Shown one piece after another: positions 1 to 33,689 of a DNA stretch of 33,689 nucleotides. A program made the position numbers and the translations under genes. Numbering within the stretch: position 1 is the stretch's first letter; every line of letters begins with the position of its first letter. The stretch covers positions 1 to 33,689 of the forward strand of contig JAUXRW010000042.1 of the NCBI GenBank assembly GCA_030681555.1. The letters are read 5' to 3'. Source of the DNA: Acidimicrobiales bacterium (GTDB lineage Bacteria > Actinomycetota > Acidimicrobiia > Acidimicrobiales > VFJN01). Below the pieces are notes generated by a model. The model did no database searches. It saw nothing but the letters and a program-made list of their open reading frames with translations, and was not told the DNA's origin.

Positions 1-1085
1 ACGCAGGGTCGATCGGACGCGACCAGGAGCTCGTGAAGCAGGGCGCCGATCGCCTCGGATGGCGGACGATCGACGACACCCGGGCCCAGGTCCACTGCGC
101 GGGGTGCAACCGGTGCGTGTTCGGGTGCCCCACCGGGGCCAAGCAGTCGACGCTGGTGTCCTACCTACCTCGAGCCGCCGCCTTCGGTGCGACCATCCAC
201 GCCGACTGTCGGGTCGACACGCTGGAGCTCCGGGGCAAGCGCGCCGTGGGCGTGTCGGGCACCGTCCTCCACGAACGCGGCCCGGGCCGCCGGCGCTTCT
301 CCGTCGGAGCCCGTGCCGTCGTCGTGGCCTGCGGCGCCATCCACACCCCGGCGCTGCTCATCCGGTCAGGCGTCCGCCCACCGTCAGGACGGGTCGGGCG
401 CGGCCTGACCCTCCACCCGGGTGCGCAGGTCACCGCGATCTTCGACACCCTCGTGGAAGGCTGGAAGGGCGTCCACCAGGCGTACCAGGTGCGCGAGTTC
501 GAGGACGACGGCGTGATCCTGGCCGCAGTCAACCTGCCGCCGCCGCTCGTCGCCCGCTCGCTTCCCCTCGACGGTCCGGCGCTGGGCGCAGCGATGGACG
601 AGTATCCGAGGATGGTGACGGCGGGCGTGCTGGTCGAGGACTCCACGGAAGGGCGCGTCCAGGTGGTGCGTGGCCGGCCCGTCCCCCGATACGACGTCGG
701 CAGGCGTGACGCCGGGCGCGTCACCGGCGCCGTCCATAAGCTGGCGAGGCTCTTGTTCGAGGCGGGCGCCACCAAGGTCTACCTGCCGTTCCCCACGGAG
801 GGCGGGGCGGTCCGCGACGCCGACGAGCTCGCCCGCCTTGCGGTGCCGGACGCTCGCGATCTCGACCTGCTCACCGTCCACCTGATGGGCACCGCGGCGA
901 TGGGCGGGGATCCCCTCCGCCACGTCTGCGACCCGTTCGGTCGTGTGCGCGATTCCGTCGGCCTCTACGTCGCCGACGCCAGCCTGTTCCCGTCGCCCAT
1001 CGGGGTGAACCCGATGGAGACGATCATGGCCCTGAGCACCCGGTGTGCCTCGGCCGTCGCCGAGGACCTCGAGGTGCCGTGGTGA
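1..1085 (+). CDS. GMC-family FAD-dependent oxidoreductase, 3' part (5' end outside window)
   Basis: This is the C-terminal two thirds of a glucose-methanol-choline type flavin oxidoreductase, which oxidises an alcohol or sterol-like substrate with FAD. The frame is open to the left edge, so the GTG at 33 is probably internal and the FAD-binding N-terminus lies outside the window. Visible features are a cysteine-rich stretch (CAGCNRCVFGCPTGAKQS) typical of bacterial GMC proteins, the VVACGAIHTPALLIRSG segment of the FAD domain, and the C-terminal GMC domain with HLMGTAAMGG and GVNPMETIMAL, which carry the usual catalytic His and His/Asn region. The stop codon overlaps the GTG of the next gene by 4 bp, so the two are probably translated together. 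The substrate cannot be deduced. The family is confident. Confidence 0.9.
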   Translation, partial: AGSIGRDQELVKQGADRLGWRTIDDTRAQVHCAGCNRCVFGCPTGAKQSTLVSYLPRAAAFGATIHADCRVDTLELRGKRAVGVSGTVLHERGPGRRRFSVGARAVVVACGAIHTPALLIRSGVRPPSGRVGRGLTLHPGAQVTAIFDTLVEGWKGVHQAYQVREFEDDGVILAAVNLPPPLVARSLPLDGPALGAAMDEYPRMVTAGVLVEDSTEGRVQVVRGRPVPRYDVGRRDAGRVTGAVHKLARLLFEAGATKVYLPFPTEGGAVRDADELARLAVPDARDLDLLTVHLMGTAAMGGDPLRHVCDPFGRVRDSVGLYVADASLFPSPIGVNPMETIMALSTRCASAVAEDLEVPW

Positions 1086-1672
1086 GCGAACCTCGACCGT
1101 CGGCGGACTTCCTGGAGCTGGCGTCGACTCCTCGTCGCGGCCTTCAGGACCACATGCACCGAGGCGAGCTGCCCGATCCAGCGCGCTTCGGCGGGAGGGA
1201 GCACCGGGGCCTCAACACGGCACCGTGGATGCGCGTCGCCGGCGTCGACCGCTTCGTCAAGGGGTTCCACGAGGGCCGCGGGTACAACCGCCGCGTCCCC
1301 CGCGGACGGAGGACGGACCCGTGGCTCCCCGTCCAGGGGGAGGACCCGCCGTCGTTCGCGCCCTTCACCGTCGATCCGGTCGACCCGGAGGCGAGGCACA
1401 ACCGCTACCTGCACGCGCTCCTCCTCGACTACGGCGCGCTGGCCCAGTCGCTCGATCCCGCCGGCCGCATCCGGGACTACCTCGTGGGTGTGCGTGGCAC
1501 CGATCTGCTCCTCGGTCACGCCTTCGTCGCCATCGGTCGCCGCGAGCTCCACGCCACCTTCTTCGTGCTGGAGCCGTTCCGGCCCTACCCGCTCGACCCG
1601 CTCTCCCCGGACGCGGGGGCTCGACGCACTGGCCCCCGTCGCCGAACCGGGGGCCCGAGGGCCCCGGGGTAG
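1082..1672 (+). CDS. Conserved-looking protein of unknown function, coupled to GMC oxidoreductase
   Basis: The gene encodes about 196 residues, starting at a GTG that overlaps the GMC stop codon (GTGA). It has no signal peptide or membrane segment. It is rich in Arg, Pro and His, with a central block around residues 40-90 (GLNTAPWMRVAGVDRFVKGF) and a compact hydrophobic block around residues 120-170 (ALLLDYGALAQSLDP, DLLLGHAFVAIGRRELHATFFVLEPF). I do not recognise a family. The 4-bp overlap suggests it is an accessory or partner of the oxidoreductase; this is inference. The last 20 residues are low complexity (Arg/Gly/Pro) and coincide with a GC-rich hairpin, so the true C-terminus may be shorter if the sequence has an error there. 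Confidence 0.65.
   Translation: MSEPRPSADFLELASTPRRGLQDHMHRGELPDPARFGGREHRGLNTAPWMRVAGVDRFVKGFHEGRGYNRRVPRGRRTDPWLPVQGEDPPSFAPFTVDPVDPEARHNRYLHALLLDYGALAQSLDPAGRIRDYLVGVRGTDLLLGHAFVAIGRRELHATFFVLEPFRPYPLDPLSPDAGARRTGPRRRTGGPRAPG
1650..1665 (+). terminator. GC-rich hairpin at end of GMC operon
   Basis: GGGGCCC and GGGCCCC form a perfect 7-bp inverted repeat around a 2-base centre, just before the stop codon at 1670-1672. No T-tract follows. It could act as a T-less actinobacterial terminator, but this is weakly supported. Confidence 0.35.
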
Positions 1673-1791
1673 GTTCTGGCATGCCGTCACCGGAGCGGAC
1701 TGCGCCTGCTCGAGCGACTCCGGAACCGACGCGGAGCGAAGGCCGCCCCGCCCTCGGTCGAGCGACGGCGTCGTTCTCCAGGGACGCTCCG

Positions 1792-2114
1792 ATGGCGCGC
1801 CTCTTCGAGCGTCTGTCCCGCCCGCCGGGTTCGGATGATCCCCACGCCGAGCTGGACCGCCTGCGCCTCGAAGCCGCGTCAACGGAGCACGCTGACACAA
1901 CCCCGTGCCGGGCGATCGACACTGGGTGCTCATGGTGATCGCAGGCCACGACCGCCCGGCTGCACCTGGCGCAAATGCCTCCTGGCCCGCGGCGCCCAGG
2001 GCGACGCCGAACGGGCGGCCGACGCGCCGCCGCCCGGGCGGGAGCGCACGCCATCGGGGCACCGGCCCTGTTCGCCGGATCGACGAGTTCCGGCGCCACC
2101 ACCCCGATCTGTGA
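1792..2114 (+). pseudogene. Frame-broken small ORF of unknown function
   Basis: No single open frame covers this stretch, yet protein-like segments with strong G/C third positions follow one another. They are MARLFERLSRPPGSDDPHAE from 1792 (frame 1), DRHWVLMVIAGHDRP near 1918 (frame 3), GCTWRKCLLARGAQGDAERA near 1960 (frame 2), ARAGAHAIGAPALF near 2035 (frame 1) and RRIDEFRRHHPDL ending at the TGA 2112-2114 (frame 3). Every switch is in the sense expected for one missing base, at about 1900, 1956, 2026 and 2075. Joined, they would give a protein of about 107 residues starting at ATG 1792. I do not recognise a family. It is either a decayed gene or a gene read with several indel errors. Nothing else is visible between 1673 and 2108. 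Confidence 0.4.
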
Positions 2115-2150
2115 TGCCGCCGGTGCGGTAACCACCTCTCGGCATCACAG
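2109..2150. terminator. 11-bp perfect inverted repeat between convergent genes
   Basis: CTGTGATGCCG at 2109-2119 is repeated exactly in inverted orientation at 2140-2150, separated by 20 bases. It lies between the TGA of the broken ORF (2112-2114, inside the left arm) and the TGA of the convergent thioesterase gene (2156-2158). This suits a bidirectional terminator, though neither side has a T-run and the loop is long. Confidence 0.45.
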
Positions 2151-2155
2151 AACGG

Positions 2156-2623
2156 TCAGGGGGCTGGGCGCTGCGGGCCGTACGTGCCGTCGCGGACGGC
2201 CATGGTGACCGTCGACCGGGCGCAGAGGCGGTCGTCCTGGTCGCGGATCTCGACGTCCCAGATCCAGCTGGTCCGCCCGGTGTGGAGCGGTCGCCCGACG
2301 CCGTGCAGCGTGCCGCCGAGCCGGCCGGGGCGGAGGAAGTGGGTGAGGTTCGACTGGCCGAGGCACCACCGCCCATCCTGCGTCACCTGGCGACCGGTGC
2401 CGACGCTGGCCAGCTCTTCGCCGATGCAGGCGTAGATCCCCCCGTGCACGAGCCCCATCGGCTGGCACACCGCCTCGGTGATGGGCAGGTGCCCGGTGAC
2501 GGAGCCGTCGTCCTGCAGGACCACCTCGAGGCCCACGGTGCCCGACCACGCCTGCTCGAACGGCACCACCAGGGAGAACCCCGTGGAGCTGGGGGCATCG
2601 GGGGCATCGGAGGGTTCGGCCAT
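2156..2623 (-). CDS. PaaI-type hotdog-fold thioesterase
   Basis: The product is a 155-residue hotdog-fold protein expected to hydrolyse an acyl-CoA or aryl-CoA thioester in the cytoplasm. The family signature is visible at about residues 50-70: PMGLVHGGIYACIGEELAS, where the HGG helix start and the Glu are the usual active-site elements. The end strands (WIWDVEIRDQDDRLCARSTVTMAV) are the usual hotdog C-terminal sheet. The length is normal for the family. The ATG at 2623 is chosen because a TACGCT hexamer sits 7 nt upstream and no Shine-Dalgarno sequence is evident, suggesting a leaderless mRNA. The first 15 residues are Ser/Pro/Asp-rich and probably disordered. The substrate is unknown; phenylacetate, menaquinone and fatty-acid routes all use such enzymes. 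Confidence 0.8.
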   Translation of the reverse strand: MAEPSDAPDAPSSTGFSLVVPFEQAWSGTVGLEVVLQDDGSVTGHLPITEAVCQPMGLVHGGIYACIGEELASVGTGRQVTQDGRWCLGQSNLTHFLRPGRLGGTLHGVGRPLHTGRTSWIWDVEIRDQDDRLCARSTVTMAVRDGTYGPQRPAP

Positions 2624-2630
2624 GCGGGCG

Positions 2631-2636
2631 AGCGTA
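2631..2636 (-). promoter_or_regulatory. Leaderless -10 element (TACGCT) of the thioesterase gene
   Basis: TACGCT on the minus strand ends 7 nt before the ATG at 2623, the spacing that puts the transcription start at or next to the start codon. It is one of ten TANNNT elements at this spacing in the window. Confidence 0.5.
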
Positions 2637-2684
2637 GGGGCCGCCGACGGATCGGCGACACGACGGGGCGGGTAGGGAGCTCGG

Positions 2685-3125
2685 GTGGAGCACGACGGTG
2701 TCGAGCGCACCGAAGACGGCCGTTGGATCGTGGTGGACGGGCGCCGGTGGCGCGCCAGCGATCCGTCGATCCCGGGTCCGCTGCGGCAGGAGCTGGTCGA
2801 CGAGCTCATGGCCGCTCGCCGCGAGGTGGCGGCGGGGGAGCCCGACGCCCGCGGCCGCGTGCAGCACGCCAAGGTGGCACTCGGAGAGCGGGGCGAGCCG
2901 TGGTGGGAGCCGGGCACCGACGAGGGCCGGCGCGGTCGCATCCGCGCCGTCGTCCTCGCCCTCACGGCGCGCCGAGCACCCAGCGGCAGCATCTGCCCGT
3001 CGGACGTCGCGCGAACGGGGGGCACGAGCTGGCGAGGGCTGATGGACAACGTCCGCGCCGAGGTGCGGGCGCTGGCGACGCGGGCGAGGTGGAGGTCCTT
3101 CAGCGGGGGGAGCCCCTCGACGTGA
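2685..3125 (+). CDS. DUF3253-domain protein, 3' end frameshifted
   Basis: The first part (GRWIVVDGRRWRASDPSIP, then a helix QELVDELMAARREV and RVQHAKVALGERGEPWWEP) matches the N-terminal module that often precedes DUF3253 in Actinobacteria. The DUF3253 winged-helix-like domain follows from about residue 85 (IRAVVLALTARR, SICPSDVARTGG, WRGLMDNVRAEVRALA). In the annotated frame the end then becomes RARWRSFSGGSPST, which does not fit. Reading one frame over from about position 3071 gives AGEVEVLQRGEPLD and RGPVQVR, the expected DUF3253 ending. One base, probably a C of a GGCC run, is therefore missing. The repaired frame has no stop before 3230, so the repaired gene would overlap the convergent oxidoreductase gene. 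The start is the GTG at 2685 after a GGGAG motif. The function of the family is not established. Confidence 0.65.
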   Translation: MEHDGVERTEDGRWIVVDGRRWRASDPSIPGPLRQELVDELMAARREVAAGEPDARGRVQHAKVALGERGEPWWEPGTDEGRRGRIRAVVLALTARRAPSGSICPSDVARTGGTSWRGLMDNVRAEVRALATRARWRSFSGGSPST

Positions 3126-3158
3126 CGACGCCTTGGCGCGGCCCGGTCCAGGTGCGCG

Positions 3159-4073
3159 CTACAGGAGCTGCGCGAGCGCGCGGAGGTGGTCGAGATCGTC
3201 GAGGTCGAGCACCTGGAGGTACGCACGGGTGATGCCGTGCTCGGCGTAGAGCGCGAGACGCTCGGCGGCCTCGGCGACGGTGCCCGCCACGCCGTTGGCC
3301 CGCAGCTCCTCGGGCTGGCGACCGATGGCGGCCGCTCGCCGCGTCACCTCGACCTCGTCGGCGCCGACGCACGCCACCTGCGAGATGCCCCACGTCATCG
3401 ACGCGGGATCCCGGTCGATGGCCGAACACGCGGCCTCGACGCGCTCGCGGGTGGCGGCGAGGGCGTCGGGCGGCGAGAACATGTGGTTGAACTCGCTGGC
3501 GTAGCGGGCGGCGAGCCGAGGCGTGCGCACCTTGCCGCCCCCGCCGATGATCACCGGCACCTGCGCCTGCGCCGGCTTCGGCAGCGCAGGTGAGTCCGTG
3601 ACGGAGTGGTGCCGTCCCTGGTAGGTGAAGGTCTCGCCCACCGGCGTCGACCAGAGGCCGGTGATGATCGCCAGCTGCTCCTCGAGCCGCTCGAACCGTT
3701 CCCCCAACGGCGGGTACGGGATGGCGTAGGCGTGGTGCTCGTCGTCGTACCAGCCCGCGCCGAGGCCGAGCTCCACCCGGCCGCCCGACATGGCGTCGAC
3801 GTTGGCCACGCTGATCGCCAGGGGCCCTGGGTGCCGGAATGTGATCGGGGTGACCATCGTGCCGAGCCGGATCGTCGACGTGTCCCGGGCCAGCCCGGCC
3901 AAGGTGATCCATGCGTCGGACGGGCCGGGCAGCCCGCTGACGTCGCCCATCTTCAGGTAGTGGTCGGAGCGGAAGAACCCGTCGAACCCGAGCTCCTCGC
4001 CAAGCCTCGCCACCGCCAGGAGCTGGTCGTAGGTGGCGCCCTGCTGGGGCTCGGTGAAGATGCGCAGCTGCAT
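3159..4073 (-). CDS. LLM-class (luciferase-like) F420-dependent oxidoreductase
   Basis: This is a 304-residue TIM-barrel enzyme of the luciferase-like monooxygenase superfamily. In Actinobacteria the subgroup usually uses coenzyme F420 rather than FMN; F420 use is inferred from family and taxon. Recognisable segments are EELGFDGFFRSDHYL (N-terminal barrel with the conserved Asp-His), RLGTMVTPITFRHPGPLA, LGLGAGWYDDEHHAYAI, VPVIIGGGGKVRTPRLAARYAS and a C-terminal barrel helix. The length is typical. The ATG at 4073 is preferred over the in-frame GTG at 4082 because TAGCGT lies 7 nt before it, a leaderless arrangement. It stands alone, with a 78-bp gap to the next minus-strand gene. The substrate is unknown. 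Confidence 0.88.
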   Translation of the reverse strand: MQLRIFTEPQQGATYDQLLAVARLGEELGFDGFFRSDHYLKMGDVSGLPGPSDAWITLAGLARDTSTIRLGTMVTPITFRHPGPLAISVANVDAMSGGRVELGLGAGWYDDEHHAYAIPYPPLGERFERLEEQLAIITGLWSTPVGETFTYQGRHHSVTDSPALPKPAQAQVPVIIGGGGKVRTPRLAARYASEFNHMFSPPDALAATRERVEAACSAIDRDPASMTWGISQVACVGADEVEVTRRAAAIGRQPEELRANGVAGTVAEAAERLALYAEHGITRAYLQVLDLDDLDHLRALAQLL

Positions 4074-4080
4074 CCGGCGC

Positions 4081-4086
4081 ACGCTA
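4081..4086 (-). promoter_or_regulatory. Leaderless -10 element (TAGCGT) of the LLM oxidoreductase gene
   Basis: TAGCGT on the minus strand ends 7 nt before the ATG at 4073. The spacing predicts an mRNA with little or no 5' leader. Confidence 0.5.
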
Positions 4087-4151
4087 CGGCGTCGCGCCGA
4101 ACCGGCGGGGGGGGGTCGGCGTCCCTGAGCGAAGGATCCCCGCAGCGCTGA

Positions 4152-5228
4152 TCAGCCGACGCGGAGCGCCCGCAGGAGGTCCCACTGCGGGATCTGCGAG
4201 GTGTTCCAATCGTACAGGCTGCCGCCGAGGATCCCACGGGACTGGATGGCGTGGATCATGCCGTGGACGTCCTCGAGGCTGATGCCGTCGGCGATGCCAC
4301 CGGCGACGTGGATCGGCATGTCCGGCCGGCCCGTGGCGGCCCGGATCCGATCGATGTTCTCGCCCACGTAGACGTGGGCGATCCGCCAGGCCGGCTTCCG
4401 CACCGACCAGTAGGACATCGGGACGATGGCGTCGTACGTGGCGCCGAGCTCGGCCCATGGGAAGCCTGGCCAGAACCCCGGGTTCACGACCTGCAGGTGC
4501 ACGGCCGACGGGGTGATGGCGCTGATGGCGCGGGCCCCGACCGCCTGGCGGAGGGCAGTCGACAGCTCCAGGAGACGACGAGTGCGCTCGGCCGGGTCCG
4601 CCACGGCGAGCGACTCGATGTCGACCCCGAGGCCGTCGACGGGCAGCTGTGCGGCGGCCACGAGGCGGCGCAGGTCGGTCGGGACGTCCTCCAGGGTCGG
4701 GAGGTACCAGGCCACCACGGCCATCCCGCGCGCATGGGCCTGGTCGATGAGGGGCAGCAGGCGCTCGGGCTCGATGACGTCCGCCGCCGACTTCCTATGG
4801 GCCGTCTGGATGTACAGCGTCTGGATGCCGAGGTCGGCCATCCGGTCGATGTCGGCGACCTGGACGCTGGGGTTGCCGCCGGTGATCTCGTTGGTCCAGT
4901 CGTACACGTCGAGCCACACCCCGACCCCCTGGTACGGCCCCAGCGTCCACGCCCCCGGCCGGGCGCTGGCGACGGTCGTCGTTGGAGGCACGGTGGTGGG
5001 TGGGGGCGCCGGTTCGGCGGGCGGGGGTGCCGGCTGCGTCGTCGGCGGCGGCGCCGGGGCGACGGGCGTGGGGCTCGTCGGCCGCACGCGGGCCGCCAGC
5101 TCCGTCGCCGAGGCGACCATGGGACGGTCGACCCGGGTCCCGGCGTGCGCCATGAGCGCCATCAGGTCCACGACCAGCACGATCGCGACCGCGCAGGCCA
5201 AGCCGCCCACCCACTTCCCCCGCTGCAT
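4152..5228 (-). CDS. Secreted or membrane-anchored glycoside-hydrolase-like TIM-barrel protein
   Basis: The 358-residue product has one N-terminal hydrophobic segment (GGLACAVAIVLVVDLMALMAHA, about residues 7-28) acting as signal or anchor. A Pro/Thr-rich linker follows (about residues 55-85, runs of PPPTT and PAPPP), then a barrel-like domain of about 260 residues. Barrel strands are suggested by VGVWLDVYDW, IQTLYIQTA, GMAVVAWYLP, VDGLGVDIES, ISAITPS, YDAIVPMSYW and PIHVAGGI. This order resembles putative glycoside hydrolases of the DUF4015/GH-like type acting outside the membrane, with DIES and PMSYW as candidate catalytic-site strands. The linker suits crossing the cell wall. The start is the ATG at 5228; an upstream in-frame GTG (5249) adds only seven residues. 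The substrate is not predictable. Confidence 0.7.
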   Translation of the reverse strand: MQRGKWVGGLACAVAIVLVVDLMALMAHAGTRVDRPMVASATELAARVRPTSPTPVAPAPPPTTQPAPPPAEPAPPPTTVPPTTTVASARPGAWTLGPYQGVGVWLDVYDWTNEITGGNPSVQVADIDRMADLGIQTLYIQTAHRKSAADVIEPERLLPLIDQAHARGMAVVAWYLPTLEDVPTDLRRLVAAAQLPVDGLGVDIESLAVADPAERTRRLLELSTALRQAVGARAISAITPSAVHLQVVNPGFWPGFPWAELGATYDAIVPMSYWSVRKPAWRIAHVYVGENIDRIRAATGRPDMPIHVAGGIADGISLEDVHGMIHAIQSRGILGGSLYDWNTSQIPQWDLLRALRVG

Positions 5229-5325
5229 CGGCCCAGCCTGACACGGCAACCGACGTCGGAGGCGTCAGTTGGGCCGCTGATCTTCGGGCATTTGGGACAG
5301 ATCGGCACAACCCGGGCGGGTCGCC

Positions 5326-5967
5326 CTAGGTTCCGGGAGCCTCGGCCGCCACTGCGGCTGCGATGTCCGCTGCCAGACCTGGGCCGAGGAGCTGCACCTC
5401 GGCGTGGGCGGCGGTGAGCTCGCGGACGACGCGGTCGAGGTGCTCGGCCGGGAAGGCCAGTCGGGGCCGGCCCTGCAGCTGGCGGTGCAGGCGGAGGGCC
5501 ACGGCGCTCGGATCGGCGTAGCCGTCCCAGATCGGCGTGTCGCGCTGCGCCGCCGCGAACCGGGCCAAGCGGTCCGCTTCGGGCGCTCCGGCCCGGGACG
5601 CGACACGGGCCAGCGCCTGCGCCGCCCCTGCGAAGGCCTCGGTCACGCGGCCGTCTGTCGCCAGGACCCCGTCGAGCAGCAGCTCCCAGCCGGCGTGGCC
5701 CACGCCTCGGGAGGCGCCCCGTCCCACGCCCCTCCCCTGCAGGGCCCTGGTCAGGGCGATCGATCCGGCGCGGAAGCGAGGGTCGGCGTGGAAGAGCGCG
5801 TCCGTCCGGTGATGGATGGCGATGCCCAGCCCGATGTCGGGGTCCTCACGGGCGTCCGGCACGACGGCGCCCAACAGGGACTCGACGTCGGGCAGGATCG
5901 CCCCCAGCAGCACAAGGTCGTGGTCCGACACGCCGAGGGCGACCTGTACGTGCCCGACGAAGTTCAC
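5326..5967 (-). CDS. AcpH-like (acyl carrier protein phosphodiesterase-like) helical protein
   Basis: The product is 213 residues, mostly helical. The start MNFVGHVQVALG, then LLGAILPDVESLLG, then GIAIHHRTDALFHADPRFRAG, resembles the ACP phosphodiesterase/DUF479 layout (MNFLAH...GNFLPD...GI..HR.ID.F.D). Those enzymes remove 4'-phosphopantetheine from ACP. The conserved Asp/His spacing is present, followed by GHAGWELLLDGVL, matching the family's metal-site helix. The C-terminal half (RLARFAAAQRDTPIWDGYAD) is less similar, so the activity may differ. The start is GTG at 5967. A hydrolase role is inference; the fold assignment is moderately supported. Confidence 0.5.
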   Translation of the reverse strand: MNFVGHVQVALGVSDHDLVLLGAILPDVESLLGAVVPDAREDPDIGLGIAIHHRTDALFHADPRFRAGSIALTRALQGRGVGRGASRGVGHAGWELLLDGVLATDGRVTEAFAGAAQALARVASRAGAPEADRLARFAAAQRDTPIWDGYADPSAVALRLHRQLQGRPRLAFPAEHLDRVVRELTAAHAEVQLLGPGLAADIAAAVAAEAPGT

Positions 5968-6031
5968 CGTCCCAGTCTGCGCCGAGGAGCGCCCGCCACG
6001 CGTCCCGAGGGATGGGGCCCGTGCAGATGGG

Positions 6032-6037
6032 TACGTT
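6032..6037 (+). promoter_or_regulatory. -10 element (TACGTT) upstream of the LemA operon
   Basis: TACGTT ends 7 nt before a GTG at 6045, the leaderless spacing seen for other genes here. It places the mRNA start about 40 nt before the lemA-type reading frame. Confidence 0.45.
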
Positions 6038-6044
6038 GTGGCCC

Positions 6045-6092
6045 GTGAACGACGACACCTCCCCCCTCGTCACGGGGGTTCTCCCGTGGTGA
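6045..6092 (+). CDS. 15-codon leader ORF overlapping the LemA start
   Basis: GTG at 6045 opens a 15-codon ORF (MNDDTSPLVTGVLPW) whose TGA at 6090-6092 overlaps the GTG starts at 6086 and 6089 of the LemA-family gene. Its start lies 7 nt downstream of TACGTT, so it would be the first codon of a leaderless mRNA. It may be a leader peptide that couples ribosomes into LemA. Alternatively it is the true N-terminus of LemA, cut off by one lost base near 6086. The sequence alone cannot decide. Confidence 0.4.
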   Translation: MNDDTSPLVTGVLPW

Positions 6093-6712
6093 GCGCGCTC
6101 ACCGGCGGACCGACCCGCTCCCGCCCGGGATGGCTGATACCCGTGGTGGTGGTCGGCGCCATCCTCCTCCTGGTCGTGCTGTCGCTCAGCGGCTCCTACA
6201 ACGGGATGGTCGACAAGGAGGAGTCCGTCGACCAGTCCTTCGCCGATCTCGACTCCCAGCTCCAGCGACGCAACGATCTGATCCCCAACCTCGTCGCCGC
6301 CGTACGCGGTGCGCTCGAGCAGGAGCAGGCCGTCTTCGGCGAGATCGCCCGGGCCCGGCAGAACTACGCCGGTGCGGACTCCCCGGAGGAGCGCCTAGAG
6401 GCGGGCAACGAGGTCTCGAGCGCCCTCGGCCGGCTCCTGGTGATCGTCGAGGCCTACCCGCAGCTCCAGAGCAACGCGAACATCCGCGACCTCCAGGTGC
6501 AGCTGGAAGGCACCGAGAACCGGATCGCCCAGTCGCGCCGGGACTACAACGGCGTGGTCACCGACTACAACCGCAGCATCCGGCGCTTCCCCCGGAGCCT
6601 GCTCGCAGGCATGTTCGGGTTCGACCGCAAGCCCCTGTTCGAGGCGGAGCCGGAGGCCGGGGAACCGCCGGTCGTCGATCTCGGGGTCGACACCGCCACG
6701 ACCCTCGGGTGA
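6086..6712 (+). CDS. LemA family membrane protein
   Basis: This is a LemA-family protein of about 208 residues: one N-terminal transmembrane helix (GWLIPVVVVGAILLLVVLSL, about residues 13-32) followed by a long helical extracytoplasmic domain. The family signature is clear: NGMVDKEESVDQSFADLDSQ, then LQRRNDLIPNLVAAVRG, then an Ala/Arg/Glu-rich stretch, then EAYPQLQSNANIRDLQVQLE, then ENRIAQSRRDYNGVVTDYN and the closing FPRSLLAGMFGFDRKPLFEAE. The GTG at 6086 or 6089 is the only start after the overlapping leader ORF; it has a weak GGGGG-like upstream motif. Its stop overlaps the next GTG by 4 bp. LemA proteins commonly sit beside TPM-domain genes, as here. Their molecular role is not settled. 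Confidence 0.88.
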   Translation: MVSALTGGPTRSRPGWLIPVVVVGAILLLVVLSLSGSYNGMVDKEESVDQSFADLDSQLQRRNDLIPNLVAAVRGALEQEQAVFGEIARARQNYAGADSPEERLEAGNEVSSALGRLLVIVEAYPQLQSNANIRDLQVQLEGTENRIAQSRRDYNGVVTDYNRSIRRFPRSLLAGMFGFDRKPLFEAEPEAGEPPVVDLGVDTATTLG

Positions 6713-7515
6713 GGCCGCTCCGCCGGTTGGCGGGCCCCCGTCGCCTGGTCCTCCTCGCCGCCTGCGTCCTGGCCCTTGCCGGGCTCGCCCCCGGCGGCGC
6801 CACGGCGTGGGCGGGAGCCGCTTCCCCGGCTCAGCCAGAGTTAACCGCACCCGTGGTCGACGACGCAGACGTCGTGCCCGACGCCGTGGAGCGCGCGATC
6901 AGCGCCGAGCTCACGGCCTACGAGCAGCGCAGCGGCAACCAGATCGCCGTGGCGGTGGTGGACACCACCGGCGACGACTCGCTGGAGGACTACACCATCG
7001 ACCTCGCCCGGGCCTGGGGCGTCGGGACCGAAGGCGAGGACGACGGCGTCCTGCTCCTGATCGTCTACGAGGACCGGCGCCTCCGCATCGAGGTGGGCCG
7101 CGGCCTCGAGGGCGAGCTCACCGATCTCGAGTCAGGCGAGATCATCCGCGACCAGCTGCGGCCCCGGTTGCAGGCGGGTGACGTGGGCGGAGCGGTCACG
7201 GCGGGCACGCAGGCGATCCGCCAGGCGCTCGGCGACGACCTCGCCGCCGCGCCGCCGACGTCTGCGCCTCCTGAGGAGCGGCGCCGCACGGGCTCGCCGT
7301 GGCCCCTCCTGATCTTCGGGCTGCTCGCGCTCTTCTCGTTCGGTGGGTTCGGCCGCCGGCGTCGCCGGTTCGGCTGGGGGGGCCCGATGATCTTCGGGAC
7401 GGGACTCGGCGGCTTCGGAGGCTTCGGTGGGGGAGGCGGCTTCGGCGGTGGCGGCGGGTTCGGGGGCGGCGGAGGCGGCGGCTTCGGAGGGGGTGGTGCC
7501 AGTGGCGACTGGTGA
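6709..7515 (+). CDS. TPM-domain (YgcG-like) membrane protein with Gly-rich tail
   Basis: The 268-residue product starts at the GTG overlapping the LemA stop. Residues 1-35 form a signal peptide (RRLVLLAACVLALAGLAPGGATAWA). The TPM domain spans about residues 45-165: VVDDADVVPDAVERAISAEL, NQIAVAVVDTTGDDSLEDYTIDLARAWGVG, DDGVLLLIVYEDRRLRIEVGRGLEGELTD, RPRLQAGDVGGAVTAGTQAI. A Pro/Arg linker, one transmembrane segment (PWPLLIFGLLALFSFGGFG, about 200-218) and a long tail of FGG/GGG repeats follow. This is the standard layout of LemA-linked TPM proteins. Some family members have phosphatase activity or aid membrane-protein quality control; which applies here is unknown. The tail is exported or cytoplasmic depending on signal cleavage. 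Confidence 0.88.
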   Translation: MRPLRRLAGPRRLVLLAACVLALAGLAPGGATAWAGAASPAQPELTAPVVDDADVVPDAVERAISAELTAYEQRSGNQIAVAVVDTTGDDSLEDYTIDLARAWGVGTEGEDDGVLLLIVYEDRRLRIEVGRGLEGELTDLESGEIIRDQLRPRLQAGDVGGAVTAGTQAIRQALGDDLAAAPPTSAPPEERRRTGSPWPLLIFGLLALFSFGGFGRRRRRFGWGGPMIFGTGLGGFGGFGGGGGFGGGGGFGGGGGGGFGGGGASGDW

Positions 7516-7927
7516 TCTCGCGCGTCCCACCCGACGGCAGCGCAGGCGCATCGACACCGCGGTCGAGCAGGCGGAGGCCAGCACCGGCCTCCAGCTCTGC
7601 GTCTTCCTCGGCGCGCCCGAAGGTCGCGATCCGCACGACCACGCCGAGGCGGTGTTCGTCGAGGCCGGGTTGGTCGAGCGGCCCGCCGTCCTGCTCCTCG
7701 TGGCGCCGAAGCAGCACCGAGTCGAGGTAATCACCGGCCCGCACGTGCGGGACCGCATCTCCAACGACGACGCCGCCCAAGCCGTGGCGGCCATGACCGA
7801 GGCCTTCCGTCGAGGGGACCTCACCGGCGGGCTCCTCGCCGGCATCGAGCACCTCGCGGCCAGCGCCGGGCCGGGCGTGGCGGAGGCCGGCGCCGCCGAC
7901 ATCGCCAACATCTTCGACCCCGACTGA
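7502..7927 (+). CDS. DUF5130 / TPM-like small protein
   Basis: The product is about 141 residues and resembles a soluble, TPM-related module: RIDTAVEQAEASTGLQLCVFLG, then PAVLLLVAPKQHRVEVITGPHVRDRISNDDAAQAVAAMTEAFRRGDLTGGLLAGIEHLA. It matches actinobacterial DUF5130 proteins. There is no signal peptide or membrane helix. The GTG at 7502 is preferred because a GGAGGGGG ribosome site lies about 8 nt upstream, inside the Gly-rich codons of the TPM gene; GTG 7493 and 7496 are alternatives. The genes overlap by 14 bp, so translation is coupled. As the third gene of the LemA-TPM operon it probably works in the same envelope process. Confidence 0.78.
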   Translation: MATGDLARPTRRQRRRIDTAVEQAEASTGLQLCVFLGAPEGRDPHDHAEAVFVEAGLVERPAVLLLVAPKQHRVEVITGPHVRDRISNDDAAQAVAAMTEAFRRGDLTGGLLAGIEHLAASAGPGVAEAGAADIANIFDPD

Positions 7928-7931
7928 CAGT

Positions 7932-7945
7932 GATCCGTTCGGATC
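7932..7945 (+). terminator. Short hairpin after the LemA-TPM-DUF5130 operon
   Basis: GATCC, a GTTC loop and GGATC form a small perfect stem 5 nt after the operon's last stop codon. There is no T-tract and the stem is only 5-6 bp, so the assignment is tentative. Confidence 0.35.
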
Positions 7946-8039
7946 GTCAGGTGGACAGCAGGACGACGCTGAGCAGGCCAGGGGCCCGATGGCCTTGTCC
8001 CGCGAGCGCGGGACCGGGCGGCGCGGCAGACTCCCGGCC

Positions 8040-8707
8040 GTGACCCGAACGCTCCTCCTCGCGCTGCACATCACCGGTGCAGCCGGGCAGCTGCCGGCGG
8101 TGAAGGTGGCCGGGCTCGTCGGTCCGCGTGGCGACGCGTACGAGGCGGACGACGACATCACCGTCGACGAAGCCGAGGACTACCACGGCGCACAGATCGC
8201 GACGTTGGCGCAGGCGCAGGTCGACCTCGTCGAGGCCATGACGTTCAACAACGTGCCCGAGGCCGTCGGGCTCGCCCGGGCCGCGGCCGCCCACGGCCTC
8301 CCTGCGTCGGTCTCGTTCATGGTGGACGGCTCCTCCCGGCTGGAGTCGGCCCGACGCTGCGGGAGGCGGTGGAGGCGGTCGATGCGCAGACCGGGGCCCA
8401 GCGGCCGGCCTTCTACGGGCTCAACTGCTCGCACCCGCACGAGTTCATGCCGGCCCTCGAGCCGGGCGACTGGTTCGAGCGCGTGCGCTGCCTGCGACCC
8501 AACGCCGTGCTGGCGGACAAGGCCGCGCTCTGCACGCTGGGTCACCTGGAGGCGGGAGATCCGGCCGAGCTCGGCCAGCTGATGGGCGAGCTGGCCACCC
8601 GCCATCCGCACGTCGACATCTTCGGCGGCTGTTGTGGCACGTGGGACAGCCACCTCGACGAGATCGCCCGCAACGTTGCCGAACGGGGCGCCGTCGCGTC
8701 GAGCTAG
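8040..8707 (+). pseudogene. Homocysteine S-methyltransferase family pseudogene (N-truncated, frameshifted)
   Basis: The family transfers a methyl group to homocysteine through a Zn site. The barrel middle is recognisable (VAGLVGPRGDAYEADDDITV, EAEDYHGAQIATLAQAQVDL, EAMTFNNVPEA), but the first ~110 residues, including the conserved GG(M/I)xT start, are absent. Nothing resembling them precedes the GTG at 8040. At about 8348 the frame breaks: in the first frame SRLESA runs into an Arg-rich stretch, while the next frame gives TLREAVEAVDAQTG and FYGLNCSHPHEF, continuing to the stop at 8707. One base seems lost from a GGGCCC-like run. The Zn-binding cysteines (Cys in GLNCSH and the pair in GGCCGTWDSH) remain. 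Truncation plus frameshift makes a dead gene likely, whatever the base-calling quality. The stop overlaps the convergent channel gene by 4 bp. Confidence 0.8.
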
Positions 8708-9684
8708 CCGGCCAGGGCGACGAGGGCGGCCAGCTCCGCCTGCGTCCCGATGGCGATGATGATCTCGCCCGGCTCGATGCGCGTGTCCGACCGGGGGTTG
8801 GTGCGGAAGGTGCCCTCGGCATCGCGCAGGGCGAGGACGAGCGCGCCCGTCCGGTCGCGCAGCTCGCTGCCGCCGAGGGTCGCGCCGGCGAGCGGGCTGT
8901 CGGGCCGCACGAGCACCTCCTCGAGACGGAACTCGAGGCTGTGCTCGTGCATGACGACGTCGAGGAACTCCGCCACGTGGGGCCGCACGACGAAGGCGGC
9001 CATGCGCACGCCGCCGATGCTCTGCGGGTTCACGACGCGGTCGGCGCCGGCTCGCGCGAGCTTCTCCTCGCTGGCCTGGCTGCGCGCTCGGGCGACGATG
9101 AACAGGCTGGGGTTGAGCGAGCGTGCGCCCAGCGCGATGAAGGAGTTGGCGGCGTCGCTGTCCACCGCAGCGACCAGCGCGGCGGCCCGCTCGATGCCGG
9201 CGTTGCGCAGGATCGAGTCGTCGGACGCGTCACCCACCACGACCCGGTGCCCCTCCACCACGCGCTCCGGATCGAGCTCCACCACCACGAGCTCCCGGCC
9301 TGCGCCCGCCACCTCGGCAGCGATGGACCGACCCACCCGACCCCATCCGCAGATGATCACGTGGTCGTGCAATCCGGCGATGGCCTGTTCCATGCGACGT
9401 CTCCCGAGCAGCTCGTTGAGGCGACCTTCGACGATGATCTCGACGATGGCGGCCAGTGCGTAGAGGGTGGCCCCCACCCCGACGAGGATGAGGGCCATCG
9501 TGAACACCTGTCCGGTGGCGGAGAGGGGCTCGACCTCGCGGAACCCCACCGTCGAGACCGTGGTGACGGTCTGGTACGTCGCATCGAGGAGCGAGAACCC
9601 CAGCACGACGTAGCCGACCGTGCCCGTCGCCAGCACCACCACCAGGGCCAGCAGCGCGCCCAGCAGCCGTCGCCCGTGGCTCAT
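8704..9684 (-). CDS. Two-helix potassium channel with RCK (TrkA-N/TrkA-C) module
   Basis: The 326-residue product is a K+ channel subunit with a cytoplasmic gating ring. Membrane part: helix 1 (LLGALLALVVVLATGTVGYVVL, about residues 5-27), pore loop with the selectivity-filter-like TTVSTVGF (about 38-45), and helix 2 (FTMALILVGVGATLYALAAIVEII, about 55-80). An RCK-N Rossmann domain follows (HVIICGWGRVGRSIAAEV, then ELVVVELDPE, VVVGDASDDSILRNAGIERA). An RCK-C domain ends the protein (EVLVRPDSPLAGATLGGSELRD, EPGEIIIAIGTQAELAAL). The filter reads TVGF rather than TVGY, a tolerated variant. The ATG at 9684 is supported by TAGCCT 7 nt upstream; longer in-frame extensions read through Ser/Arg-rich non-coding sequence. 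Confidence 0.9.
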   Translation of the reverse strand: MSHGRRLLGALLALVVVLATGTVGYVVLGFSLLDATYQTVTTVSTVGFREVEPLSATGQVFTMALILVGVGATLYALAAIVEIIVEGRLNELLGRRRMEQAIAGLHDHVIICGWGRVGRSIAAEVAGAGRELVVVELDPERVVEGHRVVVGDASDDSILRNAGIERAAALVAAVDSDAANSFIALGARSLNPSLFIVARARSQASEEKLARAGADRVVNPQSIGGVRMAAFVVRPHVAEFLDVVMHEHSLEFRLEEVLVRPDSPLAGATLGGSELRDRTGALVLALRDAEGTFRTNPRSDTRIEPGEIIIAIGTQAELAALVALAG

Positions 9685-9691
9685 CGCAGCG

Positions 9692-9697
9692 AGGCTA
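9692..9697 (-). promoter_or_regulatory. Leaderless -10 element (TAGCCT) of the potassium channel gene
   Basis: TAGCCT on the minus strand ends 7 nt before the ATG at 9684, predicting a leaderless or nearly leaderless mRNA. Confidence 0.5.
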
Positions 9698-9736
9698 GGC
9701 GGGTGCCGCCGTGCTGCGGTGCGTGCCCGGCGCGCG

Positions 9737-10297
9737 TCAGAGCTGGCTGAACGAGGCCGTGACGATGACGACGTTCGCAACCAGCATCAGCAGGGCCGCC
9801 GGATGGTGCAGCGCGGCTCCGACCGACTGCTGCGCCCCGTACGGGCGGACGGCCGACGGCAGTCCACCGCGCCGCCGCAGGACGCGCCACCCGGCCAGGC
9901 CCAGGGTCACCGCGGCGAGCACCTCGAGGGACGCCGCCAACCACGAGAGGGCGCTGACGCCGTCGACGCTCGTGAACGAGTCGCTCACCCAGCTGCGCTC
10001 CGGCAGGAAGTGGACCGCCAGGTAGGCGGGAGCGAGCGACCAGCCGGTGACGGCGGCGGTCAGGGGAGCGAGGCGGTGCCGCTGGCAGACGAGCACCACG
10101 ACGCCCACCTCGATGACGACGCCGAGCGTCCCGACCCAGAAGACGTCGCTGGCCACTGCGTCCGTGCCTCGGCGCAGGTGGTCGCTGTTGTGGATGACCA
10201 CCGCTGCGGTGAACAGCCAGGCCGCCCAGAGCAGGAGGCCGTCACCAGCGTCCGGTCGGGTGCCGGCGACCTCGGTCGTTCGTTGCGTCACGGTCAT
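9737..10297 (-). CDS. Multi-pass membrane protein of unknown function, divergent from TetR regulator
   Basis: The 186-residue protein has about five hydrophobic helices: LLLWAAWLFTAAVVIHNSDH, VFWVGTLGVVIEVGVVVLV, LTAAVTGWSLAPAYLAVHF, LSWLAASLEVLAAVTLGLA and PAALLMLVANVVIVTASFS. Charged or polar residues in the helices (HNSDH near residue 35, AVHFLPERSW near residue 110) could bind a metal or a substrate. I do not recognise a named family. The ATG at 10297 lies 3 bp from a perfect palindrome shared with the divergent TetR gene. The TetR protein therefore probably represses this gene and itself, a common arrangement for efflux or detoxification functions. Export of a small molecule is only a guess. 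Confidence 0.7.
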   Translation of the reverse strand: MTVTQRTTEVAGTRPDAGDGLLLWAAWLFTAAVVIHNSDHLRRGTDAVASDVFWVGTLGVVIEVGVVVLVCQRHRLAPLTAAVTGWSLAPAYLAVHFLPERSWVSDSFTSVDGVSALSWLAASLEVLAAVTLGLAGWRVLRRRGGLPSAVRPYGAQQSVGAALHHPAALLMLVANVVIVTASFSQL

Positions 10298-10300
10298 TAG

Positions 10301-10310
10301 AACGATCGTT
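10301..10310. promoter_or_regulatory. Putative TetR operator (AACGATCGTT) in divergent promoter
   Basis: AACGATCGTT is a perfect 10-bp palindrome centred between the two divergent genes. A TATAGT hexamer (10310-10315) overlaps its right end as a plausible -10 for the tetR-type gene. On the other strand TATAAC overlaps its left end for the membrane-protein gene. A repressor bound here would block both promoters. Short A/T-flanked palindromes of this kind are typical TetR-family sites. Confidence 0.65.
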
Positions 10311-10348
10311 ATAGTGCGAGGGTCGGGCGAGCACAAGAGCGGAGGGCC

Positions 10349-10948
10349 ATGGGCACCACCGAGGTCGACACCCGGGAGCGCATCGTCGCGGCGACATCGG
10401 CGCTCTTCATGCAGCAGGGGTATTCGGCCACCGGGCTCAAGGCCATCGCCAAGGCTGGGCGGGCCACGACGGGGTCGCTCTACCACTTCTTCCCCGGCGG
10501 CAAGGCCGAGCTGGCCGCGGCCACGCTGCGCCACTCCGGTCGGGGCTACGAGGAGCTGGTGATGTCGGTGATCGACGGGGCCCCGGACGTCGTGACGGGA
10601 CTTCGCGCCTGCTTCGCCGCCGCCGCCGACCTGCTCCGCGCCACGGACTACGTCGATGCCTGTCCCATCGCCACGGTCGCGCTCGAGGTGGCCAGCTCGG
10701 ACGAACCGCTGCGCCAGGTGATCGACGAGGTCTTCAGAAGCTGGCTCGACGCAGCCGCCCGCCGGCTCGCCGCCGACGGGGTGCCCGAGGAGCGGGCGCA
10801 AGAGCTCGCCATCGTCTTCGTCGCCGCCCTGGAAGGTGGCTTCCTCCTCAGCCGGGTGGCTCGGGACGCGTCCGCGATGGAGAGCGTGGGTCGCGCAGTG
10901 GTGGCGGCCGTGGAGGACGCCCTCGCCGAGGCCCGGCGGGGGAGCTGA
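10349..10948 (+). CDS. TetR/AcrR family transcriptional repressor (LmrA/YxaF-like)
   Basis: The 199-residue protein has an N-terminal helix-turn-helix domain (TRERIVAATSALFMQQGYSA, then GLKAIAKAGRATTGSLYHFF, about residues 8-53). PGGKAELAAATL after it is the variant typical of the LmrA/YxaF subgroup, where most TetR proteins have xxKExL. The C-terminal ligand domain contains YVDACPIATVALEVASSDEPLR, with a Cys at about residue 108 at the position conserved in this subgroup. A GGAGGG ribosome site precedes the ATG. It is divergent from the membrane-protein gene, and the shared palindrome at 10301-10310 is its likely operator. The inducer is unknown. Confidence 0.9.
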   Translation: MGTTEVDTRERIVAATSALFMQQGYSATGLKAIAKAGRATTGSLYHFFPGGKAELAAATLRHSGRGYEELVMSVIDGAPDVVTGLRACFAAAADLLRATDYVDACPIATVALEVASSDEPLRQVIDEVFRSWLDAAARRLAADGVPEERAQELAIVFVAALEGGFLLSRVARDASAMESVGRAVVAAVEDALAEARRGS

Positions 10949-10989
10949 GGCCTACCCCGCTGAATGCTCCCGGAATGGCATGTGTCACG

Positions 10990-11015
10990 GGTTAGAGCGG
11001 TGGCCGAGCGGGAAC
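10990..11015 (+). promoter_or_regulatory. Putative sigma-B-like promoter of the CsbD operon
   Basis: GGTT at 10990-10993 and GGGAAC at 11010-11015 are 16 nt apart. This resembles the actinobacterial stress-sigma consensus (about GTTT, 15-17 nt, GGGTA). The start codon is 35 nt further on with a GGAAGGAG ribosome site between. The match is good in spacing and imperfect in bases. Confidence 0.4.
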
Positions 11016-11049
11016 AACGCTCCAGAATCCCCCCACTGGAAGGAGCACC

Positions 11050-11559
11050 ATGGCTGATCCGCAGCCCACAGAGGAGCTCGCCACCGGCACTGTCGGTCGT
11101 GTGGTCGGCAAGGTGAAGTCGACCGTCGGCTCCCTGGTCGACAACGAGGAGCTGGAGCGCGAAGGCAACCTGCAGCAGGCCGGCGCCGAGGCCGAGGTCC
11201 GTTCTGAGCGTGAGATGGAGGCGGTCGAGCAGGAGCAGGCCGAGGTCGAGTTGCAGGAGCAGCGCCTCGAAGCCGAGACCGAGCGCGAGCGGCTGAAGGC
11301 CGAGATCGAGGCCGAGCAGCGCCGCGAACAGGCCGAGCAGACCGCGCAGGAGAAGGAGCTGGCCGCAGCTCGCGAGGCGGCTCAGAAGCGGGCCGGTGTC
11401 GAGGCCAGCGAGCGGGCCCAGGAGCAGGCGGCCGACGAGGCCGAGCAGCGAGCCGTGCGGGAGCGCGCCGCCGCAGCCGCCGAGGCCCAGCGGATCGAGC
11501 AGGCCGCCAACCAGGCCGAGGCCGCGGCCGACGTCATCGACCCGGAGGTAGCCAAGTGA
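11050..11559 (+). CDS. CsbD-domain protein with long Ala/Glu-rich coiled coil
   Basis: The product is 169 residues. Residues about 12-48 (TGTVGRVVGKVKSTVGSLVDNEELEREGNLQQAG, read in two parts) match the CsbD-like stress domain: GKVK, then VGxLxxxxxLExEGxxxQA. From about residue 50 to 160 the protein is almost only Ala, Glu, Gln and Arg in heptad-like order, predicting a long soluble coiled coil. CsbD proteins belong to general-stress regulons; their mechanism is unknown. A strong GGAAGGAG site precedes the ATG and a sigma-B-like promoter lies upstream. The stop overlaps the next gene's GTG by 4 bp. No signal peptide is present, so it acts in the cytoplasm. The coiled coil fused to CsbD is unusual compared with the usual ~60-residue CsbD protein. 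Confidence 0.8.
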   Translation: MADPQPTEELATGTVGRVVGKVKSTVGSLVDNEELEREGNLQQAGAEAEVRSEREMEAVEQEQAEVELQEQRLEAETERERLKAEIEAEQRREQAEQTAQEKELAAAREAAQKRAGVEASERAQEQAADEAEQRAVRERAAAAAEAQRIEQAANQAEAAADVIDPEVAK

Positions 11560-12179
11560 TCGCTCAGACCGCTCTCAGGACCGTTGTGGACGGGTGGCTC
11601 CGTGTCGCCCGCACGCCCATTGACGTCGTCGCCCGCCTCGTCCCCGCCGAGCGCATGGGCCGTCGCACGCCGATCGAGGTGAACATCGACCGGCTCGACG
11701 GCGGTCTCCGCGAGAAGGTCGGCGGGCTGTTGGGCGACGACGTGCTCATCGCCGACGGCCGGCGCCGCCGGATCGCCGCCGACGAGCGGATGCGGGCCAT
11801 CGAGCTGCGCCTGGAGGCCGAGAAGCGCGAGGCCGAGGCCGATGCCAAGCTCCAGAAGGACGAGCAAGCGGCCGAACGCCGTCGGGCCGAGGCCGAGCGT
11901 GTGGCCGAGGAGCGACGCGAGGCCGTAGAGCGGGAGCGGGCCGAGACGGAGCGGCGTGCCGAGCAGGCTGCGGCCAAGGAGAAGCAGGCCGCGCAGGCGG
12001 CCAAGGCCCGCAAGGCCGAGGCCACCGAGAAGCGAACTCGCCAGAAGCGCCTCGAGGTGCTCGACGACCAGCTGGAGCAGCTCGACGCCCGGACCGACGC
12101 ACTCACCGCCGCGGACGAGGCCAAGCGCCTCCGTACGGCTGCCGCGTCGGCGAAGGCAGCGCGCAAGAACGGGAGCTGA
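11556..12179 (+). CDS. Coiled-coil protein coupled to the CsbD-domain protein
   Basis: The 207-residue protein starts at a GTG overlapping the previous stop (GTGA). Residues 1-75 form a globular head (ALRTVVDGWLRVARTPIDVV, then PIEVNIDRLDGGLREKVGGLLGDDVLIADGRRRR). Residues about 80-205 are Ala/Glu/Arg/Lys-rich heptads, first acidic-mixed, then increasingly basic (KARKAEATEKRTRQKR). The basic tail complements the acidic coiled coil of the partner gene, so a heteromeric coiled-coil complex is an attractive inference. Similar pairs occur beside CsbD genes in Actinobacteria, but I know no assigned function. A strong hairpin follows the stop. Confidence 0.75.
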   Translation: MIAQTALRTVVDGWLRVARTPIDVVARLVPAERMGRRTPIEVNIDRLDGGLREKVGGLLGDDVLIADGRRRRIAADERMRAIELRLEAEKREAEADAKLQKDEQAAERRRAEAERVAEERREAVERERAETERRAEQAAAKEKQAAQAAKARKAEATEKRTRQKRLEVLDDQLEQLDARTDALTAADEAKRLRTAAASAKAARKNGS

Positions 12180-12188
12180 GGCGTGTTG

Positions 12189-12227
12189 CCAGGCTCCCGG
12201 CGGCTCGATCAGCCGCTGGGAGCCTGG
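12189..12227. terminator. Strong bidirectional hairpin between convergent genes
   Basis: CCAGGCTCCC...GGGAGCCTGG plus the inner arms GCGGCT/AGCCGC make a 17-bp stem with one G-T wobble and a 5-base CGATC loop. It starts 10 nt after the coiled-coil gene's stop. Its loop and right arm contain the stop codon of the convergent small gene (12209-12211). It is the most stable hairpin I found in the window and probably terminates both transcripts, without a T-tract. Confidence 0.7.
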
Positions 12228-12415
12228 CCGCCCATCGGGTCGTCGCCTGCGGGCGGCAGTCCCGTTTCGTCGATCATCGGGTCCGGCTTCGTGCTCCCGG
12301 TGACCGGATCGGCGCGGTCGCCGGCCTCCTCCTCGTCGCCGTCAGGCGGAGCATCTCCTGGCCGAGCCTCCGCATCGCGCTGCACCTGCTCCTCGATGTC
12401 CTTGTCCATCCCCAT
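12209..12415 (-). CDS. Small acidic, disordered protein
   Basis: The ORF encodes 68 residues, highly acidic and rich in Asp, Glu, Pro and Gly (MGMDKDIEEQVQRDAEARPG, then DEEEAGDRADPVTG and MIDETGLPPAGDDP). It has no hydrophobic core and is probably disordered. I do not recognise a family, but composition and length resemble small proteins often found in actinobacterial stress clusters, including the one at 14945. The ATG at 12415 is chosen because GGGGGAC lies about 8 nt upstream; ATG 12409 is possible. The longer upstream extension of the frame lacks coding character. It converges on the CsbD operon across a shared hairpin. Confidence 0.6.
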   Translation of the reverse strand: MGMDKDIEEQVQRDAEARPGDAPPDGDEEEAGDRADPVTGSTKPDPMIDETGLPPAGDDPMGGQAPSG

Positions 12416-12502
12416 GCGCTGCGTGTCCCCCGGTTGGGCCCGGGGCAGACCTCGCGGAGGGATCAGCGACTGAGCGGCGGGCGAGGCGGGAGGCAGGCAT
12501 GC

Positions 12503-12732
12503 ATGACCGCTCACGGCTCCCAGCGCGAACCCGCCGACCTCGACGAGCCGCTCGACGGCGAGTTTCCCGCCACCGTCCTCGAGGTCCCGGCGACGCAGGT
12601 ACTCGCCATGGCCGACGCTGGAAGGGTCGCCGGAGATGGGCTGCACGGAGCAGGGCTTCGCCGCGGAGGGGGTCGAGCGGCCCTCGCTTCAGGCGGGCCG
12701 ATATCCTCGCTACGCGTGGGCTGGGCGGCTGA
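12503..12732 (+). pseudogene. Frame-broken small gene of unknown function
   Basis: An ATG at 12503 with a GGGAGG site 9 nt upstream opens a stretch of good coding character (DLDEPLDGEFPATVLEVPAT, LAMAD). Near 12616 third-position bias moves to another frame, which continues as LEGSPEMGCTEQGFAAEGVE and then RPSLQAGRYPRYAWAGRLIR. The best stop is the TGA at 12730-12732, in yet another frame, directly against the stop of the convergent metallothionein gene. The uninterrupted frame from 12503 runs to 12802, but with poor codon bias. I read this as one small protein of about 75 residues with frame lesions. The family is unknown. Confidence 0.4.
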
Positions 12733-12897
12733 TCAGGCGGGCGCGTCGCCGCCGAGCGGCGGCGCGACCGAACGGAGCGGATGGCCGCAGGCACACGTGT
12801 AGGTGTCGCCGTGCGGGCAGGGCTGCTCGATCCGGAGCCGGCAGCCGCATTCGTCGTTCTCGCAGGTGAGCGTCGTCCCGATCGCGTTCTCGGCCAT
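12733..12897 (-). CDS. Bacterial metallothionein-type Cys-rich protein
   Basis: The 54-residue protein has six Cys and two His in the order Cys12, Cys17, Cys19, Cys27, His29, Cys35, Cys37, His39 (TCENDECGCR, PCPHG, TCACGH). This fits short actinobacterial metallothioneins that bind Zn, Cu or Cd. The tail after residue 42 is Pro/Gly-rich. The ATG at 12897 has a GGAG site 5 nt upstream. It lies 38 bp downstream of the FAD/Rieske oxidoreductase on the same strand, so the two probably share an mRNA. This links metal storage with a redox iron-sulfur enzyme. A zinc-ribbon protein is the alternative reading. Confidence 0.7.
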   Translation of the reverse strand: MAENAIGTTLTCENDECGCRLRIEQPCPHGDTYTCACGHPLRSVAPPLGGDAPA

Positions 12898-12935
12898 GCG
12901 CTCTCCGTTCCCCGCTGCGGCCTGACCGAACCGGA

Positions 12936-14363
12936 TCAGAGGTCGAGGTCCGCCACGGCAGGCCCGCACACGACCTGGCCGGCCGCATCGAACCGGGAGC
13001 CGTGGCAGGGACAGTCCCAGGTCTGCTCGCGGTCGTCGAACCGGAGCCTGCAGCCCATGTGGGTGCACGTGGGATGCCGCTCGCGCCCCGGCAGCAGCTC
13101 CTCGACCCGATCGATCACCGTGTGCTGCAGCGAGCGGGCCGCGTCGCGCACGAGCTTCTTCGTGAGGTTGTCGGCCAGGCGGCCGGGTTCGAACACATCG
13201 GCGTGCTGGCGCCGCCGGCCTTCCATCTCCCCGAGGATCAGATCCGCGGTCACCATGGCGGTGGAGATCCCCCACTTGCCGAAGCCGGTGGCGACCCACG
13301 ACCGCTGCTTGCCGGGCGCCGAGCGCCCGATGAAGGGCACGCTGTCGGAGGGCACGAGGTCGTGGGCGGCCCAGCGGTGCATCGCGGGCTGCGCCCCCAG
13401 CGATCCCTGGGCGTAGCGGTCGAGCTCGTCGAGCCGCTCGTCCGGGGACTCGTCACCCGGCTTGCCGACCACGTGCCCCTTGCCGGCGACCACGACCGCC
13501 GGCGCGCCCTCGATGGTGGCCGGTCGGATCGAGCGCGAGCTCTCGTCGAGCGAGATGTACATACCCTGGGGGGGAGCGGTGTGCGGCGAGGCGATGGCGT
13601 AGGAGCGGGTGGCCTCGCACCGCGTGGTGAGGAGGGCAGGGTCGTACACCGGGCCCAGGGTGGCGGTGATCACGTGGTCCGCGGTGAGGCGGCGGCCGTC
13701 GGCCAACGACACCTCCACGCCACCCGTGCTCTCGTCGACCCCCGTCACCACGCAGCCGGTCACCACCCGTTCGCCCAGGACCCCGGCCAACCCGGCACAG
13801 AGCGCACCGGGATCGAGGTGGGCCTGGTCGGCCAGCTGCACGGCACCGAGGATGGGGAAGGGCAGCTCGGTGGCATCGACCCAGCGCACCGGTAGCCCAG
13901 CCGCCGTTGCGTGCTGCAGCAGCTCTGCGCACTTGGTGTCGGCCTCGGGCTCGGTGGCGAAGGTGTGGTCGTCTGCCCTGGTGAGCGAGCAGTCGATGCC
14001 GAGGTCATCGATCAGGTTCCGCATCGCACCGACGCCGAACAGGCACGCCTGGGCGTACTGGGCCGCGGCGCCGGCGTCACAAAGCTGGGTGATCGTGGAG
14101 AGCATCGAGCCCTGCAGTGCGGTGAGCTTCCCCGTCGAGCCGCGCGTGGTGACCCCGCCGATGCTGTCGTGCCGTTCGAGCACGATCACATCGACGCCGG
14201 CCCGCTGGAGGACCACGGCCGTCAGCAGCCCGGTGAGCCCCCCGCCGATGACCACGGCGTCGTACCGACGCGCCCCGATGACGGCGGGGGTGGAAGATCC
14301 CCCCGGCAGGGACCGGGACCAGAGGGAAGCGTTCTCCCAGGGCAGCGGATCGGCGGTGGTCAT
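12936..14363 (-). CDS. FAD-dependent oxidoreductase (DAO fold) with C-terminal Rieske [2Fe-2S] domain
   Basis: The 475-residue fusion enzyme has an FAD dinucleotide-binding motif at about residues 36-50 (VVIGGGLTGLLTAVVL, followed by VIVLERHDSIGGVTTRGSTG). A DAO-type substrate domain follows, with the second FAD contact near residue 360 (WVATGFGKWGISTAMVTADL). The Rieske domain occupies the last ~90 residues. Its ligands are Cys433/His435 in CTHMGC and Cys451/His454 in CPCHGSRF. The extra Cys438/Cys453 pair could form the disulfide of higher-potential Rieske proteins. Electrons probably pass between FAD and the cluster; the substrate is unknown. The family is widespread in soil bacteria. It shares a transcript with the metallothionein gene and is divergent from the CBS operon. 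A GGGTAC motif lies upstream without a convincing -35. Confidence 0.88.
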   Translation of the reverse strand: MTTADPLPWENASLWSRSLPGGSSTPAVIGARRYDAVVIGGGLTGLLTAVVLQRAGVDVIVLERHDSIGGVTTRGSTGKLTALQGSMLSTITQLCDAGAAAQYAQACLFGVGAMRNLIDDLGIDCSLTRADDHTFATEPEADTKCAELLQHATAAGLPVRWVDATELPFPILGAVQLADQAHLDPGALCAGLAGVLGERVVTGCVVTGVDESTGGVEVSLADGRRLTADHVITATLGPVYDPALLTTRCEATRSYAIASPHTAPPQGMYISLDESSRSIRPATIEGAPAVVVAGKGHVVGKPGDESPDERLDELDRYAQGSLGAQPAMHRWAAHDLVPSDSVPFIGRSAPGKQRSWVATGFGKWGISTAMVTADLILGEMEGRRRQHADVFEPGRLADNLTKKLVRDAARSLQHTVIDRVEELLPGRERHPTCTHMGCRLRFDDREQTWDCPCHGSRFDAAGQVVCGPAVADLDL

Positions 14364-14455
14364 CGGCAGGCTCCGGTCTCGAAGGCGGCGCTGCCCTACC
14401 CAGGCGAGCGCCTGCGTACCCCTCCGGACCGTCCGTCGGGGAGTGCCGGTGCCTT

Positions 14456-14481
14456 GTGTCAGGCCGGGCGGCGGCGGGTAA
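14456..14481 (+). promoter_or_regulatory. Putative sigma-B-like promoter of the CBS operon
   Basis: GTGT at 14456-14459 and GGGTAA at 14476-14481 are separated by 16 nt, close to the stress-sigma pattern GTTT-N16-GGGTAT. An AGGAGG ribosome site at 14504-14509 follows before the ATG at 14517. It is the better of the two such matches in this region. Confidence 0.5.
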
Positions 14482-14516
14482 CCCCAACCGGACGACGAAC
14501 CTCAGGAGGATGCAGG

Positions 14517-14948
14517 ATGATCACTGCACGAGAGATCATGACCCCCGGCGCCACCTACGTGGAGCCCGAGCACACGGTGCTGGACGCAGCGCAGCAGATG
14601 GCCTCCGACGACTTCGGCGCCATGCCCGTCTGCCGCGACGGCCAACTCATCGGCATGGTGACGGACCGGGACCTGGTGGTCCGGGTGCTGTCCGAAGGTC
14701 GGGATCCCGCGTCGACGACCATCGGCGAGGTCGTCGAGGAGACCGAGGTCGTGACCATCGGCGCCGACGACCCCGCCGAGGACGCCATCAGCGCCATGAA
14801 GAACCACGCCGTACGTCGCCTGCCCGTGATCGACGGCACCGAGCTCGTGGGCATGGTGACCCAGGCCGACATCGCCCGAGCGCTGCCGGATGCCCGCGTT
14901 GGCGACCTGGTCGGCGCCATCTCCGAGGCTCCCGGGAACTCGGCATGA
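14517..14948 (+). CDS. Paired CBS-domain protein
   Basis: The 143-residue protein consists only of two CBS motifs (about residues 1-60 and 70-130). Motif one: AREIMTPGATYVEPEHTVLDA, FGAMPVCRDGQLIGMVTDRD. Motif two: VVTIGADDPAEDAISAMKNH, VRRLPVIDGTELVGMVTQAD. Stand-alone CBS pairs bind adenine nucleotides and modulate partner proteins; in Actinobacteria several are induced by hypoxia or other stress. The start is the ATG 7 nt after AGGAGG. The ATG at 14510 belongs to another frame. The stop overlaps the next gene's ATG (ATGA). The sigma-B-like promoter upstream supports stress control. Confidence 0.92.
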   Translation: MITAREIMTPGATYVEPEHTVLDAAQQMASDDFGAMPVCRDGQLIGMVTDRDLVVRVLSEGRDPASTTIGEVVEETEVVTIGADDPAEDAISAMKNHAVRRLPVIDGTELVGMVTQADIARALPDARVGDLVGAISEAPGNSA

Positions 14949-15136
14949 GCGCTCCGGAACAGGATCCGTCGGAGCTGGCGGAGGTGGCCGAGGACATCGA
15001 GCAGGCCCGCCGCCAGGCGGAGGAGCACGGGACCATCCCCGACTCCACGCCTGAGCCGACGTTCGTCGACCCGGACGCCGACGGCGAGATGCGCGACCAC
15101 CCCGACGACCCCGGCGCGAACATCGCGCCGATGTGA
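14945..15136 (+). CDS. Small acidic protein coupled to CBS protein
   Basis: The ORF encodes 63 residues starting at the ATG overlapping the CBS stop. It contains a short helix (ELAEVAEDIEQARRQAEEHG, about residues 8-28) and an acidic Pro/Asp-rich tail (PEPTFVDPDADGEMRDHPDD). It is similar in style to the small acidic gene at 12209. No family is assigned. The tight coupling suggests a role with the CBS protein. Confidence 0.65.
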   Translation: MSAPEQDPSELAEVAEDIEQARRQAEEHGTIPDSTPEPTFVDPDADGEMRDHPDDPGANIAPM

Positions 15137-15139
15137 CCG

Positions 15140-15250
15140 ATGTTCTTCTTCAGCAAGCGGTCGGGCCAGCGGGGGCGGGTCCGGTTCCTCTGGTGGCCAC
15201 TGATCCTGTCCGTGGTCGTGACCATCCTGTTGAACCTGGCGATCCGCTGA
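15140..15250 (+). CDS. 36-residue single-pass membrane protein
   Basis: An ATG 3 nt after the previous stop opens a 37-codon ORF. The basic N-terminus (MFFFSKRSGQRGRVRF) is followed by one transmembrane helix (LWWPLILSVVVTILLNLAIR), so the N-terminus should stay in the cytoplasm. Tiny proteins with a basic head and one helix are common at the end of actinobacterial operons and are often missed. Its position after the CBS and acidic genes makes it the third member of that operon. A small hairpin follows at 15257. Function is unknown. Confidence 0.65.
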   Translation: MFFFSKRSGQRGRVRFLWWPLILSVVVTILLNLAIR

Positions 15251-15256
15251 TCGGCT

Positions 15257-15269
15257 GACGCTCCGCGTC
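15257..15269 (+). terminator. Small hairpin after the CBS operon
   Basis: GACGC, a TCC loop and GCGTC form a perfect 5-bp stem 6 nt after the stop codon at 15250. There is no T-tract. Support is weak. Confidence 0.3.
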
Positions 15270-15279
15270 GACAGACCTC

Positions 15280-15696
15280 CGGCGACTCGGCATCGGGCGC
15301 GTCGCCCTACGGCGAGCCGTGGCCTACGCCAACGAGCGCGTCGTCTTCGGCGGCCGCCCCATCGGCCAGAACCAGGGCGGCATAGCGTTCCCCCTGGCGG
15401 AGTCTCACCTGCGGCTGCGCGCCGCCGAGCTGATGATCCGCGATGCCAGCTACCGGTATGACGCCGGCCTGCCCTGTGGCGAGCAGGCCAACGCCGCCGA
15501 GTACCCGCCGCCGACGCGGCCTACGACGCCGCCGATCGCGCGATGCAGACGTTCGGAGGCATGGGCTATGCGTCGGAGTACGACGTCGAGCGCTACTGGC
15601 GCGAGGCCCGGGCTCATCCGCATCGCGCCCATCTCGCAGGAGATGATCCTGAACTACGTCTCCGAGCACGTCCTCGGGCTGCCCCGCTCCTACTGA
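15280..15696 (+). pseudogene. 3' remnant of an acyl-CoA dehydrogenase gene
   Basis: Only the C-terminal ~140 residues of a ~380-residue acyl-CoA dehydrogenase survive: RLGIGRVALRRAVAYANERV, then RPIGQNQGG, IAFPLAESHLRLRAAELMIR, YDAGLPCGEQANAAEY. Near 15504 the frame shifts by one lost base to ADAAYDAADRAM, QTFGGMGYASEYDVERYWRE. Near 15610 one extra G shifts it back to LIRIAPISQEMILNYVSEHV and the normal LGLPRSY ending. Two extra Gly codons (FGGRP and NQGGI instead of FGRP and NQGI) are further oddities. The flavin domain and catalytic Glu region are absent, with the small membrane gene immediately upstream. This is a dead remnant, not an active enzyme. Confidence 0.8.
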
Positions 15697-15728
15697 TTCG
15701 ACGGATCGCCTGCCGGATCGGCTCCCGT

Positions 15729-16399
15729 TCAGCTCGAACCGGTGTGCGAGTGCGGAGCGTGGACCGGCTTCGATTCGGGCGAGCCCTGCTGGCGCAGGAA
15801 GATCGTGAGCACGACGATGGCAGCGACGGCCAGCAGCTCGGACTGCCAGTTCTGCATCGACTCGAACCAGAACTGGGAGCGGCCGACGTAGTCCCAGGTG
15901 TCGACCGGACGTCCGCCGTGGGCCACCTGATCGGCGCTGTACTCGTGCGCGCCGGTGACGGCGTGGCCGAACCACGACAGCCGAACAGCGCGAAGAAGGC
16001 AATGGCCAGCGAGTTCCTGTAGATCGCCAACGCCAGGCCTCCCGCCCGCACCGGCCAGGGGGCATCGGGATCCTCGCGGTGCTTCGTCGGGTCCTCGTCC
16101 ACCGACTCGGAGCTGTCCGGGTCCTTCGACTCGGCCGATCCCCGCTGAAAGAGCCACACGGTGAGCAGGACGTAGGCACCCATCTGCAGGAACTCGGACT
16201 CCCAGTTCTCGAAGGTGGCCTCGCCGAAGTGCGCCGTCGTGAGGTACTCCCCATAGGAGACCTCGGACTCGCCGTGGCCCCGCTGCTCCTCGTTGTAGGT
16301 GCGGTGCCCGGCGACGCTCTGGCCGGCGATCAGCACGACCAGGAAGAGACCGAACGGCACGAGGGACAAGCCGTGGTCCTTCAAGAACCGTTTCACCAC
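15729..16399 (-). CDS. DUF6766-type membrane protein, interrupted by a frameshift
   Basis: In one frame from the GTG at 16399 the protein reads LVPFGLFLVVLIAGQSVAGH (helix 1), SYGEYLTTAHFGEATFENWE, FLQMGAYVLLTVWLFQRGSA (helix 2), then LALAIYRNSLAIAFFALFG (helix 3). At about 15980 the frame changes; the second frame continues LSWFGHAVTGAHEYSADQ, VDTWDYVGRSQFWFESMQNW, LLAVAAIVVLTIFLRQQGSP (helix 4) to the stop at 15729. The two halves are internal repeats of one pattern (GH, then Y, then FW/FENW, then helix), matching DUF6766 at about 223 residues in total. One base lost from a GGCC run explains the break. The gene could be intact in the organism if this is a base-calling error. Function is unknown; the family often sits in stress clusters. 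Confidence 0.7.
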
Positions 16400-16436
16400 G
16401 ACCCCTTACCCCCGCGCAGCAGGGCGCAGCCCACGG

Positions 16437-16709
16437 TCAGCGAGGGTCGATGCGGATGCCGATGCCGATGCCGAGGCCGAAGCGGCGGACGGCCCCCGCG
16501 AAGATGTTGGGCTCGATGTCGGGTGGCGTCACGATGCGCAGGTGGGTCCGAGCAGGCCGTGGCGGCCTGTCGGAGGTGTAAGCCACGTCGTCTTCGATCT
16601 CCGCAAGCCGGGCTGGGACGACGAGATCCCCAGCGAAGGCCGCCTCGAGCGGCTCCTCGGGACGACTGGCCGGCGGCCCGTCCGCCCCGTCCCCCGGCCT
16701 CATCGACAT
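16437..16709 (-). CDS. Small unknown protein
   Basis: The 90-residue frame has strong G/C third-position bias, especially over its last 45 codons (THLRIVTPPDIEPNIFAGAV, RRFGLGIGIGIRIDPR). The first 15 residues are Pro/Gly/Asp-rich. There is no signal peptide or clear helix, and I do not recognise a family. The ATG at 16709 lacks a close ribosome site, so the start is uncertain. It lies 28 nt downstream of the GatB/YqeY gene on the same strand and may be co-transcribed with it. The alternative is a non-coding interval. Confidence 0.45.
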   Translation of the reverse strand: MSMRPGDGADGPPASRPEEPLEAAFAGDLVVPARLAEIEDDVAYTSDRPPRPARTHLRIVTPPDIEPNIFAGAVRRFGLGIGIGIRIDPR

Positions 16710-16737
16710 CTACGCCGACCGACGCCTGCCTCTCGCT

Positions 16738-17187
16738 TCACAGCGCGAGGCGGGACTTCACGATCGCGGCCACGGCCTTCCCGTCGGCCCGCCCGGCGAC
16801 CTCGGCGTTGACGGCCTTCATGGCCGCACCCATGTCCGTCGGGCTGGTGAGGCCGTGCGCTCGCAGCACCTCGTCGACGAGCGAAGCCAGCTCGTCGTCG
16901 CCCAGTCCCGCCGGGAGGTAGCGAGCCAGCACCTCACGCGCCGCCCGCTCCTGCGCCGCTCGCTCCTCGCGGCCCGCCGCGGCGAACGCCTCGGCCGCCT
17001 CCTCGTGCTTGCGCGCCGCCTTGGTCAGGACCGAGACGGCCTCGGCGTCGGTGAGCGTCCGGGCCTCGTCCCCCGCGACCGACGCCTCACCGAGCGCGGC
17101 CAGGCCGAGGCGGAGCGCTCCGGTGACCGCCGGGTCCCGCGCCTTCATGGCCGCCGTCAGGTCGGCCCGCAGCTGGTCGACGAGCAT
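16738..17187 (-). CDS. GatB/YqeY domain protein
   Basis: The 149-residue protein matches the YqeY family throughout: QLRADLTAAMKARDPAVTGA, LRLGLAALGEA, TDAEAVSVLTKAARKHEEAA, LARYLPAGLGDDELASLVDE, DMGAAMKAVNAEVAGRADGK, AVAAIVKSRLAL. It corresponds to the tail domain of the GatB amidotransferase subunit that contacts tRNA, here stand-alone. Its role is unproven, and tRNA-related function is inferred from GatB. GGAGGAGAT before the ATG at 17187 is a strong ribosome site. Confidence 0.92.
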   Translation of the reverse strand: MLVDQLRADLTAAMKARDPAVTGALRLGLAALGEASVAGDEARTLTDAEAVSVLTKAARKHEEAAEAFAAAGREERAAQERAAREVLARYLPAGLGDDELASLVDEVLRAHGLTSPTDMGAAMKAVNAEVAGRADGKAVAAIVKSRLAL

Positions 17188-17249
17188 CTCGATCTCCTCC
17201 GCGTGGTCCGCCTGGACGCCGGACGCGCCGAGGCTGGCAAGATCCTCGC

Positions 17250-18140
17250 ATGCACGCCCTGGACAGCGAGGAGCTGAACCCGGCGGGGCGGGCAGGATTG
17301 TTCGCCGGGGGTTACCTCGCGCTGGCCGTGGCGGCGGGGGCCCACGCAGGCCTCGCGTCGCTCCTGAGCGGCGCCGCGTTCCTGCGGGCCGTCCTCGCGG
17401 GAGGCTTGGCGATCGGGATGCTGCACGTGGCGGATCGCTCTCGCGCCACCGAGCTGGAGCCGTTCGGCGTCGTCGCCGCCTTCGGGTCCACGATCTGGTT
17501 CACGCTCGCCGTCGCCGACCTCGGACGGGCCACCGGCGCCGACGGACCACTGCTGTTCTGGGCGGTCGTGCTGGTCGCGCTCCCGGTGTCGGTCGCCACC
17601 CTCCTCTGGCTGCCCCACCCGATCCTCGGCATCAACGTGGCGGTCGGGGCCGCCGTGTTCGTGATCGCGGCCCCGCTGGGTGACGGACGATCGGCGCCGG
17701 GCGCCAAGGCGCTGCTGCTCGGGATCGTGCTGCTCGGCCTCGCCCTCGTCGTCGACCTCCGGACGTCGAGCCGGGCAGGGTCGTTGCTGCACTACGCCGC
17801 CATCGCCGTGCTCTCCGTGGCCAAGCTCATGATCGGCATCGAGCTCGACCCGCTCCTCGCTGCGGGCGCCATCGCCGCGCTCGGGCTCGGCGAGCTCGTG
17901 GTGGGGATCGTGCTCCGGCGGCGGAGCTGGGCGGTCAGCGCCTGGGTGACGTCGGTGCTGGCCGGTTCCGTCGTGCTCGTCTCGATCGCCGGCGGGGCGC
18001 TGGCCGAGGAGACCTTCGCCGGGCTCGTCGCCCTGCCCTTGCTCTACGTGGCCCTGCTGGTGCACCGGGAGGGCGACGTCGTCCGCCACCTCGCCTTCGA
18101 CGCGCTTCCCCCACCCCTCGTCGCCCGCCTGCCTGGGTGA
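17250..18140 (+). CDS. Multi-pass integral membrane protein of unknown function
   Basis: The 296-residue protein has about eight to nine hydrophobic helices: AGLFAGGYLALAVAAGAHAG, FLRAVLAGGLAIGML, FGVVAAFGSTIWFTLAVADL, LLFWAVVLVALPVSVATLL, ILGINVAVGAAVFVIAAPL, ALLLGIVLLGLALVVDL, LHYAAIAVLSVAKLMIGI, WVTSVLAGSVVLVSIAGGAL, FAGLVALPLLYVALLV. There are no recognisable transporter or enzyme motifs. The ATG at 17250 has CAAGAT 6 nt upstream, a weaker variant of the leaderless element. It is followed by a coupled soluble gene. Confidence 0.7.
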   Translation: MHALDSEELNPAGRAGLFAGGYLALAVAAGAHAGLASLLSGAAFLRAVLAGGLAIGMLHVADRSRATELEPFGVVAAFGSTIWFTLAVADLGRATGADGPLLFWAVVLVALPVSVATLLWLPHPILGINVAVGAAVFVIAAPLGDGRSAPGAKALLLGIVLLGLALVVDLRTSSRAGSLLHYAAIAVLSVAKLMIGIELDPLLAAGAIAALGLGELVVGIVLRRRSWAVSAWVTSVLAGSVVLVSIAGGALAEETFAGLVALPLLYVALLVHREGDVVRHLAFDALPPPLVARLPG

Positions 18141-18151
18141 CCGGAGGCCCG

Positions 18152-18889
18152 ATGCCGACGCTGCTGGAGCCGCTGCCGCCATCCTTCGCCGCCACCCGCG
18201 ACGCGCTCCACCGGCTCGCCGTGCACGTCCTGGCCCGACGCCGCAAGGCCCTCACCGGGCGGATCGGGCTGCGAGCCGCAGCCGGTGGGTTCGCCACCCC
18301 GGCCATGGGGCCCGACGCCGAGGTGCTCCGCACGAGCGGCGCGTGGCTCGTGCACGAGCGCGCCGGCGCCGAGGCCGGGACGCGCACGCTCGACCTTGCG
18401 ACGGCCACGCTGGCCGAGGCAGCCGCCTTCGCGGGCGTGGACCTCACCCAGGACCACGACGTGGGAGCAGACACGCCGCCGGTCGGAGAGGTGGCGGGCC
18501 CGCTCGCGATCGACGACGCCGCCGCCCGGACGCTGGGCGGCTGGTACTCGCTCGGCTGGACCGTCCTCGACCTCGCCGTCGCCGGCGCCGGTGCCGGCGC
18601 GGAGCCGTCGGTCGTGCAGCTCTGGCCCGAGCACTTCGACGCCGGGTGCGACCTGGCCGCTCGGGACGGCGTGCGCACGAACGTCGGTGCCTCGCCCGGC
18701 GACGGCTTCCACCCCGACCCGTACCTCTACGTCGGGCCCTGGGGCGCCGAACGGCCCGGCGACCGCGCCTACTGGACCGCCCCGTTCGGCGCCGTGCTCG
18801 GGTACGCCCAGCTCGGTGGGGCGCCCGACCCGCTCGCAACGGGCCTGGCGTTCATCCAGCAGGGCCTGCGGCAGCTGGCCGACGGATAG
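18152..18889 (+). CDS. Conserved-looking soluble protein of unknown function
   Basis: The protein is about 245 residues without signal peptide or membrane helix. Distinct segments are LHRLAVHVLARRRKALTGRI (about residues 20-40), RTSGAWLVHERAGAEAGTRT, the helix TLAEAAAFAGVDLTQDHDVG, QLWPEHFDAGCDLAARDG and VGASPGDGFHPDPYLYVGPW (about 180-200). The WPEHFDAG and GDGFHPDPY blocks, rich in His, Asp and Tyr, look like active-site loops and recur in unnamed actinobacterial proteins. The ATG at 18152 is chosen because GGAGG lies 4 nt upstream. The GTG at 18137 overlapping the previous stop is a real alternative. It is probably co-transcribed with the membrane protein. Confidence 0.68.
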   Translation: MPTLLEPLPPSFAATRDALHRLAVHVLARRRKALTGRIGLRAAAGGFATPAMGPDAEVLRTSGAWLVHERAGAEAGTRTLDLATATLAEAAAFAGVDLTQDHDVGADTPPVGEVAGPLAIDDAAARTLGGWYSLGWTVLDLAVAGAGAGAEPSVVQLWPEHFDAGCDLAARDGVRTNVGASPGDGFHPDPYLYVGPWGAERPGDRAYWTAPFGAVLGYAQLGGAPDPLATGLAFIQQGLRQLADG

Positions 18890-18895
18890 CGCCGG

Positions 18896-19609
18896 TCAGC
18901 CCGACGGGGCCTCAATGCTCGCCATGTCCGCGTCGATGCCTGCGAGCACGCGGTCGATCATCTCCTGGCGCAGCGCCAGCTTCGTGTGACGATACGCGCT
19001 GGTCCGGTACCGCCCGAGGCGGCGCGCTTCGGCGATGGCCGTGGGCACGCACTCGGGCGCTCGCACCACCCGATCGAGGTAGCCGGCCGCCACGGCGCCC
19101 GGCGGGTCGAAGATCTCCGCCTGCACGGCCGCCCGTGTGAGGTGGGTGGGCGCCAGCCGGGCGGCCGCCAGCTCCACGGCGTACACCGGCAGGCCCATGC
19201 CGATGGCCGTCTCGTTCAGCCCGATCTTCGCCGGGCCGTCGCCGCCGATCCGGGTGTCGCACGCGAGCACCAGCAGTGCCCCGGCCGCCAGCGCGTGCCC
19301 CGTGACCGCCACCACGACGGGCTGCGGGTGCCCGAAGATCCGCATCAGGATCCGCCCGCCGGCGCCGACGAGCGCTCGCGTGCGCTCCACCCCTGCGGTC
19401 ATCTCCGTGAGGTCGAACCCGGCGGAGAGCTTGCCCTCCCGGCCGACGATGGCCACGGCCGACGCTTCGTCGAGGGCACGGTCGAGCCCGGCGTGGAGCA
19501 GCTCGATCGCTCGATGGCTGACGACGTTCACCTTGCCGTCGTCGATGCGGAGCACGGCCACGCCGTCGTCGATGGTGCAGGTGACCGGAATGGTGGCATC
19601 GTCCGACAT
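18896..19609 (-). CDS. Enoyl-CoA hydratase/isomerase (crotonase) family protein
   Basis: The 237-residue crotonase-fold protein acts on acyl-CoA thioesters. The first oxyanion-hole segment is GREGKLSAGFDLTEM (about residues 55-70) and the second VVAVTGHALAAGALLVLACDTRIG (about 100-122). GLNETAIGMGLPVYAVELA follows where many hydratases keep a catalytic Glu, so the NET Glu is a candidate. It is shorter than typical hydratases (about 257 residues). It lies 10 bp downstream of the DUF3097 gene on the same strand and is probably co-transcribed. The precise substrate is not predictable. Confidence 0.88.
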   Translation of the reverse strand: MSDDATIPVTCTIDDGVAVLRIDDGKVNVVSHRAIELLHAGLDRALDEASAVAIVGREGKLSAGFDLTEMTAGVERTRALVGAGGRILMRIFGHPQPVVVAVTGHALAAGALLVLACDTRIGGDGPAKIGLNETAIGMGLPVYAVELAAARLAPTHLTRAAVQAEIFDPPGAVAAGYLDRVVRAPECVPTAIAEARRLGRYRTSAYRHTKLALRQEMIDRVLAGIDADMASIEAPSG

Positions 19610-19619
19610 GGGGCGGACC

Positions 19620-20468
19620 TTACCGGTGGGGCCCGGCCGCCGGCCTGGTCCAGGCGGCGTCGTCGGTGACGAAATCGATGAGCTGCTCGACCGCGCCGAC
19701 GAGGTCCGGCTCGAGGTCGCGGTAGCTGCTGACGCGACCCAGCAGCTGGCGCCAGAACGTGCCAGGGTGATCCGAGACGCCGAGGGCGTCCAGCACGCCG
19801 GCCTTCCAGGGCACACCGCGGGGCACCACCGGCCAGGCCTCGATGCCGGCGGCACGAGGCCGGATGGCCGCCCAGACGTCCACGAAGGCGGTGCCGGTGA
19901 CGAGCACCTGCGGGTGGCGGACCTCCGCGGCGGCGCGGCTCTCCTTCGAGCCGTCGACGAGGTGGTCGAGCAGCACGCCCAGCCGGCGGCCGGGCCCGGG
20001 ACCGAGGTCACGCACGACGGCCGCTAGGTCGCCCATGCCGTCGAGTCGCTCGACGACCACGCCGACGTCGCGCAGGTCGTCCCCCCACACCTTCTCCACA
20101 AGCTCGGCGTCGTGGATGCCCTCGACCAGGATGCGGCTGGCCCGCGCCCCCCGGGCAGGACGGCTCGCCGCAGCCACAGAGCCCGACGCCGTGAGGCTCG
20201 CCCCCTGCGGGCGGTGTGACGGGGTCACCAGCGTGCACGGCCGGCCCTCCAGGAGGAAGCCGCCGGGCATCGGCCGCAGCGGCCGCACGTGCCCATGCCG
20301 GTCGCGGAGCACCACCCGCCCCTCGACGAAGGACTCGATCGACCCGACCACGCCGCTGCCCCGATGCTCGACCACGAGCCCGGTCCGGGCCTCCACGGTC
20401 GGGTAGCTGACCCGCCGGCGAGCCCCGTCGAGGTCGATGGACCCCGCGAGGATCCCGTCGTCAGCCAT
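19620..20468 (-). CDS. DUF3097 family protein
   Basis: The 282-residue protein matches DUF3097. The N-terminal part contains GLVVEHRGSGVVGSIESF and VVLRDRHGHVRPLRPMPGGF, an SH3-like strand set. The core is RILVEGIHDAELVEKVWGDD, VGVVVERLDGMGDLAAVV, GRRLGVLLDHLVDGSKES, AWPVVPRGVPWKAGVLDALG and LEPDLVGAVEQLIDFVTDDA. The VEGxHDxE and LLDHLVxGSKE pattern resembles Toprim-like metal sites, so a nucleic-acid role is possible but unproven. The ATG at 20468 has TACCGT 6 nt upstream. It heads a two-gene unit with the crotonase. Confidence 0.88.
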   Translation of the reverse strand: MADDGILAGSIDLDGARRRVSYPTVEARTGLVVEHRGSGVVGSIESFVEGRVVLRDRHGHVRPLRPMPGGFLLEGRPCTLVTPSHRPQGASLTASGSVAAASRPARGARASRILVEGIHDAELVEKVWGDDLRDVGVVVERLDGMGDLAAVVRDLGPGPGRRLGVLLDHLVDGSKESRAAAEVRHPQVLVTGTAFVDVWAAIRPRAAGIEAWPVVPRGVPWKAGVLDALGVSDHPGTFWRQLLGRVSSYRDLEPDLVGAVEQLIDFVTDDAAWTRPAAGPHR

Positions 20469-20474
20469 GGCCCG

Positions 20475-20480
20475 ACGGTA
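20475..20480 (-). promoter_or_regulatory. Leaderless -10 element (TACCGT) of the DUF3097 gene
   Basis: TACCGT on the minus strand ends 6 nt before the ATG at 20468. The same hexamer precedes dxs at 8 nt. Confidence 0.5.
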
Positions 20481-20522
20481 CCGATGCCGACCGGGCGCAC
20501 CGCGGCATTGCCGCGGGGGTGC

Positions 20523-21488
20523 CTACTCGTACAGGTCGGAGCAGAGGTCGAGGGTCGGCGCGTTGCGCCCCCCGCAGGTGAGGGCGTACTCCTCGTACTC
20601 CGAGCCGGAGGGGCTCCGCTTGTAGAGGTCGTCGCACGCCCTCATGTCGCCGTTCTCGCAACGGTCGGCGAGGTTGTCGAGCAGCGGATCGTCGCCGTAG
20701 CCGTCGACGGTGCGGGTGGTGGCCGGCGTGGTGCGCCGTGGCGTGGCCGGGGGTGCGGCGGTGGTCGCGACGGCGGTGGGTGCGGTGGTGGTGACGACCG
20801 TCGTCGTCGTGCTCGTGCTCGTCGTGCTGGTGGTCCGCGTCGTGCGCGTCGTGCGCGTGGTGTCCGTATCGCTCGTGCTCGTCGTGGACGCAGCGGCCTG
20901 CTCCGTGCGGTCGTCGTCCTCGTCGTCGTCGCTGGCGACGATCGCCACGACACCGATCACCAGGGCGAGGACCAGGCCGAGGAGGGCCAGCACCGCGCCT
21001 CGACGCTTGCCGCCGTCCCCCGGACCGCCGACCGGCCTGGCCGGGGGAGGAGGCGGAGGCGGGGTGCCACCGGCTGTCGGAAAGCCCACCGTGGAGAGGG
21101 GTTCTGTGGGCACGTCGACGGGCGCCGGCGGCGGGACCGGCGGCGCGGGAGCCGCGCTGGTGGGGGGCGTCCAGATCGGGACGGCCGCGGTGGGCACGTC
21201 GGCCGCGCCGGGGACCCCGGGCGGTGGCGGGGGCGGAGACGCAGGCGGCGGCGGTGGCGGGGGCGGGGACGACGCGGGCGGGGGCGGCGGCGGTGGCGGT
21301 GGCGGGGGCGGGGACGACGCCGGTGGCGGGGACGACGCGGGCGGGGGAGGAGGCGGTGGCGGCGGGGGCGGCGGCGACGCGGGCGGCGGGGGCGGCGGGG
21401 GCGGAGACGGGGCGCCGGCCGGAGACGCCGGCTCGGGCGGGGTCGTCCCCGCGCCGGGCTTCTCGTCACCCGGGATCGATGGATCCAT
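20523..21488 (-). CDS. Proline-rich membrane protein with Ser/Thr-rich linker and Cys-containing C-terminal domain
   Basis: The 321-residue protein has a cytoplasmic N-terminus of long polyproline runs (about residues 20-155, blocks of 6-12 Pro broken by Ala/Ser), then a basic GGKRRG, and one transmembrane helix (AVLALLGLVLALVIGVVAIVA, about 168-188). An acidic DDDEDDD patch and a Thr/Ser-rich, probably wall-spanning, stretch of about 70 residues follow. The C-terminal domain of about 50 residues (NLADRCENGDMRACDDLYKR, YEEYALTCGGR, LDLCSDLYE) has four Cys that could form two disulfides outside the cell. This C-terminal domain recurs after Pro-rich membrane anchors in Actinobacteria; its role is unknown. 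GGAGGG lies about 8 nt before the ATG at 21488. It is divergent from the ABC-F gene. Confidence 0.75.
   Translation of the reverse strand: MDPSIPGDEKPGAGTTPPEPASPAGAPSPPPPPPPPASPPPPPPPPPPPPASSPPPASSPPPPPPPPPPPPASSPPPPPPPPASPPPPPPGVPGAADVPTAAVPIWTPPTSAAPAPPVPPPAPVDVPTEPLSTVGFPTAGGTPPPPPPPARPVGGPGDGGKRRGAVLALLGLVLALVIGVVAIVASDDDEDDDRTEQAAASTTSTSDTDTTRTTRTTRTTSTTSTSTTTTVVTTTAPTAVATTAAPPATPRRTTPATTRTVDGYGDDPLLDNLADRCENGDMRACDDLYKRSPSGSEYEEYALTCGGRNAPTLDLCSDLYE
21214..21425. repeat. Low-complexity GGC/GGG tract encoding polyproline
   Basis: About 210 bp consist of near-repeats of GGCGGGGGCGG with GACGACGC interruptions. On the minus strand they encode Pro runs separated by Ala-Ser-Ser. It is likely to vary in length by slippage and is a weak spot for assembly. 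Confidence 0.75.
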
Positions 21489-21567
21489 GCAGCTGCCCTC
21501 CGCCGTCGTCGGCCGTCGTCGACATGGGCACGGTAGTTCGCGCCACGCCGTCTGCGAGGATGCCCGC

Positions 21568-23364
<1,797 letters not shown>

Positions 23365-23381
23365 TGCCGCAGTAGCCGCGC

Positions 23382-23651
23382 CTACGAGCGCCGCCGCCCG
23401 CGCCAGGACTTCTGCGCCTTGTCCTTGGCCTTGTTGGCCTGCTCCTTCGCTCGATCGAGCAGGCGCTCGGCCCAGGCGAACTCCGAGGCCAGGACGGCCA
23501 GGCCGGCGATGATCAACAGCAGGCCCGGGCCGGGGAGGACGAGGAGCACGATGCCACCCACCACCAGGGCGAGCCCGATGACGAGCACCACGATGCGCTT
23601 CGTGCTCTTGAGGATCACGCCGATCCACTCTCGAGGGGAGTGCCAATCCAT
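23382..23651 (-). CDS. PGPGW-type small membrane protein
   Basis: The 89-residue protein has a cytoplasmic amphipathic start (REWIGVILKSTKRI), helix 1 (VVLVIGLALVVGGIVLLVLP), the turn PGPG, helix 2 (LLLIIAGLAVLASEFAWAER) and a Lys/Arg-rich tail (NKAKDKAQKSWRGRRRS). This is the layout of the putative transmembrane PGPGW family. The final Trp of the motif is replaced by Leu, which others in the family tolerate. Function is unknown. The ATG at 23651 has TAGGTT 8 nt upstream, and the gene is divergent from nfuA. Confidence 0.85.
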   Translation of the reverse strand: MDWHSPREWIGVILKSTKRIVVLVIGLALVVGGIVLLVLPGPGLLLIIAGLAVLASEFAWAERLLDRAKEQANKAKDKAQKSWRGRRRS

Positions 23652-23659
23652 GGCGCGAC

Positions 23660-23665
23660 AACCTA
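23660..23665 (-). promoter_or_regulatory. Leaderless -10 element (TAGGTT) of the PGPGW gene
   Basis: TAGGTT on the minus strand ends 8 nt before the ATG at 23651. The divergent nfuA-type promoter lies only 34 nt further on. Confidence 0.5.
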
Positions 23666-23698
23666 CGGCGCTCTGGTGGGTGATCGCACCGCACTCGT

Positions 23699-23704
23699 TA
23701 GCCT
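23699..23704 (+). promoter_or_regulatory. Leaderless -10 element (TAGCCT) of the nfuA-like gene
   Basis: TAGCCT ends 6 nt before the ATG at 23711. The region from hexamer to start codon closely resembles the one before the cyclase gene at 26384 (TAG, NNT, GGCNTC, ATG). Confidence 0.55.
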
Positions 23705-23710
23705 GGCCTC

Positions 23711-24334
23711 ATGGCCGATGCGATCACCTCCACCGACCTCGTGGTCTTCACCGTCACGCCCGAAGCCGTCGCCCGCATCCTCGAGCTCCGGCAGGCAGAG
23801 GACGACGCCGACGGCCTGGCCCTCCGGGTGGAGATCACCGGCACGAGCGGGGTGGAGTACGCCTACGACCTCTCGTTCGACCCCCTCGCCGACGCCGACG
23901 AGGCCGACGCCGTGTACCACCAGGGCGACCTGCCCGTGGTCGTCCCCGCGGGCAGCATCGAGCACCTCATGGGCGCCACGCTCGACGTCCCCGCCGGTGG
24001 CGGCGCCGGCCTCGTGCTGCGCAACCCGAACCGGCCCGATCCGCTCTCGGGCAAGCACCTCGAGCTCACCGGCGACATCGCCGAGCAGGTCACCCAGCTC
24101 CTGGCCCAGCAGATCAACCCGTCGCTGGCCGCCCACGGCGGGTTCGCCGAGCTGAAGGGCGTCGAGGGGACGGTCGTCTACGTCACGATGGGCGGCGGCT
24201 GCCAGGGCTGCGCCGTGTCGGCGATGACGCTCCGGGACGGCATCGCCCGCTCGATCCGCGAGGCCATCCCCGAGGTCACCGACGTGATCGACACCACCGA
24301 CCACGACGCCGGCGAGAACCCCTTCTACAGCTAG
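23711..24334 (+). CDS. nfuA: NfuA-like Fe-S cluster carrier
   Basis: The 207-residue protein has the NfuA layout. The N-terminal A-type-like domain (VTPEAVARILELRQAED, LALRVEITGTSGVEYAYDLSF) lacks the cluster-binding cysteines: the family GCSG position reads GTSG and no later Cys pair is present, as in other degenerate NfuA N-domains. The C-terminal NifU domain (about residues 115-207) has INPSLAAHGGFAELKGVEGT, then GGGCQGCAVSAMTLRDGI with the CxxC that binds a [4Fe-4S] cluster at a dimer interface. It delivers clusters to target enzymes. Possible clients nearby are not evident; dxs itself is not an Fe-S enzyme, but later steps of the same pathway are. Confidence 0.88.
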   Translation: MADAITSTDLVVFTVTPEAVARILELRQAEDDADGLALRVEITGTSGVEYAYDLSFDPLADADEADAVYHQGDLPVVVPAGSIEHLMGATLDVPAGGGAGLVLRNPNRPDPLSGKHLELTGDIAEQVTQLLAQQINPSLAAHGGFAELKGVEGTVVYVTMGGGCQGCAVSAMTLRDGIARSIREAIPEVTDVIDTTDHDAGENPFYS

Positions 24335-24368
24335 GGCGACCACACCGCCGCGTTCTTGCGCTGTGACG

Positions 24369-24386
24369 CGCCGCCTGGCGGCGTTT
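24369..24386 (+). terminator. Hairpin with short T-run after nfuA
   Basis: CGCCGC, a CTG loop and GCGGCG form a perfect 6-bp stem followed by TTT, 35 nt after the nfuA stop. It lies between convergent nfuA and dxs and probably ends nfuA transcription. Confidence 0.5.
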
Positions 24387-24450
24387 GGGGGTGCAGAAAA
24401 GCGGCCGTTGACGCGTCGACGCGCTGCAGGGCGCCAGGTCGCGGGCGGGG

Positions 24451-26298
24451 CTAGCTGTGCAGAGCCGCGACGAGGGCGCGGGCCTCGGCTTCGAGACCGA
24501 CAGCGTCGAGGCCCAGGTGGCTCAGGATCGCGTCGGGCTTGCCGTGCGGGATGTACTCGACCGGCGTGCCCAGCACGCGCACCCGCGGCGGCGAGCTGAG
24601 CGACTCGTGCCGAGAGATCGCGTCGGCGATGAGCGATCCGACGCCACCGGCGCGGATGCCGTCCTCCGCCGTCAGAACTACCGGGTGCTGCGCGGCGTCC
24701 GTGAGCATCTCCGGATCGAGGGGCACGACCCGCACGTCCCACACGGTGGCGTGGATGCCGTCGACGGCGAGCGCATCGGCGGCGGCGGCGGCGGCGGCGA
24801 CCATCTTGCCGACGGCCAGGATGCAGATGTCGCGCCCCTCACGAGCCTTGCGGGCCCGTAAGCCCGCGCCCACCTCGTCCGGGCCCATCGATGGCGCCGC
24901 CGTCTTCGACCAGCGGACGGCCGCCGGTCCGTCGCAGAGGTCGAGGGCGTCGTGGAGCATGACGCCCAGCTCCTGGTACGAGGACGGGGCGAACACCGTC
25001 ATGCCTGGCACCTTCGTCAGGAGGGCCATGTCGAGCACGCCGTGGTGGGAGGGGCCGTCGTCGCCGGTGATGCCGGCCCGGTCGAGGCAGAACACGACGG
25101 GGAGCCCGTGCAGGCCGACGTCGTAGGTGACCTGGTCGATGGCCCGGGTGAGGAACGTGGAGTACACCGCCACCACGGGACGGAGCCCGCCCATGGCCAT
25201 GCCCGCCGCGGAGGTGACGGCGTGCTGCTCCGCGATGCCGACGTCGATCAGCCGCCCCGGGTAGCGCTCCCCGAACGGGAGCAGACCCGTCGAGTCAGGC
25301 ATGGCGGCCGTGATGGCGACGAGCTCCGGGCGGGAGGCCGCCTCGGTGATCATCGCCTCGGTGAAGGCCGCCGTGTAGCTCCCCGGCTTGGGCTGGCCGA
25401 TGTCGTGCAGCCGCTTGATCGGGTCGTTCTCCGCCGGCGCGTAGCCCCGGCCCTTCTGCGTGACGACGTGGACGACGATGGGGCCGTCGAACTCGGCGGC
25501 GTGGCGCAGCGCCTTCTCGAGCCCCTCGATGTCGTGGCCGTCGAAGGGGCCCGTGTAGCGCACGCCCAGCGTCTCGAAAAACGCCGGCGGCTCGAACATC
25601 TCGCGCATCGCGGCGACGAACCCGTCGAGGCTCTTCTCGAGCTTCCCGCCGACGACCGGCACCTCGTGGAGGATGCGGTCGAGCCGGGCGCGGTTGCGGA
25701 GGTAGCTCGGGTTGAGGCGGAGCCGGGCGAGGCTCTCGCCGAGCTTCGAGATCGTCGGGGCGTAGGAGCGGCCGTTGTCGTTGAGGATGAGGATGGCCTT
25801 CTTGCCCGAGTGGCCGAGGTTGTTGAGGCCCTCGAACGCCATCCCGCCGGTGAGCGACCCGTCGCCGATCACGGCCACCACGCGCCTGCCCTCGCCCCCC
25901 TCGTGCTCCTGCGCCACGGCGAGGCCGTGGGCGTAGCTGATCACCGTCGAGGCGTGGCTGTTCTCGATCCAGTCGTGCTCCGACTCGTCCCGGCACGGGT
26001 AGCCCGACATCCCCCCGGCCTGCCGGAGCGTGCGGAACCCCGCAGCGCGGCCCGTGAGGATCTTGTGGACGTAGGCCTGGTGGCCGGTGTCCCACAGGAG
26101 GATGTCCGTCGGCGACTCGAACACGCGGTGGAGGGCCAGGGTGAGCTCCACCGCTCCGAGGTTCGACCCGAGGTGGCCGCCGCCCGCGTCGGAGACAGCA
26201 TCGACGATGAACTGCCGGATCTCCACGGACAGCGCATCGAGGTCGGCATAGGACAGCGTCCGCAGGTCGGCGGGACCGGTGATGGAGTGGAGCAGCAT
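24451..26298 (-). CDS. dxs: 1-deoxy-D-xylulose-5-phosphate synthase
   Basis: The 615-residue enzyme joins pyruvate and glyceraldehyde 3-phosphate into DXP, the first step of the MEP isoprenoid pathway, using thiamine diphosphate. Visible motifs: GGGHLGSNLGAVELTLALH (about residue 38), DTGHQAYVHKILTGR, DWIENSHASTVISYAHGLA, the ThDP motif GDGSLTGGMAFEGLNN ending in NDN (about 145-175), YTGPFDGHDIEGLEKAL, and the transketolase pyrimidine domain with IAEQHAVTSAAGMAMGGLRP and TFLTRAIDQVTYD. The C-terminal domain (GGVGSLIADAIS, TPVEYIPHG) is complete. The length is normal. TACCGT lies 8 nt before the ATG at 26298, so the mRNA may be almost leaderless. Confidence 0.97.
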   Translation of the reverse strand: MLLHSITGPADLRTLSYADLDALSVEIRQFIVDAVSDAGGGHLGSNLGAVELTLALHRVFESPTDILLWDTGHQAYVHKILTGRAAGFRTLRQAGGMSGYPCRDESEHDWIENSHASTVISYAHGLAVAQEHEGGEGRRVVAVIGDGSLTGGMAFEGLNNLGHSGKKAILILNDNGRSYAPTISKLGESLARLRLNPSYLRNRARLDRILHEVPVVGGKLEKSLDGFVAAMREMFEPPAFFETLGVRYTGPFDGHDIEGLEKALRHAAEFDGPIVVHVVTQKGRGYAPAENDPIKRLHDIGQPKPGSYTAAFTEAMITEAASRPELVAITAAMPDSTGLLPFGERYPGRLIDVGIAEQHAVTSAAGMAMGGLRPVVAVYSTFLTRAIDQVTYDVGLHGLPVVFCLDRAGITGDDGPSHHGVLDMALLTKVPGMTVFAPSSYQELGVMLHDALDLCDGPAAVRWSKTAAPSMGPDEVGAGLRARKAREGRDICILAVGKMVAAAAAAADALAVDGIHATVWDVRVVPLDPEMLTDAAQHPVVLTAEDGIRAGGVGSLIADAISRHESLSSPPRVRVLGTPVEYIPHGKPDAILSHLGLDAVGLEAEARALVAALHS

Positions 26299-26306
26299 GT
26301 CGACTC

Positions 26307-26312
26307 ACGGTA
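26307..26312 (-). promoter_or_regulatory. Leaderless -10 element (TACCGT) of dxs
   Basis: TACCGT on the minus strand ends 8 nt before the dxs ATG. No Shine-Dalgarno sequence is present between. Confidence 0.45.
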
Positions 26313-26371
26313 CCCCCGAGGATGTGCCCGGAACCACGCGGGGACCTGGCCGGGGCGGCCCGGGCTGCGGT

Positions 26372-26377
26372 TAGGTT
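26372..26377 (+). promoter_or_regulatory. Leaderless -10 element (TAGGTT) of the cyclase gene
   Basis: TAGGTT ends 6 nt before the ATG at 26384. The same hexamer precedes the PGPGW gene. Confidence 0.55.
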
Positions 26378-26383
26378 GGCGTC

Positions 26384-27196
26384 ATGCCTGGACTCGGCGA
26401 CGGACTCGGCGACGCCCGCGCCAAAGGGGTTTCGGCGGTCGGCTCCGTGCGGCTCACCCTGGCCGAGCGGGCGGCGGACCTGCTCCGCCGGGATCCCGAC
26501 CTCAAGGCCACCGCCGTGGAGGTGGGGCTCGTCGACCGGGCGTGGCTCGAGGAGCCGGGTCGCCACCCCGTCCGCACGGCCCCGGCCCTGGACGTCGTGC
26601 AGCGCTTCCTCGAGCGATCCGTAGAGCGGCGCCCCTCCACCCTCGGCGCCATCGGGCTCAACGCCCTGCAGCTGCTGGCCTACGACCACCCGGCCTCGGC
26701 CGGGGATCCGGCGCCGTCGCCCGTGGCGATCGTGTTCACCGACTTCGAGGGATTCACCCGGTTCACGGCGAGGCACGGCGACGAGGCCGCGCGGAGCATG
26801 CTGACGGACCACCACCGCCTCGTGGGTCCCCTGGTCCGCAGCCGAGGCGGCAAGGTCGTGAAGCGGTTGGGCGACGGGCTCATGCTTGCCTTCCCCTCCG
26901 CCGAGGCCGCGGTCCACGGCGCCCTCGATCTCGTCGACACCCCGGCTGAGCTCCGCCTGCGCGGCGGGGTCCACTGCGGGGAGGCTGTCGTGACGGCCGA
27001 CGACCTGATCGGCCACGACGTCAACATCGCGGCGCGGGTGGCTGCATCAGCGCGCGGCGGTCAGGTGCTGGCCACCGTCGCCGTGCGCGAGCAAGCGGGG
27101 ACCCTGCGGGGCGTGGCGTTCGGCCGGGTCCGGAAAAAGGCGTTCAAGGGTGTCGGAGAGGCGATCAGCGTGTGCTCGGTGCGGCGGGTCGAGTGA
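26384..27196 (+). CDS. Class III adenylate/guanylate cyclase
   Basis: The 270-residue soluble protein has a class III nucleotide cyclase domain at about residues 110-265. The first metal site is VAIVFTDFEGFTRFTARHGD; the second is VVKRLGDGLMLAFPSAEAAV, containing the LGDG turn with its metal Asp. HCGEAVVTADDLIGHDVNIA and the following AARV contribute the Asn and Arg of the transition-state site. The N-terminal ~100 residues (LTLAERAADLLRRDPDLKAT and following) form a helical region resembling the short N-terminal domain of some mycobacterial cyclases; it may sense or regulate. There is no membrane segment. The choice of ATP or GTP is not certain from sequence. The gene is divergent from dxs and its last 32 bp overlap the convergent PAP2 gene. 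Confidence 0.88.
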   Translation: MPGLGDGLGDARAKGVSAVGSVRLTLAERAADLLRRDPDLKATAVEVGLVDRAWLEEPGRHPVRTAPALDVVQRFLERSVERRPSTLGAIGLNALQLLAYDHPASAGDPAPSPVAIVFTDFEGFTRFTARHGDEAARSMLTDHHRLVGPLVRSRGGKVVKRLGDGLMLAFPSAEAAVHGALDLVDTPAELRLRGGVHCGEAVVTADDLIGHDVNIAARVAASARGGQVLATVAVREQAGTLRGVAFGRVRKKAFKGVGEAISVCSVRRVE

Positions 27197-28040
27197 GCCG
27201 CCGGCCGGTGACGACGCAGGCGGCGGCGTAGCCCGCGCCCAGGCAGACGAGGCCACCGAGACCGTCGATCCAGTAGTGGTTGCCGGTGACCACGATGCAG
27301 AACAGCGTGACCAGCGGATAGGCGATGGCGAGGGCCTTCGTCCACCGGCGCCGCAGGATCGGCACGAGGGCGAGGGCGCACCACGTCGACCAGCCGATGT
27401 GCATGCTCGGCATCGCCGCGTACTGGTTGGACACGTCCTTGTAGCCGTCGTTCCCGAACGAGATCCAACCCCCGAACCGCTCGACCGTGTCCACGTAGCC
27501 GTACCGGTCGCATCCCGGTGCCCCGTCCCCGGCGTCGGCTCGCTCAGCGGCAGCGGCGGCCTGCGGGGCGTACACCTGACAGGCGCCGTACTCCCCGGGG
27601 TCATCGAGCAGTCGGGGCGGCATCAGCGAGTACGCGGCGAAGCCCACCACCGCGAGGCACGTGGTCAGGGCGAGCGTGTTGCGCCACAGCGGGTACCGGT
27701 CGGGGCTCCGCCGGAAGAGCCACATGAGGGTGAGCAGGGTGACCAGGAAGTGGGCGACGCCGTAGTACACGTTCCAGCCGCGGATCAGGCCCCGACCAGG
27801 CAGGTCGAGGTACCAGCGCTGGACGTCGGGCTCGACGTAGAGGTGGAGCCACTGCTCGAGGTCGATGATCGCGCGGGCGTGCTCGAAGGCGGGACCGGGG
27901 TCGCCATCCGCCGATCCAAACCGGTTTCGCACCGCGGAGTACACGACGTAGACGGCGAGCCCGTAGATGACCTCGCGCCACCAGCGCAGCGCCACCCGGG
28001 GTGCCGTCTCCGTGGCGGTCGGCGCGACGGCGTCGGTCAT
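27165..28040 (-). CDS. PAP2 superfamily membrane phosphatase/phosphotransferase (Aur1/Ipt1-like)
   Basis: The 291-residue integral membrane protein has about six helices (EVIYGLAVYVVYSAV, VYYGVAHFLVTLLTLMWLF, NTLALTTCLAVVGFAAYSLM, WCALALVPIL, ALAIAYPLVTLFCIVVTG, LGGLVCLGAGYAAACVV). The PAP2 catalytic segments are YAAMPSMHIGWS (His) and GNHYWIDGLGG (His and Asp), the order of inositol-phosphotransferase-like PAP2 proteins. The classical Lys/Arg motif is replaced by a less clear one. It likely acts on a lipid phosphate at the outer membrane face. An extracytoplasmic loop between the two motifs contains two Cys. Its 3' end overlaps the cyclase gene. Confidence 0.85.
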   Translation of the reverse strand: MTDAVAPTATETAPRVALRWWREVIYGLAVYVVYSAVRNRFGSADGDPGPAFEHARAIIDLEQWLHLYVEPDVQRWYLDLPGRGLIRGWNVYYGVAHFLVTLLTLMWLFRRSPDRYPLWRNTLALTTCLAVVGFAAYSLMPPRLLDDPGEYGACQVYAPQAAAAAERADAGDGAPGCDRYGYVDTVERFGGWISFGNDGYKDVSNQYAAMPSMHIGWSTWCALALVPILRRRWTKALAIAYPLVTLFCIVVTGNHYWIDGLGGLVCLGAGYAAACVVTGRRLTRPAAPSTR

Positions 28041-28101
28041 GCGGAAGGGTTAGCAGGCACGGGCCGGGCGGTCATGGCATGCCCGGCCTGCGGCCGGAGG
28101 C

Positions 28102-29088
28102 CTAGCCCGGGGTGGCCACCGGGTCGGCCATGGGCGCGGTGCGGCCGCCGACGGCGAAGGCCGGCGCACCCAGCAGGCTCACCCCGAGGTTGAGCAGGTA
28201 GAGCAGCAGACCGAGGGCGATGGCCTCCTCGGTCTCGACGCCGAGCGGCGTGAGGAACAGCACAAACGCGCCCTCTCGCACGCCCAGCCCCGAGATCCCG
28301 ATGGGCAGCACCTGCGCGATGGCTACGGCGGGGAAGAACGCGAGCAGCGCGGTGAGGCCCGCGTCCTCGCCGAGCCCGAGGGCCTGAGCGGCGGCCACCG
28401 CCGCCAGGACGAGGACGAACTGGTAGGCGAACCCGACCAGCAGCAGGCTGACCGCCGCTCCCGGGCGCTGGCGGAGCCGGTCGAGCCCGAGGTGGACGGC
28501 ACCGGCGAAGCGCCGCCAGCCGTCACGCGCGGCGAAGCGGCCGCCGATGCGCTGGTCGGCCACGGCGGCTAGCACGACGACCAGGCCGGTGAGGGTGGCG
28601 AGGGCGAGCCCGCGCGCGACCCGTGTGGCGGTGCCGAGGTGCTGCAGTGGGGGGTTCACGAGGAAGCCGGCGACGCTGATGATGGGGAGCACGAGCCACC
28701 CGGTGAGGCGCTCCAGTACCACCGAAGCGAACGAGCTGGGCGACTCACCCGTCTCCCGCGAGAGTCGGCTCACGCGCAGGACGTCGCCCCCGATCGTGGT
28801 GGGCAGCACGTTGGAGACGAACTGGCCGGCGAGGTAGTGGGACAGCAGGCGGCGCAGACCGGCGTGCAGGCCGAGGGCGTCGAGCACCTTCTGCCAGCGG
28901 AGGGCCGAGAGCACGAGAGCGAGCAGGGTCAGCGCTGCGGACACGGCGAGCCACAGCGCGTTCCGGAGGGTCAGCTCGGGGATGACCTGCGAGGCATCGA
29001 ACGACGGCACCCGCCAGATCAGCACCGCCAGCATCCCGATGCTCACGGTGATCCGGAGGAGGAGGGAGATCTTCTGCTTCTTGGTCAC
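28102..29088 (-). CDS. Lysylphosphatidylglycerol synthase TM-region (UPF0104-like) membrane protein
   Basis: The 328-residue protein has about eight helices and matches the family of MprF/AglD flippase-like domains: LLLRITVSIGMLAVLIWRV, ALWLAVSAALTLLALVLSAL RWQKVL, HYLAGQFVSNVLPTTIGGDV, LRVSRLSRETGESPSSFASV, VLERLTGWLVLPIISVAGFL, AFFPAVAIAQVLPIGISGLG, VREGAFVLFLTPLGVETEEA, IALGLLLYLLNLGVSLLGA. The NxxPxxIGGD and ISGLGVREG motifs are diagnostic. It has no synthase domain, so a lipid-flipping or glycolipid role is inferred from family. GTG 29088 is chosen because AAGGAGGGG lies about 6 nt upstream; the longer frame upstream is Arg-rich and not coding. Confidence 0.88.
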   Translation of the reverse strand: MTKKQKISLLLRITVSIGMLAVLIWRVPSFDASQVIPELTLRNALWLAVSAALTLLALVLSALRWQKVLDALGLHAGLRRLLSHYLAGQFVSNVLPTTIGGDVLRVSRLSRETGESPSSFASVVLERLTGWLVLPIISVAGFLVNPPLQHLGTATRVARGLALATLTGLVVVLAAVADQRIGGRFAARDGWRRFAGAVHLGLDRLRQRPGAAVSLLLVGFAYQFVLVLAAVAAAQALGLGEDAGLTALLAFFPAVAIAQVLPIGISGLGVREGAFVLFLTPLGVETEEAIALGLLLYLLNLGVSLLGAPAFAVGGRTAPMADPVATPG

Positions 29089-29197
29089 GACACCCCTCCT
29101 TCGACTGCAGAGCGTACCGCCCTTCCGTACCCGCCTCGGCGTGGTTACCCTCGACGCAGCCGCTCGGCGGGGCGGCCTGCGGTCCCCGCCCGACCAG

Positions 29198-30031
29198 ATG
29201 CGATCACCTCTGGGAGGGACCTTGGTCCGACCGCTCGCACTGGCGCTCCTCGCGCCGCTCGCTCTCGCCACCGCATGCACGCGGTCGCCGTCCCCGCGGC
29301 CTGCTGCTGTGCCCGTCTCGGCCACCGTCACTGCGGCAGACCTGCGCGCCGCGCCTCAGCGCGCGGCCGACGCCCGCACCGGGCGCTTCGAGCTGGTCGT
29401 GCGCTATGCCGGCTCGGGTGCCCTGGCCGAGGTCCGCACGGTCGGCGCCTACGACCACGACGAGGACCGCACTGAGCAGCTGACGACGTTCGGTGGCGCC
29501 ATCGAGGCGCTCCCGGAGTGGCAGGCCGCCGTGACACCGGAGTTCGAGGAGGGGATCGGGATGCGCACGGACGGCGCCGCCGTCTACCTGAAGATCCCGA
29601 TGCTCGCCGAGGTGCTCGGCTCCAGCGGCTGGGTGGCATCTACCGACGGCGCCGACCGGGTGCAGGGGCTGGCCAGCGCAGCAGTGCCCGACGGCTTGGG
29701 GTTCCTCGACGTCCTGCTCGCCGTCGAGGACGACGTGGAGCCGCTCGGCCGGGCGAGGGTGCGCGACGCCGCGACGACCCGGCTCCGCGCCACGGTGGAC
29801 CTCGGCGCCGCCGACGGGCACCCGCGGCCCCCCGAGCTCGACCTCGGCGTCGTCCCGCTCGAGGCTTGGATCGACGACGACGGTCTGGTTCGTCGCCTGG
29901 TGCTCGATGCCGGCGATGGAGCGGCCGCCACCCTGGAGCTGTACGACTATGGGGCGCCGCTCGACATCGAGATCCCCCCGCTCGGCACCGGGACGGCGCT
30001 CGACGAACCCCCGCCGGAGGCAGACGGATGA
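29198..30031 (+). CDS. Putative lipoprotein (LppX/LprG-style fold possible)
   Basis: The product is about 277 residues with a lipoprotein signal peptide (LVRPLALALLAPLALATAC), giving a lipidated Cys at about residue 27, followed by a Ser/Pro-rich linker. The mature part alternates strands (RFELVVRYAG, LAEVRTVGAYDHD) with loops and ends in VVPLEAWIDDDGLVRRLVLD. This is reminiscent of LppX/LprG-like lipid-binding lipoproteins, but without certainty. Start choice: ATG 29198 or TTG 29222; GGGAGGG at 29212-29218 sits close to the TTG and gives the shorter signal peptide (Cys 19). The stop overlaps the hydrolase ATG by 4 bp. Confidence 0.75.
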   Translation: MRSPLGGTLVRPLALALLAPLALATACTRSPSPRPAAVPVSATVTAADLRAAPQRAADARTGRFELVVRYAGSGALAEVRTVGAYDHDEDRTEQLTTFGGAIEALPEWQAAVTPEFEEGIGMRTDGAAVYLKIPMLAEVLGSSGWVASTDGADRVQGLASAAVPDGLGFLDVLLAVEDDVEPLGRARVRDAATTRLRATVDLGAADGHPRPPELDLGVVPLEAWIDDDGLVRRLVLDAGDGAAATLELYDYGAPLDIEIPPLGTGTALDEPPPEADG

Positions 30032-30891
30032 TCACGCGGACCCTCACGATCGATGGCGGCGACGGTGCGATCGACCTCTGCATCGCCGAGTCGGGCCAAG
30101 GAGGGCGACCGCTCCTGCTCGTCCACGGGTTCACGGGCGCCAAGGAGGACTTCACCGACTTCGTCGACCCGCTCGCCGAGCTGGGATGGCACGTCGTCGC
30201 ACCCGACCAGCGGGGTCACGGCGAGAGCGCCAAGCCGGTGGCCGAGGAGGCCTATTCCTTCGAGCGCTACGTCGACGACCTCCTCGCCCTCCTCGACGCC
30301 CTCGGCTGGGGCCGCTGCGTCGCCCTGGGCCACTCGATGGGCGGCATGGTCGTGCAGACCGCGATCGGGCGGGCGCCCGGTCGCTTCGCCGGCCTGGTGC
30401 TCATGGACACGTCGCACCGGCCCCTCCGGGCGGACTCCGGCGTCATCGACCTCGCCGTGGGTCTCGCCCGCACCGAGGGCATGGAGGGCATCCTCGCCGT
30501 CCAGGCCGCCATGGACGGGCAGGGCCCGGAGGCGCAGGAGCGGCTCCTGGCCACCCGTCCGGGCTACCGCGAGTTCGGGGACCGCAAGATGCGGGCCTCA
30601 TCGCCGGCGATGTACGCCACGATGCTGCAGGCCATCACCGACCCGGCCCGAGCGATCGACCGACTCGACGACCTTCGGTCGGTGAAGGTGCCCACGCTCG
30701 TCCTCGTGGGCGAGCAGGACGCCCCCTTCCTCCGTCCGTCCGAGCGGATGGCTGCCGCCATCGCCGGCGCGGAGCTGGTGGTGATCCCCGGCGCCGCCCA
30801 CTCGCCGCAGTTCGAGGCCCAGGAGGCGTGGTGGGAAGCGCTGACCTCCTTCCTGGGACGCCTGCCGGCGGTTCCGGGAGCGTCCGGCTAA
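30028..30891 (+). CDS. Alpha/beta hydrolase
   Basis: The 287-residue alpha/beta-hydrolase-fold protein is translated from the ATG overlapping the lipoprotein stop. Oxyanion region: LLLVHGFTGAKEDF (about residue 30). Strand and turn: HVVAPDQRGHGESAKP. Nucleophile elbow GHSMGG (Ser at about residue 106). The acid is probably the Asp in VLVGEQDAPF and the catalytic His is in PGAAHSPQFE. A helical cap lies between about residues 135 and 205. It is probably a cytoplasmic esterase, lactonase or similar; the substrate cannot be inferred. Coupling to the lipoprotein may be only transcriptional. Confidence 0.9.
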   Translation: MITRTLTIDGGDGAIDLCIAESGQGGRPLLLVHGFTGAKEDFTDFVDPLAELGWHVVAPDQRGHGESAKPVAEEAYSFERYVDDLLALLDALGWGRCVALGHSMGGMVVQTAIGRAPGRFAGLVLMDTSHRPLRADSGVIDLAVGLARTEGMEGILAVQAAMDGQGPEAQERLLATRPGYREFGDRKMRASSPAMYATMLQAITDPARAIDRLDDLRSVKVPTLVLVGEQDAPFLRPSERMAAAIAGAELVVIPGAAHSPQFEAQEAWWEALTSFLGRLPAVPGASG

Positions 30892-31265
30892 CGGGCCTTC
30901 TCGAGGAACCGCTCGGTCTCGACGACGACCCGGGTCACCTTGCCGGCGGCGATGAGACCGCAGTGGTCGTTCACCGTCACGGTGAAGGTGAGCCGGCGGC
31001 CCTCCACCCGCTCGAGGGTGGCCTCGGCGGCGACCGACGAGCCGACGGACGTCGGGGCCAGGTGGTCGACCTGCACCCGCATGCCCACCGTTGTCTGGCC
31101 GGCCGGGAGCTTGTCGGCGACGGCGGCCACGGCGGCCTCCTCGCACAGCGCGATCACCCGCGGGGTGGCGAGGACGGGCACCTCGCCCGACTTCATGGCC
31201 ACGGCCGTGTCGGCGTCGGCGACGACGAGCTTGGCGCTCCCGTGCAGTCCGGGTCCGAGGGTCAC
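30888..31265 (-). CDS. FlK-like hotdog thioesterase
   Basis: The 125-residue hotdog-fold protein resembles the fluoroacetyl-CoA thioesterase (FlK) family. Visible parts: VLATPRVIALCEEAAVAAV with the Thr and Glu of the FlK triad, VGMRVQVDHLAPTSVGSSVA with the His, and LTFTVTVNDHCGLIAAGKVT, then RVVVETERFLEK. Most of the family act on ordinary small acyl-CoA. The start is GTG 31265, 6 nt after TATCGT. The stop codon overlaps the convergent hydrolase stop by 3 bp. It is divergent from tldD. Confidence 0.8.
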   Translation of the reverse strand: MTLGPGLHGSAKLVVADADTAVAMKSGEVPVLATPRVIALCEEAAVAAVADKLPAGQTTVGMRVQVDHLAPTSVGSSVAAEATLERVEGRRLTFTVTVNDHCGLIAAGKVTRVVVETERFLEKAR

Positions 31266-31270
31266 CCCGG

Positions 31271-31277
31271 TACGATA
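31271..31277. promoter_or_regulatory. Bidirectional overlapping -10 (TACGATA) between thioesterase and tldD
   Basis: On the minus strand TATCGT (31272-31277) ends 6 nt before the thioesterase GTG, predicting a leaderless mRNA. On the plus strand TACGAT (31271-31276) is a plausible -10 for tldD. The two polymerase sites would compete. Confidence 0.45.
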
Positions 31278-31336
31278 CGCCGCACCCTGGCCGTCGAGAC
31301 AAGATGCCGGCCCACCCGACCCGCGAAGGAGCCAGC

Positions 31337-32725
31337 GTGCTCGACGAAGGCCTCATCCAACGGACGCTGGGCGCGGCGCTGCGAACGGGGGGTGAGCTGG
31401 CCGAGCTCTTCGTGGAGGACCGCGCCTCGTCCAACGCCCTCTTCGACGACGGCAAGGTCGAGAACCTCGCGTCGGGTCGCGAGCGGGGCGCCGGCATCCG
31501 GGTCATCATCGGCGACACCACCGGCTTCGCCCACACCGCCGACCTCACCGAGCAAGGCCTGGCCGACGCTGCCGAGGCAGCCGCGGCGGCTGCCCGCTCC
31601 GGCGGGGGCGGTGTGCGCGAGGTGGCGCTGGAGCGGCAGACCTCGCCGCGCCCGAACGAGGTGGCGGTGCTCCCCGAGGACGTCGCCAAGGCCCGCAAGG
31701 TGGAGCTGCTCCGACGGGCGGACGAGGCAGCGCGTGCCGCCGGGTCGTCCATCTCCCAGGTCACCGCGCGCTACGGCGACAGCCGTCGGCAGATCCTCGT
31801 CGCCAACTCCGACGGCCTGCTCACCGAGGACGACCAGGTCCGCACGCTGTTCACCGTCATGGCCGTCGCGTCTGGCGACACGGGGATGCAGACCGGGTAC
31901 CAGTCGCTCGGCCGCACCGTGGGGTTCGAGCTGTTCGACAGCTACGACGTCGAGGACCTCGCCCGCGAGGCGGCCGACCGGGCGCTGCTGAAGCTGGCGG
32001 CCCGTCCGGCGCCCTCCGGCACCATGCCCGTCGTGATCGGCCCCGGCGGCGGTGGTGTGCTCTTCCACGAGGCGTGCGGCCACGGGCTCGAGGCCGACCT
32101 CGTCGCGAAGGGCGCTTCGGTGTTCGCCGGCCGGATGGGCGAGCGGGTCGCCGACCCCCGCATCACCCTGGTCGACGACGGCACCATGCCCGAAGAGTGG
32201 GGCGCCTTGGCGATCGACGACGAGGGCTCCGCCGCGGCGCGCAACGTCCTCATCCAGGACGGCGTCCTCACCGACTACATGTGGGACCTGCTGCGCTCGC
32301 GCAAGGCAGGAAGGCCGCGCTCCGGCAACGGGCGGCGCCAGTCCTACAAGCACCTGCCGATGGTGCGCATGACCAATACGTACGTGCTGGCCGGCCCCGA
32401 CTCGCCCGAGGACATCCTCGCTTCCACCCCCGCGGGCGTGTACGTGGCCCACCTCGGCGGCGGCCAGGTGAACACGGCCACGGGTGACTTCGTGTTCGGG
32501 ATGACCGAGGCGTACCTCATCGAGGACGGGAAGATCACCGAGCCGATCCGCGAGGGCAACCTCATCGGCAACGGCCCGGCGGTGCTGGCCACCATCGACG
32601 CCGTCGGCCACGACTTCGCGATGGGCAGCCCCGGCATGTGCGGCAAGGATGGTCAGGGCGTCCCCGTGGGCGACGGCGTGCCGACGCTGCGGGTGCCGGC
32701 CCTCACCGTCGGCGGCACCGCGTAG
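31337..32725 (+). CDS. tldD: TldD-family metalloprotease subunit
   Basis: The 462-residue protein is TldD, the catalytic half of the TldD/TldE complex that degrades or trims unfolded peptides and processes some modified peptides. The metal site is the HEACGHGLEADLV segment (HExxxH, about residue 243), preceded by PVVIGPGGGGVLF. The N-terminal domain (LAELFVEDRASSNALFDDGK) and C-terminal barrel (YLIEDGKITEPIREGNLIGN, MGSPGMCGKDGQGVPVGDG, GVPTLRVPALTVGGTA) are complete. GTG 31337 is chosen for the AAGGAG site 5 nt upstream; ATG 31304 would add 11 residues. The stop overlaps the tldE GTG by one base (TAGTG). Confidence 0.93.
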   Translation: MLDEGLIQRTLGAALRTGGELAELFVEDRASSNALFDDGKVENLASGRERGAGIRVIIGDTTGFAHTADLTEQGLADAAEAAAAAARSGGGGVREVALERQTSPRPNEVAVLPEDVAKARKVELLRRADEAARAAGSSISQVTARYGDSRRQILVANSDGLLTEDDQVRTLFTVMAVASGDTGMQTGYQSLGRTVGFELFDSYDVEDLAREAADRALLKLAARPAPSGTMPVVIGPGGGGVLFHEACGHGLEADLVAKGASVFAGRMGERVADPRITLVDDGTMPEEWGALAIDDEGSAAARNVLIQDGVLTDYMWDLLRSRKAGRPRSGNGRRQSYKHLPMVRMTNTYVLAGPDSPEDILASTPAGVYVAHLGGGQVNTATGDFVFGMTEAYLIEDGKITEPIREGNLIGNGPAVLATIDAVGHDFAMGSPGMCGKDGQGVPVGDGVPTLRVPALTVGGTA

Positions 32726-33689
32726 TGGCGAGCGGGGAGCTGCTCGACGTCGCGGCTCGCATCGCCGAGATGGCGGGGCCGGGCGAGCAGGTGGAGGCGT
32801 TCGTCGCCCGGAGCACGGCCACGACCGTGCGGGCCTACGGCGGCGAGGTGGAGTCGCTCACGCAGGCCAGCTCGGCCGGCGTCGGCGTCCGCGTCATCGT
32901 CGACCATCGGGAGGGCTTCGCCTACGCGGGCACCCTCGACGAGGCCGTGGTCCTCGATGCGCTGGCGGAGGCGCGCGACAACGCCGTGTTCGGGGAACCC
33001 GACGAGCACAATGGCCTGGCCGTGCCCGACGGCGTGGCCCCGGCCGAGCTCGACCTGTGGCCGGCCGGCCTGGCCGACGTGCCCACCGCCGACAAGGTCG
33101 CCATGGCGATCGAGCTCGAGCGAGCCACCACGGGCCGCGACCCTCGGGTCACGAGCGTGCGCACCGCCATCTTCAACGACGCTCGCAGCGAGGGCGCCGT
33201 CGCCACCAGCACCGGCATCCGAGCGTGGGGACGGGCCGGCATGTGCCACCTCGTCGTGCAGGCCCTCGCCGTGCACGAGGGCGAGACGCAGATCGACGCG
33301 GGCCTGTCCGTCGGGCGCGACTTCGGCGACCTCGACGTCGAGGAGGCGGCGGCGGACGCCGTGCTCCGCTCCACCCGGCTCCTCGGCTCCACCAAGCCGC
33401 CGACACAGCGCGTCACGCTCGTCCTCGAGCCCCGCCTCACCGCCACGATCCTCGGCATCGTCGGGTCGATGCTGAACGGCAGCGCCGTCATCAAGGGCCG
33501 CTCGCCGTTCGCCGAGCGCGTCGGGGAGCAAATTGCGTCGCCGCTGCTCACCTTCGTCGACGACCCCACCAACCCGCTGTCGCTCGGTGCCGACCTGTTC
33601 GACGGGGAAGGCCTGGCCTGCCGGCGCACGAGCCTGGTGCAGGACGGTGTGCTGCAGGGGTTCCTGCACAACAGCTACACGGGACGTCG
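32725..33689 (+). CDS. tldE: TldE/PmbA-family protein, 5' part (3' end outside window)
   Basis: The GTG at 32725 opens a frame that stays open to the right edge (321 codons). The N-terminal domain reads EQVEAFVARSTATTVRAYGG, EVESLTQASSAGVGVRVIVD, REGFAYAGTLDE; the middle RVTSVRTAIFNDARSEGAVA; the C-terminal part RVTLVLEPRLTATILGIVGS, SPFAERVGEQIASPLLTFVD, GLACRRTSLVQDGVLQGFLH and NSYTGR. This is the TldE/PmbA pattern: it lacks the HExxxH metal motif, as expected for the non-catalytic partner. The one-base overlap with tldD implies coupled, equal translation. Confidence 0.92.
   Translation, partial: MASGELLDVAARIAEMAGPGEQVEAFVARSTATTVRAYGGEVESLTQASSAGVGVRVIVDHREGFAYAGTLDEAVVLDALAEARDNAVFGEPDEHNGLAVPDGVAPAELDLWPAGLADVPTADKVAMAIELERATTGRDPRVTSVRTAIFNDARSEGAVATSTGIRAWGRAGMCHLVVQALAVHEGETQIDAGLSVGRDFGDLDVEEAAADAVLRSTRLLGSTKPPTQRVTLVLEPRLTATILGIVGSMLNGSAVIKGRSPFAERVGEQIASPLLTFVDDPTNPLSLGADLFDGEGLACRRTSLVQDGVLQGFLHNSYTGR

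Follow-up and report, generated by a model that had tools for sequence, protein, structure and literature searches.

A two-gene unit of Actinomycetota encoding CsbD-headed proteins with length-matched helical tails, probable subunits of one heteromeric rod

The gene pair and its surroundings

The window, that is, the whole stretch of DNA analysed here, comprises 33,689 nucleotides from an Acidimicrobiales bacterium (contig JAUXRW010000042.1 of assembly GCA_030681555.1). It carries two overlapping genes, here called P1 and P2, on the forward strand. The features of the pair and its immediate borders are as follows.

10989 to 10994, forward strand: GGGTTA, possible -10 element of the stress sigma factor type, one base off GGGTA
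11039 to 11044, forward strand: AAGGAG, likely ribosome-binding site of P1, 5 bases before the ATG (sequence)
11050 to 11559, forward strand: P1, ATG start, 169 aa, a CsbD-like head (about residues 12-53) followed by an acidic Ala/Glu/Gln-rich helix to the C-terminus (sequence, Pfam, AF2)
11083 to 11208, forward strand: CsbD-like head of P1, residues 12-53 (Pfam PF05532, 32.4 bits)
11556 to 11559, forward strand: GTGA, 4-bp overlap of the P1 stop and P2 start codons (sequence)
11556 to 12179, forward strand: P2, GTG start, 207 aa, an N-terminal amphipathic helix, a degenerate CsbD-like head and a long Ala/Glu/Arg/Lys helix (sequence, profile comparison, AF2)
11556 to 11639, forward strand: N-terminal amphipathic helix of P2, residues 1-28, which P1 does not have (AF2, hydrophobic moment)
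11661 to 11807, forward strand: CsbD-like head of P2, residues 36-84 (comparison of P1-head and P2-head profiles, MBP-1 profile)
12188 to 12228, no strand assigned: strong hairpin after P2 with an 18-bp stem (-45.5 kcal/mol for 60 nt, z -6.4)

The GTG codon of P2 is preceded by a GGAGG ribosome-binding site, and a GTGA or ATGA stop/start overlap recurs in several relatives. A preliminary description of this DNA, made from the sequence alone, had reported a CsbD head on an acidic Ala/Glu/Gln coil and a 4-bp overlap with the following gene. Both observations hold, with a P1 helix of about 115 residues and the overlap read as GTGA. The contrast it drew with ordinary short CsbD proteins is likewise borne out. 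P1 and P2 exceed the size of domain-only CsbD proteins (about 60-80 residues), and the same genome has one short CsbD protein encoded by an open frame of 77 aa that scores 47 bits.

Upstream lies a gene for a TetR-type regulator that ends at 10948, and about 100 non-coding bases separate it from P1. The GGGTA pentamer is similar to the -10 sites that SigB/SigF-type sigma factors recognize. Of 20 non-mycobacterial loci, 15 have it in the 110 bases preceding P1, where 1.4 are expected and 300 shuffles gave a maximum of 5. These sites support the earlier suggestion that the proteins are made in stress, and the pair is probably under the control of a general-stress sigma factor, as judged from the promoter motif. 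The hairpin downstream of P2 is likely a transcription terminator, possibly serving both strands; an obvious T run is absent.

A second type of upstream element is a palindrome resembling TGTGN8CACA (CRP-type), seen before P1 in many of the mycobacteria (loci L056, L057, L063 and L076-L085). In those mycobacterial upstream regions it is followed downstream by a conserved GTTTCGG...GTGGAACC sequence. The CRP-like GTGN8CAC motif is mildly enriched upstream of P1, mainly among closely related mycobacteria, and the window has a weak CRP-type half-site at 10975-10988.

Further out, the reverse strand of the window encodes a potassium-channel-like protein with ion channel, TrkA-N and TrkA-C domains (8704-9780) and an FAD-dependent oxidoreductase with a Rieske domain at its C-terminus (12936-14363). 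On the forward strand, 5816-7515 holds a gene for a LemA family protein and, directly after it, a frame whose product ends in a long tail rich in Gly and Phe and is probably a TPM-domain membrane protein.

CsbD-like heads and the relation of P1 to P2

The CsbD family (PF05532) comprises general stress proteins, among them CsbD of B. subtilis and YjbJ of E. coli. The exact role of the CsbD protein has been called unknown (PMC7660261). P1 matches the Pfam profile with 32.4 bits (E 8.5e-8), which is under the curated gathering cut-off of 40. The nearest named profile for its head and the first part of its helix is NCBIfam MBP-1 (NF050175), which P1 matches over profile positions 1-77 of 78 with 36.3 bits; the two scores of this profile at the window, 36.3 and 18.9 bits, are both below its curated cut-off of 80. 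MBP-1 of M. avium has been reported to bind host vimentin (PMC4931667). The MBP-1 model spans 78 positions and lacks the long tail, and P1 falls far under its cut-off, so a match of this weakness gives no reason to expect P1 or P2 to bind vimentin.

In a Pfam scan P2 has no match at all. A comparison of profiles built from the two heads nevertheless pairs the P1 head with residues 36-84 of P2 at a probability of 97.9 and a score of 56, against a maximum of 11.7 in 30 shuffles of the P2 columns. The MBP-1 profile alone matches five of eight P2 proteins, and it also picks up P2 in the genome. From these two lines of evidence P2 is read as an N-terminal helix, a CsbD head and a tail, and P1 as a head and a tail. 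The head of P2 is a feature that the preliminary description had missed. The likeness continues beyond the heads: the tails are 24% identical when aligned in register, and any other shift gives at most 18%. By these comparisons P2 is a paralogue of P1; its CsbD head is degenerate, and it has an amphipathic helix added at the N-terminus. This helix has a hydrophobic moment of 0.36 (p 0.0015 against shuffles), a value that is significant in several relatives and marginal in some. Both heads are thus CsbD-like by homology, as judged from profile comparison, and not family members by the cut-off. What the pair shares with the CsbD family is the profile match of P1, the match of P2 to the P1 head and the stress-type motif upstream. 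It differs from the family in its sub-cut-off score, its long helical tails, its near-constant organization as a two-gene unit and the N-terminal helix of P2.

AF2 models predict helices at residues 7-163 of P1 and at residues 2-28, 39-59 and 62-206 of P2, with pLDDT of about 90-96 over most of both tails. The models are of single chains, built from 11-sequence alignments, and have no bearing on an interface. A sequence search against solved structures returned no match for either protein; Foldseek with the two models found none for P1 and chance matches only for P2.

Occurrence across genomes

A search for the same pair in other genomes, which the preliminary description had proposed, finds it repeatedly across the phylum, also in named mycobacteria. 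Of 396 Actinomycetota genomes sampled evenly, 18 have the pair. Within the order of the window, full-length P2 matches occur in seven other genomes, each adjoining a P1. All 10 named Mycobacterium/Mycolicibacterium loci have P1 next to P2. Further pairs came from another order (8) and from the mycobacterial order (19). A scan of genome contigs succeeded with an alignment of mycobacterial P2 proteins as query; a more diverse P2 alignment contained no segment of sufficient conservation for it. The same scan with P1 alone as query gave no match. One mycobacterial-order locus with a broken P2 frame (L156) was left out of the evaluation.

The association of the two genes is tight. At 28 of the 29 P2 loci first examined, P1 lies directly upstream on the same strand, the two frames overlapping by 4 bases at the closest and lying 89 bases apart at the widest. 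At the remaining locus (L054, genome G322) P2 is a clear orphan: its tail is degenerate and it adjoins no P1, which fits loss of the partner followed by decay of P2. Three long P1 genes that seemed to stand alone (in G441, G256 and G270) each turned out to adjoin a P2 in another arrangement. Of the 67 pairs extracted in total, 65 are in the order P1-P2, one is in the order P2-P1 and one is divergent. Homologues of one partner thus do not regularly occur without the other, as one clear orphan P2 and a truncated plasmid copy stand against 67 pairs.

The unusual arrangements are of three kinds. In G441 (L058 / L096) the genes are divergent, head to head, and do not form one operon. In G256 (L072 / L111) P2 comes before P1. 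P2 also precedes P1 in G270 (L095), where its frame is broken through either an assembly error or decay.

The truncated copy is found on the Rhodococcus oxybenzonivorans plasmid pRB29 (L086:3986-4333). It encodes 115 aa with the N-terminal motif and the degenerate head; the long tail is missing and no P1 is seen close by. There is a similar match on another Rhodococcus plasmid. P2 of the window used as query against plasmids gave no match, nor did mycobacterial P2 against phages. Occurrence of the pair is patchy: P2 is absent from three other species of the genus of the window, so the pair is dispensable.

Tails, partners and a possible stress scaffold

The tails extend about 135 residues (P1) and about 144 residues (P2) beyond the anchor leucine of the CsbD head in their standard form. 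Conserved hydrophobic columns, 28 in P1 and 30 in P2, coincide in 19 places at offset 0 (p about 5e-9), and the hydrophobic profiles of the two tails correlate with r 0.49 at this offset, against 0.27 at the next best. In the middle part of the shared strip the spacings are 7, 7, 11, 7, 11, 11, 11 and 11. Over the whole tails neither a heptad nor a hendecad period is significant in P1 and P2 of the window, and the best local heptad windows reach a p of only about 0.05; large hydrophobic residues make up only about 11% of the tails. The coiled coil proposed earlier therefore stands as far as the long predicted helix is concerned and lacks significance as a plain heptad repeat running through the entire tail. 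An ER/K-type single helix was also considered and dropped, the excess of i to i+4 salt bridges not being consistent.

The register could in part be inherited from the common ancestor. A stronger argument for pairing comes from insertions and deletions that postdate the duplication. When the two tails of 48 pairs were each compared with the family profile independently, allowing a single insertion or deletion, the best fit was the same in both proteins in 45. The classes, given as P1/P2, are 0/0 (standard), +15/+15 (mycobacteria), -29/-29 (L053) and -33/-33 (L055), and the mismatch in the remaining three pairs (L035, L065 and G256) comes from marginal fits only. Group fits put the mycobacterial insertion at about position 66 of the P1 tail and 70 of the P2 tail, and the L055 deletion at about 56 and 61. 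The two L053 deletions are of the same size at different sites, about 81 in P1 and about 35 in P2. The 19 further pairs of the mycobacterial order mostly have +15 in both proteins; in the most distant members the P2 fit is ambiguous (-4 or +15) against the standard profile and 0 against the mycobacterial one. Tail lengths of P1 and P2 correlate with r 0.94 over the 67 pairs, shared ancestry leaving three real events, so that the p-value is not to be taken literally. The argument thus concerns three lineages, two of which are single genomes of one family (L053 and L055); their deletions look independent all the same, since they differ in size and place. Gene conversion is ruled out as the source of the matched changes, because P1 and P2 are no more identical within genomes than between them (0.237 versus 0.232, and 0.212 versus 0.211). 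As read from the alignments, the matched changes support a parallel, in-register hetero-coiled coil.

Charge contributes less than the preliminary description had supposed. In the window P1 has a net charge of -21; that of P2 is +6, falling to about +2 when the helical part is taken by itself and to 0 for the final 40 residues. The C-terminus of P2 is therefore rich in Lys and Arg, as had been noted, and does not amount to a net basic tail. All but one of the P1 tails are acidic, and in 66 of 67 pairs P2 is the more positive partner; this difference is conserved, but support for charge as the driver of pairing is weak. Among P2 proteins the charge varies from -16 (acidic, L157) to about +21 (strongly basic, L033) and is often close to neutral. 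A charge zipper was rejected, position-wise complementarity in true pairs being no better than in mismatched ones. Given this result and the wide variation in P2, charge is read as a secondary feature that perhaps disfavours homo-oligomers of P1. In the exceptional pair, that of G256, the charges are reversed (P1 tail +5, P2 tail -10).

The reading that best accommodates these observations is that P1 and P2 are two subunits of one heteromeric, parallel, in-register rod, to which we assign a probability of roughly 0.7 on sequence evidence. The hetero-oligomer of the preliminary description thereby gains indirect support, from adjacency kept in three gene arrangements, from the shared hydrophobic strip and from the matched insertions and deletions. 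The two proteins would have arisen by duplication of one CsbD-headed helical protein and would share an mRNA in which stop and start codon overlap; the promoter motif points to transcription by a general-stress sigma factor. Shared register and matched length changes suggest that their tails, lined by the hydrophobic strip with its spacings of 7 and 11, associate as a parallel heteromeric coiled coil. Counted from the CsbD anchor, tails of 135 and 144 residues would make a rod of about 20 nm if helical. One end would hold both CsbD heads and, next to them, the amphipathic helix of P2, through which the rod may be anchored on a lipid surface, a membrane or some other protein. The Lys/Arg-rich C-terminus of P2 would form the other end.

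Three other readings account for part of the same evidence. Both proteins may be protectants of the LEA or hydrophilin kind, unstructured or singly helical, that shield membranes and proteins during drying or osmotic stress and have no fixed partner. Their composition (Ala, Glu, Lys, Arg and Gln, with few large hydrophobics), the membership of CsbD in a general-stress family, the stress-type promoter motif and the 11-residue spacing of the hydrophobic strip all fit, and an Ala/Glu/Lys-rich helix with such spacing in a stress setting recalls the group 3 LEA proteins in particular. Pfam matches up to E 1 include no LEA family, however, and P1 and P2 differ from these proteins in being the products of two genes with matched tail lengths. 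A loose protectant needs neither a residue-exact match of tail lengths nor a gapless in-register strip, and we consider this reading unlikely.

About equally unlikely is a pair that coats a lipid inclusion or the inner membrane in the manner of phasins or apolipoproteins, the rods projecting outwards from a surface anchor formed by the amphipathic helix of P2. It would make sense of the 11-residue spacings and of the significant hydrophobic moment of the P2 helix in several relatives; the moment is marginal in others, and phasin and lipid-binding families gave no match in the profile scans. Such a coat is compatible with a heteromeric rod.

Somewhat less probable again is that each tail forms a single stable alpha-helix or a homo-oligomer, and that the genes stay together through shared regulation after a tandem duplication. 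The weak heptad signal agrees with this, and common descent of tandem paralogues itself predicts in-register similarity. It does not predict that the +15, -29 and -33 changes, which postdate the duplication, match in both genes and in L053 lie at different sites, nor that adjacency is kept in three gene arrangements, and P1-P2 identity gives no sign of gene conversion. Homology of P2 to translation initiation factor IF-2, suggested by the label 'IF2 family translation initiation factor' that mycobacterial relatives presumably carry in public annotation and that the Ala/Glu/Lys-rich N-terminal stretch of IF-2 would explain, is refuted by the absence of GTPase and IF-2 domains (Pfam, NCBIfam), the likeness being at most compositional.

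For the heteromeric rod a parallel is offered by obligate heteromeric coiled-coil pairs in general, for example the heterodimeric keratins of intermediate filaments. There too, an acidic rod and a neutral to basic one, paralogous to each other, keep register and have matched lengths. P1 and P2 have no sequence relation to these pairs, their heptads lack significance over the whole tail, and their assembly into filaments would be hypothetical. No description of the pair was found in a literature search that covered a minority of the subscription journals. The paralogy of the pair, its shared register and its matched insertions and deletions are new findings at the level of sequence.

The most likely role for a rod of this kind, put forward tentatively, would be that of a stress-induced spacer, scaffold or tether that keeps the CsbD heads at a fixed distance from a contact at the far end. 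Slightly less probable is the wider picture of an undescribed two-subunit, stress-induced coiled coil in part of the Actinomycetota, in which the P2 helix would tie the rods to membrane or lipid and the whole would form a scaffold or a filament network. If this picture is true, it would be the first case of a mechanical role for the CsbD domain. Two CsbD heads on one measured rod would offer a handle on the function of the domain, and the matched insertions and deletions would amount to a natural experiment on the length of the rod.
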